A program made the position numbers and the translations under genes. Positions 1 through 64,000 of a stretch of DNA of 64,000 bases are shown here, in pieces. Below the pieces are notes generated by a model. It had not been told where the DNA came from and made no database searches. It worked only from the letters and a program-made list of their open reading frames with translations. The DNA comes from Pseudovibrio exalbescens (GTDB lineage Bacteria; Pseudomonadota; Alphaproteobacteria; Rhizobiales; Stappiaceae), in NCBI RefSeq assembly GCF_028737195.1, contig NZ_JAQZAJ010000001.1, positions 186,001-250,000 on the forward strand. Direction: 5' to 3'. Within the stretch, counting starts at the first letter, position 1, and every line of letters begins with the position of its first letter.

Positions 1-609
1 GGTATCTTTGCGGTCAAGACTGCGGAAGGCACCTTGCTGCCAACGGTGAACGTGGAGGGTAATCTTTCAAGCAATTACCGCAGCTCCAATGGTCGTTCAT
101 TAGGTGGCAACGGCACCACCAATACGGCGTCCATCTTCGGCCGCGTGACTGTGCCAATCTATCAGCAGGGTACCGAGTACTCCGCGATCCGTCAGGCCAA
201 GGAAGAACTCGGCCAGACCGAGATTCTGGTTGACGTGGCACGCGACACGGTGCGCGCGCAGGCGATCTCTTCTTGGGGCCAGCTGAACGCATCGGAAGCA
301 TCGATCACTGCAGCTCAGGCTGAAGTGGCTGCTGCGACGCTGGCATTGGAAGGTGTTGTTGAAGAGCAGCGCGTTGGTCAGCGGACCACACTTGATGTTC
401 TCGACTCGCAGAGCGATCTGGTAGATGCGCGTGTGACCCTGATTACCGCACAGCGCGACAAGGTTGTGGCAGCCTACGCACTCCTAAGCTCTGTTGGCCG
501 CCTGAACTACACCCACCTTGGGCTGACCGTGCCGCAGTATGATCCGCGAGAGCACTATAACGCGGTGCGTGACAAGTGGATCGGCTTACGTACGCCGGAT
601 GGCCGCTAA
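1..609 (+). CDS. TolC-family outer-membrane efflux/type I secretion protein (3' part)
   Basis: The window opens inside this gene; the frame is open from base 1 and ends at TAA 607-609, giving the last 202 residues. TolC proteins form a trimeric outer-membrane barrel with a periplasmic alpha-helical tunnel that serves type I secretion or RND efflux pumps. Visible here are the long amphipathic helices rich in Ala, Gln and Glu, the RVGQRTTLDVLDSQ turn between helices, and the YALLSSVGRLNY stretch typical of the C-terminal part of the family. A hairpin terminator follows, so popZ is probably transcribed separately. The substrate cannot be told from this fragment. Confidence 0.9.
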   Translation, partial: GIFAVKTAEGTLLPTVNVEGNLSSNYRSSNGRSLGGNGTTNTASIFGRVTVPIYQQGTEYSAIRQAKEELGQTEILVDVARDTVRAQAISSWGQLNASEASITAAQAEVAAATLALEGVVEEQRVGQRTTLDVLDSQSDLVDARVTLITAQRDKVVAAYALLSSVGRLNYTHLGLTVPQYDPREHYNAVRDKWIGLRTPDGR

Positions 610-634
610 GGGCTAATTGATCTCAATTGAGATG

Positions 635-660
635 AGGGGGGCGTAAGCTCCCCTTTTTCT
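635..660 (+). terminator. Rho-independent terminator after the TolC gene
   Basis: Stem AGGGGGG (635-641) pairs with CTCCCCT (648-654) around a short loop and is followed by CCTTTTTCTTTT-type sequence. It lies 25 bases after the TolC stop codon. Confidence 0.8.
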
Positions 661-836
661 TTTGGAAAACCTTGAGTAATCCTCGGGTTTTCTGTGGGCA
701 GAGAAGCTTTGAACTCTGTCGCGTGGTGTTCATCAAGGGTCTATATCCCTTAATATTAATTGATGATTAATTGTTGGCGCTCGAGTCGTATGTTGCAACT
801 TCGAGCCATGTTTTCTCACGGAACGAGGGGGATGCC

Positions 837-1448
837 ATGGGAGAAGCTTCGAAGACCCAAGAGCCTTCCATGGAGGAGATTTTGAGCTCTATTCGAAAGA
901 TTATATCTGAAGAAGAGACAGACTCCGGAGCTGGTGATATGGATTTGGAAGAGGGCAAGGATCTGTCTCAGGACGATCTGGACAAGCTCTTTGATTCCCC
1001 GGGTGGTTTTGGTTCGGACGATGATGAACCGGAACAGGAAGTGGATTCGGTTGATGATGTTCTCGAGCTGACCGAAGACGCGGCTGTTGAGGAAGAAAAG
1101 CCGGAGATGGACCTGGTAAAGGGCATGCCGGAAACTGCGGATGATGATCGCGGTGATATTTCCTTCGACGGTGCGCCGGAAGTGGATGCCGACGACATTC
1201 TGGAAACCGTTGAGCAGAAGGTAGAGGCGGCTGCGCCAACACTGCTTTCTGAAAGCGCCAATCAGGCAGTTTCCTCTGCCTTCAATGGGTTGGCGAACAC
1301 CGTGCTCTCTCAGAATGCACGAACCCTTGATGATCTTGTTGCGGATATGCTGCGGCCCATGCTGAAATCATGGCTGGATCAGCACCTTCCCGATATGGTA
1401 GAGCGTCTCGTGAAACAGGAGATCGAAAGGATCTCCCGCGGTCGCTAA
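837..1448 (+). CDS. popZ: PopZ-like polar organizing protein (DUF2497)
   Basis: Predicted 203-residue acidic protein. PopZ self-assembles at the cell pole in alphaproteobacteria, anchoring the chromosome origin through ParB and recruiting cell-cycle factors. The three-part family architecture is visible: an N-terminal helix (EPSMEEILSSIRKIISEEE, about residues 9-27) that acts as the binding hub, a Glu/Asp/Pro-rich linker (about 30-130), and C-terminal oligomerisation helices containing LDDLVADMLRPMLKSWLDQ and KQEIERISRGR. The ATG at 837 follows a GAACGAGGGGG ribosome site. An upstream in-frame ATG at 771 would add a non-family extension and lacks a good ribosome site. Its place between a tolC gene and valS is common in alphaproteobacteria. 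Confidence 0.88.
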   Translation: MGEASKTQEPSMEEILSSIRKIISEEETDSGAGDMDLEEGKDLSQDDLDKLFDSPGGFGSDDDEPEQEVDSVDDVLELTEDAAVEEEKPEMDLVKGMPETADDDRGDISFDGAPEVDADDILETVEQKVEAAAPTLLSESANQAVSSAFNGLANTVLSQNARTLDDLVADMLRPMLKSWLDQHLPDMVERLVKQEIERISRGR

Positions 1449-1473
1449 TCAGGCGAAAACGAAATGACCTGAA

Positions 1474-1503
1474 AGCGCTGCCGGCCGGTGGCGCTTTTTT
1501 ATT
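1474..1503 (+). terminator. Terminator between popZ and valS
   Basis: AGCGCTGCCGG (1474-1484) faces CCGGTGGCGCT (1485-1495), a nearly self-complementary hairpin with two G-U pairs, followed by six Ts. It starts 26 bases after the popZ stop, so valS likely has its own promoter downstream. Confidence 0.8.
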
Positions 1504-1598
1504 GCGATGGGAGTTGGCTTTACCGGCTTACACCGGTTGACTTCGGAACTGGCTTCCGATTTACACCATGCAGACCCCGCAAGTGGAAGAAAAGAAGT

Positions 1599-4433
1599 AT
1601 GCTGGATAAAACCTATGAGGCGGCCTCTGTTGAGCCGCGGATTTACGAGACCTGGGAAAATGCAGGTGCTTTCAAGGCCGGAGCAGGAGCAGACGACGGT
1701 GCTGCGACCTATTCCATCGTGATTCCGCCGCCCAATGTGACAGGCTCACTTCATATGGGCCACGCACTGAACAACACTCTTCAGGACATCATGGTTCGCT
1801 ACCAGCGCATGCGCGGTCGCGACGTTCTGTGGCAGCCGGGTATGGACCACGCTGGCATTGCAACGCAGATGGTTGTTGAGCGTCAATTGGCTGCCAATGG
1901 CGAGCCTTCTCGCCGCGATCTGGGCCGTGAAGGTTTCATTGAACGCGTTTGGCAGTGGAAAGATGAATCCGGCGGGATGATCTTCAATCAGCTCAAGCGC
2001 CTTGGTGCGTCCTGTGACTGGTCCCGCGAGCGCTTCACCATGGATGAAGGCCTGTCCAAGGCTGTTCTGGAAGTCTTTGTTTCGCTTTACAAGGAAGGCC
2101 TGATTTACAAGGACAAGCGCCTTGTAAACTGGGATCCCAAGCTGCTGACCGCGATTTCCGATCTGGAAGTTGAGCAAAAGGACACGCAGGGCAACATGTG
2201 GCACTTCCGCTATCCATTGGCGGATGGCGTGACCTACCAGTTCCCGATTGCGTTTGATGAAGAGGGCAAGGCAACCGAGTTCGAGACGCGCGACTACATC
2301 GTGATCGCGACCACGCGTCCTGAGACCATGTTGGGTGATACGGCCGTTATCGTTCATCCCGATGATGAACGCTTCAAAGACCTGCAGGGCAAGGACATAA
2401 TCCTGCCGCTGGTTGGCCGCCGTATTCCGATCATTCCTGATGACTATGTTGAGGTTGAAACCGGCACTGGTGCCATGAAGGTGACGCCTGCGCACGACTT
2501 CAACGATTTTGACATCGGCAAGCGCCATGACCTGCGCATGATCTCCATCATGGATCGTGAAGCCAACATCATTCTGGCGGAAAATGCCGACTTCCTTGAA
2601 GGCGTTGAGGCTTCTGACGATCTGAAGGCCACCATCGAGGCGCTGGATGGCGTTGAGCGTTTCGCTGCACGCAAGCGGATCGTTGAAATGCTGGAAGCCA
2701 AGGGGCTTCTGGATGAAGTTGTAGACCATGCGCATATGGTTCCGCACGGTGATCGCGGCGGTGTTCCAATTGAACCGATGCTGACCGATCAGTGGTATGT
2801 GGATGCAAAGACGCTGGCACAGCCTGCGATTGCGTCCGTTCGGGAAGGGCGAACCAAGTTCGTTCCGGCCAACTGGGACAAGACCTACTACGAGTGGATG
2901 GAGAACATTCAGCCTTGGTGTATTTCCCGCCAGCTTTGGTGGGGGCATCGCATCCCTGCATGGTATGGTCCTGAAGGCAAGGTCTTCGTTGAAAAGTCTG
3001 AAGAAGACGCTCTGAAAGCTGCTGAGAGCTTCTATGGCAAGCCTGTGGCGCTGATGGACATCAACGATGCACTTGCAGCCCATGAGGCTGGTGAAGGCGA
3101 GAAGGTGGCCCTTTACCGCGATGAGGACGTGCTTGACACTTGGTTCTCTTCTGCACTGTGGCCGTTTTCTACCCTCGGTTGGCCAGACAAGACCCCGGAA
3201 CTGGCCCGGTACTATCCCACCTCAGTTCTGGTGACCGGTTTTGACATCATCTTCTTCTGGGTTGCCCGGATGATGATGATGGGCAACCACTACATGAAGA
3301 CCGAGCCGTTCGACACGGTTTACATCCACGCCCTTGTCCGCGACGAGAAGGGGCAGAAGATGTCCAAGTCGAAGGGCAACGTCATGGATCCGCTGGAGCT
3401 GATCGATGAGTATGGCGCTGATGCGCTGCGCTTTACGCTGGCTGCAATGGCGGCGCAGGGCCGGGACATCAAGCTGGCAACCAGCCGTGTGGCGGGTTAT
3501 CGCAACTTTGCAACCAAGCTCTGGAACGCCTGCCGCTTTGCGGAGATGAACGAATGCAAACGCGTTGAAGGTTTTGATCCGGCTCTGGCAAAGCAGACCG
3601 TGAACCGCTGGATCGTGACAGAGACCAGCCGCACGATCCGCGCGGTTACCGAAGCCATTGACACCTATCGCTTCAATGATGCGGCAGGTGCAGCTTATCG
3701 CTTCGTCTGGAATACCTTCTGTGACTGGTATCTGGAACTGGCCAAGCCGATCTTTGGCGGTGCTGACGAAGAAGCAAAGGCAGAAACCCGTGCTACAGCG
3801 GCTTGGGCGCGTGACGAGATCCTGAAGCTGTTGCACCCGTTCATGCCGTTCATTACCGAAGAGCTTTGGGCGCGCACGGTTGAAGCGGAAGGTTCTTCCC
3901 GTGAAGGGCTGCTGGCGCTGTCTCGTTGGCCTTCTGTTGTTGGCGAAGATGAGAACGCTGCTGCGGAAATCAACTGGCTGATCGACATGATCATGCAGAT
4001 CCGCAGCGTTCGCTCCGAGATGAACGTTCCAGCAGGTGCGAAGGTGCCTGTGGTGCTTTCAGGTGCGTCTGAACTGACACAGAACCGCTTGAAGATCCAT
4101 GAAGCTGCGATCATGAAGAACGCGCGTGCAGAGACTGTATCGGTTGCAGATGAAGCACCGAAGGGGTCTGCACAGATTGTGGTTGGTGAAGCCACGGTCT
4201 GTCTGCCGCTGGCGGGCGTGATTGATCTGGATGCCGAAAAGGCGCGTCTTGAAAAGGATCTGGGCAAGATCGATGGTGAGCTGATCAAGATCACCAAGAA
4301 GCTTGAAAACCCACGGTTCGTTGAAAAGGCCCCGGCAGAGGTTGTCCAGGGTGAAAAAGACCGCGTTGTGGAGCTGACTGAGCGCAAGGCCAAGACCACT
4401 GAGGCACTGGCCCGCTTGGCCGCGCTTGCCTAA
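1599..4433 (+). CDS. valS: Valyl-tRNA synthetase
   Basis: 944-residue class I aminoacyl-tRNA synthetase that charges tRNA-Val. The HIGH signature is HMGH at residues 52-55, within PPNVTGSLHMGHAL. KMSKS is at 587-591, followed by KGNV. An editing (CP1) domain lies between them with ATTRPETMLGDTAV. The C-terminal end is the usual valyl coiled-coil arm, rich in Lys and Glu. The frame is open back to 1488, but ATG 1599 (MLDKTYEAASVEP) follows GGAAG and matches the usual family start. The upstream 37 codons run through the popZ terminator region and are not expected to be translated. A strong terminator follows. Confidence 0.97.
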   Translation: MLDKTYEAASVEPRIYETWENAGAFKAGAGADDGAATYSIVIPPPNVTGSLHMGHALNNTLQDIMVRYQRMRGRDVLWQPGMDHAGIATQMVVERQLAANGEPSRRDLGREGFIERVWQWKDESGGMIFNQLKRLGASCDWSRERFTMDEGLSKAVLEVFVSLYKEGLIYKDKRLVNWDPKLLTAISDLEVEQKDTQGNMWHFRYPLADGVTYQFPIAFDEEGKATEFETRDYIVIATTRPETMLGDTAVIVHPDDERFKDLQGKDIILPLVGRRIPIIPDDYVEVETGTGAMKVTPAHDFNDFDIGKRHDLRMISIMDREANIILAENADFLEGVEASDDLKATIEALDGVERFAARKRIVEMLEAKGLLDEVVDHAHMVPHGDRGGVPIEPMLTDQWYVDAKTLAQPAIASVREGRTKFVPANWDKTYYEWMENIQPWCISRQLWWGHRIPAWYGPEGKVFVEKSEEDALKAAESFYGKPVALMDINDALAAHEAGEGEKVALYRDEDVLDTWFSSALWPFSTLGWPDKTPELARYYPTSVLVTGFDIIFFWVARMMMMGNHYMKTEPFDTVYIHALVRDEKGQKMSKSKGNVMDPLELIDEYGADALRFTLAAMAAQGRDIKLATSRVAGYRNFATKLWNACRFAEMNECKRVEGFDPALAKQTVNRWIVTETSRTIRAVTEAIDTYRFNDAAGAAYRFVWNTFCDWYLELAKPIFGGADEEAKAETRATAAWARDEILKLLHPFMPFITEELWARTVEAEGSSREGLLALSRWPSVVGEDENAAAEINWLIDMIMQIRSVRSEMNVPAGAKVPVVLSGASELTQNRLKIHEAAIMKNARAETVSVADEAPKGSAQIVVGEATVCLPLAGVIDLDAEKARLEKDLGKIDGELIKITKKLENPRFVEKAPAEVVQGEKDRVVELTERKAKTTEALARLAALA

Positions 4434-4460
4434 GTCAAGCGGTTTGTTCCGATAGATAAT

Positions 4461-4492
4461 AAGGGCGCCGGTAATTCCAGCGCCCTTTTTGT
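4461..4492 (+). terminator. Terminator after valS
   Basis: AAGGGCGC (4461-4468) pairs with GCGCCCTT (4480-4487) around an inner loop and is followed by TTTTGTTT. It sits between the convergent valS and MscS genes. The T tract is good only on the plus strand. Confidence 0.85.
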
Positions 4493-4503
4493 TTGGCCTG
4501 CTG

Positions 4504-6543
4504 TCAGGCTGCGGACCGGCCGTTGCCACGCTTTTCCCGCGTGGTTTCATCATTCCCTTGGGTAGCAGCGCCGTCCTCCAATGGATCGCCATACTCCATG
4601 CCTTGATTGGCATAGGTGGGGTAGGGCAAGCGATTGCTCGCACGCAGCTCCTGGACCGTATCTTCGGCAGCTTTTTTCAGTTTTACATCCAGCCCGGTAT
4701 CCTTGGTGAAGTAGGCGGTGGTGGATGGGAAGGCGAAGCCTGAGCCGTTCTTCTCGACGATGAGGAAGATGGCAAAGAGGATGTCCTCCTGAATAGCCAA
4801 GAAGTCTTCATAGCCGGGCTTCAGGATGTTGGCGGCGATCTCCACATTCAAGGATGAATCGCCATAACCCACAAAGCGGACGCGGACCGTGCTTTCGAGA
4901 ACCTGAGGGTGGGCGCAGATGTACTCGCGGATTTCCATTAGTATGTTGCGCAGCTGGTCCGGGCTTGTCTCGTAGCGAAGGCCGATTTCCTGAAGGAGGT
5001 ACGTGCGATCGCGGCGGGAGTAGTTGATGATGCGCATTTTGGCCAAATCCGCATTGGCTACGGTGACGAGGGTTCGGTCTTTGGCGCGCACGCGCGTTGA
5101 ACGCACGCCGATGTTTTCAACGGTACCGGAGAACTCGCCAAACTTACAGAATTCACCCACGCGAACCATTCTATCTGCATACAAGATGATTCCGCCGATC
5201 AGGTTCTCAATGGTGGGTTGAGCTGCCAGAGCAACTGCCAGACCACTGACGCCGAGGCCTGCAATGACGCCCAGAAGAGGGATGCCGAGACGGGTTGCAC
5301 CATAAGCCAGCACGCCCATGACTGCGACCATGCCAATGGCTCGGAAGCCCGTGCGGATGATGCTTACATCCAGAGCTTCAAGGTACTTGGCCCGCTTTTG
5401 GGCGAGAACAAACTCCGAAATGGCGGAGATGAACTGATAAGTCAGGATGGCAATGAGGATCCATGAGACGGCTTCAATGGTCAGTTCCATCCCGATCATG
5501 ACCGAACCGCCAATGTTGATTTCTTCAATGGCCGCGTATCTGAACGCTTGAACTGCGAGGAGAACCAAGACCGGCATGATCATGTAGAACAAGCGGCGGC
5601 GAATGGGGGTGCTCGGCGGGGTCAGACGGCGGTGTACGTAGCGAAGCCCTGCCAACACAAGGAATAGCCCCAGCCCCACAATGACAAGTGCGATCCACTG
5701 CCATGTGGTTTGCCCTTCATAAACTTCGAACAACCATGGTTCTCCGCCTTCTATGAAGGTGTACCAAGCTGGGGGAAGAAATTCACCGGGGCTTGTGGTG
5801 TAGAACGTGAAGAAGTCCGGGCTTGCGCTTTGAAGTGCTGGTAAGTCTTTGATCTGATTGTACTGTGTGACGATAAGAGCGACGGTTTCTGGCGCAAACA
5901 AGTATCCGCGATCCGGCACATTCGCCAGCGTGATCTGGGTGTGAGGCAGCGTCCACTTTTCTGGCAGCCCTTCCTGCAGGTAGTCATAGGTGCCTGCCTG
6001 CTCTCCGGGCACTTTGTCCGGGGCCGGAAGCGGGATGCGATCCAATACCTCCTTCATGAGCATGGCGTACTCAAGAGAGGTTTGATTCCTGGTGGCGGTG
6101 GGAAGCTGTGACCAGTCAAACACGCTCTTTGCCCGAGAAAAGAGCAGCTTTGCCAGATAAACCTGCTCATCAATCTGCTCTCTGCTCAGCGACGGTTCAG
6201 CGGTTTGCCGCAGGTGCTCTATGTTGGCCTCATAGGCCGAAATCACGAGATCATTTGCCGTTGCCATGACGGTAAGAAAGCTCTCCAGAGTGGCACGAGG
6301 AGAGCTGGTGTCCAAGGGAGCCAGAGGGTATTTTTTCAACCAATAGTCGGCGTCCAAAGGCAGAATATAGGCATCTGAGCGGTCTTCCAGTTGACTGCCC
6401 AGCTTGAGCGGCTGCGGACCTTGAACGGCGGTTGTCTCTTGAGCCAAACCCAGGCAGGTTCCCAAGTAAATCAAGAGGCTGGCAGCAAGCGTTGTACAGG
6501 CTGCAAAGACCCTAGCGCCTTGAGCAATTTTTGAGTTTGCCAT
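4504..6543 (-). CDS. MscS-family mechanosensitive ion channel protein
   Basis: Predicted 679 residues. MscS-type channels open under membrane tension to release solutes during osmotic downshock. A signal peptide ends around ...GLGLAQ, a periplasmic region of about 250 residues follows, then several membrane helices: one starting with WIALVIVGLGLFLVLAGL and another with IMPVLVLLAVQAF, ending in the pore helix region GIPLLGVIAGLGVSGLAVALA. The MscS beta domain contains GTVENIGVRSTRVRAKD and NADLAKMRIINYSRRD. I prefer ATG 6543 (MANSKIAQ), which lies 7 bases after GGGGG and directly precedes the signal peptide, over an ATG 36 bases upstream without a ribosome site. It is larger than E. coli MscS and resembles the bigger periplasmic-domain members. 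Its ligand or gating specificity is unknown. Confidence 0.88.
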   Translation of the reverse strand: MANSKIAQGARVFAACTTLAASLLIYLGTCLGLAQETTAVQGPQPLKLGSQLEDRSDAYILPLDADYWLKKYPLAPLDTSSPRATLESFLTVMATANDLVISAYEANIEHLRQTAEPSLSREQIDEQVYLAKLLFSRAKSVFDWSQLPTATRNQTSLEYAMLMKEVLDRIPLPAPDKVPGEQAGTYDYLQEGLPEKWTLPHTQITLANVPDRGYLFAPETVALIVTQYNQIKDLPALQSASPDFFTFYTTSPGEFLPPAWYTFIEGGEPWLFEVYEGQTTWQWIALVIVGLGLFLVLAGLRYVHRRLTPPSTPIRRRLFYMIMPVLVLLAVQAFRYAAIEEINIGGSVMIGMELTIEAVSWILIAILTYQFISAISEFVLAQKRAKYLEALDVSIIRTGFRAIGMVAVMGVLAYGATRLGIPLLGVIAGLGVSGLAVALAAQPTIENLIGGIILYADRMVRVGEFCKFGEFSGTVENIGVRSTRVRAKDRTLVTVANADLAKMRIINYSRRDRTYLLQEIGLRYETSPDQLRNILMEIREYICAHPQVLESTVRVRFVGYGDSSLNVEIAANILKPGYEDFLAIQEDILFAIFLIVEKNGSGFAFPSTTAYFTKDTGLDVKLKKAAEDTVQELRASNRLPYPTYANQGMEYGDPLEDGAATQGNDETTREKRGNGRSAA

Positions 6544-6876
6544 GGGTGGCCCCCAGTGTTCGTTGTTTAGGGCCAGCATCCAAAACGATGGTTCTCAAAT
6601 GCTTACCTCATCACCCCTGAAATGTTAGGGGTGGCGGGTATCCGGGCGGGGTGCCCGCCGTTCAGTTCACCAACAGGTAGATTGCAGCTGGCTTTTTGCT
6701 GAGATTTTGATTGCATTACTGAGTGATGGGGTTGTGCCACAGAGCTGGGAATAAACCGCGATCTTGGAAATTAGCCATAGCTTTGCCCAATTCCGACCTT
6801 TTCGAGCGGCTAATGGTTTGCTACAGCCTAGAGGCGATATCACTGCTGAATCACGAGTTTTCCGGATCAGGATAGA
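6544..6876. other. Divergent intergenic region, MscS gene / DUF2155 gene
   Basis: 333 bases holding the two divergent promoters. On the MscS side there are two short dyads: CACCCCT (6612-6618) with AGGGGTG (6627-6633), and CGGGC (6643-6647) with GCCCG (6653-6657). Both would lie in the 5' leader of the channel mRNA. I see no ORF or RNA gene here. Confidence 0.5.
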
Positions 6877-7416
6877 ATGACGTTCAAAGTTTTGCGCCGC
6901 CGTTTATGTTCCACGGCCTTTGTGGCTCTTGCAGCTCTCGGTTTTGGGAGTGTTGTGACATTGGACGACGCGCGTGCCTCCAAAATAGAGAACCCGATTG
7001 CCGTTTTTAATGGCTTGGACAAGATCACTGGCCGGATCATTGATTTTGACGTCTACATTGGCGAGACCGTTCAGTTTGGTGCACTGCAGGTGACCCCGCG
7101 CGCTTGTTTCACCCGGCCTGAGACAGAAGCGGCAAAGACCACTGCTTTTATCGAGGTGGACGAGGTGACGCTGAACAATGAAGTGCAGCGAATTTTCACG
7201 GGCTGGATGTTTGCCGCGAACCCCGGTGTTCACGCCGTTGAGCACGGCGTCTACGATATTTGGCTGGTGAACTGTAAGCGATATTCGGAAGTGCCGCCTC
7301 CTGAGGGCTATAGCGGCCCCCCCGTGGCCGACGCGCCGGAGTATGATCCATTGGCAGGGGATGACTTCATAAGCTCCGGGAACATTCCAATTCCGCGTCC
7401 TAATCCATTCTTGTGA
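6877..7416 (+). CDS. DUF2155 secreted protein
   Basis: 179-residue protein with an N-terminal signal peptide (MTFKVLRRRLCSTAFVALAA..., cleavage near DARAS). The mature part matches the alphaproteobacterial DUF2155 family: ENPIAVFNGLDKITGRI, followed by GETVQFGALQVTPRACFTRP and a stretch around FTGWMFAANPGVHAVEHGVYDIW ending in a conserved NCK. Two Cys (in RACFTRP and VNCK) could form a disulfide. The function is not known; the gene is often found next to aat/accBC in this class, as here. The C-terminal tail after the domain is Pro-rich and low in complexity. It ends at a bidirectional terminator shared with aat. Confidence 0.85.
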   Translation: MTFKVLRRRLCSTAFVALAALGFGSVVTLDDARASKIENPIAVFNGLDKITGRIIDFDVYIGETVQFGALQVTPRACFTRPETEAAKTTAFIEVDEVTLNNEVQRIFTGWMFAANPGVHAVEHGVYDIWLVNCKRYSEVPPPEGYSGPPVADAPEYDPLAGDDFISSGNIPIPRPNPFL

Positions 7417-7422
7417 TAAACA

Positions 7423-7450
7423 AAACCGGGCCAAGTGCCCGGTTTGTCGT
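7423..7450 (+). terminator. Bidirectional terminator between the DUF2155 gene and aat
   Basis: Perfect 9-bp stem AAACCGGGC (7423-7431) / GCCCGGTTT (7437-7445) with loop CAAGT. Read on the plus strand it runs into TTTGTCGTTT; on the minus strand it runs into TTTTGTTTAT. It serves both convergent genes. Confidence 0.88.
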
Positions 7451-7471
7451 TTGTGGTGGGTGCAAAGAGGA

Positions 7472-8146
7472 TCAGTAGGGGCTGTCAATCAACTCCAGCG
7501 CCCGCGCACCAGTAATCTGGGATGGCTCTGAGAAGAAGTTGGCCGGCTCCTGAAGGGCTGTGTCCAGAAGCTCATTGTAGACATCGCGCGGGATCTCCAG
7601 CGCTCCGAACTGTTGCAGGTGATCGGTCACGAACTGGGTATCGAGCAGAGTGAAGCCACCTGCCTTCATACGAGCGACAAGATGAACAAGGGCGATCTTG
7701 GAGACATCACGCGCGGTTGAGAACATGCTCTCCCCAAAGAACACGCTGGCAAGGCACACGCCATAAAGCCCACCGACAAGCTTGTCGTTCTCATAGACTT
7801 CTACTGTGTGGCAGTAACCCATCTTGAAGAGTTCGCCGTACAGGCGGCGTATCTCTGCGTTGATCCAGGTGCGCTTGCGGCCGGGCGCAGGACTTGCGCA
7901 GCCGTCTATGACACCTTGAAAATCTTGAGAGGCGATGACCTTGAAGCGGTCAGATTTCACGGTGCGTCTCAGACGCTTAGGAACGTGAAACCCTTCGAGC
8001 GGGATGATCCCGCGTCTTTCGGGCTCGACCCAGAACAAATCCGGGTCGTCAGCCGATTCAGCCATAGGAAAAACGCCGCACGCATAGGCCTTTAGCAATA
8101 CGTGAGGCGTGATTTCCAAATGCACATGATCGTGCCGGGCTGCCAT
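7472..8146 (-). CDS. aat: Leucyl/phenylalanyl-tRNA-protein transferase
   Basis: 224 residues. The enzyme adds Leu or Phe from aminoacyl-tRNA to proteins with N-terminal Arg or Lys, making them N-degron substrates for ClpS/ClpAP. Family blocks visible: [58 protein letters not shown] and [17 protein letters not shown]. Length matches the family (about 200-240). It lies 29 bases downstream of accC in the same direction, so it is probably the last gene of an accB-accC-aat operon. Confidence 0.96.
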
Positions 8147-8175
8147 GTGACCTCGTCGACTAGTTAAGCTATTAA

Positions 8176-9519
8176 CTATTTGCTGTCTTCGAGGAACTTT
8201 TCAAGCCAATGGATGTCGTAGGCACCGTTTGCGATGTCCTGATTGTCCACGAGCTCAGAGAACAGCGGCACGGTTGACTGGATGCCATCCACTACGAACT
8301 CACCCAGACACCGGCGCAGTCGCATCATGCATTCCACACGGCTGCGGCCATGGACGATGAGCTTGCCGATCAGGCTGTCGTAGTGAGGTGGGATCTTGTA
8401 ACCCTGATAGACGCCTGAATCCACGCGTACGCCCAGACCACCTGGTGGGTGGTAGTAGGTGATGGTGCCTGGAGAGGGCACAAAGGTGCGAGGGTTTTCA
8501 GCGTTGATGCGGCATTCGATGGCATGACCTTCGAAACGAACATCCTCCTGATTGATGGAGAGTGTTGCGCCAGAGGCAATGCGGATCTGTTCGATCACCA
8601 GATCGATGCCGGTCACCATTTCAGTTACCGGATGTTCCACCTGAAGACGGGTGTTCATTTCGATGAAATAGAACTCGCCGTTTTCATAGAGAAACTCGAC
8701 GGTACCTGCGCCGCGGTATTTCAGCTTGCGCATTGCTGCGGCACAAATCTCACCGATTTCCTGGCGCTGAGCATCGTTGAGGGCAGGAGAAGGACATTCT
8801 TCAAAAACCTTCTGGTGGCGGCGCTGCAATGAGCAGTCGCGTTCACCGAGATGAATTGCGTTGCCATACCCGTCGCCCAGAACCTGAACTTCGATGTGAC
8901 GTGGCTTGCCGAGATACTTCTCCATGTAAAGCGCGTCGTCACCGAAGGCAGCTTTTGCTTCGGAACGTGCAGTGGAGATGGCCGTGTCCAGCTCTTCTTC
9001 CGTGCGCGCCACTTTCATGCCGCGGCCACCGCCGCCTGCTGCAGCTTTTACCAGAACCGGGTAGCCGATTTCGCGGGCCAGCGCATGCACGTCATCTTCT
9101 GAGGTGATGCCGCCGTCTGAGCCAGGAACAACTGGAATGCCCAGTTCCTTCGCGGTGGTCTTGGCCTGAATCTTATCGCCCATAACCCGAATGTGTTCGG
9201 AGGTAGGGCCGATAAAGGTGATGCCGTGCGCTTCAAGAATTTCCGCAAAGCGGGCATTCTCGGAGAGGAAGCCATAGCCCGGGTGTACTGCATCGGCGCC
9301 AGTGATTTCACAGGCGGCCAGAATTGCAGGGATGTTCAGGTAACTGTCACGGGCCACAGGGGGCCCGATGCAAACACTCTCGTCAGCCAGTCGCACATGC
9401 ATGGCGTCCTGGTCGGCTGTGGAGTGAACGGCAACGGTTTGAATGCCGAGCTCTTTACAGGCGCGCAGGATGCGAAGTGCGATCTCGCCGCGGTTTGCGA
9501 TGAGAATCTTTGAAAACAT
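8176..9519 (-). CDS. accC: Biotin carboxylase subunit of acetyl-CoA carboxylase
   Basis: 447 residues. It carboxylates the biotin on AccB using ATP and bicarbonate, the first half-reaction of acetyl-CoA carboxylase in fatty-acid synthesis. Features: the N-terminal [17 protein letters not shown] block, the ATP-grasp Gly-rich loop [27 protein letters not shown], and the catalytic [15 protein letters not shown] block with Glu, Asn and Arg ligands. Length equals the bacterial standalone subunit. It starts 13 bases after accB, so the two are cotranscribed. Confidence 0.98.
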
Positions 9520-9532
9520 AGCGTTTCGCCCG

Positions 9533-9991
9533 TTATTCGATGATGACGAGTGGTTCGCCGAACTCTACTGGCTGACCATCTTCAACCAGAATGGCTGTTA
9601 CCTTACCGGACTTGGTTGCCGGAATCTGGTTCATGGTCTTCATGGCTTCGACGATCATGATGGTTTCGCCTTCGCGAACGGAGGAGCCAACCTCAACGAA
9701 ATTGCGCGCGCCTGGCTCTGGAGCCATGTAGGCGGTGCCAACCATTGGGGAGGTGACTGCGCCAGGATGGTTCGCAGGATCTGCAGAAACAGCCACTTCA
9801 ACCGGCGCTGCTGGTGCCGGAGCCGCAGCAGCTGCTGCTGGTGCCACGCTACGAGCTTCAACGGTGATCTGGCGTGCAACGCGTACACGTAGGTCTTTCT
9901 GTTCCAGTTCGATCTCTGTCAGATTGGTTTCATCCAGAAGAGTCGCAAGCTGACGGATCAGATCCTGGTCAAACTTTGTTTCTTTCGTCAT
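9533..9991 (-). CDS. accB: Biotin carboxyl carrier protein of acetyl-CoA carboxylase
   Basis: 152 residues. An N-terminal helical segment is followed by an Ala/Pro-rich flexible linker (about residues 45-67) and a biotinyl domain. The biotinylated lysine is K118 in [10 protein letters not shown], the variant of EAMKM usual in alphaproteobacteria. The protein carries carboxybiotin between AccC and the carboxyltransferase. It is the first gene of the accB-accC(-aat) minus-strand cluster. In related genomes I recall aroQ lying directly upstream; here a 528-base non-coding gap is found instead. Confidence 0.97.
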
Positions 9992-10519
9992 CGTTTCTCA
10001 TCGTCCAGTTCGTGACGTCCGGCTCTGCGTAAAGCCAAGGACCATTTAAATAGCATTCAGGCGCCGCACGAGGGGCGCCACTCTCAAATCAGCAGGCCGG
10101 TCAGTTTTAGGACAGCGTCATCCAATAGACCCATGATGCTCTGCTTTTACCCTGTGCTTTACTTTCCTCTCGCACTGCGAGCGCTACACGGGGCATGAAC
10201 TCTCGTTGAAGTGGTCAGCAGGACTTTCCCGTGCCATTCCAGCTTCACTCAGTATCTTGGCTGCCAATTTGTGAGGGATATGCTGAACAACTAAGTCTTT
10301 CTTTAGGCAGTAACGGAATTAGTGCCTGAAAATACAACAGAGTCTGTGCCCAAGCCTACGGGGCGCGAATCAGCGCAACTCCCTCTTTAGGTCAACCTCG
10401 ATTTCATGGGGCTGTTATAGAAGTTGATCGGACAGAGGAAAAGGGTTTTGTCTGTCCGATCATAAGCAAGAGCAATATTTCCCGCTAAAACTTGCGGAAA
10501 AAACACCTACGGGTTGTTC
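9992..10519. other. 528-base non-coding region upstream of accB
   Basis: It probably holds the accB promoter and leader on the minus strand. Visible items: a perfect 12-bp dyad TGATCGGACAGA (10425-10436) / TCTGTCCGATCA (10451-10462); a GGCGCC/GGCGCC hairpin (10060-10079); and a possible 16-codon Leu-rich minus-strand mini-ORF (10084-10134). I recognise no gene, and no remnant of aroQ. Confidence 0.5.
10425..10462. repeat. Perfect 12-bp inverted repeat
   Basis: TGATCGGACAGA and TCTGTCCGATCA flank a 14-base loop. It lies 58 bases beyond the end of the DsbA-like gene. No T tract follows on the minus strand, so it is a poor intrinsic terminator. It may be an RNA stem processed at the 3' end of that gene or an operator for accB. 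Confidence 0.6.
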
Positions 10520-11263
10520 CTAGTCCCGTGCGTCTGCAATTTTTTCTTTCAAGGTCTCATAGCCAACTGCGCCAATGACAACCTCGTCGCCAATGACATA
10601 AGAGGGCGTGCCGCTCAGACCAAGCTGATTGGCGATCTCGAAAACCTCTTGGAAAGTAGCCTGTACTACACCGGATTCCATGGAGTTGGTGAGGTCAGTT
10701 TCGCTAATGCCAAGGGTGAGGGCAATCTGCATGGCTGTGTCGCCGGAAGCACGAGATTGCTGGGTGAGCAAGCTGGTGTGAAAGTCCTCGTACTTTTCTG
10801 GCGCCACATCGTTGACGGCGATGGCAACCTGAGCTGCCTCCATAGAAGGTTGGCCGAGAACCGGAAATTCCTTCAAAACGACGCGGAGGTTGCTGTCCTC
10901 TTCGATCAAACGAAGCATGTCACTCATGGCGCGCTTGCAGTAACCGCAGTTGTAGTCGAAGAACTCAACGAGGGTCACATCGCCTTCAGGGTTGCCCAGT
11001 ACCACCTGATTTTCAGAGTTGAAGATGATGTCTGAAAGCGAGGCGACGGCTTCTTTCTTGGCCTCTTGTTCAGCGGCAACACGGCGCTTTTCAAGTTCAG
11101 TGAGAGCTTCCGTGATGATCTCCGGATTCTCAATGAGGTATTCGCGGATGATTTTTTCTACATCGGAGCGCGTCTCGACAGTCTCTTGAGCCTGCGACAC
11201 GGTGGTGATTGCAACCAGGGCCGTGAAGGCAAGTCCCAAGGTTCTGCAAGTGGATTTCAGCAT
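10520..11263 (-). CDS. ScsC/DsbA-like periplasmic thiol-disulfide oxidoreductase
   Basis: 247 residues with a signal peptide (MLKSTCRTLGLAFTALVA..., cleavage near SQA-QET). A charged helical N-terminal region (VEKIIREYLIENPEIITEAL) resembles the oligomerisation domain of ScsC-type disulfide isomerases. The thioredoxin fold follows with the active site CGYC in NCGYCKRAM and the cis-Pro loop GTPSYVIG. Such proteins oxidise or shuffle disulfides in the periplasm. ATG 11263 is preceded by AGGAGA seven bases upstream; an earlier ATG at 11302 would place 13 extra residues ahead of the signal peptide. It lies downstream of the M48 protease gene with a 65-base gap and may be cotranscribed. Confidence 0.88.
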   Translation of the reverse strand: MLKSTCRTLGLAFTALVAITTVSQAQETVETRSDVEKIIREYLIENPEIITEALTELEKRRVAAEQEAKKEAVASLSDIIFNSENQVVLGNPEGDVTLVEFFDYNCGYCKRAMSDMLRLIEEDSNLRVVLKEFPVLGQPSMEAAQVAIAVNDVAPEKYEDFHTSLLTQQSRASGDTAMQIALTLGISETDLTNSMESGVVQATFQEVFEIANQLGLSGTPSYVIGDEVVIGAVGYETLKEKIADARD

Positions 11264-11328
11264 AGTTTCTCCTGTGCCCCCGCAACTGGCGAGCGGCCTC
11301 ACTGGTTCAACGAATCTTCGAGTACCGA

Positions 11329-12765
11329 TTATCTAAGTGCTCTGTCTACCTTATAAGACAGAATGTCATCAGCCTGCTGCCAAGACGGTGAACCGGTTTT
11401 CAATTGTTTTTGAGCGCGGGCCGCATAGCGTTGAGCCGCACGAACATCGCCGCGCGCCATCAAGCCCCTTGCTGTTGCCAGATCCGCCATGGCCGGACTG
11501 CCTGAGCGGGCATGGGCGATGGCGAGCTGCTGGTAGCCAACAGGGGAGTATGGGTCTTTCTGCAGTGCGGCTGTGAGCAACCGGCGTGCTTCCGGCAGGT
11601 AGTCCTTTCGCTCCGAAGCCACCATGGCAAAGCCGAGCCAAATCTCGAAATGCGGATTGCCCGGGAACATGGAGAGCGCCTTACGGAACGGGGCGACCGC
11701 CTGTTCCGGACGACCGCCTTCCAGCAGAGCTTGTCCCTTAAGCTCGTGGAAGTATGGGTTCTGCGGCATCTGTCTTATTAGCGCATCGATCTGCGGTATG
11801 GACTTATTCAAACCATCAGCGCGCATGGACGCGATTGCGCGGGCGTATTGCGCTGGCAAGGACTTGTCCTTGCGCGGATACTGCCGGTAGACGGTGTTGC
11901 GGTGACTGGTGAAAGCAAGAAGCTTGGCCCGGACCATGTCATGTTTGAACTGCAGGTGCTCCGGATCTTGTTTGTTGAAATACCTGCTGTTTTCAGCCTT
12001 CTCCTTGAGCGCGTTGAAGCGCTGGCGCGGCATCGGGTGACTGATGGCATAGGGATCGGCATGGCGTGCGGCAAACAGAGACTGATCTGCCATGCGCTCA
12101 AAGGTGGTGAGCATGCCCTTGGCGGATTGCTGGGTCCGCTCCAGATAACGCAGGGCTGCCTGATCGGCTGCGGATTCTTCTGAGCGGCGATAGGCCAGGA
12201 ACGTGCGCTGACCAAGTGCGCCACTGCTCATGGCTGCTGCGGCACCGCCACCTGCCACGTTGGAGTTACCGGTTGAAGCCCCGGCAGCTGCGGCCCCCAC
12301 ACCGAGGATCATGCCAATTACGGAAATGATTTCCGCATTGGCGGCTGCCTGACGCATGCGCACAAGGTGATTGCCCGCAATGTGGCCTGTTTCGTGGGCG
12401 ATCACGCCGATTACTTCTGAAGGCGTTTTAGCTTCCATGAGCACGCCAATGTTGATGAACATGCGGCGTGAGTCGGGAACAAAGGCGTTGAAGCTTTTGT
12501 CATTCACGAGAATGATGTCCACCTGACCTTGAGGCAGGCCAGCCACACGAAAAATGGGCTTGGCGTATTCGCGCAGCAGGTTCTCTGTTTCCGCATCGCG
12601 CACCAAAGGAAGTTTTCGGCTCTGAGCTTGAGCTGGGGCCACCAACAGGTGCGGAAGAAGAATGGCAGTGGCAGCTACTGTTGCAACAGACTTCCTTGCG
12701 ACGGACGTAGCTGTAGCGCGACGAGACCTTGGCCGGTTAAGGTTCGAAAAGAATCGTTTCAGCAA
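11329..12765 (-). CDS. M48-family metalloprotease with TPR-like C-terminus (BepA/YfgC-like)
   Basis: 478 residues. An Arg-rich N-terminus precedes a signal sequence ending near APAQAQ. The zinc protease motif HETGH is at residues 124-128, and a downstream Glu in RRSEESAADQAAL is the likely third ligand. A Gly/Ala-rich hydrophobic stretch sits between the metal motifs. The last about 200 residues contain TPR-like helices (PYFHELKGQALLEGGRPEQA and related). In E. coli, BepA helps LptD and BAM assembly and degrades stalled outer-membrane proteins; a similar periplasmic role is inferred here. The neighbouring thiol oxidoreductase fits an envelope protein-folding theme. Confidence 0.9.
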   Translation of the reverse strand: MLKRFFSNLNRPRSRRATATSVARKSVATVAATAILLPHLLVAPAQAQSRKLPLVRDAETENLLREYAKPIFRVAGLPQGQVDIILVNDKSFNAFVPDSRRMFINIGVLMEAKTPSEVIGVIAHETGHIAGNHLVRMRQAAANAEIISVIGMILGVGAAAAGASTGNSNVAGGGAAAAMSSGALGQRTFLAYRRSEESAADQAALRYLERTQQSAKGMLTTFERMADQSLFAARHADPYAISHPMPRQRFNALKEKAENSRYFNKQDPEHLQFKHDMVRAKLLAFTSHRNTVYRQYPRKDKSLPAQYARAIASMRADGLNKSIPQIDALIRQMPQNPYFHELKGQALLEGGRPEQAVAPFRKALSMFPGNPHFEIWLGFAMVASERKDYLPEARRLLTAALQKDPYSPVGYQQLAIAHARSGSPAMADLATARGLMARGDVRAAQRYAARAQKQLKTGSPSWQQADDILSYKVDRALR

Positions 12766-12921
12766 GAGTGTGCCTTTCGACGTAGCGCAGCAAAACTAAG
12801 GCAGTTTATGTCGTAAATTCCCGAATAGTTCGTGTAACCCTAGAGCATCCAACGACGGCGGGATTTTGACAAAGCATAAATGAGATCAATCTGATCTCCA
12901 ACAATACAGAGGTAATGGGAC

Positions 12922-14085
12922 TTGGCAATTTTTAAACCGTCAAATCGGAGTGAGGTCGCCCCTTTTATTGCCATGGATGTGATGGCTGCGGCCAACAAGC
13001 TGGAAGCGGAGGGCGCACGCGTTCTGCATATGGAAGTGGGGCAGCCGGGAATGCCTGTCCCGGACCATGTTCGGGTGGCTGCAGAGGACGCATTGGCGAG
13101 TGGCAAGCTTGGCTATACGGAAGCGCGGGGAATGCCCATCTTGCGAAATGCGTTGATCAAGCACTACGCAGAGCACTATGGCGTGGACGTTGCAGATGAG
13201 CGGATTGTGGTGACCACCGGCTCCTCAGCCGGGTTCAATCTGGCTTTTCTGGCAGCATTCGATCCCGGAGACAGGGTTGCGTTAACGGCCCCCGGATATC
13301 CGGCATACCGCAATATCCTCAAAGCACTTGGTCTTATACCCGTTGAAATTGAGGTGGGACCCGAGACCCGCTGGGCACTCACGCCAGAGCACATCGAAAA
13401 GGCTCATGCAGAGGCGCCGTTGAAAGGGGTCTTGGTAGCAAGTCCCGCCAATCCGACAGGCACCATGATGACCCCCGAGGCCTTGAAGGACCTTGTTGAG
13501 GCGTGCGAGGCAAAAGGCATCTGGTTTATCTCCGATGAGATCTACCATGGCCTTTCCTATGAAGTGCAAGAGGAAACGGCACTCAGATTTTCTCAAAAAG
13601 CGATCATCATCAATAGCTTCTCCAAATACTACTGCATGACAGGCTGGCGTATCGGCTGGATGATCTTGCCAGAGGAGCTGGTCAGGCCCGTTGAGCGGAT
13701 TGCCCAGAGCCTCTACATTTCTGCGCCGCAGCTTTCTCAGATTGCGGCAGCCGCCGCTTTTGAAGTGAAGGACGACCTTGAACGCGTCAAAGCGGTTTAT
13801 CAGGAAAATCGCGCCATTCTGCTGGACGGGTTGGCAGCAGCCGGATTTGACGAGGTGATGCCTGTTGATGGGGCATTCTACGCCTATGTGGGCGTGCGTA
13901 AATTCTCCAATGACAGTCTCGATTTCTGCAAGCGCATGCTGGAAGAAATTTCTGTGGCCTCGACGCCAGGAGCGGATTTTGACCCGGCGCACGGTGCGGG
14001 ATACATGCGTTTCTCATTTGCCGGACCGACTGAGGACATCAGGGAAGCCATGACACGCCTGAAGTCGTGGACGGCAAACTTCTGA
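12922..14085 (+). CDS. Class I/II pyridoxal-phosphate aminotransferase
   Basis: 387 residues. The PLP lysine is K235 in NSFSKYYCMTGWRIGW. Other cofactor contacts are N177 (PANPTG), D205 and Y208 (SDEIYHG). The fold-type I aspartate-aminotransferase family pattern is complete; the amino donor is not evident. The start is probably TTG 12922: it follows AGAGGT at 12908-12913, and the N-terminal residues (MAIFKPSNRSEVAPFIAMDVM) agree with family members. An ATG at 12915 is out of frame and the next in-frame ATG (12973) would cut the conserved N-terminus. It ends at a hairpin shared with rne. Confidence 0.9.
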   Translation: MAIFKPSNRSEVAPFIAMDVMAAANKLEAEGARVLHMEVGQPGMPVPDHVRVAAEDALASGKLGYTEARGMPILRNALIKHYAEHYGVDVADERIVVTTGSSAGFNLAFLAAFDPGDRVALTAPGYPAYRNILKALGLIPVEIEVGPETRWALTPEHIEKAHAEAPLKGVLVASPANPTGTMMTPEALKDLVEACEAKGIWFISDEIYHGLSYEVQEETALRFSQKAIIINSFSKYYCMTGWRIGWMILPEELVRPVERIAQSLYISAPQLSQIAAAAAFEVKDDLERVKAVYQENRAILLDGLAAAGFDEVMPVDGAFYAYVGVRKFSNDSLDFCKRMLEEISVASTPGADFDPAHGAGYMRFSFAGPTEDIREAMTRLKSWTANF

Positions 14086-14105
14086 TTGCCAGCGCGTGAT
14101 GGAAA

Positions 14106-14141
14106 TAAAAAGGGCGGCACGAGGCCGCCCATTTTGTTTTG
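14106..14141 (+). terminator. Terminator between the aminotransferase gene and rne
   Basis: GGGCGGC (14112-14118) / GCCGCCC (14124-14130), loop ACGAG, followed by ATTTTGTTTT on the plus strand. On the minus strand TTTTTATTTCC follows, so it can also stop rne transcripts. Confidence 0.87.
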
Positions 14142-14156
14142 CGCTTCAATAGCTGC

Positions 14157-17100
14157 TTAGAAGAAGGAGCGGCGCTGCCACCAACCTGTGCGGCGCGGGG
14201 CATCCTTGTCCATTTCAACCGACTCGTCCGGGTTCAGCTTTTCGCTTGTCACCACAGGCTGAGCAGGGGCTGACTTGGCTGCAGGTTTAGCAGCCACGGG
14301 CTCTTCCTCTTCAGAGACGACTTCGGCCAAGATTGGCTCCTGAGCCTTAGAAGGGGTCGCCTCTTCCTTTTCTTCTTGGGCCTCAACAGGAGCTGCTTCG
14401 GCCTCGACAGCTTGTTCTTCGGCGATCGGAGCTTCCTCGCGAGGCGTCTCAGAACCTGCTTCAACACCTTGCGCTGTTTCTACGGTCTCAGTCTCAGCTG
14501 TTTTAGCAACTTCTTCCGCTTCTTCAGCCTTTAGAGCGCCTTCGTCATCTGAAAATGCAGAAGCCTCGGTATCAGCCACAGCCGCTTCTTCAAGCGGGGC
14601 TGCTGCTGCGGTTGGTGCTTCCTCAGACGCCGGCTCCTTGATTTCGATTATCTGAACACTTTTTGCTTCAGCCTCTGGAGAGGCTTGTGCAGCAGGTTCC
14701 TCAGCAGTGGCAGCACCTTTACTGGCATCAGTCTGTTCTGTGGTTTCTGCGGCCTTTTCAGCTTCCTCTGGACTGGCATCCACCTGTTCAGTTGCCTCAA
14801 CGACTGCAGCGTCCTCGGCACCTTCAGAGTTTTCTGAGGATGCGTCATCGTTGCCATCTGCGGCTTCCAACTCGCCATCTTCTTTACGATTGCGGCGACT
14901 GCGGCGTCCACCGCGACGACCACGGCGACGGCGGCGACGACGGTCGTATCCGTCTTCATCTTCGGAGCCGTCTTCGTTGCCATCCTTTGCTTCGGTTGCT
15001 TCGGTTGCTTCGCCGTCTGCAGAGGCTTCTGAATCCGCTTCCTGCTCTTCGCTTGCCTCGGCCTCATCGCCTTCAGCTTGCACTTGATCCTGATCGCGTT
15101 TGTCACGGCGACGACGGCGACGACGACGACGGCGACCGGACTTTTCTTCGCGGTCTTCTTCTTCTTCGTTGGTTGCCTCTACTTCAGCTTCTTCGTCCGC
15201 TTCGATGTCTTCGTAGTCTTCAACAGGCGGCAGAGCATCCTGCTGAACGGACACTGGCATTACCTGCGGGCGAGGGGACACGGAGACCGGCTCTCCGCGT
15301 TCCAACGTGAAGTGCTCTCCGGTCACGCTGTCATCTGCCTGAACAGTGATGCGCGGTCCAAAACGCTGCTCAAGAGAAATGAGGTGATCGCGTTTGTGGT
15401 TCAGCACATAGAGCGCCACTTCAGTCGGCGTGCGGATAATCAGGTCATGGCTGGCATTGCGCAGCAGCTGCTCTTCAACAGAGCGCAGAATGTGCAGAGC
15501 CAGAGATTCCGTGGAGCGCACAATGCCGGAGCCGCGGCAATGCGGGCAAACCACGCTGGAGCTCTCAAGAACGCCGGTACGCAGACGCTGGCGTGACATT
15601 TCCAAAAGGCCGAAATGCGAAATGCGGCCAACCTGAATGCGGGCACGATCTGCCTTCAGGCATTCTTTCAGCTTGCGTTCAACGGCGCGGTTGTTGCGAC
15701 CTTCTTCCATATCGATGAAGTCGATGACCACAAGGCCAGCAAGGTCGCGCAAGCGCAACTGACGTGCGATTTCCTCTGCCGCTTCCATGTTGGTGGCGAG
15801 GGCAGTGTCTTCAATGTTCTGTTCGCGGGTTGACTTGCCGGAGTTCACGTCGATGGAGACCAGAGCTTCAGTCTGGTTGATGACAATGTAACCGCCGGAC
15901 TTCAGCGTAACCTCTGGCGAGAACATGGCATCGAGCTGTGCTTCAACGCCGAAGCGATTGAAGACAGGCACCACATCCCGGTAGGGCTGAACATTCTTGG
16001 AATGGCTCGGCATCAGCATCCGCATGAAGTTCTTGGCTTCACGGTAAGCTTCTTCGCCAGCGACCAGAACCTGATCGATGTCCTTGTTGTATAGGTCGCG
16101 AATGGATCGCTTGATTAGACTGCCTTCCTCGTAAACGAGGTTCGGTGCCGTGGTGGACAGTGTCAGTTCACGAACGTTTTCCCAAAGGCGCATGAGGTAT
16201 TCGAAGTCGCGGCGGATTTCCGCCTTGGTGCGACTTGCACCTGCTGTGCGCAAGATCACGCCCATACCAACTGGCACGCCCAGATCCTGAGCGATTTCCT
16301 TCAAGCGCTTGCGGTCGGTCGGTTTGGTGATCTTTCTAGAGATCCCGCCACCGCGATCCGTGTTTGGCATCAGGACGGAATAGCGACCTGCCAGAGACAG
16401 GTAAGTGGTAAGAGCTGCACCCTTGTTGCCGCGCTCTTCCTTTACCACCTGAACCAGCAGAAGCTGACGGCGCTTGATAACTTCCTGAATCTTGTAGTTG
16501 TCGCGCAGACGGCGCGCACGCTCTGGAGCGATGTCGAAGTCGTCGTCACCGTCACTGTCGTTTGAGCTGATTTCTTCGGCGTCGTCGGATGAACGGGCTT
16601 CCTTTTCGTCACCACTGCGGCCTTTGCGCGAGCGACGGCGGCGGGAGCCACGGGAACGGCGACGGCGATCGCCGCGCGCCTGAGCCTGCTCAGCGTCACC
16701 ATCTTCGTCGTCTTCGTCAGACGCTTCATCGTCGTCGCTGTCATCTGAATCATTTGAAGATGAGAGGGCTTCAGAGGAGCTGTCATCTTCAGCTGCATCA
16801 GCACTGTCGGAGGATGTCTCATCATCATCAGAAGAGTCAGACCCAGACTTTGCTGTCGGCGCGGACTGGCTTACTTCGTCTTCGTCAGACGTGGTATCGG
16901 TCGCTTCAGAATCGGAGCTGTCGTCATCATCATCGTAGGACGCACCTTCCGGCACGATTTCTTCGATGCTGTCCTCATCGTCATCATCTGGCGCATTCAG
17001 ATCGCTGTCGTCATCCAGCGCGTCCTCATCCTCAGACATGTCCTCAGTGATGACGTCATCGTCCTGATCGCTACGCCGTGCAGCAGAGCGCTTACTCTCC

Positions 17101-17444
17101 TCGCGTTCTTTTTCTTCACGTTCCCGGCGTTCGCGCTCACGCTGATGGGCCGCAGCTTCTTCAGCAAGCTGGCGTTCCAATGCTTCGCGATCAGCCTTGG
17201 GGAGCTGGTAGTAGTCAGGATGGATTTCGCTGAAAGCCAGAAATCCGTGTCTGTTTCCCCCGTACTCAACGAATGCGGCCTGAAGAGAAGGTTCTACTCT
17301 TGTTACTTTGGCCAGATAAATATTGCCGCGCAGTTGTTTCCGGTTGGCAGCTTCAAAGTCGAATTCTTCAACCCGATTTCCGCGTACGACCGTCACCCGG
17401 GTCTCTTCCGGGTGGGTCGCGTCTATCAGCATCTTGTTTGCCAT
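14157..17444 (-). CDS. rne: Ribonuclease E
   Basis: 1095 residues. RNase E is the essential endonuclease and scaffold of the RNA degradosome. The N-terminal S1 region is recognisable (RGNIYLAKVTRVEPSLQAAF), but about 200 residues (about 105-310) of Asp/Ser/Glu-rich sequence ending in an Arg-rich patch are inserted before the catalytic core resumes at NYKIQEVIKRRQ. Catalytic Asp residues are in SIDVNSG (D532) and VIDFIDM (about 575-578). The Zn-link CPHC is at 633-636. The C-terminal 380 residues are a disordered acidic/Arg scaffold ending in RRTGWWQRRSFF. A short C-terminal GWW motif is the PNPase-binding site in Caulobacter RNase E. No RNase G-like truncation is seen. Confidence 0.97.
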   Translation of the reverse strand: MANKMLIDATHPEETRVTVVRGNRVEEFDFEAANRKQLRGNIYLAKVTRVEPSLQAAFVEYGGNRHGFLAFSEIHPDYYQLPKADREALERQLAEEAAAHQRERERREREEKEREESKRSAARRSDQDDDVITEDMSEDEDALDDDSDLNAPDDDDEDSIEEIVPEGASYDDDDDSSDSEATDTTSDEDEVSQSAPTAKSGSDSSDDDETSSDSADAAEDDSSSEALSSSNDSDDSDDDEASDEDDEDGDAEQAQARGDRRRRSRGSRRRRSRKGRSGDEKEARSSDDAEEISSNDSDGDDDFDIAPERARRLRDNYKIQEVIKRRQLLLVQVVKEERGNKGAALTTYLSLAGRYSVLMPNTDRGGGISRKITKPTDRKRLKEIAQDLGVPVGMGVILRTAGASRTKAEIRRDFEYLMRLWENVRELTLSTTAPNLVYEEGSLIKRSIRDLYNKDIDQVLVAGEEAYREAKNFMRMLMPSHSKNVQPYRDVVPVFNRFGVEAQLDAMFSPEVTLKSGGYIVINQTEALVSIDVNSGKSTREQNIEDTALATNMEAAEEIARQLRLRDLAGLVVIDFIDMEEGRNNRAVERKLKECLKADRARIQVGRISHFGLLEMSRQRLRTGVLESSSVVCPHCRGSGIVRSTESLALHILRSVEEQLLRNASHDLIIRTPTEVALYVLNHKRDHLISLEQRFGPRITVQADDSVTGEHFTLERGEPVSVSPRPQVMPVSVQQDALPPVEDYEDIEADEEAEVEATNEEEEDREEKSGRRRRRRRRRRDKRDQDQVQAEGDEAEASEEQEADSEASADGEATEATEAKDGNEDGSEDEDGYDRRRRRRRGRRGGRRSRRNRKEDGELEAADGNDDASSENSEGAEDAAVVEATEQVDASPEEAEKAAETTEQTDASKGAATAEEPAAQASPEAEAKSVQIIEIKEPASEEAPTAAAAPLEEAAVADTEASAFSDDEGALKAEEAEEVAKTAETETVETAQGVEAGSETPREEAPIAEEQAVEAEAAPVEAQEEKEEATPSKAQEPILAEVVSEEEEPVAAKPAAKSAPAQPVVTSEKLNPDESVEMDKDAPRRTGWWQRRSFF

Positions 17445-18270
17445 GAATGCAGTTCTCCACGACCCACCAGACTGGCCGGCGCAAACGGCGCTCGAGCCTT
17501 AACGTGCTGTTGTGGGTCGCTACTTTGTCGATGTTAAAAACTGAAGGGGAGGATCGGCGACGCGCTGCACTCAACAGACCGGTTGGCACGTCAAAACGAG
17601 CCCTGGTATCTGTCTTCAGTGTTTTCAAATTGGCGCGCATCTTGTGCAACCGTGTCCTCAAAGATCTCATTGGGTTGCCGATCAGACCAATGTCCTGACC
17701 CGCAAACTGGTTGGTGCCGAACGTTCCGCACCACCTACAGGGGTGTCCTGAATTCTGACGGGTCCAAAGGAAGGGCAGTGCCCTCGCTCCCCCGATCAGA
17801 TCCGGGACTGTTATCTACAAGTTTTTGCAGGTCATTTGCCTGCAAACTTTCTAAATTCCATCTTGCCATCTGGCGGCTTGGTCCAATCCCCTTAGGTGCC
17901 TCAGAGTTATTCTTTCTGCCTAAGGTCTTGGATTCGCGGCCAAAGGATCACTTCCTTTTCCCATGCGCCAAGAGCGGTTTCAAGGTCTTGAATGCTCCTT
18001 AACGTGAGAATGATTGCTCCAAATTACGGGAGGCAATCAGAAACCTGACATGTTCTTTTACGATCAGGAGAGCCACTTGGCAAGATTGGGGAAATCGAAC
18101 TCAAAGTTTGACACAGACCTTTTAGTAGGGTGTTAAGGAGCGAAAAGGCGGCTACCCGTTATTTTATCGAGGTTAGCCACATTTTTGCGATCTCTGAAAG
18201 TTAGGGTGCTGCCACTTTAAATCGGGCAGCCGCTAGAGGTGGACGTGTGCGGCTTGTGAGGAGGGGATTG
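17445..18270. other. 826-base intergenic region between rne and the amidase gene
   Basis: It holds the rne promoter and 5' leader (minus) and the amidase promoter (plus). A hairpin TTTGCAGG (17824-17831) / CCTGCAAA (17839-17846) lies about 380 bases upstream of rne. Long RNase E leaders mediate autoregulation in E. coli; whether this one does is unknown. I see no convincing ORF or known ncRNA. Confidence 0.5.
18108..18136 (+). promoter_or_regulatory. Putative sigma-70 promoter for the amidase gene
   Basis: TTGACA at 18108-18113, a 17-base spacer, then TGTTAA at 18131-18136. The -35 is perfect and the -10 weak (3 of 6). It is 135 bases upstream of the chosen start. Confidence 0.45.
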
Positions 18271-19551
18271 TTGATCTCACGCCTAGCATCCAGAGGGTGT
18301 AGTGCAATAAACGGTGCCATTTTAAGGCAGACCATGCTTTTTTTGGCTCTATTATTGGCTTTTCTGACTGTTTTTTCCGGTGCGGCCGACGCGCTGGAGC
18401 CGCCGGAGCGCGCCAAGGTCGTCGACGCTCGGGTAGCCGGTGACAACGTGCGGACACGGTTCATTATCGATATGGATCGTGAGATCGCGTATCACGTTTC
18501 ATTTATTGCCAATCCGAACCGAGTGATCATTGATCTGCCGGAAGTTGAGTTTGATTTCCCTGAGGAATTTGAAGCCGAGGGGCGGGGACTCGTGGAATCC
18601 TGGCGTTATGGACAGGTTTTTGTTGGTCGCTCTCGCGTCGTTCTAGACCTGACTGGCCCGGTGAACCTGGACAAGTCCTTCCTTCTGCCGGGCGTTCAAG
18701 ATCAGCCTACGCGCCTTGTTTTGGATCTGGTTGAGGCGGATCAGGCCTCGTTTGAAAAACAGGCACAAGAATTCGCGCTTGGTATGCGGCCGCAGCACAG
18801 TGGAAAATCAGATCGGGCTGTAAAGACCGCCGCAGAGAAGTCCGATCGCCCGGTCATCGTGATTGATCCTGGGCATGGCGGTATCGACTCTGGCGCAGTA
18901 GGGGATAACGGGACGCTGGAAAAGACAATCGTCCTGCGGTTTGCCAAGTTTTTGAAAGAGAAGCTCGAAGAGGAAGGTAACTACACCATCCATCTGACGC
19001 GGGATGATGATCGATTCATTCCGCTTCGTGGCCGGGTTAATATCGCGCGTGAGCTTCAGGCCGACCTGTTTATTTCCGTTCACGCTGATTCCATTTTGCG
19101 CGGGGCGTCCACGACCCGAGGCGCGAGCATCTATACGCTGTCTGAACGGGCCTCTGACCGATTGGCCGAGGCGCTGGCTCAGCGCGAAAACCGGTCTGAC
19201 CTTCTGGCGGGTGTTGATCTTTCCGAAGAGCCGGATGAAGTGGGAGATATTCTTGTGGATCTGGCGCGGCGTGAGGCGAAGAATTTTTCCATTCATTTCG
19301 CCCGGCTGGCGGTTGAGGAACTCAAGAGCGCCACAAAGCTGATCAATAATCCGCTTCGGTCTGCAGGATTTCAGGTCCTGAAAAGCTATGATATCCCCTC
19401 GGTTTTGATCGAGCTTGGGTTTCTTTCCAATTCGTTAGATGAGAAGATGCTAGGCTCTGATGAGTGGCGCGACAGGGTGTCATTTGCTTTGGTGCAGGCC
19501 ATAAATTCTTTTTTCAAAGCGCGCATTGCACAGAATGTGCAGCAGGATTAA
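18271..19551 (+). CDS. amiC: N-acetylmuramoyl-L-alanine amidase with AMIN domain
   Basis: About 426 residues. It cleaves the amide bond between MurNAc and the stem peptide, splitting septal peptidoglycan. It has a hydrophobic signal segment, an AMIN-type beta domain (about residues 45-130, VVDARVAGDNVRTRFIIDMD onward), and a zinc amidase_3 domain with DPGHGGIDSGA, VHADS and LIELGFLSN ligand blocks. The start is uncertain. TTG 18271 has a perfect AGGAGG (18259-18264) six bases upstream; ATG 18334 would begin directly at the signal peptide MLFLALLLAFLTVFSGAADA behind a weaker AAGGCAG; GTG 18247 has no ribosome site. The gene precedes PBP1A, a common pairing of cell-wall genes. Confidence 0.9.
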   Translation: MISRLASRGCSAINGAILRQTMLFLALLLAFLTVFSGAADALEPPERAKVVDARVAGDNVRTRFIIDMDREIAYHVSFIANPNRVIIDLPEVEFDFPEEFEAEGRGLVESWRYGQVFVGRSRVVLDLTGPVNLDKSFLLPGVQDQPTRLVLDLVEADQASFEKQAQEFALGMRPQHSGKSDRAVKTAAEKSDRPVIVIDPGHGGIDSGAVGDNGTLEKTIVLRFAKFLKEKLEEEGNYTIHLTRDDDRFIPLRGRVNIARELQADLFISVHADSILRGASTTRGASIYTLSERASDRLAEALAQRENRSDLLAGVDLSEEPDEVGDILVDLARREAKNFSIHFARLAVEELKSATKLINNPLRSAGFQVLKSYDIPSVLIELGFLSNSLDEKMLGSDEWRDRVSFALVQAINSFFKARIAQNVQQD

Positions 19552-19745
19552 ACAGTTGTGCGCTTTGTGCCGCAAAAGCAACGCCTCAGCATTGCCATAT
19601 TAAGGCGCGATGAGGGGGCATGAAGCTGAACTCTAAAAGAGCGGTAGGTGGGGCCTGCAACTCGAAAAATGAGTAGACCCGCTGCTGAGGTCAGCTACAG
19701 AGACACGCACCAGACCACTGCGGGATTTGGAGACGAGCCCGAAAG

Positions 19746-22196
19746 ATGAAGTTTTTAGTTAGAGCCTTCGGATATTTGTTTGGCGTAGCTGCAGTATTCG
19801 GCTTGATTGCTGCTGCTGGCCTATGGATTTATCTGAACAAAATGTCCGAAGATCTGCCCGACTTTACAGCGTTGCAGACTTATGAGCCGCCGGTAATGAC
19901 CCGTGTCCATGCCACGGATGGCCAGCTGATGGATGAGTTTGCGCGTGAGCGTCGGCTTTTCCTGCCAATCCAGGCTATTCCTGATCGGTTGAAGCAGGCT
20001 TTCATTTCGGCAGAAGACAAGAATTTCTACCAGCATATGGGGATCGATCCTCAGGGCATTGCGCGCGCGATTGTGACCAACCTGCGCAACCGTGGCTCTG
20101 GTCGCCGTCTTGTTGGTGCGTCCACCATTACACAGCAGGTGGCAAAGAACTTCCTGCTGACCAGCGAAGTTTCCTATGAGCGCAAGATCAAGGAAGCATT
20201 GCTGGCGCTGCGTATGGAACAGACTTATTCCAAGGACCACATCCTTGAGCTTTACCTCAACGAGATCTACCTCGGTGTGGGCGCTTATGGTGTGGGGGCC
20301 GCATCCCTGATCCTCTTTGACAAGTCAGTTCATGAGCTGAACCTTGCGGAGATGGCTTACCTGGCCGCCGTGCCCAAAGGGCCGTCCAACTATCACCCGT
20401 TCCGCTACCGGGACCGCGCCATTGAGCGTCGTAACTGGGTGATCGACCGGATGGTTGAAAACGGCTATGTGGATCCGCAGGAAGCTGCAGAAGCCAAGGC
20501 GATGCCGCTCGAAGTGAAGCTGCGCGAAACGGGCACTCGTTTGAAGGGTGCAGAGTACTTCTCTGAGGCCGTACGCCGAGAGCTTGCCAGTCGCTATGGT
20601 GAAGAGCGGCTTTATGAAGGTGGTCTTTCTGTTCGCACCTCGCTTGACCCGAAACTGCAAATTCTGGCTCGCAGGGCGCTCAAGGAAGGCCTGTTGAAGT
20701 TTGACCGTTCTCGTGGCAAGTGGCGCGGTCCGCTCACAACGTTGGAAATTACCTCGAACGACTGGGGGCCAGAGCTCGCCAAGGTCGAGCGTCTGGACGA
20801 TGTTCCAGAGTGGACAACCGCAATCGTACTTTCCACTTCCAATGAGAATGCCATCGTCGGCATTCGCCCTGAGACCGTTGCTGGTGGAAAGCTCTCTACC
20901 GAACGACTGCGCACTCGCCTTTCTCTGGAGGACATGAAGTGGGCACGAGTTGACGGTCGGGCACCGCGGAATGTTCAGGAAGTGCTGAAGCCGGGCGATG
21001 TGGTTTACGTCGAAAAGACCGGTGGTGACACCTATGAACTGCGCCAGGTGCCTGAAGTTTCCGGTGCACTTGTTGCCATGGATCCCAACTCGGGCCGTGT
21101 GCTGGCAATGGTTGGTGGTTTCAGCTTCGACCAGAGCGAGTTCAACCGCGCAACGCAGGCATGGCGTCAGCCGGGTTCGGTGTTCAAGCCATTCGTTTAT
21201 GCAACTGCACTCGATAACGGCTATACGCCTTCTTCCGTGGTGCTGGATGCGCCGGTTGAAATCGAGCAGGGGCCTGGGCTTGGTGTTTGGCGTCCGCAGA
21301 ACTATGGCGGCAAATTCTACGGCCCGTCCACGCTGCGCACCGGCATCGAGCTTTCGCGTAACGTGATGACCGTGCGTCTTGCTCAGGACATGACCATGGA
21401 TCTCGTGGCGCAGTACGCCAAGAGTTTCGGTATTTATGACAACATGATGCCGGTACTTTCCATGTCTCTGGGTGCTGGTGAAACAACATTGATGCGCATG
21501 ACCAATGCATATTCGATGATTGCCAACGGTGGTCGCCGTGTGCAGCCGACCCTGATTGACCGTATTCAGGATCGCTATGGACGTAACATTTACCGCAGTG
21601 ATCAGCTTGTATGTGACGCCTGTGCCGTTTCTGACTGGACCAATCAGGAAGAGCCAGAGTTGATCGACACGCGTGAACGCGTTCTTGATCCAATGACGGC
21701 ATACCAGATCACCTCCATGATGGAAGGTGTGGTCCAGCGCGGTACGGCAACATCCGTTAAGGCAGTTGGGCGTCCAGTTGCAGGCAAGACCGGTACGACC
21801 AACGATGAGAAAGATGCTTGGTTCGTGGGCTACACGCCTGAGCTGACTGTTGGTGTTTATGTTGGTTATGACACGCCCCGACGCATGGGGCGGGGTGCAA
21901 CAGGTGGCCAGATTGCAGCGCCGATCTTTACGGCCTTCATGAAGGACGCTCTTGCGAACACACCGCCAATGGAGTTCAAGCTGCCTGCCGGTTTGCAGTT
22001 GATCCCGATCAACCGCCGTACTGGTCTTCGTGCCAATGCTGGCGAACCGGGCACCATTCTGGAAGCCTTCAAACCAGGTACAGTGCCTCCGGACAGTTAT
22101 TCCGTGATTGGTTTTGAAGATGAGATTGGTACCTACAGAACCCTTTCTCCTTCTGCCGTGGAAGCGGTGACCGTGGGTACGGGCGGTCTTTATTAG
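19746..22196 (+). CDS. mrcA: Penicillin-binding protein 1A (bifunctional transglycosylase/transpeptidase)
   Basis: 816 residues. An N-terminal membrane anchor is followed by a GT51 glycosyltransferase domain: catalytic Glu in ISAEDKNFYQHMGID, then GASTITQQVAKNFLL and EIYLGVGAYGVGAAS. An OB-like insert precedes the transpeptidase domain with SVFK (Ser about residue 478), SRN (about 536) and KTGTT (about 681). It polymerises and cross-links peptidoglycan. The length and insert match class A PBP1A of Gram-negatives. Start ATG 19746 is preceded by GGAGA. No terminator is seen before prfB, 110 bases on. Confidence 0.97.
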   Translation: MKFLVRAFGYLFGVAAVFGLIAAAGLWIYLNKMSEDLPDFTALQTYEPPVMTRVHATDGQLMDEFARERRLFLPIQAIPDRLKQAFISAEDKNFYQHMGIDPQGIARAIVTNLRNRGSGRRLVGASTITQQVAKNFLLTSEVSYERKIKEALLALRMEQTYSKDHILELYLNEIYLGVGAYGVGAASLILFDKSVHELNLAEMAYLAAVPKGPSNYHPFRYRDRAIERRNWVIDRMVENGYVDPQEAAEAKAMPLEVKLRETGTRLKGAEYFSEAVRRELASRYGEERLYEGGLSVRTSLDPKLQILARRALKEGLLKFDRSRGKWRGPLTTLEITSNDWGPELAKVERLDDVPEWTTAIVLSTSNENAIVGIRPETVAGGKLSTERLRTRLSLEDMKWARVDGRAPRNVQEVLKPGDVVYVEKTGGDTYELRQVPEVSGALVAMDPNSGRVLAMVGGFSFDQSEFNRATQAWRQPGSVFKPFVYATALDNGYTPSSVVLDAPVEIEQGPGLGVWRPQNYGGKFYGPSTLRTGIELSRNVMTVRLAQDMTMDLVAQYAKSFGIYDNMMPVLSMSLGAGETTLMRMTNAYSMIANGGRRVQPTLIDRIQDRYGRNIYRSDQLVCDACAVSDWTNQEEPELIDTRERVLDPMTAYQITSMMEGVVQRGTATSVKAVGRPVAGKTGTTNDEKDAWFVGYTPELTVGVYVGYDTPRRMGRGATGGQIAAPIFTAFMKDALANTPPMEFKLPAGLQLIPINRRTGLRANAGEPGTILEAFKPGTVPPDSYSVIGFEDEIGTYRTLSPSAVEAVTVGTGGLY

Positions 22197-22306
22197 GCCG
22201 AAAAACCACCAGACAAGATTGCAATGCACTTGGAGGGCGATTAATGTCGCCCTCCAGTCTTGTGAGCTAGACTCTAACTTCTTCAAATAAAACAGTGAGG
22301 TATCCG

Positions 22307-23438
22307 ATGCGCGCCGAGATGGAGGCCATCGTTGACGAAATCAAGCAGGCCGTAAGCCTGCTGAGGAGGCATCTTTGACTGGGACACAGCGCTTGTCCGT
22401 CTAGATGAACTCAATGCTCTTTCCGAGAATCCGGACCTTTGGAATGACCCGAGCAATGCCCAGAAACTGATGCGTGAGCGTCAGCAGCTTGATGACAGCA
22501 TTTCTGGTATCCGGAAGCTGCAGCAGGATCTCGCCGACAATCAGGAGCTGATTGAGATGGGTGAGATGGAAGATGACCAGTCGGTGATCGACGAAGCGGA
22601 AGCTGCTTTGAAAGAGATGCTGACCTCCGTCAACAAACTGCAGCTTCAGTCGCTCTTGTCCGGTGAAGCGGATGGAAACGACACCTATGTGGAAATCAAC
22701 TCCGGTGCGGGCGGTACTGAAAGCCAGGACTGGGCCAGCATGTTGCTTCGCATGTATCGCCGTTGGGGCGAGCAGCAGGGCTACAAAGTCGAGTTGATGG
22801 AATACAACGACGGTGAAGAGGCTGGCATCAAGTCTGCAACGCTTCTGATCAAGGGCGAAAACGCGTACGGCTGGATGAAAACGGAAGCCGGTGTTCATCG
22901 TCTGGTGCGTATCTCGCCGTATGACAGCAATGCCCGCCGCCACACCAGCTTTGCGTCCGTCTGGGTATACCCGGTGGTTGATGACAGCATCAACATCGAG
23001 ATCAACGAAAGCGAATGCCGGATTGATACATACCGGGCATCAGGTGCTGGCGGTCAGCACGTGAACACCACCGACTCCGCGGTACGTATTACACACTTGC
23101 CGACGGGCATCGTAGTGCAGTGTCAAAGCGAGCGATCTCAGCACAAGAACCGCGCTACGGCTTGGAACATGCTGCGAGCTCGCCTTTATGAAGCGGAGCT
23201 TCAGCGCCGCGAAGAAGAGGCGAACAAGGAAGCTGCTTCCAAGACTGACATCGGGTGGGGACACCAGATTCGGTCTTATGTCTTGCAGCCCTACCAGCTG
23301 GTCAAGGACTTGCGCACAGGTGTTGAAAGCACCGCGCCAGGGGATGTTCTCGATGGGGCTTTGACACCGTTCATGGAGGCAACGCTCGCGCAGCGCGCCT
23401 TTGGCACGGGTGAGAACGTCGTTGAAGACATCGAGTAA
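22307..23438 (+). CDS. prfB: Peptide chain release factor 2, expressed by programmed +1 frameshift
   Basis: RF2 releases peptides at UGA and UAA. The gene is split over two frames. ATG 22307 opens 23 codons that end in CTT (22373-22375) and an in-frame TGA (22376-22378); skipping T22376 joins GAC (22377) and the long frame ending at 23438, for 376 residues in total. The GGQ motif is at residues 248-250 (GAGGQHVNT). The codon-recognition tripeptide is SPY rather than the E. coli SPF ([15 protein letters not shown]). This is a normal gene: the apparent frameshift is the conserved autoregulatory device, not a mutation. It has a strong terminator downstream. Confidence 0.96.
22364..22379 (+). promoter_or_regulatory. 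Programmed +1 frameshift site of prfB
   Basis: Internal Shine-Dalgarno AGGAGG (22364-22369), 3-base spacer CAT, slippery CTT, then TGA followed by C. Spacing and order are identical to the E. coli prfB signal. Low RF2 makes the ribosome pause at UGAC and slip +1, giving more RF2. Confidence 0.95.
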
Positions 23439-23463
23439 AGCTCGGTTGATCCTCAATAGATCC

Positions 23464-23493
23464 AAAAAAGGCCCCGCTTGGGGCCTTTTTTAG
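23464..23493 (+). terminator. Bidirectional terminator between prfB and the M23 peptidase gene
   Basis: AAAAAAGGCCCC (23464-23475) / GGGGCCTTTTTT (23480-23491), loop GCTT. A tract and T tract make it efficient on both strands. Confidence 0.93.
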
Positions 23494-23503
23494 TTGGAAG
23501 GGA

Positions 23504-24853
23504 TTAGCTTCCCAATATTCCTTCGAGGCGTTCTCCAGCCTGAATAAATGGCATCGGATCAACCGGCGCGTTGTTGATGCGGGTTTCATAATGCAGGTGC
23601 GGCCCTGTTGAGCGGCCGGTATTGCCGACTGCGCCAATCATGTCACCAGCATACACATTGTCGCCCTTGTCGACGAAGATCTTGTGCATGTGAGCAAAGC
23701 GCGTCGTCATGCCATTGCTGTGCTTGATTTCAACAGACTTGCCGTAACCGCCGCGATAACCGGAATAGGTGACCTTTCCATCCGCAGGGGCGCGGATGGG
23801 CGTACCTACGGTTGCCTTGAAGTCGACGCCGGTGTGCATGGCGGGGCGCTTCAGGAACGGGTCCATACGTGCGCCAAAACGGCTTGTGATGCGAGAAGTG
23901 GATAGGGGAGCGGCAAGTGGCAGTTCTTTGAGTTCAGCTTTAAGCCGATGACGCCATGCTAGAGCCTGCTCGGTCTTAGTGAGGAACGTGTCGAAGTCTG
24001 CGCCGGGCAGCGGCACATAAGGCCCACCAACTGAAGCCTGCTCAGCGGCAGGAACATCGACTTTCAATGAGCTTGCGACGCTTTTCATTGAGTTCAGGTC
24101 AGCCTGTGCGAAGGCGAGCACAGCTGCCAATACGGCCTTGCTCTCGTCGATCTGACCTTCGAGTTGAAGTTCCAGGCTGGAAAGCTCTTCCAGATCCTTC
24201 TCGACTTTTGGTGATGGTACCGCGGTTGGTGCCATGGCAGCGCTTGCTGCTGGCACACCAGAGGTGGTTGGCCGCAGACCGAGGAGAGCACTCGGGTTCT
24301 CAAGTGGTACGGGTTCACCACCAACAGAGTCTTGCAGACCATTTTCAGCGAAGGAGATAACGGAGGCCTGAACAGAACTCGGTTTATCACTGGAGGTCGG
24401 CTTGCGAATGGGGATCGGACTTTGCACGAGGGATGCGATTTCCATCCCACTGTCTTTGGCCAAAGCCAGAATGCGGGTGAGTTTGTTTTGGCGTTCCTGA
24501 AGCGCGGCCTGTCGGGAGCGGATATCCGTAAGGCTTTCACTTGCCCGGTGCTCTGTAATTTGTTGCTTTGAGTTTAGTGTCTCTATGCGGCCACGAAGAC
24601 GCGTGATTTCATCTTCGTATGAGCGGCGCAGTTCGGTTTCCTTCATGACGGTGGTTGTCAGCATTTCGTCGCGCATCATGAGGTAGGCGGTAGCTGAAAA
24701 GTAACCGATGGAGAACACGAGGAGCGTGGTGCCAGCTATGACGGCGGTTGCCGGATGTAAGGTAAATGCCTTCTCTCCGCGAGGCGTTTTGAGAATGACG
24801 TAATGCGGAATCTTCTGCCCGACTCGCTTCTTTTTCCGTAGCGCAGAAAGCAT
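23504..24853 (-). CDS. M23-family murein endopeptidase, membrane anchored
   Basis: 449 residues. A short basic cytoplasmic start is followed by one membrane helix (about residues 35-60), a coiled-coil segment (about 70-140) and a linker. The LytM/M23 domain contains HTGVDFKATVGTPIRAPADG (zinc H and D) and GPHLHYETR (HxH). All metal ligands are present, so it is likely an active DD-endopeptidase rather than an EnvC/NlpD-type activator. A role in cell elongation or division is inferred from family members. No close operon partner. Confidence 0.92.
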   Translation of the reverse strand: MLSALRKKKRVGQKIPHYVILKTPRGEKAFTLHPATAVIAGTTLLVFSIGYFSATAYLMMRDEMLTTTVMKETELRRSYEDEITRLRGRIETLNSKQQITEHRASESLTDIRSRQAALQERQNKLTRILALAKDSGMEIASLVQSPIPIRKPTSSDKPSSVQASVISFAENGLQDSVGGEPVPLENPSALLGLRPTTSGVPAASAAMAPTAVPSPKVEKDLEELSSLELQLEGQIDESKAVLAAVLAFAQADLNSMKSVASSLKVDVPAAEQASVGGPYVPLPGADFDTFLTKTEQALAWRHRLKAELKELPLAAPLSTSRITSRFGARMDPFLKRPAMHTGVDFKATVGTPIRAPADGKVTYSGYRGGYGKSVEIKHSNGMTTRFAHMHKIFVDKGDNVYAGDMIGAVGNTGRSTGPHLHYETRINNAPVDPMPFIQAGERLEGILGS

Positions 24854-24944
24854 TGATTATCCTTACAAACTAACTGGTATCACTGGCTCTTGACTGTTCT
24901 CCATTTAAAGGGGTTATGGTTAATAAAGGCTAACCTAGGGGTGT

Positions 24945-25790
24945 CTATCCGGTAAGACGGATGAGGGGGCGGTAGAATCCGGGCGTCAAACCAGCCTCTG
25001 AGCGTGCCCTGTCATTGAACGGCGGCTTGAGTGGTCCTTTGAAGTGTTCGCGAACAAGTTCATGGAACTTCGGTTCCGGTTTGATGCGTTCACGATCGCA
25101 CATGAAGCGGAACCATTTTGCGCCAAAGGCCACGTGCCGTTTCTCATCTCTGTAGATGACTTCAAGCACCCGCGCCGTTTCCGGATCGCCGCTACTGCGC
25201 GCCTTCTCAATCATGGGCGGAGTAATGTCGAGGCCGCGCGCTTCCAGCACCAATGGTATGATTGCAAGGCGGGCGAGCAGGTCATGCTCGGTGGATTGGG
25301 CCGCTTGCCACAAGCCGTCATGCGCGGGCAGATCTCCATAGCTGGCACCAATCGAGGCCAGATGCTTTTCCAGCATGGTGAAGTGTTTGGCTTCTTCCAG
25401 TCCCACCTGAACCCAGTCATCAAAGAAAGAGCGCGGCATTGGTACGCGGCAAAACCGGCCCAAAAGGTCCCAGGTCAAATCAATGGCGTTGAGCTCAATG
25501 TGGGCGAGGGAGTGAAGCAGGGCCAGTTTGCCAGCTTTTCCACCCATGGCCCGCTTGGGCATATCGCGGGGCGGCAGCAACACCGGCTTGTCTGGTCTGC
25601 CCGGACGATTTGGCATGTCCTTGTCGAGGGCGGACCTGTGCAGGCCCAGCCCTCCGGAAAACCACTTTTGCGCCACCTCGTAAGCCAGTGAGGCTTTCTC
25701 ACTAGGGTCGGTAGCTGCAACAATGGCGCGCGCCCCGGATTTCAGCGATTGAATGCTCTGCTCCGGAGCGGTTTTGAGTGTATGCGTCAT
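24945..25790 (-). CDS. DUF455 ferritin-like protein
   Basis: 281 residues. The helical ferritin-like core carries potential di-metal ligands: HIELNAIDL, EEAKHFTMLEKHL and YRDEKRHVAFG. These match the DUF455 family, whose biochemical role is unsettled. The N-terminal about 80 residues include a Pro-rich PGRPDKPVLLPPRDMPKR stretch conserved in the family. It lies 11 bases downstream of bcp in the same direction, so the two are probably cotranscribed; with a peroxiredoxin partner, an oxidative-stress or metal role is plausible but inferred. Confidence 0.87.
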   Translation of the reverse strand: MTHTLKTAPEQSIQSLKSGARAIVAATDPSEKASLAYEVAQKWFSGGLGLHRSALDKDMPNRPGRPDKPVLLPPRDMPKRAMGGKAGKLALLHSLAHIELNAIDLTWDLLGRFCRVPMPRSFFDDWVQVGLEEAKHFTMLEKHLASIGASYGDLPAHDGLWQAAQSTEHDLLARLAIIPLVLEARGLDITPPMIEKARSSGDPETARVLEVIYRDEKRHVAFGAKWFRFMCDRERIKPEPKFHELVREHFKGPLKPPFNDRARSEAGLTPGFYRPLIRLTG

Positions 25791-25801
25791 GTACTTGATT
25801 A

Positions 25802-26275
25802 CTAGAGAGATTTAACAGCTTCCAGCACGGCTTCAGCGTGTCCGGGAACCTTTACCTTACGCCAGATCTTGGAGAGGTTTCCATCTGCATCCACGAGGAA
25901 CGTGGAGCGTTCCACACCCATGTACTTTTTCCCATACATATTTTTTTCGACCCAAACCCCATAGGCTTCGCAGGTTTTTGTTTCTGGATCTGAGGCCAAC
26001 GTGATTGTCAGCTCATGTTTTGCCTTAAACTTGTCATGCTTGGCTGGTGTATCGGGCGAAATTCCGACAATTGTGGCACCTTGAGCTGCGAAGTCTTCTG
26101 CAAGTTGCGTGAAGGCGATTGCTTCTTTGGTGCAACCCGGTGTGTCATCTTTCGGGTAGAAGTAGACAACAACCGGTTTGCCTTTATGGTCAGCCAAGGT
26201 GATCGTTGCGCCGCCGTCCGTTTCCAGTGTGAAATCTGGTGCCGGGGCACCTTCGGTTAGAGCCTCAGTTGTCAT
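25802..26275 (-). CDS. bcp: Thioredoxin-dependent peroxiredoxin (Bcp/PrxQ type)
   Basis: 157 residues. It reduces peroxides through a peroxidatic Cys in YPKDDTPGCTKEA. This active-site sequence usually has a second Cys five residues later; here KEAIAF follows, so there is no Cys at that position. A Cys in PETKTCEAYG may serve as resolving residue. Other family blocks are VVYFYPKDDTPGC and RSTFLVDADG. GAGGAG lies seven bases before ATG 26275; a second ATG directly upstream (26278) has only four bases of spacing. The gene is divergent from the large AsmA-like gene. Confidence 0.93.
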   Translation of the reverse strand: MTTEALTEGAPAPDFTLETDGGATITLADHKGKPVVVYFYPKDDTPGCTKEAIAFTQLAEDFAAQGATIVGISPDTPAKHDKFKAKHELTITLASDPETKTCEAYGVWVEKNMYGKKYMGVERSTFLVDADGNLSKIWRKVKVPGHAEAVLEAVKSL

Positions 26276-26333
26276 CATGCATCTCCTCAAGAGGTGTTGA
26301 TCGGGAGTAATCCTGATCGCGATTATTAGAAGT

Positions 26334-29300
26334 GTGTCATGCAGAAGTCAGCATGCACAACCTATCGTTAGCTGGTTATCATCTGGATCGATTCGAGTTT
26401 TTTTCAATCGGGCCGAAACAAGGAATTTAACGCTGTTAAAGAGGCTAGGCAGAAGGCGGGAAAGGATACAGCGCCAGAAAAAAGCCAGTTGGCGCCGACG
26501 GGCTCTCGTTGGCATTGGTGCGATCCTGATCGTCCTCGTGGTTGGGTTTGTTGTACGTGCCGCTTCCGGGCCAATCAATATGGCCTTTTTGGTGGAGTGG
26601 GCTCTGGGCCAGTTGGAAGACGGCCCAATCAACTTGCAGGTAGGGGCCGCGCGGTTGGATCTTTCATCCGGCGAAGCGGTCATCATTCTGGAAGAATCTG
26701 TGATTTCGGTTGCGGGCACCTCTTCAGCAGAGGTGTTGTTGCCGCGCACGGAGATCGATGTCAGCCTTGTCAGCTTGCTTACCGGCAACGTGGAGGTAAC
26801 GGGGGTACGCCTTGACCGCCCAAGTGCTGATCTGTTTATCGGAGGCCGCAGCGCACCGCTGCCAAAACTGCAGAGCCAGGTCGTTGCCATCGACAAGTTC
26901 AGCATCCTGCTAGCGGAAGAACTCAGACGCCGTAACCTGCAAAGCGTCACGGTGACCAATGGCGCGGTGACGATCAGCAGCGCTACCGGCGAGTTCAACG
27001 CAGACGGAATTGATGCCGTTTTTGAAGTGCTTGACGAGGTTTCCTTTCAGATTGAGTCAAGTCTTTCGGGCGAACAGGGCCGTTGGTCTTGGAACATGCG
27101 GCGGAAGGTCTCTCCGGAGACGGGTGAGCGGTCCATTTCTGTCGAGATGGACGGTGTTGCCATCGGTGATCTGCTGCCCAGTAATGTGGACCTTCCGCTC
27201 GACAAGGGGCGGGGGACGCCGCTTTTCGCAAATGCCGAGGCTGTGTTGACGCCCGCGGGTTCCTTCAAGGAGGCCGAATTGCGGCTGCGAACCGGTCGTA
27301 TTCGCGTGCATCTGACAGATGCGGATGTGAACCTCGACGAAGTATTCATCAGCTTGAAGGTGCTGCGAGACGAGCCTGAAATCCTGATCGGGCGTTCTTA
27401 TTTCGTGCGTGGGCAAACGCGCGCTGTGTTTGGTGGTGTAGTCAATCCCCCAGCCTTTTCGGGCGCGCCTTGGACCTACTCACTTGGTTCGCGGGAGGTC
27501 GTCGTTGCGCCAAGCGACGTGAACGCACCGCCGACCATTTTCATTGACGCTTATGTCGATGGACGCATCGACATGAACCAGAAGACCCTATTCATTGATG
27601 CGGCGCGCCTGTTGGGCTTGAGTGCTGACATCAACGTGGCAGGGTCTTTGTACTTCGGGGATGATGGCCCCTGGCTGGCCTTGTCATTGGTTGCACCGCG
27701 GCTGACGGCAGCGCAGGTTCTGCAATTGTGGCCTGTTCCTGTGGTGGCAAAAACGCGTCATTGGTTGGTGGAGCACATAAAAGCCGGTGCCGTTGAGAAC
27801 CTTCGGCTTGATTTAGGACTCGGGCCCGCTTCTTTTGATGGCAATCCGGACAACCGGGGCTGGGTTGGCGATGCCGTTACAGCCAGCTTTGACATCAACG
27901 ATGCGGCGCTTGCCACTCTGGATAGCTTACCGATCGCTTCGAACCTGAGCGGCACTGGACGGATCGAGAATGAAACCCTGATTGTGGAAGCCAAAGACGG
28001 TGAGTTCCGCATGCAGGATGGCAAGATCATCCATGTCGATGAGGTAACTTACAAGACACTGAACCTTGCTTTGAGGCCTGAGCGGTCTCACGATCTGTCC
28101 TTGGTAATTGATGGGGCCGCTGCTGATCTTGGTGTGTTGGTCAATGCGGAGCCGTTCCGGGCGCTTGAGCGCCTCAAGCTCGTCCCCAGCGATTTGACTG
28201 GTGCTGGCAAGCTGAAGGTCGAGGCCGCGTTCCCGGTACAAGACGACATCAGCTTTGATGACGTCGTATGGCGGGCAGAGCTTGAGACCAAAGGGTTTTC
28301 CAGCAGCCGCGAGATTGGTGATCAGATTATCTCTGAGGCTGATCTGGTTGTTGTTGCAAACAAGGAGTCCGTTACCGTTCAAGGGGCCGGCAAGCTGAAC
28401 GGCCTTCAGGCACAAATTGATCTTGAAAGCCCGATGGACGGCGTGGAAGGCCATTCACGGCAAGGCATTGTGCTTGATGCAACGGTTGATGCGCTTGCTG
28501 AGCAGGGGCTCGATCTTTCACAGTTCCTGAGCGGGCCACTTCAGATTGAGCTTTCAGAGGTTGATGGGACAAAGGTGTATCGTCTGAACCTGACGCGCAC
28601 GACCATCAATCTGGACCCCGTTGGATGGACAAAGGCTTCTGGCGTGAAGGCAGAGGCCCGTTTTCGCATGTTGGAATCCGACAGCGGGCGCACCATTCAT
28701 AACTTTGCGCTGCTATCGGACGGCGTGGAAATTCGCGGAAATGCTAAACTCAGCAATGATGGCGAGTTGGAATTTGCCGATTTCTCGCAGTTCAATCTGC
28801 GCCCGAATGATGAGGTTGAAGTCAGCATTCGCCATGATGCAAGGCGCGGATACGACGTTGATGTACGCGCCCAACGCCTTGACGGGCGCGGTATACTCAA
28901 ACGCTTCAAGTCCGCAGGCACAGGTGAGGCCTCAAATGCCAGTTCAGGCGCGGATAGCAATGAACCCCTTCGGGTGAATGTTCAGCTTCGCAATGTCACT
29001 GGGTTTGGCGGTGTGTTGGCGAGCCAGCTGGACGGCACGATTTCTCTTCTGGGCGATACCCTTCAGAGCATGGATCTTTCGGGGCAGACCTCGCAGCGAA
29101 ATCCGTTCAAGTTTGACCTCAAGCCGTCAGAGCGGGGCAAGCGCCTGTCTCTCAATGTACAGAATGTTGGGGAACTGTTGAAGTTTGCCGACCTGTTTGC
29201 CCGAATGCGCGGTGGTTTTGCGTTCGGTCAGGTGGATATGCCCGCAGAGCGGCAATGGCAAGGCAATGTCGTCATCAAGGATTTCTCGATTACGGAAGAT

Positions 29301-29747
29301 CCAGCCATTCAGGCTTTGGCGAAGTCACGCCAGCGCAATTCAGCTTATCGCCGTGGCGAACCTGATTCAGCGATGTCGACTGTTGCCAGAAGTGGAGAGG
29401 CGTCCTTCAACCGCATGGGCATAGAGTTCAACCGCAATGGAGATATCCTGTATCTGACACGTGGTGTGCTCGCAGGTGCCATTATTGGCGGTACTGTTGA
29501 GGGGACAGCGAACCTCTCTTCCAAGCAGCTGGACATGACCGGTACCTTTGTACCTGCCTACAGCATCAACAACTTCCTCTCGAAAGTTCCGATCCTTGGA
29601 CTGGCCCTCGGTGGAGGCTCCGGTGACGGTGGCTTGTTCGGTGTGACCTACAAAATGACGGGGAGCTTTGAGGATCCTAAGTTCACCATCAACCCGGTTT
29701 CAGCGATCGCACCCGGTATTTTCAGGAAGATCTTTGAGTTCCAATAG
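26334..29747 (+). CDS. Large AsmA-like/DUF3971 membrane-anchored protein
   Basis: 1137 residues. A basic N-terminus and one membrane helix (about residues 56-76, RALVGIGAILIVLVVGFVV) precede a very long beta-rich periplasmic region. The C-terminal block (PAYSINNFLSKVPILGLALGGGSG through FGVTYKMTGSFEDPKFTINP) is the AsmA-like C-terminal signature found in DUF3971 and YhdP-type proteins. Such proteins resemble bridge-like lipid transporters linking inner and outer membranes in E. coli (YhdP, TamB, YdbH). Transfer of phospholipid is inferred, not shown. The start is uncertain: GTG 26334 is the only standard start before the membrane helix, with a weak AGAAG upstream. Confidence 0.85.
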   Translation: MSCRSQHAQPIVSWLSSGSIRVFFNRAETRNLTLLKRLGRRRERIQRQKKASWRRRALVGIGAILIVLVVGFVVRAASGPINMAFLVEWALGQLEDGPINLQVGAARLDLSSGEAVIILEESVISVAGTSSAEVLLPRTEIDVSLVSLLTGNVEVTGVRLDRPSADLFIGGRSAPLPKLQSQVVAIDKFSILLAEELRRRNLQSVTVTNGAVTISSATGEFNADGIDAVFEVLDEVSFQIESSLSGEQGRWSWNMRRKVSPETGERSISVEMDGVAIGDLLPSNVDLPLDKGRGTPLFANAEAVLTPAGSFKEAELRLRTGRIRVHLTDADVNLDEVFISLKVLRDEPEILIGRSYFVRGQTRAVFGGVVNPPAFSGAPWTYSLGSREVVVAPSDVNAPPTIFIDAYVDGRIDMNQKTLFIDAARLLGLSADINVAGSLYFGDDGPWLALSLVAPRLTAAQVLQLWPVPVVAKTRHWLVEHIKAGAVENLRLDLGLGPASFDGNPDNRGWVGDAVTASFDINDAALATLDSLPIASNLSGTGRIENETLIVEAKDGEFRMQDGKIIHVDEVTYKTLNLALRPERSHDLSLVIDGAAADLGVLVNAEPFRALERLKLVPSDLTGAGKLKVEAAFPVQDDISFDDVVWRAELETKGFSSSREIGDQIISEADLVVVANKESVTVQGAGKLNGLQAQIDLESPMDGVEGHSRQGIVLDATVDALAEQGLDLSQFLSGPLQIELSEVDGTKVYRLNLTRTTINLDPVGWTKASGVKAEARFRMLESDSGRTIHNFALLSDGVEIRGNAKLSNDGELEFADFSQFNLRPNDEVEVSIRHDARRGYDVDVRAQRLDGRGILKRFKSAGTGEASNASSGADSNEPLRVNVQLRNVTGFGGVLASQLDGTISLLGDTLQSMDLSGQTSQRNPFKFDLKPSERGKRLSLNVQNVGELLKFADLFARMRGGFAFGQVDMPAERQWQGNVVIKDFSITEDPAIQALAKSRQRNSAYRRGEPDSAMSTVARSGEASFNRMGIEFNRNGDILYLTRGVLAGAIIGGTVEGTANLSSKQLDMTGTFVPAYSINNFLSKVPILGLALGGGSGDGGLFGVTYKMTGSFEDPKFTINPVSAIAPGIFRKIFEFQ

Positions 29748-29774
29748 GTGAAGCGTTCAGAAAATGAGTCATGA

Positions 29775-29810
29775 AAAAAGGCCAGTCCATTGAGTGGACT
29801 GGCCTTTTTG
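29775..29810 (+). terminator. Bidirectional terminator between the AsmA-like gene and tyrS
   Basis: Perfect 15-bp stem AAAAAGGCCAGTCCA (29775-29789) / TGGACTGGCCTTTTT (29795-29809), loop TTGAG. Confidence 0.95.
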
Positions 29811-29832
29811 TGATTCTGGGTTGCCGCTTGGC

Positions 29833-31086
29833 TTAGGCCGGGCGCATCAGAACGTGCTTTTTCTTGCCCAGCGACAGCTTGATGATGCCGTCCTCGGTAA
29901 GGTCCTGCATGGTCAGGACGCGCTTTTCGTTGGTCTCTACCGCATCGTTAATGCGCACTGCAGAGCCTTTCACGTTGCGGCGGACCTCACCATTCGACTG
30001 GCACAAGCCAGCTGTGACGTAGGCGGAGAGAAGCCCGATACCCGCTTCAAGATCGCCAGCCGGAACCTCGACGGTTGGCAGGCCTGCTGCGCTTTCACCT
30101 TCTTCAAAAGCTTTGCGAGCGGTCTCGGCAGCAGCTTCAGCGGCTTCACGGCCATGTAGCAGAGCTGTAGCCTCTGTCGCCAAAATCTTCTTGGCTTCGT
30201 TGATCTCAGCCCCTTCCAAGGCGGCGAGGCGGGAGATCTCGTCCATTGGAAGAATTGTGAAGAGCTTCAGGAAGCGCTCCACATCGCTGTCTTCCGTGTT
30301 GCGCCAGAACTGCCAATAGTCATAGGGAGACAGCATGTCCGCGTTGAGCCAAACAGCGCCATCGGCGGTCTTGCCCATCTTTGCCCCCGAAGCGGTTGTG
30401 AGCAGCGGTGTGGTGAGCGCAAAAAACTCCGTTTCGGTCATGCGGCGGCCGAGATCCACGCCGGAAAGAATGTTGCCCCACTGGTCAGAGCCGCCCATCT
30501 GCAGTCGGCAGCCTGTGCGGTTGAAGAGTTCCACGAAGTCATATCCCTGCAAGAGCATGTAGTTGAACTCGAGGAAGGAGAGGTGCTGCTCGCGTTCCAA
30601 GCGCAGGCGCACGCTGTCGCGCTGGATCATTTGGTTGACGGAGAAGTGTCGACCCACATCCCGCAGAAATTCCAGATAGTTCAGTTTCAACAACCATTCG
30701 GCGTTATCGAGCATTACAGCGTCGGTAGGACCATCACCAAATGTCAGGAACTTTTCGAAGACTGTTTTGATGCCAGCCTTGTTCGCCTCGATGGTTTCGT
30801 CAGAGAGCACCTTGCGGCTTTCGTCCTTGCCAGTTGGGTCGCCGACGCGTGTGGTGCCACCACCCATGAGGGTGATTGGACGGTGACCCGTCTTTTGGAA
30901 CCAATAGAGCATCATGATCTGCACCAAAGAGCCCACATGCAGGCTGGTAGCGGTGCAGTCGAAGCCGATATAGGCGGTTACGGTTTCGCTTGCGAGGAGC
31001 TTGTCCAGCCCGTCGGCATCGGACAACTGGTGAATGAAGCCTCGCTCATCGAGGACCCGCATGAATTCGGATTTATAGTCGCTCAT
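29833..31086 (-). CDS. tyrS: Tyrosyl-tRNA synthetase
   Basis: 417 residues, class I synthetase charging tRNA-Tyr. The HIGH-equivalent is HVGS in [16 protein letters not shown], and KMSKS is [22 protein letters not shown] and GGSDQWGNI form the tyrosine and tRNA pockets. The C-terminal S4-like RNA-binding domain carries [15 protein letters not shown]. Length is standard. It is transcribed alone on the minus strand; its upstream region is shared with the binding-protein gene. Confidence 0.97.
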
Positions 31087-31582
31087 TTCCCAAACCTGTT
31101 TTGCAAAGACGTGACCAGCCTCCTCGGGCGTAAGTCGTTGTGCGTTCTATAAAGGAGAATGTTTTGGGTTGCATCCGTTTTTGCGGCCAGTCCAACGGTC
31201 TGCCCGGCAAAGCTTTCCCAATCTCGAAGAGTTTCCAAAATGAGATCTAGTATGTTTCAAAATGATAGAGGTTGGCTCCATATTGACCACGTTAAAATGA
31301 CCAATTGTTTCTAATGGAAGCTCTGAAACTGATTCTGCGGAATTTGGGCTGTGAAAAAATGTTGAGGCAACTTCGAATTATTCGCCAGACTGAAGGGGGA
31401 TGAGCCTGATATCCGGCATAATCTCAGGATAAATTGCAAGTTGCCGGAGCCGGCAAAAATAACGTTGTGCGCTTTGCAATTTATCTTTGAAATATCAGCG
31501 CTTTGGCGGTCTAGTTCAACTCATGTCGTGGCCGAAACTGCGCTTCAAGCGCTCGCCGCAAATCCAGACAAGGGGATACAAA
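31087..31582. other. Divergent region tyrS / amino-acid binding protein gene
   Basis: 496 bases. On the plus side it contains the nested inverted repeats at 31429-31484. The remainder shows no ORF of note; promoters for both genes must lie here but none is unambiguous. Confidence 0.5.
31429..31484 (+). repeat. Nested inverted repeats in the leader of the binding-protein gene
   Basis: Outer arms ATAAATTGCAA (31429-31439) and TTGCAATTTAT (31474-31484) are perfect 11-bp complements. Inside them TTGCCGG (31441-31447) pairs with CCGGCAA (31450-31456). The structure ends about 100 bases before the ATG. It may be an operator or an RNA regulatory stem; it resembles no riboswitch I know. Confidence 0.7.
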
Positions 31583-32362
31583 ATGAAAAAGAATTGGGCA
31601 CTGGCAGCGACCGCTTTGGTAGCTCTGACTATTGCAGGTGGCGCTCAGGCAAAAGAGTGGACAAAGGTGCGGATTGCAACCGAAGCCTCTTACCCTCCGT
31701 TTGCATACACCACGCCTGCAGGTGAGTTGGCTGGCTTTGAGATCGAACTTGGCAATGCCATGTGCGAAGCAGCCAAGGTTGAATGCGAGTGGTTCCCAGT
31801 GGATTGGGAAGGCCTCATTCCTGGCCTGATCGCGAACAAGTATGATGCAATCATGGCTTCCATGTCTTCAACTGAAGAGCGCAAGCAATTCATCGACTTC
31901 TCCGAAAAGTACTATCAGACCCCTCCAGGGATCGCAGTTTTGAAAGACAGCGATATTGCGGAGGCAACGCCAGAGGCTCTTGATGGGCTGTACCTTGGTG
32001 TTCAGGTAGGTACGACCCACGCGATCTTTGCTGAAGAGAAGTTCGAAGGTTCTTCCATCACAACCTACCCAAGTGCAGACGAGTACAAGCTCGATCTTGA
32101 AGGGGGCCGTGTAGACGCGGTGATCGATGACGTTGTTGTGCTGTCTGACTGGCTGAAGTCTGAAGATGGTGCCTGCTGCAAGCTGCTTGGCACAATGGCA
32201 CCAGTCCCTGAAATTCATGGTGAAGGCGTTGGCGTTGGTATGCGTCAGGGCGAGGCGGAGCTGAACGCACTGTTCTCCAAGGCCGTGAAGGACCTGCGTG
32301 AGAGCGGGAAGTATCAGGAAATCGCCGCGAAGTACTTCGATTTTGACGTATATGGCGAATGA
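31583..32362 (+). CDS. Amino-acid ABC transporter substrate-binding protein
   Basis: 259 residues with a clear signal peptide (MKKNWALAATALVALTIAGG-AQA). The mature protein is a family-3 periplasmic binding protein: VRIATEASYPPFAYTTPAGELAGFEIEL, DWEGLIPGLIANKYDAIMASM, and GVQVGTTHAIFAEE. These resemble Lys/Arg/ornithine or octopine/histidine binding proteins; the ligand cannot be fixed. ATG 31583 has AAGGGGA eight bases upstream; an earlier ATG (31487) lies in the structured leader. There are no permease or ATPase genes beside it and a strong terminator follows, so it is an orphan subunit that must work with a transporter encoded elsewhere. Confidence 0.93.
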   Translation: MKKNWALAATALVALTIAGGAQAKEWTKVRIATEASYPPFAYTTPAGELAGFEIELGNAMCEAAKVECEWFPVDWEGLIPGLIANKYDAIMASMSSTEERKQFIDFSEKYYQTPPGIAVLKDSDIAEATPEALDGLYLGVQVGTTHAIFAEEKFEGSSITTYPSADEYKLDLEGGRVDAVIDDVVVLSDWLKSEDGACCKLLGTMAPVPEIHGEGVGVGMRQGEAELNALFSKAVKDLRESGKYQEIAAKYFDFDVYGE

Positions 32363-32388
32363 TCTGAAATTGCGCGTGTAGTCATTCT

Positions 32389-32417
32389 AAAAAGGCGGTG
32401 GGTGCACCGCCTTTTTT
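32389..32417 (+). terminator. Bidirectional terminator, binding-protein gene / nucleotidyltransferase gene
   Basis: AAAAAGGCGGTG (32389-32400) / CACCGCCTTTTT (32405-32416), loop GGTG. The stop codon of the minus-strand gene overlaps the T tract. Confidence 0.93.
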
Positions 32418-32883
32418 ATTGGGTGCTGGCCATGAGGTGATTGAGTGCCAGCGCGCGCTTCTTCGTATCCTTGTTGCGCCCGAACATCTCCAAGATGCTG
32501 ATCATTTCTGTCAGGTCCGGCACCCAAAGCTCAAAATGACCGGCGCAAAAGCGTTGCCGCGTTCTCGGGACCAAAATGTGCCACCCTTCCTTGGTGGCAA
32601 CAGAAAAATCTCCCATGAACTCCAACGGGATCGGCGCTTCCAATTTCAGGAAAATTTTGGAGCGAAAACGGTCGGAGCACCGGTCAGCAACGTTGGGCAA
32701 ATTGAGGCGCTGCTGCAATGCTACTGCATCTCGTTCGGACAACAGTACATCTACGTCTTTCAGTTGGACAGGAACGCCATGAAGGAGCAGCCCCGCGCCT
32801 CCGATGATCCACCAGGGATCCTGACAATGCTTGAGGAGGACAGGGAGGCGGGAAAAGGCTTCTATCTGTTCAGGGGCGAGCAT
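32416..32883 (-). CDS. Small nucleotidyltransferase-fold protein
   Basis: 155 residues. The N-terminal region carries the polymerase-beta-type signature hG[GS]-x(13)-DhDh: IIGGAGLLLHG...KDVDVLL with D43 and D45. The third carboxylate is probably E88 in IPLEFMGDF. All three catalytic acids are thus present. The family includes MNT/AbiEii-like toxins and aminoglycoside or lincosamide nucleotidyltransferases; no large substrate domain is present. Its ATG overlaps the end of the upstream VOC gene by 14 bases, implying translational coupling. Substrate unknown; a role in resistance or toxin action is only a possibility. Confidence 0.72.
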   Translation of the reverse strand: MLAPEQIEAFSRLPVLLKHCQDPWWIIGGAGLLLHGVPVQLKDVDVLLSERDAVALQQRLNLPNVADRCSDRFRSKIFLKLEAPIPLEFMGDFSVATKEGWHILVPRTRQRFCAGHFELWVPDLTEMISILEMFGRNKDTKKRALALNHLMASTQ

Positions 32884-33286
32884 CAGGTATTGTTTCCGCC
32901 TCGTTGGGAACTCGACCGAACTTCAGCAAATTCCCATGCGGATCGTGAATGTAGAACTCTTTCATGTTCCAAGGGCGCAGTTCAAAGCTCGATAGTCTGG
33001 GCTCTGAAGCCCCATCTTTTGAAAGGCCCGCTTTGGTGAACTCCTGGTAGAGGTTATCTATACCTTGGCCGCGGACATAGAGGCTGGAGTTGTTGCAGAT
33101 TTCCTTATTGCGGCAGAGCCAGAAGTGGATCTCCCAGGTCTTGCGGCGCAGGATCAATGTGTTCTGATCCTCATAGATGACACGGTCGAAGCCAAGCATG
33201 CCTTGATAGAAGGTTTTGGTCTCGGAAAGATTTAAGGACGGTAAGTTGGGAAGGACTTCAATTTCCTGGTCAGCTGTCTGGTTCAA
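32870..33286 (-). CDS. VOC-family (bleomycin-resistance/glyoxalase-like) protein
   Basis: 138 residues. VOC proteins have paired beta-alpha-beta-beta-beta modules and bind metals or drugs. Here LPSLNLSETKTFYQGMLGF begins the first module and FYIHDPHGNLLKFGR the last, the pattern seen in bleomycin-resistance-like proteins. The start is TTG 33286 with AGAAGG upstream; no in-frame ATG is near. The nucleotidyltransferase gene overlaps its 3' end, so both are probably one transcript. A hairpin terminator facing the minus strand lies 138 bases upstream. Ligand unknown. Confidence 0.82.
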   Translation of the reverse strand: MNQTADQEIEVLPNLPSLNLSETKTFYQGMLGFDRVIYEDQNTLILRRKTWEIHFWLCRNKEICNNSSLYVRGQGIDNLYQEFTKAGLSKDGASEPRLSSFELRPWNMKEFYIHDPHGNLLKFGRVPNEAETIPDARP

Positions 33287-33830
33287 TATGATTGCCCTTC
33301 TGCATGAATTTGTAGGTTGAATACCTTAGGCGCGCGTCGCGAAATTTGATAGGGCGCAGCAACAATAACACCCCAGGCCACGGAGGGCAGGGTGGGCAGA
33401 ACATGATAGCAAGTAAAGAAAAACCCCGCTCCCTTCTCGAAGGGAAAGCGGGGTTGTTGTCGTATTCAGGTTGCTGGAGCGCTCGTCAGGTTTGGAAAGC
33501 TTGCTTAGGAAGCTTTGTGTGTGCAGCTCTCAGTTGAACCATTTTACTCAAGGCAGGAACACTGCCAAGCAATATACGTACTTGAATTTCTGTTTCTGCT
33601 GCCGTCGCACTAGAGGTTTCTTCGTGGTGAGCGTTTTAGTGCTCTAGCAGCTGACGTCGGTCTGGTGGTGTCATTCTCTAAACCTCCCGTCTTATAGATT
33701 TGATGTAAGTGGCCCAGACGGGGTTTCAAGGAACTGTAATATTTCGTGAACGAAAAAGTTCTGATCACATCCTTGAATGCTGTGGCGCACCTCATTTGAG
33801 GAGATTGCCTCTGCAGGGCAAAAAGTCAAA
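33287..33830. other. Non-coding stretch between the VOC gene and the IS200-like element
   Basis: About 540 bases without a convincing gene. It holds a minus-strand terminator (33420-33456) and a small dyad AAAGCTT/AAGCTTT (33496-33516). A transcript from the minus strand may end at that terminator, but I cannot identify it. The VOC promoter must lie in the first about 130 bases. Confidence 0.45.
33420..33456 (-). terminator. Orphan minus-strand terminator
   Basis: AACCCCGCT pairs with AGCGGGGTT, with an inner CCCTTC/GAAGGG stem. On the minus strand it is followed by TTTTTCTTT. No recognised minus-strand gene lies immediately upstream; tnpA of the IS is about 440 bases away. Confidence 0.75.
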
Positions 33831-33832
33831 GA

Positions 33833-33851
33833 CCTCCACCAAAGGTGGAGG
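33833..33851 (-). repeat. Right-end hairpin of the IS200-like element
   Basis: Perfect 8-bp palindrome with loop AAA, identical in its stem to the left-end hairpin and in the same orientation. Confidence 0.8.
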
Positions 33852-33855
33852 TTTG

Positions 33856-33898
33856 AAACGCTTCGCTTGGACCACTAAAAGTGGTTTTGCTAGCGTTT
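33856..33898. repeat. Stem-loop overlapping the tnpA stop codon
   Basis: Outer arms AAACGCT (33856-33862) / AGCGTTT (33892-33898) enclose ACCACT (33871-33876) / AGTGGT (33880-33885) followed by TTTT on the plus strand. It could block plus-strand transcription entering tnpA antisense. Confidence 0.6.
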
Positions 33899-34331
33899 AA
33901 TAACTCATATTGAACAGGTCGGCGTAGTCGCTTGCCTTATCCTGCTTTTGTTGATTTTGGATATAGCGTCTAACGACCTGTTCTTGATAGCCCGTGGTCG
34001 AGACGAAATATCCCCGCGCCCAAAAATGATAGCCTTTGTAGCGCCGCTTCCTTGCATACTTATTTGCGACATAAAGCGCCGTCTTACCTTTCAAAAATCC
34101 CACAACATGCGAAACAGAATATTTCGGCGGGATCGAAATCAGCATGTGCACGTGGTCCGGCATCAATTCGCCTTCTTCAATCCGGCAACCTTTTTGCAGC
34201 GCCAACGTGACAAAGCGGTCTTTAAGCTCTCGCCGCAACTCACCATAAAGCCGTTTCGTTCGGTACTTACTCGAAAAGACAACGTGATATTTACAGTCCC
34301 AAGTACTGTGATTAAGGTGGTCCGTATCCAT
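33897..34331 (-). CDS. tnpA: IS200/IS605-family transposase TnpA (Y1 HUH)
   Basis: 144 residues. TnpA cuts single-stranded DNA with one tyrosine. The metal-binding HUH is HVHMLI in MPDHVHMLISIP, and the catalytic Tyr is in GYFVSTTGYQEQVVRRYIQNQ (two Tyr candidates). The family length is about 140-155, so the protein looks intact. The start at 34331 (ATGGATACGG on the minus strand) lies six bases after AGGGAGG, which is buried in the 3' arm of a 12-bp hairpin with a T run. Expression should therefore be low. Confidence 0.93.
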   Translation of the reverse strand: MDTDHLNHSTWDCKYHVVFSSKYRTKRLYGELRRELKDRFVTLALQKGCRIEEGELMPDHVHMLISIPPKYSVSHVVGFLKGKTALYVANKYARKRRYKGYHFWARGYFVSTTGYQEQVVRRYIQNQQKQDKASDYADLFNMSY

Positions 34332-34387
34332 AAAAAACCTCCCTGCTTGCTTCTTTTAAAACCACGCCAATGGTCCAAGCAGGGAGG
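34332..34387 (-). promoter_or_regulatory. 5' hairpin sequestering the tnpA ribosome site
   Basis: CCTCCCTGCTTG (34338-34349) and CAAGCAGGGAGG (34376-34387) are perfect complements. On the minus strand the hairpin ends in TTTTTT directly before the tnpA ATG, so it can act as a transcription terminator and also hide the Shine-Dalgarno GGGAGG. Salmonella IS200 is controlled in this way. Confidence 0.85.
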
Positions 34388-34418
34388 TCTCTTACTGAAA
34401 ATGTAGAACGCGTCCAGT

Positions 34419-34437
34419 CCTCCACCGAAGGTGGAGG
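34419..34437 (-). repeat. Left-end hairpin of the IS200-like element
   Basis: CCTCCACC / GGTGGAGG with loop GAA; the stem equals the right-end hairpin. Confidence 0.8.
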
Positions 34438-34454
34438 TTTACTTGGATGCAAGA

Positions 34455-34480
34455 AAAGCGGCTTAGACAAGCCGCTTTAA
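34455..34480. terminator. Hairpin bordering the IS left end
   Basis: AAAGCGGCTT (34455-34464) / AAGCCGCTTT (34469-34478), loop AGAC: a perfect 10-bp stem. It looks like an intrinsic terminator with a short T run, probably the pre-insertion terminator of a neighbouring transcript, now about 18 bases from the IS hairpin. Confidence 0.6.
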
Positions 34481-34747
34481 AGTCGATGCGGGTCAGTCAG
34501 CCCGGTCAGAAGCTGAAAACCTGAGTTGTTTCTTGCCTGAATCGTGTGACGCGTACGTGACGATTGTGCTCGTGGATCCATGCTTTTGGGCGAGCCGTCA
34601 AGGCGCTTTGGATTTGATCTCATTCGTGCGGTGAGAGCAAAACTGTCTTGCGGCATTGCCGACTTATCTCAGTGCTTTCATGTTGTTAGATGAATGCAGC
34701 GCCACCAACTGGCGACTTGATTTTGCCGCAGGCAGCAGGAGATGACT

Positions 34748-35554
34748 ATGACACTTGAAATGCCCGTACTGGGTGCCGGTACGTTTCGTCTAAAAGGTGA
34801 TGATGCCTATAACTCCGTGATCATGGCGCTTGAAGAGGGCTATCGTCATATCGATACGGCGCAGATCTATGAGAACGAAGAGGGTGTGGGGCGGGCTCTT
34901 TATGACAGTTCTGTTCCCCGTGAGGAAATCTTCTTGACCACGAAGGTCTGGATCGATCGTCTTTCCAAAGACGCCTTTCTTCCGAGCCTGCATGAAAGCT
35001 TGGCAAAGCTTCAAACTTCCTATGTGGACCTGTTATTGATCCATTGGCCGTTGAAGGACGATCGTGTTTCCATGACTGAGTACCTTGGTGAATTGAAGAA
35101 GGCGAAGGATCTCGGCTTGGCCCGCGAGATTGGGGTTTCCAACTTTACGGTTGCTCAGGTGGAGGAGGCCGTTAGCATCTTGGGCAAGGGTGTTCTCTTC
35201 ACAAACCAAATCGAGGTGCATCCGTTCTTGCAAAACCGGAAGGTGAGGGAAGCAAGCGAGGCGCTTGGCCTCAAGGTGACCGGTTTCATGCCTCTGGCCG
35301 TCGGTGAAGCCATCACCAACCCAACAATTGTTGCGATCGCCGAAAAGCATGGGGCCACTGCTGCCCAGGTGACCCTTGCCTGGGTGCGCCAAAACGATAT
35401 GGTGACCATTCCTTCTTCGACTAAACGCAAGAACCTTGAGGCCAACCTCAAGTCACTTGATTTGACACTAGATGCAGATGATTTGGCTCAGATTGCGGCT
35501 CTGGATGAGGGCAAGCGCATCGCCGATCCGGATTTTGCTCCTGAGTGGGACTAA
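34748..35554 (+). CDS. Aldo/keto reductase (DkgB-like)
   Basis: 268 residues. NADPH-dependent reductase of the AKR superfamily. The catalytic tetrad is visible: Asp in HIDTAQ, Tyr in IYENEEGVG, Lys in LTTKVW and His in LLIHWPLK. The C-terminal cofactor loop is IPSSTKRKNLEANL. Length equals E. coli DkgB (2,5-diketo-gluconate/methylglyoxal reductase), but substrate range is not fixed by sequence. AGGAG (34737-34741) sits six bases before ATG 34748; an ATG at 34742 directly abuts it and is unlikely to be used. It ends at a strong bidirectional terminator shared with glnA. Confidence 0.92.
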   Translation: MTLEMPVLGAGTFRLKGDDAYNSVIMALEEGYRHIDTAQIYENEEGVGRALYDSSVPREEIFLTTKVWIDRLSKDAFLPSLHESLAKLQTSYVDLLLIHWPLKDDRVSMTEYLGELKKAKDLGLAREIGVSNFTVAQVEEAVSILGKGVLFTNQIEVHPFLQNRKVREASEALGLKVTGFMPLAVGEAITNPTIVAIAEKHGATAAQVTLAWVRQNDMVTIPSSTKRKNLEANLKSLDLTLDADDLAQIAALDEGKRIADPDFAPEWD

Positions 35555-35582
35555 CCGGCCTGCCGGTGGGAAGCGCAATAAA

Positions 35583-35612
35583 AAAGGCCGGGCGATCTGC
35601 CCGGCCTTTCGA
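35583..35612 (+). terminator. Bidirectional terminator between the aldo/keto reductase gene and glnA
   Basis: AAAGGCCGGGC (35583-35593) / GCCCGGCCTTT (35599-35609), loop GATCT, flanked by an A run and a short T run. Confidence 0.9.
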
Positions 35613-35630
35613 TATCTAATCAATGGATGA

Positions 35631-37040
35631 TTAGACGGAGTAGTACATGTCGAACTCAACTGGGTGTGGAGTCATTTCGTAGCGCATGACTTCTTCCATC
35701 TTCAGTTCGATGTAGGCATCAATCTGGTCGTCATCCATGACGCCGCCTGCCTTGAGGAAGTCACGGTCTGAATCCAGAGCGTCAAGAGCTTCACGCAGAG
35801 AGGCTGCAACGGTTGGGATCTCTGCGAGTTCTTCCGCTGGAAGATCGTAGAGGTTCTTGTCCATGGCGTCGCCTGGGTGAATCTTGTTCTTGATGCCGTC
35901 GAGGCCAGCCATGAGCAGAGCGGTGAACGCCAGGTATGGGTTGGCGGTCGGATCCGGGAAACGAACTTCCACGCGCTTTGCTTTTGGAGAGGACGTGAAC
36001 GGGATACGGCAGGATGCAGAACGGTTACGAGAAGAGTATGCCAGCAGAACTGGAGCCTCGTAACCTGGAACCAGACGCTTGTAGGAGTTGGTGGAAGCGT
36101 TGGTGAAAGCGTTGACTGCCTTGGCGTGCTTCAGAACACCGCCAATGAAGTACAGGGCGTTTTCGGAAAGGTCTGCATACTGGTTGCCGGCGAAGGTTGG
36201 CTTGCTGTCCTCCCAGATGGAGAAGTGACAGTGCATGCCGGTGCCGTTGTCACCGAAGACTGGCTTCGGCATGAAGGTTGCGGTCTTGCCGTAAGCGTGC
36301 GCGACCTGATGAACCACGTACTTGTAGATCTGCATGTGGTCAGCCATGGAGGTCAGCGGCTGGAACTGCATGCCGAGTTCGTGCTGAGCTGCGGCCACTT
36401 CGTGGTGGTGCTTTTCAACGACGACACCCATTTCGGTCATCACGGTCAGCATTTCAGAACGGATGTCCTGACAGCTATCGATTGGTGGCACTGGGAAGTA
36501 GCCGCCCTTGGTCCGTGGACGGTGACCGAGGTTGCCGCTTTCGTACTCGCTGTCCATGTTGGACGGAAGTTCAGCGGAATCCAGCTTGAAGCCGGTGTTG
36601 TATGGGTCTGCGGAGAAGCGAACATCATCGAAAATGAAGAATTCCGCTTCAGGGCCAACAAACACGGTGTCACCGGCGCCGGATGCCTTCACATAAGCTT
36701 CAGCGCGCTTTGCGGTCATGCGTGGGTCGCGGTTGTAGCCTTCGCCGGAGATTGGGTCCAGAACGTCGCAGAAAATGGACATGGTGGACTGCGCGAAGAA
36801 TGGGTCAACGTGCGCTGTATCCGGATCCGGCATCAGCATCATGTCGGACTCGTTGATGGCTTTCCAACCAGCAATGGAGGAGCCGTCAAACGCGACGCCT
36901 TCAGCAAACATGTCTTCGTTGACCTGAGAAACGTCCATTGTGACGTGCTGCATCTTACCGCGTGGATCGGTGAAACGCAGATCAACAAACTTGACGTCTT
37001 TTTCCTGGATTTCCTTCAGGACTTCGCTGGCCGTTGTCAT
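35631..37040 (-). CDS. glnA: Glutamine synthetase type I
   Basis: 469 residues. It makes glutamine from glutamate, ammonia and ATP. Signatures: [55 protein letters not shown], and NLYDLPAEE, which carries the Tyr adenylylated by GlnE. ATG 37040 follows AAGGACG; the frame is open back to 37121, but the extra residues do not match the family and overlap the glnB-glnA spacer. It lies 111 bases downstream of glnB and is expected to be cotranscribed from the upstream sigma-54 promoter, possibly with its own promoter too. Confidence 0.98.
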
Positions 37041-37151
37041 AACGTCCTTACCCCTTGTTACGCTTCTAGTTTCGTTTGGATGAGCTCGCCCGTGGTTTGT
37101 TCTGGAGTGATGCGCGACCACTCAGCTCCTCCCTTGGGCGAAAGTTGAAAA

Positions 37152-37535
<384 letters not shown>

Positions 37536-37612
37536 TCACATTTTGTCCAGAGCGTGTTCAGGCGATCAGTGCCTAGGCAAAATCACTTTCTGCAATCGAT
37601 GCTAACGTTGTT

Positions 37613-37628
37613 TGCAGGAAGTGTGCCA
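37613..37628 (-). promoter_or_regulatory. Sigma-54 promoter of glnBA
   Basis: Minus-strand TGGCACACTTCCTGCA matches the consensus TGGCACG-N4-TTGCA, with the invariant GG and GC exactly 10 bases apart; the differences are A for G after CAC and CTGC for TTGC. The start site would fall near 37602, leaving a leader of about 110 bases. Sigma-54/NtrC control of glnBA is known in Rhizobium and Azospirillum. Confidence 0.8.
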
Positions 37629-37732
37629 GTTTGGCGAGAGCTACGAAAAACGCTCGTTTATCGGGCAATTGGACGGTCTTGAACCAAGGGCTTCACCGTA
37701 GGCTTATTTGAAATTGATGATATTCTGTGCTC

Positions 37733-37753
37733 TGTGATTAAAAACTAATCACA
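37733..37753. promoter_or_regulatory. Palindrome between glnB and the VOC gene
   Basis: TGTGATTA (37733-37740) AAAAC TAATCACA (37746-37753): a perfect 8-bp dyad, about 105 bases upstream of the sigma-54 -24 element. The distance suits an enhancer-type activator site, but it does not look like the usual NtrC consensus. It may serve the divergent VOC gene. Confidence 0.5.
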
Positions 37754-37845
37754 TTTACCGCTTAAATATCATGCGACGGCTTGGCGGCTAGCTCTTGCCG
37801 GGTGGTGGTTGTAAGGTAAAGGCAATCCACACGTAGGAGGGTATC

Positions 37846-38250
37846 ATGCGTCTGATCTCACTCGATCACATTGTACTCACCGTGCATGACATGGATCGTG
37901 CCTGTGCCTTTTACAGAGAAGTCCTTGGTTTGGAAGAAGTCGTCTTCGGCGCGGGGCGGAAGGGCTTTCGGTTTGGCATGCAAAAAATCAATCTTCAACT
38001 TTCAGAGCATGCACCTTTGCCCAAGGCAGGACGAGAGACGCCGGGATCGGCGGACATCTGCTTGCTCGTCGACAATATTGAAGAGGCGATCGAGCATCTG
38101 AATGCAAATTCAGTGAAAATAGAGGAAGGGCCAGTCTACCGAACGGGTGCAAGATCGCCATTGCTTTCCATATATGTACGAGATCCTGATGGAAACCTGA
38201 TCGAGCTGGCCCAGCCGCAAAATGTGGTGCTTGGGCAGCACACAGACTGA
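37846..38250 (+). CDS. VOC-family/glyoxalase-like protein
   Basis: 134 residues. The fold is a single VOC domain: LDHIVLTVHDMDRACAFYREVLGLE at the start, then DICLLVDNIEEAIEHL and SIYVRDPDGNLIELAQP at the end. Metal-ligand positions (His in LDHIVLTV, Glu in LIEL) are conserved as in glyoxalase-type enzymes. It has a strong ribosome site (AGGAGGG) six to seven bases before ATG 37846. It is followed 13 bases after its stop by nnrE/nnrD, so the two may be cotranscribed. Substrate unknown; family annotations vary widely. Confidence 0.87.
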   Translation: MRLISLDHIVLTVHDMDRACAFYREVLGLEEVVFGAGRKGFRFGMQKINLQLSEHAPLPKAGRETPGSADICLLVDNIEEAIEHLNANSVKIEEGPVYRTGARSPLLSIYVRDPDGNLIELAQPQNVVLGQHTD

Positions 38251-38263
38251 AAGGCACCTGAGA

Positions 38264-39760
38264 ATGCATGAGCTCCTTGTACCGACTGAAATGGCAAAAG
38301 CCGATCGTCTGACCGTTGAGGGCGGCCGGTCGGGCCTGGAGCTTATGGAAAAGGCGGGGTTGGCGGTTGCCAATGCTGCTGGCCGACTTACCACCTACGA
38401 GCGCCGGGTGATCTTGTTGGCTGGTCCGGGAAACAATGGGGGGGATGCCTTTGTTGCTGCCCGGCACCTAAAGCAGCGTGGGTTCGTGGCCGAGGTGTTC
38501 TTGCTCGGACGTGCTGACAAGCTGAAAGGCGATGCGCTTGAAGCCTATCAATCATTGCGGTTGGATGTGACGCCTATTGCCGATCAAATGCCGCCACTTT
38601 CTGAGCTCGGGCCTTACGATCTGATCGTGGACGGTCTGTTTGGTGCTGGTCTTGATCGGCCGCTGGAAGGCGTGTCACTGGAACTGGTTGCGGCCATCAA
38701 CGCAAGTGCGGCACGCGTTCTTGCCATCGATTTGCCGTCGGGCCTCGATGGCAGGACGGGTCAAGTGATGGGTGATGCCGTTAACGCAGATGCAACCATC
38801 ACCTTCTTCAGAGGAAAGCCAGGTCACTACCTGTTTCCCGGACGCGGCCTTTGTGGCGCATTGAATATCTCCCAAATCGGCATTCAGGAGACCGTGTTTC
38901 CGGAAGTCGCTATTGATGCCTTTGTCAATACGCCGGAGTTATGGGCTGCCGCGCTTCCTGAGCCGCAGGTGGATGGGCACAAGTATAACCGCGGTCATCT
39001 TGTGATTTACAGCGGAGACGAGTTTCATACGGGGGCTGCCCGCCTTGCTGCGCTTGCCGGTCAGCGCGTCGGGGCAGGACTGACCACGGTGTTGGCACCT
39101 ACGCCCGCCGCCCGCATTCATGCGATGCATCTCAGTTCGGTCATGGTGCGCCCCAGCGACAACCCGAAACAGTTCGAGGACCATCTCGGGGACATACGTT
39201 TGAATGCCGTTGTCATTGGGCCGGCGGCCGGAGTTGGCGAGGTAACCCGAAAGGCGGTTCACTTCAGCATCACACGTGATCGCCACGTGGTGCTGGATGC
39301 AGATGCGCTCACAGCGTTTGCCGGAGATAGTGAGGGCCTAGCAGGTCTGATCAAGGGCGCGCACGGGCAGCAGGTGCTTACACCGCACGAGGGAGAGTTT
39401 GCGCGCCTGTTTCCGGATATATCCGCAGATCGCTCCCTTTCGAAAATAGAGAAGGCCCGTGTTGCTGCAGAGCAGAGTGGGGCAATCGTTGTTTTGAAAG
39501 GCGCGGATACGGTCGTTGCTGCACCCGATGGCCGTGCGGCGGTCAATACAAATGGAACGCCGTGGCTGGCAACAGGCGGGTCGGGGGATGTCCTGGCCGG
39601 CATCATTGGTGGATTGTTGGCTCAAGGGGTTTCCGGTTTTGAGGCGGCAGCCATGGGCGTTTGGCTTCATGGCCGCGCGGCGGAGTTATGCGGACCGATG
39701 CTTGTGCCGGAGGAGCTTATTTCACAGCTGCCTGCAGCCTATGCATCTGCTCAGGTTTGA
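38264..39760 (+). CDS. nnrD: Bifunctional NAD(P)H-hydrate epimerase / ADP-dependent hydrate dehydratase
   Basis: 498 residues. It repairs damaged NADHX/NADPHX. The N-terminal YjeF_N epimerase domain (about residues 1-215) has GPGNNGGDAFVAARHL, DGLFGAGLDRPL and AIDLPSGLDG; the C-terminal dehydratase (about 225-495, ribokinase-like) has DGHKYNRGHLVIYSG, LDADALTAF, TPHEGEFARLFP and ATGGSGDVLAGIIGGLLAQG. The fusion is the usual bacterial arrangement. The start ATG 38264 (MHELLVPTEM) is family-like. It is 13 bases downstream of the VOC gene. Confidence 0.94.
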   Translation: MHELLVPTEMAKADRLTVEGGRSGLELMEKAGLAVANAAGRLTTYERRVILLAGPGNNGGDAFVAARHLKQRGFVAEVFLLGRADKLKGDALEAYQSLRLDVTPIADQMPPLSELGPYDLIVDGLFGAGLDRPLEGVSLELVAAINASAARVLAIDLPSGLDGRTGQVMGDAVNADATITFFRGKPGHYLFPGRGLCGALNISQIGIQETVFPEVAIDAFVNTPELWAAALPEPQVDGHKYNRGHLVIYSGDEFHTGAARLAALAGQRVGAGLTTVLAPTPAARIHAMHLSSVMVRPSDNPKQFEDHLGDIRLNAVVIGPAAGVGEVTRKAVHFSITRDRHVVLDADALTAFAGDSEGLAGLIKGAHGQQVLTPHEGEFARLFPDISADRSLSKIEKARVAAEQSGAIVVLKGADTVVAAPDGRAAVNTNGTPWLATGGSGDVLAGIIGGLLAQGVSGFEAAAMGVWLHGRAAELCGPMLVPEELISQLPAAYASAQV

Positions 39761-39867
39761 GACCCTTAAGTCGCGGGGACACTGTGATTTTCCATTTGTA
39801 AGACGCCATAACTGTCAAAAAAATGGGATAAAGTGAGAGATGCAGGAAAACTAAGCGGCTAAGGCGG

Positions 39868-39896
39868 TTGACTTCCTCGCGGCTAGCAATTAGTCA
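39868..39896 (+). promoter_or_regulatory. Putative tRNA-Leu promoter
   Basis: TTGACT (39868-39873), 17-base spacer, TAGTCA (39891-39896). It lies 12 bases ahead of the tRNA. The same TTGACT-17 layout is seen before the tRNA-Asp cluster. The -10 is weak. Confidence 0.5.
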
Positions 39897-39908
39897 GCAC
39901 CCAACGTT

Positions 39909-39991
39909 GCGGCTGTGGCGAAATTGGTAGACGCACCAGATTTAGGTTCTGGCGGGAGACCGTGGGGGTTCGAGTCCCTCCAGCCGCACCA
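39909..39991 (+). tRNA. tRNA-Leu (anticodon UAG), CCA encoded
   Basis: Acceptor stem GCGGCTG / CAGCCGC, discriminator A and CCA at 39989-39991. Anticodon stem CCAGA/TCTGG with TAG at 39943-39945. The variable arm and T loop GTTCGAGTC are as in class II tRNAs. It reads CUN codons, chiefly CUA and CUG. Confidence 0.95.
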
Positions 39992-40235
39992 AACCCCCGG
40001 TATTACGGTGTGCAACTCGACGACAACCGTACCCTATCGGAAACTTAAAAAGTTGAGGGCGTTGTCAAAGTTCGGTTGAAAGGCCTCCGGTTTTTGGGTG
40101 GTTTGTTGCAGAGGGCAGCGTGGTCCCTGCAAAATTTGTTTCCCCTAAAATGGATTGGTTCTTTCTCTGAGCCGAAGGCAAATCACAGCGGATTTGCTGA
40201 GTGCACGTTCTAGATTAAGGACGAAGACAAGTACC
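39992..40235. other. Region between tRNA-Leu and tig
   Basis: About 240 bases with no gene recognised. I see no strong terminator after the tRNA. It contains the tig promoter and leader; AAGGA at 40217-40221 is 14 bases from the tig ATG and rather far for a ribosome site. Confidence 0.4.
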
Positions 40236-41582
40236 ATGCAGGTAACAGAAACCCTGGCTGAAGGCCTGAAGCGCGAACTGAAGATCGAAATTCCAGCATC
40301 TGATCTGGCTACTCGCCTTGATGAATACCTTGTTGACATGAAAGACAAGGTTCGCATCAACGGTTTTCGCCCAGGTAAGGTTCCTCTCGCACACCTCAAG
40401 AAGCTTTATGGCCGTCAGGCCATGGCTGAGCTTTTGAGCAACCTGATCAACGAGACCTCCAACAAGGCCATCGAAGATCGCAGCGAAAAGCCAGCTCTGC
40501 AGCCTGAAATCGATCTGCCAGAAGAAGACGCTGAGCGCGTCCTTGCTGGCGAAGCAGATCTGAACTTCACCATGAAGTACGATATTCTGCCAGAATTCGA
40601 ACTGATCGACTTCTCCACTCTGGAACTCGAGCGTCCGATCGTAGAAATCGCTGACGAAGAAGTTGACGAGCAGGTTAAGCAAATCGCAGAGAGCAACCGC
40701 TCTTTCGACGCTCGCGAAGAGGGTGCTGTTTCCGAAAACGGTGACCGCGTAACAATGTCTTACCTCGGTAAGATCGACGGCGAGCCATTCGAAGGTGGTG
40801 CTGACGAGAACGGCCAGTTGGTTCTGGGCTCCGGTCAGTTCATTCCGGGCTTTGAAGAGCAGCTCGTTGGCCTCAAGGTCGGCGATGAGAAGGTCGTTGA
40901 AGTGTCTTTCCCTGAGGAATATGGCGCACAGCACCTTGCCGGTAAGGCCGCGACCTTTGATGTTGTGATCAAGGAAATCGCAGCTCCGGGTGAACTGAGC
41001 ATCGACGATGACATGGCGTCCAAGCTCGGTCTGGAGTCACTCGACAAGCTGAAGGAAATCATCCGCAGCCAGATCGAAAGCCAGTACGGTGCAGCGACCC
41101 GTCAGAAGGTAAAGCGTGCGCTCCTCGACAAGATGGACGAAGCTTACTCTTTCGATCTGCCGGAAAAGCTGGTGTCTACCGAGTTTGACGGCGTTTGGCG
41201 TCAGGTTCAGGCTGACATGGAGCAGACTGGCAAGAGCTTTGAAGACGAAGACACCACCGAAGAAGAAGCAAAGGCTGAGTACCAGCGTATTGCTGAGCGC
41301 CGCGTGCGCCTCGGTCTGGTTCTCTCCGAAGTTGGCGAAAAGAACAACATTCAGGTAACTGACGAAGAAGTTCAGCGCGCTCTTTACGACCGCGTACGTC
41401 AGTTCCCAGGTCAGGAACAGCAGGTCTTCGAATTCTACCAGAAGAACCCTCAGGCCTTGGCTTCCCTGCGCGCCCCAATCTATGAAGAGAAGGTTGTGGA
41501 CTTCATTCTCGAGCTTGCGAAGATCACCGACAAGGTTGTCTCCAAGGAAGAGCTTCTGAAGCAGGACGAAGACGAAGCATAA
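40236..41582 (+). CDS. tig: Trigger factor (ribosome-bound chaperone)
   Basis: 448 residues. It binds nascent chains at the ribosome exit. The N-terminal ribosome-binding signature NGFRPGKVPLAHLKKLYG (family GFRxGKxP) is present; the FKBP-like PPIase domain follows (GDRVTMSYLGKIDGEPFEGG, QFIPGFEEQLVG), then the helical C-terminus. The start ATG 40236 gives MQVTETLAEGLKRELKIEI, the family start. It heads the conserved tig-clpP-clpX-lon-hup series, and ends at a terminator. Confidence 0.97.
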   Translation: MQVTETLAEGLKRELKIEIPASDLATRLDEYLVDMKDKVRINGFRPGKVPLAHLKKLYGRQAMAELLSNLINETSNKAIEDRSEKPALQPEIDLPEEDAERVLAGEADLNFTMKYDILPEFELIDFSTLELERPIVEIADEEVDEQVKQIAESNRSFDAREEGAVSENGDRVTMSYLGKIDGEPFEGGADENGQLVLGSGQFIPGFEEQLVGLKVGDEKVVEVSFPEEYGAQHLAGKAATFDVVIKEIAAPGELSIDDDMASKLGLESLDKLKEIIRSQIESQYGAATRQKVKRALLDKMDEAYSFDLPEKLVSTEFDGVWRQVQADMEQTGKSFEDEDTTEEEAKAEYQRIAERRVRLGLVLSEVGEKNNIQVTDEEVQRALYDRVRQFPGQEQQVFEFYQKNPQALASLRAPIYEEKVVDFILELAKITDKVVSKEELLKQDEDEA

Positions 41583-41605
41583 GCTTCTGACTGTTGAAAT
41601 CATGG

Positions 41606-41640
41606 AACGGAGGCTCCACATGCTGGGCCTCCGTTTTCTT
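41606..41640 (+). terminator. Terminator after tig
   Basis: AACGGAGGC (41606-41614) / GCCTCCGTT (41627-41635) then TTCTTT. A 12-base loop separates the arms. Confidence 0.85.
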
Positions 41641-41740
41641 TGGCAGCCTGCCTACTATGGGGGCTCCATCAATTTTCTGGGAGCGAATGCTGATTACCTG
41701 AACCGCTAGGTTCACGTCGGCTTTCAATCCCTTTAAGAAC

Positions 41741-41777
41741 AAAGCGACATACCTTATGTTGGGTCTGTCGCTTTTTT
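41741..41777 (+). terminator. Second terminator ahead of clpP
   Basis: AAAGCGACA (41741-41749) / TGTCGCTTT (41766-41774) then TTT. It is about 100 bases beyond the tig terminator and may belong to a short unrecognised RNA. Confidence 0.75.
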
Positions 41778-41865
41778 CGACTCACAGAACGATTTCAAGT
41801 CCTGCCTTATTCGAAGGGGCAGGGGAGCTGCCGGGTGGCGGCTCTTGCAACACAATGGATGACGC

Positions 41866-42501
41866 ATGACCGATCCTGTAGAGTACTTCACGAACAGTCT
41901 GGTGCCGATGGTTGTGGAGCAGACAAACCGGGGCGAGCGCGCCTACGATATCTTCTCCCGTTTGCTGAAAGAACGCATCATCTTTGTTACCGGGCCCGTC
42001 GAAGACACGATGGCCACTCTGATCTGTTCGCAGCTGCTCTATCTGGAAGCGGAAAATCCGAACAAGGAAATTGCGCTTTACATCAATTCCCCGGGTGGGA
42101 TTGTGACTTCCGGTCTGGCTATTTATGACACAATGCAGTTCATCAAGCCGAAGGTGACCACTCTTTGCATTGGTCAGGCTGCCAGCATGGGTTCATTGCT
42201 CCTGGCAGGTGGTGAAAAGGGAATGCGCTTCTCGCTGCCAAACAGCCGCGTCATGGTTCACCAGCCTTCTGGCGGTTTCCGTGGTCAGGCCTCCGATATC
42301 ATGCTGCATGCACAAGAGATCCTCAAATTGAAGCGTCGCCTCAATGAGATCTACGTGGAGCATACCGGTCAGACATTGGAAGCTGTAGAAGAAGCGTTGG
42401 AGCGCGATAACTTCATGACAGCGAATGAGGCTCAACAGTTTGGTCTCATCGACAAGGTCATTGAGAACCGCGACAGCCTTGCCAAGTCCGAGGAAGAATA
42501 A
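41866..42501 (+). CDS. clpP: ATP-dependent Clp protease proteolytic subunit
   Basis: 211 residues. The serine protease chambers associate with ClpX or ClpA. The triad is S107 in GQAASMGS, H132 in [15 protein letters not shown], and an Asp in ERDNFM. A mature start after a short propeptide is expected but not clear. The gene lies 88 bases after the second terminator and 269 bases before clpX, in the standard order. No ribosome-site anomaly is seen. Confidence 0.98.
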
Positions 42502-42770
42502 GCACCGAGTTTGATCGTGGCACATTCTTTGCTGCAATTCGTCAACACCTAAATGAGGTGTCTCAGAATGGCCTTAAAGGATTGTTGATTTTTACGGTCA
42601 AACTATCGGTTAATTGATCGTTGCGTTAGGGTTTCTGAATGTTCTTACTGGATCGATGCGGTGAAACAAGCTAAGTCAGTAAGAACACGCCGTTTACCCA
42701 TCAATGGCCGGCGATCGAATAAAGTTCAAGAAGGGGACTGGGTCCTCGAAACTATGCGGGGTTATAACTC
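42502..42770. other. clpP-clpX spacer
   Basis: 269 bases with no gene. No terminator is obvious. A promoter for clpX probably lies here; I cannot place a confident -35/-10 pair. Confidence 0.4.
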
Positions 42771-44036
42771 ATGAGCAAAGCTAGCGGCAGCGACAGCAAG
42801 AACACGCTTTACTGCTCGTTTTGCGGAAAGAGCCAGCATGAAGTTAGAAAGCTCATCGCCGGGCCAACCGTCTTCATCTGCGATGAATGTGTCGAGCTGT
42901 GCATGGACATCATTCGGGAAGAAAACAAATCTTCCTTGGTGAAGACCCGCGACGGAATTCCAACTCCCCAGGAAATCAGTGGTGTGCTTGATGATTATGT
43001 GATCGGCCAGAGCCGTGCCAAAAAGGTACTGTCTGTGGCTGTTCATAACCACTACAAGCGTTTGAACCATGCGGCGAAGAACAACGATGTTGAACTCGCC
43101 AAGTCAAACATTCTTCTGGTTGGGCCAACTGGCTGTGGTAAGACCCTTCTTGCCCAGACGCTGGCTCGCATTCTGGACGTACCTTTCACCATGGCGGATG
43201 CCACGACCCTGACTGAAGCGGGTTATGTCGGTGAAGATGTTGAAAACATCATTTTGAAGTTGCTTCAGGCCTCCGACTATAACGTCGAGCGAGCTCAGCG
43301 CGGCATTGTCTACATCGACGAAGTGGACAAGATCACCCGTAAGGCAGACAACCCATCCATCACCCGAGACGTATCAGGTGAGGGGGTGCAGCAGGCGCTC
43401 TTGAAGATTATGGAGGGTACCGTTGCATCGGTGCCGCCACAGGGTGGCCGAAAGCATCCTCAGCAGGAGTTCCTGCAGGTGGACACCACAAACATTCTCT
43501 TTATTTGTGGTGGCGCGTTTGCGGGTCTGGACAAGATCATTTCCGATCGCGGCCGTTCTACTTCAATCGGCTTTGCAGCGACCGTTATGGCGCCAGATGA
43601 TCGTAAGACCGGTGAACTGTTCTCCGAGCTGGAGCCGGAAGATCTTCTGAAGTTTGGTCTAATTCCGGAATTCGTTGGTCGTCTTCCTGTTATTGCGACC
43701 CTCGAAGATCTTGATGAAGAAGCTCTGGTTACCATTCTGCAAGAACCTAAGAATGCTCTGGTCAAACAGTACCAGCGCCTGTTCGAAATGGAGAATGTTG
43801 AGCTCAGCTTCCATGATGATGCTCTAATCTCGATTGCACGAAAGGCGATCGAGCGCAAAACCGGTGCTCGCGGACTGCGATCCATCCTTGAGGCCATTTT
43901 GCTTGAGACCATGTACGAGCTGCCTGGTTTGAAAGGCGTGAAGGAAGTGGTGATCTCGTCAGAGGTGGTCGATGGCAAAGCGCGTCCGCTTTACATCTAT
44001 GAAGACCGTGCCGAGACATCAGCAACCAGTGCTTGA
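42771..44036 (+). CDS. clpX: Clp protease ATP-binding subunit ClpX
   Basis: 421 residues. AAA+ unfoldase delivering substrates to ClpP. The N-terminal zinc-binding domain has Cys15, Cys18, Cys37 and Cys40 (CSFC...CDEC). Walker A is GPTGCGKT (about 118-125), Walker B YIDEVDKI, and the ClpP-contact IGF-type loop is found in this family between the AAA modules. In alphaproteobacteria ClpXP controls the cell cycle (CtrA). It ends at an AC-GGGCGG hairpin (44067-44098) with a weak T tract. The ATG has no strong ribosome site. Confidence 0.98.
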
Positions 44037-44397
44037 TAAGGCCGCAGCTTACTAAGAAATTTGCAGACGGGCGGCCTTTCTTTGAATGGTCCGCCCGTTT
44101 CGATTCACTGGGCACTTCTCTAAAGACAGGGTTGACTGTGGCTGGCGCGATCCAAGCTATTCCCGGATCACAATGCTATCAACAGAAGGCTCGCTGACGT
44201 GAATGCTGGGTGCTTGACACACAGGGGTGCGGTGGCCACCTAATAGCGTACCACCGCAATCGCGGCGGGTCTGGCTGCGCCCATAAAACGGGGCATTCGG
44301 ATCCGGCCTTATAGAGTTTGCCCCAAGGAAACTTGCATTGCGTCCCTCGAGTGCGCCGCAGCGAAAGGTGCGAGCGCGCCACATGAAAGGATCGACT
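44037..44397. other. clpX-lon spacer
   Basis: 361 bases. A hairpin ACGGGCGG (44067-44074) / CCGCCCGT (44091-44098) may end clpX mRNA. CTTGACA at 44213-44219 is the only strong promoter-like hexamer; no matching heat-shock -10 was evident. No ORF seen. Confidence 0.45.
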
Positions 44398-46827
44398 ATG
44401 GCTGACAATGAAACGCGCCACACAGGAGATGCGGAGAAATCTGTCTTCCCGGTGCTCCCTTTGCGCGACATCGTCGTGTTCCCACATATGATCGTGCCGC
44501 TGTTTGTAGGGCGCGAAAAATCCATTCGTGCTCTCGAAGAGGTGATGAGCACTGACAAGCAGATCCTGCTTGCCACTCAGATCAATGCCGCGGACGATGA
44601 TCCAGATGCAGACCAGATCTACAAAGTCGGCACCTTGGCAACGGTCCTCCAGCTTTTGAAGCTGCCAGACAACACCGTGAAGGTGCTTGTTGAGGGCGGC
44701 GCCCGTGCAGAAATCAGCGAGTTTACAGATCGCGAAGACTTGTTCGAAGCTGAAGCTCTGGTTCTTGATGAGAGCGATGAGAGCGAAGTCGAGATTGAAG
44801 CTCTTGGCCGCTCCGTGCTTTCGGAGTTCGAGAACTATGTAAAGCTGAACAAGAAGGTCTCCCCAGAGGTTCTGGGCGCGGTCAACCAGCTGGATGACTA
44901 TTCCAAGCTGGCCGATACGATTGCCTCTCACCTGGCGGTGAAAATCCAGGACAAGCAGGACATCCTTGGGACGGTTTCCGTTTCTGAGCGTCTGGAAAAG
45001 GTTCTGGGCCTGATGGAGAGTGAGATCTCCGTGCTGCAGGTTGAAAAGCGCATCCGTTCACGCGTCAAGCGTCAGATGGAGAAGACCCAGCGCGAGTACT
45101 ATCTGAACGAGCAAATGAAAGCCATTCAGAAAGAACTCGGCGATGGCGAAGATGGTCGTGATGAGCTTGCCGAACTGGAAGAGCGCATCAAGAAGACCAA
45201 GCTCTCCAAGGAAGCCCGTGAAAAGGCTGGCGCAGAGATGAAGAAGCTCAAGCAGATGAGCCCCATGTCTGCTGAAGCGACTGTCGTGCGCAACTATCTG
45301 GACTGGTTGCTGTCCATTCCGTGGGGCAAAAAGTCCAAGATCAAGCACGACCTGAACTTTGCCGAAGAGGTTCTGGATACAGATCACTATGGCCTTGAGA
45401 AGGTCAAGGAGCGTATCGTCGAGTATCTGGCGGTTCAAAAGCGTGCGAACCAGCTGCGCGGTCCTATTCTTTGTCTGGTTGGTCCTCCAGGTGTTGGTAA
45501 GACCTCTCTGGGCAAGTCCATTGCCAAGGCAACCGGCCGTGAGTTCGTTCGCATGTCGCTCGGCGGCGTCCGCGATGAGGCTGAGATCCGTGGTCACCGG
45601 AGAACCTACATTGGCTCAATGCCGGGTAAGGTGATTCAGTCCATGAAAAAGGCTAAGAAGTCCAATCCGCTGTTCTTGCTCGATGAGATCGACAAGATGG
45701 GCATGGATTTCCGTGGCGATCCATCTTCCGCGCTGCTTGAGGTTCTTGATCCAGAACAGAACGGCAGCTTCATGGATCACTACCTCGAAGTTGAGTACGA
45801 TCTTTCTGACGTCATGTTCGTGACGACAGCCAACACGCTCAACATTCCAGGGCCTTTGATGGACCGTATGGAAGTGATCCGCATTGCGGGTTACACGGAA
45901 GATGAGAAGGTGGAAATCATCCATCGTCACCTGCTGCCAAAGGCTCTGAAGAACCACGGCCTGCGGGACGGTGAGTTCTCAATTTCCAACGATGCGCTGC
46001 GCAAGGTGATCCGTCTTTACACCCGTGAAGCTGGTGTGCGTAACCTCGAGCGTGAGATGGCTACTCTGGCTCGTAAGGCGGTGAAGGACATCCTGATGAA
46101 CGACAAGTCGACCATTGAGGTTGATGAGACGCTCGTTGAGGAGTACCTCGGCGTTCCACGCTTCCGCTTCGGCCAAGTTGAAGATGAGGATCAGATCGGT
46201 GTCGTTACCGGACTGGCATGGACCGAAGTGGGCGGTGAGTTGCTGACCATCGAAGGTGTCATGATGCCGGGTAAGGGCAAGATGACCGTTACCGGTAACC
46301 TCAAGGATGTGATGAAGGAGTCCATCTCCGCGGCGGCGTCCTATGTCCGCTCACGGGCAGTAGACTTCGGCATCGAGCCTCCGTTGTTCGATCGTCGCGA
46401 GCTGCACGTTCACGTTCCAGAAGGGGCGACGCCAAAGGACGGTCCGTCCGCAGGTATCGCCATGGCAACAGCGGTGATTTCCGTGATGACCGGCATTGAG
46501 GTGCGCCGCGATGTGGCCATGACCGGTGAGATCACGCTGCGTGGTCGGGTGCTGCCAATTGGTGGTCTGAAGGAAAAACTGCTTGCTGCGCTGCGTGGTG
46601 GCATCAAGAAAGTTTTGATCCCGCAGGACAACGCCAAGGATCTTGCAGACATTCCAGACAACGTGAAAAACGAGCTGGAGATCATCCCGGTTTCTCGTAT
46701 GGGTGAGGTTCTCAAGCACGCTTTGGTTCGTATGCCAGAGCCGATTGAGTGGACCGAAGCAGACGAGAAGAAGAACGCGGAACCCGTCGTTTCTGAAGAT
46801 GATAAGACTGGCATCGTGGCTCATTAA
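44398..46827 (+). CDS. lon: ATP-dependent Lon protease
   Basis: 809 residues. The N-terminal substrate domain begins [19 protein letters not shown]. The AAA+ module has Walker A GPPGVGKT (about residue 361) and FLLDEIDKM. The protease has the Ser-Lys dyad S684 ([12 protein letters not shown]) and K725 (PIGGLKEKL). ATG 44398 lies six bases after AAAGGA; a second ATG (44383) is upstream without one. Lon degrades misfolded and regulatory proteins. The gene is followed by two tandem terminators. Confidence 0.98.
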
Positions 46828-46853
46828 TGTGAGTTGAGGCCGTTTAAACGTAG

Positions 46854-46920
46854 ACCCCGGGCTTTGCCCGGGGTTTTTTTCGTTGAAACACACCCCAAAA
46901 CCGCAGTTTTCTGCGGTTTT
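46854..46920 (+). terminator. Tandem terminators after lon
   Basis: The first hairpin is ACCCCGGGC (46854-46862) / GCCCGGGGT (46866-46874) with six Ts. The second is AAAACCGCAG (46897-46906) / CTGCGGTTTT (46911-46920). Two strong stops in a row isolate hup from lon. Confidence 0.93.
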
Positions 46921-47012
46921 CTTCTTGATTTGCTGGTCAAATGCCGTGAATGTCCGGTCAAGGAGTGCAATACGAATCTGGCATTCCAGGTGAATTTTGG
47001 AAAGGAACAGTC

Positions 47013-47288
47013 ATGAACAAGAATGATCTGATCGGCGCCGTTGCTGAAAAAACCGGCCTGACAAAAGCGCAGGCAGGTGAAGCCATTGAAGCTGCTTTCG
47101 AAGCAATTACCGATACTCTGAAGGGCGGCGACGAAGTTCGGATCATCGGCTTCGGCAACTTCTCTGTTTCTGAGCGTGCAGCAACTGAAGGCCGTAATCC
47201 TCGCACCGGCGAGACCATCCAGATTCCAGCTTCCAAGACTCCTAAGTTCAAGGCTGGTAAGGGTCTGAAGGACGCCGTAAACGCTTAA
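47013..47288 (+). CDS. hup: DNA-binding protein HU
   Basis: 91 residues. HU bends and compacts DNA. NKNDLIGAVAEKTGLTKAQ starts the fold, GFGNFSVSERAATEGRNPRTGETIQIP is the DNA-binding arm, and KFKAGKGLKDAVNA ends it. AAAGGA precedes ATG 47013 by seven bases; the frame is open further upstream (46950), but the extension has no ribosome site. It follows lon in the usual order and ends at a terminator. Confidence 0.97.
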   Translation: MNKNDLIGAVAEKTGLTKAQAGEAIEAAFEAITDTLKGGDEVRIIGFGNFSVSERAATEGRNPRTGETIQIPASKTPKFKAGKGLKDAVNA

Positions 47289-47310
47289 TCCTCGCGTTTT
47301 CGAGCTTTTA

Positions 47311-47346
47311 AAAACCCTGTCCGCTATGGTGGGCAGGGTTTTTTGT
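47311..47346 (+). terminator. Terminator after hup
   Basis: AAAACCCTG (47311-47319) / CAGGGTTTT (47334-47342) followed by TT and GTTT. Confidence 0.9.
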
Positions 47347-47459
47347 TTGCCCTGTTGAAATTCTTTGGCGGGAATATCTTATATATTTCAATGCTGTGGA
47401 TGAATGGCGGCTAACGATGGTTTTGCACAGGAAGGGGAGTGGTAAATTCGTTTTTGGTC

Positions 47460-47488
47460 TTGCCAAGCCGAAGCAGGTTGGATACATA
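47460..47488 (+). promoter_or_regulatory. Putative tRNA-Val promoter
   Basis: TTGCCA (47460-47465), 17 bases, TACATA (47483-47488). It is 38 bases before the tRNA. Confidence 0.55.
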
Positions 47489-47526
47489 CCGCTCCATCGA
47501 CGACGCGCCGAGCGGCGCAGCGGAGA

Positions 47527-47602
<76 letters not shown>

Positions 47603-47611
47603 TTCATTTGG

Positions 47612-47643
47612 AACCGGAAGCCATGCGGCTCTCCGGTTTTTTT
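47612..47643 (+). terminator. Terminator after tRNA-Val
   Basis: AACCGGA (47612-47618) / TCCGGTT (47632-47638) with an inner GCC/GGC pair, followed by five Ts. Confidence 0.88.
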
Positions 47644-47833
47644 GTGTCTTATCCCTTTTGCGGGATGGGCAGGCAACTTTCCCCTTGGTTATCTTTGTCG
47701 GATGCCGCTCTTCTTGTGGCCGAGTTAAATCGGTTAGAAGCGGGCTGCGGTTGACGCGCCGGTGCGCAATCCTTTGAGGTGTGCGGCCGGTTAAGAACAA
47801 TGACGAGGTCACGCCAAGGAGGAGGGGCTGTCC

Positions 47834-48328
47834 ATGTCAGGCCAAAACGCCAGTCTACGCGATTCCGAAAACAGAGTTGTGCCGCCGGTTACCATGTCGG
47901 TAGTCGGAACGGTTTTGTTGGCAGGTATCGCTGCCGTAACCATCTGGGAGATTTGGGCGCGGTTCATTACGCCCATGCTCATTGGTGGTCCCTTGCAGAC
48001 TGAGACGCTGATCCAGTCGGTTTTCCATTTCAACGATTTCTTTATCGCTGAAGCCATCCATCTGATATCTGGAATATTACTTTATCCGATTGGCTATCTA
48101 TTCATCGTGCGCCCAATCTGGAAAAAGGTAGCACCGTCTTTGCCATGGTGGTTTGTCGGCTTGGGCTACGGTGTGGTGCTCTGGATCTTTGCGCTTTATG
48201 TGATGGCGCATCTGGTTGGAGGGCTGCCAGCGTTCCTGAACTTCATTCCGCTCACATGGGCCTCGTTGGTGGGGCACATGCTGTTTGGCTTCGTAACGGC
48301 TCTTGTGGCGCTCCTGAGAAGGTCTTAG
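47834..48328 (+). CDS. Four-helix membrane protein of unknown function
   Basis: 164 residues. Hydrophobic segments: about residues 19-45 (PVTMSVVGTVLLAGIAAVTI), 73-93 (IAEAIHLISGILLYPIGYLF), 105-125 (WWFVGLGYGVVLWIFALYVM) and 140-160. Conserved-looking His residues (FHFNDFF, AIHLIS, VMAHLVGG, LVGHMLFG) sit in or near the helices, which could bind a metal or heme, though I cannot name the family. AAGGAGGAGGGG precedes ATG 47834 by about nine bases. It is transcribed alone between a tRNA and a strong terminator. Confidence 0.75.
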   Translation: MSGQNASLRDSENRVVPPVTMSVVGTVLLAGIAAVTIWEIWARFITPMLIGGPLQTETLIQSVFHFNDFFIAEAIHLISGILLYPIGYLFIVRPIWKKVAPSLPWWFVGLGYGVVLWIFALYVMAHLVGGLPAFLNFIPLTWASLVGHMLFGFVTALVALLRRS

Positions 48329-48366
48329 CGCATCCTAGAGCCCAGTCCCCCCGAGTTGGGGGACAA

Positions 48367-48405
48367 AAAAGCCGGAGGTTGGGAGGCCTCCGGCTTTTCT
48401 TTTTG
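48367..48405 (+). terminator. Bidirectional terminator after the membrane-protein gene
   Basis: AAAAGCCGGAGG (48367-48378) / CCTCCGGCTTTT (48387-48398), then CTTTTT. A GTCCCCC/GGGGGAC hairpin (about 48345-48364) sits just upstream. It serves the convergent minus gene too. Confidence 0.93.
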
Positions 48406-48431
48406 GGTCTTTGCTAATCGGCTGGCGGAAT

Positions 48432-49463
48432 TCAGAATTTCAATTCTGTCGGCACCGCGTTCGTTTCCTCAAAAATTCCCGCTCCTGATTCTTGTTCATG
48501 CAGAATCGGTGCGCTGTCGTACAGAAGAATCTGTGTGCGGGTCACAATTGGGTCGCCCGACAGCTCGATCCCTGCATAGTCAGCACAGGCCTGTGCAGCT
48601 GCGCCAAGAACGTTAGGATCTGTCGGCGCGTTGGAAACCGGTGCGACCACCGACAACATGGGTGTTTCCAGTTTGGCCTGGCAAGGCGTGCTTGATGAGA
48701 GAGACATGGTCTCTTCGTCAATCAGGGTAGGGTATGTATCTCGCATACGATTGACGAGTGCTTCCCGCGGCACCTCGGTTTTGAAGTTCAAATCGCGGTA
48801 GATCATATAGATGGTGTCGTTGACCGTCGCGACTTCGATGGCATCAACCATGGTGTCCAGGTCAGCTGAACACCGCACGTAGGTCTGGTCTCCTTCGCAA
48901 GTCTGGTAGCCTTCGCTCTCCAAAAACGCGATTACATTTTCTTCGCGCAGGCCCGGCGTTAGTCCGTGAATGGCAGGTGGTGCGGTTTGCAGGGCGCCTG
49001 CGCGCGTTGTGTCCTTCTCATCTGACGGCAGGTCTGATTTGCCGACAGGAATGGAGCTGGTGCTCTCTGCATTGTTGGTTGGTGTCGTCAGCTGATAAAG
49101 GAGGGCAAGTTCCTCATCGTTCAGCGTGCCGGTTGCCGGGAAGCCTTTATCTGTTTGAAAGGCGTTGATGGCGCCCCGCGTCTTTCGTCCCACAATGCCA
49201 TCTGGTGTGCCTGCGTTATAGCCGAGAACGTTCAAGCGGTTTTGAATGTCTCGGTTTTGCTCCCGCTGCGGGTTGCTCGCCTGTGGGATGGATTGCGGCG
49301 GAGCGGATGGCTTGCGGGTTACCTTATCGTAGATTGTTTTGCCGATCGCGCCCACGCCAACGCCGACCAGAAAATCACCAGCTCCCGCCAGTGCCGTAGA
49401 TGCGGAAAGTGTCAGGCCCAGAGCCATGGCCACCGCTCCGGATACCTTTGTTCCTGTTCTCAT
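48432..49463 (-). CDS. Peptidoglycan-binding-domain secreted protein
   Basis: 343 residues. A signal peptide (MRTGTKVSGAVAMALGLTLS..., cleavage near TALAG) is followed by a small hydrophobic Gly-rich segment and a PF01471-like peptidoglycan-binding domain (about residues 60-120: NRDIQNRLNVLGYNAGTPDGIVGRKTRGAINAFQ). The remaining 200 residues, with four or five Cys, match no domain I recognise. GAGGTGAGG precedes ATG 49463. The frame is open to 49814, but the upstream part crosses the region before the tRNAs and lacks a ribosome site. It likely functions at the cell wall. Confidence 0.82.
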   Translation of the reverse strand: MRTGTKVSGAVAMALGLTLSASTALAGAGDFLVGVGVGAIGKTIYDKVTRKPSAPPQSIPQASNPQREQNRDIQNRLNVLGYNAGTPDGIVGRKTRGAINAFQTDKGFPATGTLNDEELALLYQLTTPTNNAESTSSIPVGKSDLPSDEKDTTRAGALQTAPPAIHGLTPGLREENVIAFLESEGYQTCEGDQTYVRCSADLDTMVDAIEVATVNDTIYMIYRDLNFKTEVPREALVNRMRDTYPTLIDEETMSLSSSTPCQAKLETPMLSVVAPVSNAPTDPNVLGAAAQACADYAGIELSGDPIVTRTQILLYDSAPILHEQESGAGIFEETNAVPTELKF

Positions 49464-49828
49464 CTGTGCCTCACCTCGAAACTCAAATGGCCGGATGAAA
49501 GCTGTTCCGGCGCCCCTCTTGTGAATGGCCACTATTATATTACGGGTACACTGGAAAGTCTCAGGGCAGGGGTGGATTCTCGTCCGCCCGCGGCCTTGAT
49601 CAAATTTGTGTTTTGCCAGTTTTCCAGCAGGGCATTGAGTATAAACAGCTAATTCGTTTTTTTTGACGGGTGTTTTTCCACATGGACACGCCATGGGAGA
49701 GGTGATTTGCACAGAGAAATGACGATTATGAGAAAAATCTGAGAAACGGCATTTGAGGGCGCTTGACTTGTGGCCGTGCACGCCGTACATCAGCGCCACC
49801 TCAGGACAACACAACGTCTTCGAACGAA
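49464..49828. other. Region between the peptidoglycan-binding gene and the tRNA-Asp cluster
   Basis: 365 bases: promoter of the minus gene on the left, tRNA-Asp promoter on the right (49763-49791). No other gene seen. Confidence 0.5.
49763..49791 (+). promoter_or_regulatory. Putative promoter of the tRNA-Asp cluster
   Basis: TTGACT (49763-49768), 17 bases, TACATC (49786-49791). The first tRNA starts 37 bases after the -10. Confidence 0.6.
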
Positions 49829-49905
49829 GCGGGTGTAGCTCAGTTGGTTAGAGTGCCGGCCTGTCACGCCGGAGGTCGCGGGTTCGAGCCCCGTCACTCG
49901 CGCCA
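49829..49905 (+). tRNA. tRNA-Asp (GUC), copy 1, CCA encoded
   Basis: Acceptor GCGGGTG / CACTCGC, discriminator G, CCA. Anticodon stem CCGGC/GCCGG with GTC at 49863-49865. 77 bases; identical to the next two copies. Confidence 0.97.
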
Positions 49906-49946
49906 TTCTTTCTAGGGTGTTGTGAGCTTGAGAAACATATCTGAGA

Positions 49947-50023
49947 GCGGGTGTAGCTCAGTTGGTTAGAGTGCCGGCCTGTCACGCCGGAGGTCGCGGG
50001 TTCGAGCCCCGTCACTCGCGCCA
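49947..50023 (+). tRNA. tRNA-Asp (GUC), copy 2
   Basis: Identical in all 77 bases to copy 1. The 41-base spacer before it has a different sequence from the next spacer. Confidence 0.97.
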
Positions 50024-50066
50024 CTCCTTCATAGGGGAGGCGTCTCAGATAGAAAAAATGAAATGG

Positions 50067-50143
50067 GCGGGTGTAGCTCAGTTGGTTAGAGTGCCGGCCT
50101 GTCACGCCGGAGGTCGCGGGTTCGAGCCCCGTCACTCGCGCCA
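50067..50143 (+). tRNA. tRNA-Asp (GUC), copy 3
   Basis: Identical in all 77 bases to copies 1 and 2. A 43-base spacer separates it from copy 2, and a strong terminator follows. Confidence 0.97.
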
Positions 50144-50156
50144 CTCATTTCATCGG

Positions 50157-50198
50157 AAAAAGCGCGGTCAGCTTAAAACAGCTGCCGCGCTTTTCGCG
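50157..50198 (+). terminator. Terminator of the tRNA-Asp cluster
   Basis: AAAAGCGCGG (50158-50167) / CCGCGCTTTT (50185-50194), with an inner CAGCT/AGCTG stem. Confidence 0.9.
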
Positions 50199-50680
50199 TT
50201 TTACTGGCTGTACTCATGCATTCCTCCAATACAGCGCGCTCGAAATATTTTATCGATACGAGTTTATACCTTACTTAGCGGCAGTATGAGTAAGTTTACT
50301 CATTACTGGAATCTGAACGCATGTTTGAGTCTATTGAATTGAGGGATTCAACCGCTGGGGGAAAACTTTATTTAGCAAGCCACTAATAACATGAATAAAA
50401 AACTCATGTATTTTCAAATCCCTGAATTGAGCCATTTTTGGCCATTGTTTGGTAACTGGTCAGTAGATGTAAGTCTTCTATATATGGGTGTATACTGATT
50501 TACTCCTTCTGGGGGTCTTGCGCTCTTGGAGGGGCTAAGTTAATCGTGCGTGCAATGCATAGCGGTCTGGTCTGCACCTTGGGTCGGGCACCTCCAACTT
50601 ACGCGTGTTGACTTTCATTGCTTTTGCACAAATTAGCTTTTGGGCTTCGATAGCCCCATGCGCAGGGATGCAAACGAAAG
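50199..50680. other. Region upstream of the nuo operon
   Basis: About 480 bases of AT-richer sequence containing the nuo promoter and leader. TTGACT at 50608-50613 is a possible -35, but its 17-base-spaced partner AATTAG is weak. No ORF or RNA gene recognised. Confidence 0.45.
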
Positions 50681-51046
50681 ATGGAAGAGCTCCTAAGGGA
50701 CTATGTCCCAATCGTGGTCTTTATCGGTGTGGCTCTGGTCATTGGTCTGGCGTTGCTGATTGCACCGTTTGTACTGGCTTACAAAAGCCCCGATTCAGAA
50801 AAACTCTCAGCTTATGAGTGCGGCTTCAATGCGTTCGACGACGCGCGCATGAAGTTCGACATTCGCTTCTACCTTGTCTCCATCTTGTTCATCATCTTCG
50901 ATTTGGAAGTTGCTTTCCTCTTTCCGTGGGCCGTTTCTTTCGGCGATCTCGGCTGGTTCGGCTTCTCGTCAATGATGATCTTTCTTGCCGTGCTTACGGT
51001 CGGCTTTGTTTATGAATGGAAGAAAGGGGCACTGGAATGGGATTAA
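50681..51046 (+). CDS. nuoA: NADH-quinone oxidoreductase subunit A
   Basis: 121 residues, three membrane helices. NuoA is part of the proton-pumping arm of Complex I at the junction with the hydrophilic arm. The conserved [36 protein letters not shown] segment, with the conserved Cys and Asp/Glu residues, is present. ATG 50681 is preceded by ACGAAAG. It begins the operon; its last 10 bases overlap nuoB. Confidence 0.97.
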
Positions 51047-51621
51047 ATCCTGACGGAGCCCGTCCAATGGTTGCTCAGCAGCCAAAGGGCATTCTGGATC
51101 CGAATACCGGCAAGCCTGTTGGTGGTGACGATCCGTATGTCATGGACATCAACAGTGAGCTTTCAGACAAGGGCTTTCTGGTCACCTCATCAGAAAGCTT
51201 GATCCAGTGGGCGCGCACCGGCTCCCTCATGTGGATGACCTTTGGTCTGGCATGCTGCGCCGTTGAAATGATGCAGATGTCCATGCCGCGTTATGATGGT
51301 GAGCGGTTCGGCTTTGCGCCACGTGGTTCTCCTCGGCAGTCTGATGTCATGATTGTCGCAGGCACCCTTACAAATAAGATGGCTCCGGCGCTACGCAAGG
51401 TCTACGACCAGATGCCTGAGCCGCGCTATGTGATCTCCATGGGTTCCTGCGCAAACGGCGGTGGCTACTACCACTACTCTTATTCAGTGGTTCGCGGCTG
51501 TGATCGTGTCGTGCCCGTAGACATTTACGTGCCAGGTTGTCCTCCAACTGCGGAAGCGCTGCTTTACGGTGTGCTGCTTCTTCAGAAAAAGATCCGCCGC
51601 ACAGGCACAATCGAAAGATAA
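51037..51621 (+). CDS. nuoB: NADH-quinone oxidoreductase subunit B
   Basis: 194 residues. It holds the N2 4Fe-4S cluster, the last electron donor to quinone. Cys ligands are in [10 protein letters not shown] (the tandem Cys pair), GSCANGGG and [14 protein letters not shown] 51037 after AAGGGG is preferred over an earlier ATG at 51016. Overlap with nuoA suggests translational coupling. Confidence 0.98.
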
Positions 51622-51679
51622 AAGTAGGCGCGGGAAGCCGCGCCTTTCCCCCGAAGGTCCAACGGACAGGAAAAGGTTC

Positions 51680-52282
51680 ATGGACGAGACGCTCACAGAA
51701 CTGGGTGACTATATCGAGGCCAAGCTGCTGGATGAAGTCAGTAGCTGGTCAGTGACTTATGGCGAGCTCACAGTTGTGGTGCCCGCAGAGCGCATCGTGA
51801 AGGTGTTGCGTTTTCTGCGTGATGACGCCCGCTGTGGCTTTATTGCCCTTGTCGACATTTGTGGTGTGGACTGGCCAGCCCGCGAGAAGCGGTTTGATGT
51901 GGTCTATCACCTTCTTTCTCCGCGCCAGAACCAGCGCATTCGCGTAAAGGTTGCTGCTGCAGAGGGCGAGTTGGTGCCTTCTGCTACCGCAATCTATCCC
52001 GGAGCTGATTGGTTCGAGCGCGAAGCCTACGACATGTACGGCATTCTGTTTTCTGGCCATCCTGATCTGCGCCGTCTTCTGACGGACTACGGCTTTGATG
52101 GTCACCCTCTGCGCAAGGACTTTCCGCTGACTGGCTATGTGGAAGTTCGCTATGACGATGAGCGCAAGCGCGTCGTTTATGAGCCTGTGCAGTTGAACCA
52201 GGAATTCCGCAATTTTGATTTCCTTTCACCGTGGGAGGGCACCGATTACGTGCTTCCTGGCGATGAAAAAGCATCGAACTGA
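51680..52282 (+). CDS. nuoC: NADH-quinone oxidoreductase subunit C
   Basis: 200 residues. The 30-kDa subunit of the peripheral arm, with [50 protein letters not shown]. The ATG at 51680 follows AGGAAAAGG. It is a separate protein, not fused to NuoD as in E. coli; 58 bases separate it from nuoB and 11 from nuoD. Confidence 0.97.
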
Positions 52283-52293
52283 GGCGAGTACTG

Positions 52294-53484
52294 ATGGCTG
52301 AGGCTCAGGTCCGCAATTTTAATATCAACTTTGGTCCGCAGCACCCTGCGGCTCACGGTGTGCTTCGTCTCGTTCTTGAACTGGATGGGGAAGTGGTGAC
52401 TCGTGTTGATCCGCATATCGGATTGTTGCACCGGGGCACCGAAAAACTCATCGAGCACAAGACTTACCTTCAGGCTGTGCCGTATTTCGACCGCCTTGAT
52501 TACGTGGCGCCGATGAATCAGGAGCATGCATTTGCTCTTGCCGTTGAGCGCATGTTGGGCATTGAAGTGCCGCGCCGTGGTCAGCTGATCCGCGTTCTCT
52601 ACTCAGAGATCGGCCGTTTGCTCTCTCACCTTCTGAACGTGACCACACAGGCCATGGACGTTGGTGCGCTGACGCCGCCGCTTTGGGGCTTTGAGCCACG
52701 TGAAGAGCTGATGGCGTTTTATGAGCGCGCCTGTGGTGCTCGTATGCACGCAGCCTATGTTCGTCCAGGTGGCGTGCATCAGGACCTTCCGCAGGATCTG
52801 GTGGATGATATCTGGGAATGGTGCGATCCGTTCCTTCAGACCCTTGATGACATCGAGGGGCTGCTCACAGACAACCGCATTTTCAAGCAGCGTAACGTTG
52901 ATATTGGCGTTGTGTCGCTGGAAGACTGTTGGGCTTGGGGCTTTTCCGGCGTGATGGTTCGCGGCTCGGGTGCAAAGTGGGATCTGCGCAAGGCGCAACC
53001 CTATGAGTGCTATGAGGAAATGGAATTCGACATCGCCATCGGCAAAAACGGTGACTGTTATGACCGTTACCTGATCCGCATGTTCGAAATGCGCCAGTCG
53101 ATCCGCATCATGAAGCAGTGCCTTGAGCGCCTGAACATGGATAGCGGCCGCGGGCCGATTTCCTCTACGGATGGCAAGATCGTGCCGCCGAAGCGTGGTG
53201 AAATGAAACGCTCGATGGAAGCGCTCATCCACCACTTCAAACTCTACACTGAAGGCTACCATGTGCCGGAAGGCGAGATTTATGCCGCTGTTGAAGCGCC
53301 AAAGGGCGAATTCGGCGTCTATCTCGTGTCTGACGGCACCAACAAGCCTTACCGCTGCAAGATTAAGGCGCCAGGTTATGCGCACTTGCAGGCCATGGAC
53401 TTTATGTGCCGCGGGCACATGCTGGCCGACGTTTCCGCCGTGCTGGGGTCCCTTGATATCGTATTCGGGGAGATTGACCGATAA
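52294..53484 (+). CDS. nuoD: NADH-quinone oxidoreductase subunit D
   Basis: 396 residues. The 49-kDa subunit forms the quinone-binding pocket with NuoB. Signatures: [38 protein letters not shown], and [28 protein letters not shown] at the end. Its stop codon overlaps the nuoE start by one base (TAATG). Confidence 0.98.
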
Positions 53485-54290
53485 TGTCAGTGCGTCGTCT
53501 TCATCATGAGCAGCCAGAGAGCTTTGAGTTCACACCTGAAAACCTTGCATGGGCCAAGAAGGTGATTGAACGCTACCCGGAAGGGCGTCAGGCGTCTGCT
53601 GTCATTCCAATCTTGTGGCGTGCGCAAGAGCAGAACGAGGGCTGGGTCAGCGAGCCGGCAATCCGCGCGGTTGCTGAACTGCTGGATATGCCGAACATTC
53701 GCGTTCTGGAAGTTGCAACGTTCTACACCATGTTTCAGCTTCAGCCGGTGGGCAAGAAGGCTCACATTCAGGTGTGTGGCACCACGCCATGTCAGCTGCG
53801 CGGAGCCGAGGGCCTGATCAAGGTCTGCAAGAGCAAGATTGCCAGCAAGGCACACGAGCTTTCAGAGGACGGTAACTTCTCTTGGGAAGAGGTCGAGTGT
53901 CTGGGCGCATGTTCCAACGCGCCAATGGTTCAGATCTTCAAGGATACTTACGAAGATCTGACCGAAGAGACTTTCACGCAACTCATTGATGACATCGCGG
54001 CGGGCAAGCCGGTTGTGCCAGGTCCTCAGAACGAGCGTCGTTTTGCAGCTCCGGAAGGCGGCCCAACAACGCTGTCAGAAATCGAAGATGAGACCCTTGG
54101 CGGAGATCCGCAGCCACAGATCGTTGATGGCTCCGTGAACGCCACCGAGGATTATGCTGGTCTTCACATCAACAAGGGTGGCAAGGGCTACACTGGCGTT
54201 CCGCGTCCAGCGCAGGAAGGCGTGGATGTGGCCAAGAAGGCCTTTGAAGCACAGCAAATGGCCAAGCTGGCCGAACAGGGCGAGGGATAA
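53484..54290 (+). CDS. nuoE: NADH-quinone oxidoreductase subunit E
   Basis: 268 residues. 24-kDa subunit with a 2Fe-2S cluster: Cys in [10 protein letters not shown] and [10 protein letters not shown]. The thioredoxin-like core occupies about residues 20-170. The tail of about 90 residues ([22 protein letters not shown] and onward) is a Glu/Pro-rich extension common in alphaproteobacteria and absent from E. coli. It starts on the nuoD stop and ends 3 bases before nuoF. Confidence 0.97.
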
Positions 54291-54293
54291 GGG

Positions 54294-55592
54294 ATGCTCC
54301 AAGATCAGGATCGTATCTTCACCAACCTCTATGGACTGCATGATTGGGGCCTGGAAGGCGCCAAAAAACGCGGTAGCTGGTCTGGTACAAAAGACATTCT
54401 GACCAAAGGGCGCGAGTGGATTGTCGAGGAAATGAAGGCTTCCGGTCTTCGTGGTCGCGGCGGTGCGGGCTTCCCGACTGGTCTCAAGTGGTCCTTCATG
54501 CCGAAGCAGAGCGATGGACGTCCGGCATATCTGGTTGTAAATGCCGACGAATCGGAGCCCGGTACCTGTAAAGACCGTGAAATCATGCGCCACGATCCTC
54601 ACCATCTGGTTGAAGGGTGTTTGCTCGCAGGTTTCGCCATGGGTGCGATTGCTGCATACATCTATGTGCGCGGCGAATTCATCCGTGAACGTGAGCGCCT
54701 TCAGGCCGCAATTGATCAGGCCTATGACGCTGGCCTTATCGGCAAGAACAACGTTCATGGTTACGACTTTGACATCTATGTTCATCACGGGGCAGGGGCT
54801 TATATCTGCGGCGAAGAAACCGCGCTGCTGGAGAGCCTTGAAGGCAAGAAGGGCCAACCGCGCCTGAAGCCACCGTTCCCGGCAAACATGGGCATCTATG
54901 GTTGCCCGACCACCGTGAACAACGTGGAATCTATTGCTGTTGCCCCTTCAATTCTCAAACGTGGTGCGTCCTGGTTCTCCGGCATGGGCCGTGAGAACAA
55001 TGCGGGTACCAAGCTGTTCTGTATCTCCGGTCACGTGGAACGTCCATGTACCGTTGAAGAAGAGATGGGCATCAGCTTCAAGGATCTGATTGAGACACAC
55101 TGCGGTGGCATCCGTGGTGGCTGGGACAACCTGCTTGCGGTCATTCCTGGTGGTTCTTCCGTGCCTTGCGTAAAGGGCGAAGACATGAAGGATGCCATCA
55201 TGGACTTTGATGGCCTCAAGGATGTGGGGTCCTCTCTTGGTACTGCTGCGGTGATCGTCATGGATAAGTCTACCGACATCATCAAGGCAATTGCCCGACT
55301 TTCCTACTTCTACAAACACGAGAGCTGCGGCCAGTGTACGCCTTGTCGTGAAGGCACCGGCTGGATGTGGCGTGTGATGGAACGGATGGTTAAGGGCGAG
55401 AGCTCCTATGAAGAGATCGACATGCTCTTCAAGGTCACCAAGCAGGTAGAAGGTCACACGATCTGTGCCCTTGGTGATGCGGCTGCCTGGCCAATTCAGG
55501 GATTGATCCGAAATTTCCGTCCTGTAATCGAAGACCGCATTGATCAGTACGTGGCTCGTTCGAAGTCCGCCACAACGATTGCAGCGGAGTAG
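54294..55592 (+). CDS. nuoF: NADH-quinone oxidoreductase subunit F
   Basis: 432 residues. 51-kDa subunit binding NADH, FMN and cluster N3. The nucleotide loops [13 protein letters not shown] and [15 protein letters not shown] are present, and the iron-sulfur ligands are in [12 protein letters not shown] plus a later Cys ([10 protein letters not shown]). It is followed after 3 bases by a pentapeptide gene rather than nuoG. Confidence 0.98.
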
Positions 55593-55595
55593 GGC

Positions 55596-55946
55596 ATGAA
55601 GTTCGAAGGAGAAAAGCATCGTCTTACTGCAACGGGGAGCGATCTGTCTGGCTCCATGTTTGTTGACTGCAACCTTTCAGGGCTAAGTTTCAACGACGTG
55701 AACCTCTCAGGCGCTGCCATTGACGATGCGAACCTCTCCGGGTGGTCTGTGTTTAACGCAAACATGTCGGGTTGGTCCGTTGATCAGGCCAATCTCTCAG
55801 GGATGCGGATAAAGAATGCCAATTTGGCAGGCTGTGACATTTCCGATAGCCGCTTGATGGGCATGACCATTGATGGAATTGAAGTGACTGAGCTTCTGGA
55901 AGCCTATGAGCGCCAGCAAGCAAGTGGTAAGGACGCCAACGCATGA
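55596..55946 (+). CDS. Pentapeptide-repeat protein inside the nuo operon
   Basis: 116 residues. After a short N-terminus, about nine five-residue repeats of the A(D/N)LSG type (SDLSG, CNLSG, VNLSG, ANLSG, ANMSG and others) should fold into a right-handed beta helix, followed by a helical tail (VTELLEAYERQQASGK). No signal peptide or membrane segment. It has a 3-base gap to nuoF and a 4-base overlap with nuoG (ATGA), so it is translated as part of the operon. Function unknown; an assembly or regulatory role in Complex I is only inferred. Confidence 0.88.
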   Translation: MKFEGEKHRLTATGSDLSGSMFVDCNLSGLSFNDVNLSGAAIDDANLSGWSVFNANMSGWSVDQANLSGMRIKNANLAGCDISDSRLMGMTIDGIEVTELLEAYERQQASGKDANA

Positions 55947-58039
55947 CCAAGATTGTCGTCGACGGCAAAGAAGTTGAAGTTCCAGCGGAATATACGCTGC
56001 TGCAGGCTTGTGAAGAAGCGGGCGCTGAGGTGCCGCGCTTTTGCTACCATGACCGGCTGTCCATTGCTGGCAACTGCCGCATGTGCCTTGTTGAGGTGAA
56101 GGGTGGACCGCCAAAGCCGGTTGCATCCTGCGCCATGAACGTGCGCGACATGCGTCCGGGCCCAAATGGTGAGCCTCCGCAGGTGTTTACCAAGAGCCCG
56201 ATGGTTAAGAAGGCACGAGAAGGTGTGATGGAGTTCTTGCTCATCAACCACCCTCTGGATTGCCCGATCTGTGACCAGGGCGGTGAGTGTGACCTGCAGG
56301 ATCAGGCGATGGCCTATGGCGTGGACAGCTCCCGTTTTGACGAGAACAAGCGTGCGGTTGAAAACAAGTACATCGGCCCACTTGTAAAGACTGTGATGAC
56401 GCGTTGCATTCACTGCACACGCTGCGTTCGCTTTACGACTGAGGTGGCGGGTGTTTCGGAGCTGGGGCTAACGGGCCGCGGTGAAGATGCAGAGATCACA
56501 ACCTATCTGGAAAGCGCGCTTTCCTCTGAGCTTCAGGGCAATGTGATTGACCTGTGCCCGGTTGGTGCGCTCACCTCCCGTCCATACGCTTTCAATGCAC
56601 GTCCTTGGGAGTTGACCAAGACCGAAGGCGTTGACGTGATGGACGCTCTTGGCTCTGCCATTCGCATTGACACTCGTGGCCGCGAAGTCATGCGCATCAT
56701 GCCGCGGACCAACGAAGCGGTTAACGAAGAGTGGATCTCCGACAAGACCCGCTTCATCTGGGATGGTTTGAAGACACAGCGCCTTGATCGCCCATATGTA
56801 AAGCGTGATGGGAAGCTTGGGGCTGCAAGTTGGCAGGAAGCCTTTGAGCTGGTTGGCGATAAGGTGAAGGCCGCGGGCGGCGCACGGGTAGGTGCGATAG
56901 CTGGTGATCTTGCAGCCGTTGAAGACCTTTATGCGCTCAAGAGCCTTATGACCTCAATCGGATCGGCAAATTACGACTGCCGACAGGATGGCGCGCAGCT
57001 TGATCCACGTCTTGGCCGTTCAACCTATCTATTCAATACTACGGTCGAAGGTATTGAAGACGCTGATGCAATTTTGCTGGTTGGCGCGAACCCACGACAT
57101 GAGGCGGCGGTCCTGAATGCCCGCATTCGCAAGCGCTATGTCGCAGGACAAATTCCGATTGCACTCATCGGGCAAAATGTGGACCAGACCTACCCGGTTG
57201 ACTATCTGGGCGCTGGAACGGATACGCTTGCAGAACTGGTTGCTGGCAAGGGGGCTTTCTTCGAAACGTTGAAGAAAGCAGCCCGTCCGATGATCATTGT
57301 CGGTGAGGGCGCAGTTGCCCGCGAAGATGGTCAGGCAATTCTTTCTGCGGCTGCCAAGTTGGCCCAGTCTGTTGGTGCCTTGGCTGACGAGTGGAACGGT
57401 TTCAACGTTCTTGCGACGGCTGCGAGCCGGGTTGGGGGGCTCGACATTGGTTTTGTCCCACAAGAGGGTGGCTTGACGACCGGCGGCATTCAAAATGCAG
57501 CAGGCAAAGGCGAGTTGGACGTTGTCTTCCTGCTCGGTGCTGATGAGCTGGACATGGCTTCTTTCGGTGATGCTTTTGTAGTTTACATCGGTACCCACGG
57601 TGATCGTGGTGCGCACCGCGCCGACGTGATCCTTCCTGCAGCTGCATATACTGAAAAACCTGGCACCTATGTGAACCTCGAGGGCCGCGTTCAGCTTAAT
57701 CCACGTGCTGCGTTCCCTCCGGGAGATGCACGTGAAGATTGGGCTATTCTGAGAGCGCTTTCCGCCCACACAGGTCAGGCGCTACCATTTGATAGCTTTA
57801 ATGATCTTCGCAGTGCGCTTTACAAGGATCATCCGCATCTTCTGGGTGTAGACCAGATCGAGAAGGGCGCAAGCGCTGACATTGCCAAGCTCGCTGAGCT
57901 GGGCGGCGACATGCAGGGCTCCACCTTCGTGTCGGCTGTAACCGATTATTACATGACAAACCCGATTGCACGCGCATCGGCGGTGATGGCGGAGTGTTCT
58001 CAGCTCGCCAAGTCACGGTCGCTTGAGGCGGCAGAGTAG
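55943..58039 (+). CDS. nuoG: NADH-quinone oxidoreductase subunit G
   Basis: 698 residues. 75-kDa subunit. The N-terminal 2Fe-2S ligands are in [19 protein letters not shown] with a later SC; the 4Fe-4S set includes the [16 protein letters not shown] and [10 protein letters not shown] motifs. The rest is a molybdopterin-oxidoreductase-like domain without the extra cluster and length of E. coli NuoG (908 residues). This size equals the mitochondrial NDUFS1 type. It starts inside the pentapeptide gene and ends 11 bases before nuoH. Confidence 0.98.
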
Positions 58040-58050
58040 GGGCGGGGGAT

Positions 58051-59100
58051 ATGGCTGAATTTTGGACCGACTACGGTTTCCCGTTCATCATCATGTTGGC
58101 GCAAAGTGCGCTGCTGATGGTGGTGCTTCTATTGATCGTAGCTTACATCCTTTACGCAGACCGTAAGGTCTGGGCAGCAGTTCAAATCCGCCGTGGTCCT
58201 AACGTTGTGGGTCCTTGGGGGTTGTTCCAGAGTTTCGCGGACCTTTTGAAGTTCGCTCTCAAGGAACCCGTTATTCCAGCAGGGTCGGACAAGTTCCTGT
58301 TTTTGTTTGCGCCGCTGATTACAGTCATTCTCTCATTGGCCGCCTGGGCCGTGATCCCGGTGGCTGATGGATGGGTGATTGCTGACATCAATGTGGGCAT
58401 CCTTTACGTCTTTGCAATATCTTCCTTGGGTGTTTACGGCGTGATCGTTGGTGGTTGGGCATCCAACTCCAAGTATCCATTCCTGTCCGCACTGCGCTCT
58501 GCGGCGCAGATGGTTTCCTATGAAGTCTCGATTGGCTTTGTGATTGTAACCGTTCTGCTGTGCGTAGGTTCGTTGAACCTCACCGATATTGTCGAAGCGC
58601 AACAGACCGGCCTTGCCACGATGTTGGGCGTGCCGTGGCTGACCATCTTGAACTGGTTCTGGCTGCCGTTGTTCCCGATGTTCGTTGTGTTCTTCATCTC
58701 CGCGCTTGCTGAGACCAATCGTCCTCCGTTCGATTTGGCTGAAGCTGAATCCGAGCTGGTTGCGGGTTTCATGGTCGAATACGGCTCCACCCCATACATG
58801 ATGTTCATGTTGGGGGAATATGTGGCCATTGCGCTGATGTGTTCTTTGACGACCATCTTGTTCATGGGTGGATGGTTGCCACCACTGGACATTGCGCCGT
58901 TCACCTGGGTGCCGGGGTTTGTCTGGTTCTTGCTCAAGTCGCTTCTGGTGTTCTTCATGTTCGCCATGGTGAAGGCGATGGTTCCACGGTACCGCTATGA
59001 CCAGCTGATGCGCTTGGGTTGGAAGGTCTTTCTGCCGCTCTCGCTGTTCATGGTGTTTGCAGTCGCTGCGGTATTGATGGCAACCGGCTGGGCACCATAA
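58051..59100 (+). CDS. nuoH: NADH-quinone oxidoreductase subunit H
   Basis: 349 residues, about eight membrane helices. It forms part of the quinone channel next to NuoB/D. Signatures: [43 protein letters not shown] and the [16 protein letters not shown] stretch. It starts 11 bases after nuoG, and the next ORF begins 11 bases after its stop. Confidence 0.97.
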
Positions 59101-59111
59101 GGGGTTCAGCA

Positions 59112-59354
59112 GTGATTGAACTGACACTGGCTGGTGCCATTGGTGCGGCGCTTGGAGCCTACATCGGGTGGCTGGACTGCAAGATCCTTTGGGGGACATT
59201 GCAGGCAGCTGTCACGAAACGAAAGCAGACCGGCGCAACAAGCGCTGCTTCCCTGGAACGGGCGGAGCCGCACCTGCGCAAACTGATATTTGTCATAACG
59301 ATGTTTGGGTTTCCCATCATCGGATTTCTCGCCGGACAGACCATTGCCGGATGA
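59112..59354 (+). CDS. Small two-helix membrane protein inside the nuo operon
   Basis: 80 residues, starting at GTG 59112 (MIELTLAGAIG...) after AAGGGG at about seven bases. One hydrophobic segment is near the N-terminus (residues 3-30, TLAGAIGAALGAYIGWLDC) and a second near the C-terminus (about 56-75, KLIFVITMFGFPIIGFLAG), separated by a charged loop. An upstream frame of the same phase runs through the end of nuoH and is not the real start. Not a known Complex I subunit; orphan ORFs occur in this position in other alphaproteobacterial nuo operons, such as Paracoccus URFs. Confidence 0.7.
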   Translation: MIELTLAGAIGAALGAYIGWLDCKILWGTLQAAVTKRKQTGATSAASLERAEPHLRKLIFVITMFGFPIIGFLAGQTIAG

Positions 59355-59384
59355 GACCTGTCGTTAAGGAGAGGCTTTAGAGCT

Positions 59385-59873
59385 ATGAGACTCGATCAGG
59401 CCGCAAAATCGTTGCTTTTGAAGGAGTTCGTCTCGGCGTTCTTTCTCGCCATGCGTTACTTCTTCAAGCCGAAGCCGACGATCAATTATCCGTTCGAGAA
59501 GAACCCGACAAGTCCGCGTTTCCGCGGAGAGCATGCACTGCGCCGTTACCCCAATGGGGAAGAACGCTGCATTGCCTGCAAGTTGTGTGAAGCGATCTGC
59601 CCAGCACAGGCGATCACGATCGAGGCAGGGCCACGCCGTAACGATGGCACCCGCCGCACAACACGCTACGACATTGACATGACCAAGTGCATCTACTGCG
59701 GCTTCTGTCAGGAAGCTTGCCCGGTTGATGCAATTGTTGAGGGGCCGAACTTCGAGTTTGCCACCGAAACCCGCGAAGAGCTGTTCTATGACAAGGACAA
59801 GCTGCTCCAAAACGGGGACAAGTGGGAGCGTGAAATCGCCCGCAATATCGAAATGGACGCACCGTACCGCTAA
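59385..59873 (+). CDS. nuoI: NADH-quinone oxidoreductase subunit I
   Basis: 162 residues. Two 4Fe-4S clusters (N6a/N6b) bound by [12 protein letters not shown] and [74 protein letters not shown] runs into the first motif. It starts 30 bases after the 80-residue ORF and has an 85-base gap to nuoJ. Confidence 0.98.
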
Positions 59874-59958
59874 GTCGCGGACGGGGATAACTTTCGCCCT
59901 CTCAGTGCCGCTTTCGGGTGGCTTTGAGGCGGCACACTTAAGGACAAAGGCAACCCTA

Positions 59959-60573
59959 ATGGTTTTGCAGGCCCTTTTCTTCTATCTGTTCGCCGGGATC
60001 GCCGTGGCGTCTGCCTTCATGGTCATTGCCTCCCGTAACCCGGTGCATTCCGTCTTGTTCCTGATCTTGTGTTTCTTCAACGCAGCAGGGCTGTTCATCC
60101 TGATCGGCGCCGAGTACCTGGCCATGCTTTTGGTGGTTGTGTACGTGGGTGCGGTGATGGTGCTGTTCCTGTTCGTTGTGATGATGCTGGATGTTGACTT
60201 CGTCGAGATGCGCCAGGGCTTCCTGCAATACCTGCCTGTAGGGGGATTAATTGGCTGCATTCTGCTTGCCGAACTCCTCATGGTGGTGACTGGTTGGGTT
60301 ATCGCGCCGCAAATTGTCGGCGAGGGCGCTCTGCCGATTGCCCCTGCTGGCGATGTGCAGAACATTCGGGCGATCGGTGATGTGCTGTACACCCGCTACA
60401 TCTACTTCTTCCAGGCTTCAGGTCTGGTGCTGCTGGTGGCGATGATCGGGGCGATTGTTTTGACCTTGCGCCACAAGGAAGGCGTGAAGCGTCAGGACAT
60501 TTCTGAACAGGTTGCGCGCGGCCCGGAAACCTCCATCGAGGTGGTACAGGTCGAGAGCGGCAAGGGAATTTAA
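59959..60573 (+). CDS. nuoJ: NADH-quinone oxidoreductase subunit J
   Basis: 204 residues with about five membrane helices. Subunit of the membrane arm (ND6-like). The ATG at 59959 begins MVLQALFFYLFAGIAVASA; helix 3 has LLVVVYVGAVMVLFLFVVMML. A longer frame upstream (from 59725) overlaps nuoI and is not likely to be used. A 110-base gap with a hairpin precedes nuoK. Confidence 0.96.
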   Translation: MVLQALFFYLFAGIAVASAFMVIASRNPVHSVLFLILCFFNAAGLFILIGAEYLAMLLVVVYVGAVMVLFLFVVMMLDVDFVEMRQGFLQYLPVGGLIGCILLAELLMVVTGWVIAPQIVGEGALPIAPAGDVQNIRAIGDVLYTRYIYFFQASGLVLLVAMIGAIVLTLRHKEGVKRQDISEQVARGPETSIEVVQVESGKGI

Positions 60574-60614
60574 GTTGCGCTGATTTTGCGTTGCTTTGAA
60601 TAAAACGCGTACAT

Positions 60615-60646
60615 ACCCGGTCGAGCGGTCTCCATCCAGACCGGGT
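60615..60646 (+). repeat. Hairpin between nuoJ and nuoK
   Basis: ACCCGGTC (60615-60622) / GACCGGGT (60639-60646) with a 16-base loop, inside the operon. No T run follows, so it is not a terminator. It may protect or process the transcript. Confidence 0.65.
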
Positions 60647-60683
60647 TCACTCAAAAACTTACGGGGAGCACTGCGAGGCGCCC

Positions 60684-60992
60684 ATGGAAATTGGACTTTC
60701 GCATTATTTGTCGGTGGCAGCGATCCTCTTCACGATCGGTGTCTTCGGGATCTTCCTCAACAGGAAGAACGTTATCGTCATTCTCATGTCGATCGAACTT
60801 CTGTTGCTGGCGGTCAACATCAACCTGGTGGCCTTCTCGGTTTTCCTGTCAGACCTCATGGGTCAGATCTTCGCGCTGCTGGTCTTGACGGTCGCAGCGG
60901 CTGAAGCGGCCATCGGTCTCGCGATCCTTGTGGTCTACTTCCGTAACCGCGGCTCCATTGCCGTGGAAGACATCAACATCATGAAAGGCTGA
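60684..60992 (+). CDS. nuoK: NADH-quinone oxidoreductase subunit K
   Basis: 102 residues, three membrane helices (ND4L-like). The conserved Glu in [16 protein letters not shown] and a second Glu in [18 protein letters not shown] are proton-path residues. ATG 60684 is preceded by GGAGCACTGCGAGG. It is 7 bases from nuoL. Confidence 0.97.
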
Positions 60993-60999
60993 GGGGCAG

Positions 61000-62976
61000 A
61001 TGTATTCGGCAATTGTTTTCCTGCCACTGATCGGATTTCTGATCGCCGGCCTGTTTGGGCGGGCTATCGGGTCCAAGGCCAGTGAGTACATCACGTCCGG
61101 CCTTCTGATCGTATCCGCTATTCTGTCTTGGGTGGCATTTGCTCAGATCGGTCTGGGCTCCTCCGAGATGGTGCAGTATGACCTGCTGCGCTGGATCAAT
61201 TCCGGCGATCTGGAGATCAACTGGTCAATCCGAGTTGATACCCTGACCGCCGTCATGCTGGTTGTGGTGAACTCCGTGTCCGCTTTGGTGCATGTTTACT
61301 CCATCGGATACATGCACCACGATCCGGACCGGCCGCGCTTCTTTGCGTACTTGTCTCTGTTTACCTTTGCCATGCTCATGCTGGTGACCTCTGACAACCT
61401 TGTGCAGATGTTCTTCGGCTGGGAAGGCGTGGGTCTAGCGTCCTACCTTCTGATCGGCTTCTGGTACAAGAAGCCATCTGCAAACGCTGCGGCCATGAAG
61501 GCATTCGTCGTGAACCGTGTGGGTGACTTCGGTTTCTCCCTCGGCATTTTCGGCTGCTTCGTGATCTTCGGCGCGGTGGACCTGCCCACGATCTTTGCCA
61601 ATGCACAGAGCGTTTCCCAAGGTGAGGGGGAGGTTATGACCTTCCTCGGCTATCAGCTGAATGGCGAAGTGGCCGTGACGGTTGTCTGCCTGCTGCTCTT
61701 CATGGGGGCCATGGGTAAGTCCGCTCAGTTCCTGCTGCACACCTGGCTGCCTGATGCGATGGAAGGTCCGACCCCAGTGTCGGCGCTGATCCACGCGGCA
61801 ACCATGGTGACCGCTGGTGTGTTCATGGTGGCGCGTTTGTCTCCAATCTTTGAACTGTCTCATGTGGCGCTGACCGTTGTGACCCTGTTTGGTGCAACAA
61901 CGGCAATCTTCGCGGCGACCGTGGGCTGTGTTCAAAACGACATCAAGCGCGTGATTGCCTACTCCACCTGTTCGCAGCTGGGGTACATGTTCGTGGCTCT
62001 GGGCGTTGGTGCGTACAGCATCGGTGTGTTCCACCTGTTCACGCACGCCTTCTTCAAGGCGCTGTTGTTCCTTTGCGCCGGTTCCGTGATCCACGCGGTG
62101 TCCGACGAGCAGGACATGCGGAAGATGGGTGGCCTGCGCAAGCACATTCCGGTGACCTACTGGACCATGATGATCGGCACGCTGGCACTTACCGGTTTCG
62201 GTATTCCGCTGACCTACATCGGGACTGCTGGGTTCATCTCCAAGGATGCGATCATTGAAGCGGCTTATGTGGGGCACAATGCCTTTGCAAGCTACGCGTT
62301 CTGGATGACTGTTGCTGCTGCGTTCCTGACCAGCTTCTACTCCTGGCGTCTGACGTTCATGACTTTCCACGGCAAGCCTCGGGCTTCTGCCGATGTGATG
62401 AGCCATGTGCATGAAAGCCCATGGGTGATGACTGTGCCGCTGCTGCTGCTTTCTGTCGGTGCGCTGTTTGCCGGTATGGCTTTCAAGGCCAACTTCTTTG
62501 GTGAAGCCTATGATGCCTTCTGGAAGGGATCGTTGTTCGTCTCAAGCGAAAACCACATCCTTCATGAGATGCACCATGTGCCGGTATGGGTTCGCCTGTC
62601 TCCATTCGTGATGATGGCCTCTGGCTTCCTGCTGGCCTGGCAGTTCTACCTGCGCAAGCCGGAAATGCCAAAGGCACTGGCTGCTCGCCACGACGCGCTC
62701 TACCGCTTCTTGTTGAACAAGTGGTACTTCGATGAGCTCTACGACATTCTGTTCGTTCGCTCATCCATGTGGCTGGGCCGCTTCCTGTGGAAGCGTGGTG
62801 ATGGAACCGTGATTGATGGCATGGGCCCAGACGGGGTTGCTGCCCGCGTTCAAGATGTGACCGCTCGCGTGATCCGTCTCCAGTCTGGCTACATCTATCA
62901 TTACGCATTTGCGATGCTGATCGGGGTTGCCTTCTTCGTTACCCTCTCAATGTTCTCGGGCGGGGGAGCCCAATAA
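61000..62976 (+). CDS. nuoL: NADH-quinone oxidoreductase subunit L
   Basis: 658 residues. Antiporter-like ND5 subunit with about 16 helices and the long lateral helix at the C-terminus. Signatures: [20 protein letters not shown] with its conserved Glu, [30 protein letters not shown] (His, Asp and Lys proton path), and the loop [11 protein letters not shown]. It overlaps nuoM by one base. Confidence 0.97.
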
Positions 62977-64000
62977 TGAGCGATTGGTCCATTCTCTCCA
63001 TTACCACCTTCCTTCCGTTGGTTGGTGTGCTCTTCATCCTGCTGGTTCGCGGTGACGATGAAGAGGCCAAGAAAAACATTCGCCGGGTGGCGTTGATCAC
63101 CACCTGCTTCACCTTTGTCATTTCCCTGTTCATCTGGGGTGGGTTCACCTATGAGAACCCTGGTTTCCAGATGGTCGAGAAGTATGAGTGGCTAGGCGGT
63201 GCTTTCTCCTACCACATGGGTGTGGACGGCATTTCGATGCTGTTTGTCATTCTGACCACGTTCCTGATGCCATTTTGTATTCTGGCAAGCTGGAACAGCA
63301 TTCAGAACCGTGTGAAGGAATACATGATTGCGTTCCTGGTGCTGGAAACACTGATGATCGGTGTGTTCTGTGCGCTGGATCTGGTCCTGTTCTACATCTT
63401 CTTCGAGGCTGGCCTCATCCCGATGTTCCTTATCATCGGTGTGTGGGGTGGTGCCCGCCGCGTGTATGCAAGTTACAAGTTCTTCCTGTACACGCTGCTT
63501 GGCTCCGTCTTGATGCTGATTGCGATCATGTCCATGTACTGGCAGGCCGGTACGCTGGATATTCCGCAGTTGATGCAGCACGATTTCCCGGCGAGCATGC
63601 AGACGTGGCTGTGGCTGGCGTTCTTCGCAAGCTTTGCGGTGAAGATGCCGATGTGGCCGGTGCATACCTGGTTGCCAGACGCCCACGTTGAAGCGCCAAC
63701 AGCCGGTTCGGTCATTCTTGCGGGTATTCTTCTGAAGATGGGTGGTTACGGCTTCCTGCGTTTCTCTTTGCCAATGTTCCCGTTGGCGAGCGAGATGTTC
63801 GCGCCGTTCGTGTTCACCTTGTCTGTGGTGGCCATCGTCTACACCTCTTTGGTGGCGCTTGCTCAGGAAGACATCAAGAAGCTGATCGCTTACTCATCCG
63901 TTGCGCACATGGGCTATGTGACCATGGGTATCTTCGCGATGAACGAGCAGGGCATTCAGGGCGCGCTGTTTCAGATGCTGTCACACGGTATCGTTTCTGC
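62976..64000 (+). CDS. nuoM: NADH-quinone oxidoreductase subunit M (5' part)
   Basis: The gene runs off the end of the window. At least 341 residues are visible. It is ND4-like: [18 protein letters not shown] starts it, then the [17 protein letters not shown] segment, [18 protein letters not shown] with the conserved Glu, and [28 protein letters not shown] 62976 overlaps the nuoL stop (TAATG). nuoN presumably follows outside the window. Confidence 0.95.

Follow-up and report, generated by a model that had tools for sequence, protein, structure and literature searches.

A short pentapeptide-repeat gene between nuoF and nuoG in Hyphomicrobiales: a conserved but dispensable, possibly passenger, member of the complex I operon

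Introduction

Between nuoF and nuoG in Pseudovibrio exalbescens lies the gene of a short pentapeptide-repeat protein (PRP) that is linked to nuo genes across lineages of Hyphomicrobiales. The gene keeps its position and its sequence and is under purifying selection, yet it is dispensable: it has decayed or been replaced in some genomes, and proteins of the same type are encoded in other operons. Our tentative reading, held with somewhat less than even confidence, is that the product is a portable β-solenoid adaptor and a passenger of the nuo operon. The PRP family is already known; within the literature searched, what is new is its placement among the nuo genes, as no article on a PRP between nuoF and nuoG was found in the openly licensed part of PubMed Central, judged by titles and the starts of abstracts.

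Results

The window (the whole stretch of DNA analysed, 64,000 nucleotides) comes from a genome of 4.39 Mb and carries the PRP gene on the forward strand at 55,596–55,946, with an ATG start and 116 residues plus stop. Pfam profiles place nuoA, nuoB, nuoC, nuoD, nuoE and nuoF on its 5′ side and nuoG, nuoH and nuoI on its 3′ side. On the same strand, nuoF (54,294–55,592; Complex1_51K and NADH_4Fe-4S) ends in a TAG stop at 55,590–55,592, which leaves a 3-nt gap (GGC) before the PRP gene, while nuoG (55,943–58,039) begins in a 4-nt overlap (ATGA) with its end. Coordinates and Pfam thus confirm the original prediction of a 116-residue PRP gene so spaced, with the PF00805 Pentapeptide profile scoring 44.6 bits against a cut-off of 20.2 (E = 1e-11), well within the family. 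A chance open reading frame is ruled out, because orthologues stand at the same place in 12 other genomes (51–66% identity) and because the gene's dN/dS points to purifying selection (see below).

Each gene end in this series also appears to serve the next gene. Read by eye, GCGGAG at the end of nuoF (55,584–55,589, forward strand) is Shine-Dalgarno-like for the PRP gene, and AAGGA at the 3′ end of the PRP gene (55,929–55,933, forward strand) is likewise placed for nuoG, at a spacing of 9 nt. Among 24 aligned rows, the nuoF-to-PRP spacing is 3–10 nt in 20 (the values for L087, L098, L103 and L105 look artefactual, reflecting where the match ends), the PRP-to-nuoG spacing is −4 to +2 nt in 17, and GCGGAG, again by eye, precedes the nuoF stop in 20; in Pseudovibrio, AAGGA or GAGGA is seen by eye in the PRP 3′ end ~9 nt before the nuoG ATG. 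With such signals at both gene ends, operon economy can account for the coupling. The tight spacing had been taken as the sign of a role with complex I, an argument that loses its force once one sees that a birA-like gene of the same genome starts 0 nt after the nuoN stop codon (nuoN being identified from its position and a PF00361 match), and that an unrelated gene in another genome shares the PRP gene's overlap with nuoG. In L198 (G000:C1:249900-257900), the birA-like gene beyond nuoN is followed by an RNase J gene, then by a small ORF that looks VOC-like by eye and by a gene for a tRNA synthetase; to our knowledge, neither birA nor RNase J is a part of complex I.

The repeat region spans residues ~15–94 (55,638–55,877, forward strand) as delimited by column entropies, with AlphaFold2 strands between residues 21 and 73, and it is built on a ten-residue double unit with a near-invariant N-[LM]-S-G: mean column entropy is 0.06–0.75 bits at the four N-[LM]-S-G registers, as opposed to 1.8–2.4 bits at two alternate registers. 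Of 26 filled rows, 24 have tryptophan at residue 60. A conserved GMTIDGIEV motif (residues 89–97 in the alignments) precedes a C-terminal cap helix at residues 97–109 (55,884–55,922, forward strand), delimited from the AlphaFold2 model and the alignments. Across families, caps and repeats keep ~48–60% identity to the window protein. AlphaFold yields a β-helix followed by this helix (pLDDT 86.2, pTM 0.66), and a second run, on 50 rows, is slightly worse (pLDDT 84.6, pTM 0.54, almost no assigned strands); the protein is accordingly predicted to be a right-handed quadrilateral β-helix. The matched profile and the predicted β-helix with C-terminal helix are what it shares with the PF00805 superfamily, from which it differs in being short, in having N-[LM]-S-G on every other repeat within a strict double unit of ten residues, in the near-invariant GMTIDGIEV-type cap and in its nuo location.

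Structural comparison (Foldseek/VIA) returns the PRPs MfpA, Np275, Rfr23, Alr1298 and Qnr, with MfpA the best match (Z 12.9, rmsd 4.7 Å over 116 residues) and Alr1298 at Z 11.3 (1.5 Å over 79 residues). This resemblance, together with a net charge of −8 for the window protein and a nuo-type PRP found 98 nt downstream of parC, is consistent with a DNA mimic that binds gyrase or topoisomerase IV in the manner of MfpA and Qnr, its place in nuo being incidental. We regard that reading as improbable. Synthetic solenoids, cyanobacterial PRPs and SV2 luminal domains match nearly as well (Z 10–12); the net charge averages just −4.7 over the 50 rows of alignment A3, with extremes of −9 and +2; and the N/S/G ladder, which is conserved, carries no charge, so that two opposite faces of the solenoid would be both uncharged and conserved. 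The parC neighbourhood, suggestive of a topoisomerase link, is a single case (L099:6001-6276, Rhizobiales bacterium 62-47). While the predicted fold is like that of MfpA and Qnr, the window protein has ~53–63% of their length (116 residues against profile lengths of 183 for MfpA and 211–221 for Qnr), and its membership of either group was rejected on the NCBIfam curated cut-offs, every one of which lies far above its scores (MfpA 25.6 against 360, Qnr 22.6 against 240, QnrE 23.4 against 480). A role in anti-phage defence was also considered for the PRP and dropped, there being no PADLOC match.

Homologues do recur in the nuo operons of other alphaproteobacteria, as a check proposed with the original prediction had called for. 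A PRP gene stands directly before nuoG in 13 of 61 relatives' genomes, the source genome included. The nuoF–nuoG junction was read in 50 of the 61 and holds a PRP in 13, a remnant in two, a 145-residue gene in one, a gap of 239–1453 nt in seven and a gap of ≤141 nt in 27. At the family level, 35 of 87 genomes have a match at E ≤ 1e-8, of which 16 are nuo-linked; the other 19 comprise an unlinked homologue in G007 and 18 generic PRPs (E ~5e-12 or weaker), and in the flanks of the 13 of these 18 that were read no nuo gene was found. When species genomes were scanned with two peptide motifs of the PRP, 24 of 26 loci fell between nuoF and nuoG, and an order-wide search of 397 genomes (E ≤ 1e-15) gave 45 matches, 34 of them nuo-linked, in 13 family codes; both linked fractions are biased upward because most rows of the profiles are themselves linked PRPs (13 of 13 rows in A1, 28 of 29 in A2).

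The linked loci of the motif scan, at least nine of which also belong to the 61-relative and family sets, come from Pseudovibrio, Roseibium/Labrenzia, Pannonibacter, Breoghania, Cohaesibacter, Phyllobacterium, Bosea, Hyphomicrobium, Pseudolabrys-like and Tepidamorphaceae genomes and other MAGs. Its two unlinked loci are the one beside parC and a weak one in Marinobacterium (L106). A MAG labelled Planctomycetota (L089) carries a Hyphomicrobiales-like nuoF-PRP-nuoG piece, probably on a misbinned contig. Order-wide, 33 of the 34 linked matches are flanked by both nuoF and nuoG, while in G311 the stretch read shows nuoF alone; the 11 unlinked matches are in G350, G448, G290, G171, G438, G288, G053, G260, G152, G187 and G059. 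Wider samples are sparse, with a match in seven of 385 genomes for the class and seven of 398 for the phylum, the window's own genome being counted in each. Within the ~1.5 kb read on each side (a shorter stretch in L183), no nuo gene lies near any of the six other class matches or five of the six other phylum matches; the sixth, in G059 (L170), has a weak nuoH-like stretch ~1.8 kb off. The PRP at this last locus (G059:C1249) is a distant one with a nuoG-like match ~5 kb off, and the surroundings might be a second, divergent complex-I-like cluster.

Selection on the gene was estimated as mean dN over mean dS with our own Nei-Gojobori script (ratio of means, 21 pairs among seven Pseudovibrio species, window excluded), giving 0.160 for the PRP gene, 0.042 for nuoF and 0.084 for nuoG. 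Losses are nonetheless seen within one 10-genome clade, in which seven genomes retain the PRP gene and the other three have lost it beside intact nuoF and nuoG. In G003 and G007 the nuoF–nuoG gap of 126–129 nt bears traces of PRP C-terminal coding and still has the GAGGA of the PRP 3′ end, whereas in G014 (L041) the slot is filled by the unrelated 145-residue gene, with the same 4-nt overlap with nuoG. These represent at least two independent events and probably three, the count standing at two to three because the starred branches leave the two remnants unseparated. When PRP presence is mapped on a 30-genome NuoG tree, which covers 30 of the 50 junction loci, seven changes are required, at least six of them forced by starred branches.

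The retained 3′ ends with GAGGA and the frequent changes on the tree would suit a gene without current cellular function, kept for the ribosome-binding site of nuoG and because deletions in the operon are risky. We think this very improbable in view of the dN/dS over all 21 pairs and of caps and repeats conserved across families.

Other junctions have inserts of their own. The 145-residue protein encoded in the nuo operon of G014 matches Drt1b|RTasTM in PADLOC (E = 5e-27) and has no Pfam match. Elsewhere, inserts between nuoF and nuoG (L075 in G059, L079 in G057, L077 in G038, and L060, L064 and L071) were labelled by eye as proteins with a helix-hairpin-helix-like end, a glyoxalase-like protein and short coiled coils.

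PRPs of the same type outside nuo show 48–56% BLAST identity to the window protein. Apart from the parC case, they lie between fadJ-like and thiolase genes (L178 in G350, L148 in G448) and adjoin acs (L183, L184); for G290, G171, G288, G053 and G007 the contexts were listed without gene names. PRPs of a more distant type are found between bdhA (3-hydroxybutyrate dehydrogenase) and a patatin-like gene (L165, L166, L189, L190, L191), a second operon in which short PRPs have a conserved place. This order occurs in two family codes, one within and one outside the window's order, with the same cap type. Distant-type PRPs also stand near a PF01467 gene, presumably coaD-like, in L164 and L181.

Whether conservation follows the operon or the subfamily can be judged from 44 chosen nuo-linked rows, split by eye into 32 and a further 12 that are without the MKIxxEKH-type start and cap. 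Among the 32, 31 columns reach ≥85% conservation; these show a mean of 0.94 in six same-type PRPs from outside nuo (L099, L147, L148, L150, L183 and L184, used to the exclusion of 12 more distant outside rows), which are biased towards retaining these columns because they were found with same-type profiles, and of 0.64 in the 12 divergent nuo-linked PRPs. Conservation therefore tracks subfamily, not operon, the opposite of the pattern expected if it marked a complex I interface.

A deep PRP tree (62 rows, 114 columns, L190 absent), in which 21 forks are open and the bootstrap had not settled, has six changes between nuo and other homes, one of them forced by starred branches; neither this tree nor the comparison of distances described below is able to date or count insertions. 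Spread by plasmids was rejected on a tblastn search of 72,556 plasmid records, which gave 10 matches, all in Rhizobium and at 36–44% identity (five non-mobilizable, four conjugative and one mobilizable). At the three of these 10 loci that were opened, the gene sits beside GNAT, DUF982 and similar genes, and the gene tables, which are incomplete, list no nuo gene.

Pairwise distances were compared for the window and 22 of the 24 linked loci; L087 and L089, which are on partial contigs, were omitted. Distances of the PRP correlate weakly with those of the Nuo subunits (Spearman 0.05–0.30, Pearson 0.31–0.54, against 0.72–0.83 and 0.82–0.92 of Nuo with Nuo), as is partly expected of a protein so short and so quick to evolve. 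Where genus-level groups are well supported, the PRP tree mostly agrees with the NuoF+NuoG tree, with one starred conflict (L095 with L096), and the gene thus stays with nuo for long times. No NuoF column separates seven PRP-positive from three PRP-negative genomes; one NuoG column does so, unconvincingly, since it is mixed in the outgroups.

Discussion

The observations are, in our tentative view, best accommodated by a non-essential adaptor that would have entered the nuoF–nuoG junction early in Hyphomicrobiales, by a single early insertion, and been carried there since as a passenger, presumably co-translated with NuoF and NuoG from one message. The end of nuoF would give the PRP gene its ribosome-binding site, and the PRP 3′ end would give nuoG its own. 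The protein itself, going by the model, would be a short right-handed quadrilateral β-helix of ~16 pentapeptides in four coils, closed by the C-terminal helix. That helix may form a head-to-head dimer by analogy with other PRPs, as the C-terminal helices of MfpA and Qnr are described to do in the available part of the source (PMC8145042). Its uncharged Asn/Ser/Gly faces and C-terminal cap most likely make it a soluble protein-binding surface, the partner of which need not be complex I.

Several lines of evidence are in keeping with such a passenger: a linked position over 13 family codes and in 24 of 26 scanned loci, selection on the gene, the loss events, the other operon homes, the column test (0.94 against 0.64), the weak PRP–Nuo distance correlation, and the presence of birA and RNase J after nuoN. 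On the other hand, 34 of 45 order-wide matches at exactly the nuoF–nuoG junction, even as a fraction biased upward, are more than a random passenger would lead one to expect, unless they descend from one insertion. The genus-level agreement of the PRP and Nuo trees also argues against a passenger, as does the fact that the fadJ-like and bdhA homes carry NAD-linked dehydrogenases, as nuo does; such neighbours could reflect a shared redox-related job.

The same facts can be read in favour of a lineage-specific accessory subunit of the complex I N-module (NuoEFG), or of an assembly or stability factor for it, in a subset of Hyphomicrobiales, and this we consider plausible, if on the doubtful side. 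The nuoF-PRP-nuoG order is kept in 13 family codes, with close spacing to nuoF in 20 of 24 rows and to nuoG in 17, and the gene is under purifying selection. In addition, short PRPs beside respiratory dehydrogenases have been described in print. Alr5209 of Nostoc PCC 7120 is a short PRP whose gene shares an operon with one annotated as NADH dehydrogenase; in the text available, this neighbour is likened to type 2 NADH dehydrogenases and not to complex I (PMC7337050). The window protein reaches E = 8e-7 against the Alr5209 family (NF052603), but with 29.1 bits it falls well outside that family's cut-off of 125. PedD of Pseudomonas, from what the accessible portion of the article reports, is a PRP in a PQQ alcohol dehydrogenase cluster, truncation of which impaired growth on short-chain alcohols (PMC12997753). 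Both it and the window PRP are encoded in a respiratory dehydrogenase gene cluster, a likeness of gene context drawn without sequence comparison; PedD, as far as the same portion goes, differs in being extracellular by prediction and in serving a PQQ alcohol dehydrogenase. Finally, the PIMT subunit of Paracoccus complex I offers a precedent for a lineage-specific extra subunit, being bound in a solved structure according to the part of the source at hand (PMC11522691); it is an unrelated protein, and the PRP is known from genes and models.

Distribution is one point that weighs against a complex I factor. Strong nuoG matches occur in 59 of the 61 relatives, whereas a linked PRP occurs in 13 (junctions read in 50), so that the PRP neither follows complex I nor, given the other operons, is exclusive to it. 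Two decayed copies and one replacement fall within a single 10-genome clade; no convincing NuoF or NuoG column distinguishes genomes with and without the PRP; same-type PRPs outside nuo share the conserved residues; and the distances correlate weakly with those of the Nuo subunits, as far as that can be asked of a short, fast-evolving protein. That the gene can be lost or replaced, and that its kind has other homes, speaks against an essential part of complex I, and linkage within a conserved operon does little to prove shared function. The role with the complex that the original prediction drew from tight coupling is weakened by a linked PRP that is absent from most sampled genomes and decays in some, and by same-type PRPs near fad, parC and acs.

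A broader possibility, which we think unlikely, is that a short PRP adaptor family with one cap type serves NAD(H)-linked dehydrogenases (complex I, FadJ–thiolase, 3-hydroxybutyrate dehydrogenase). The nuo-type member would then be an accessory or assembly subunit of Hyphomicrobiales complex I that is specific to the lineage and has so far gone unrecognised.

For the interpretation of nuo operons in general, the warning to be taken from this gene is that tight spacing within them is weak evidence of a complex I role. For the PRP itself, one conserved operon address in many alphaproteobacteria, together with natural losses in sister Pseudovibrio genomes, would allow a direct test of whether the protein acts on the respiratory complex.
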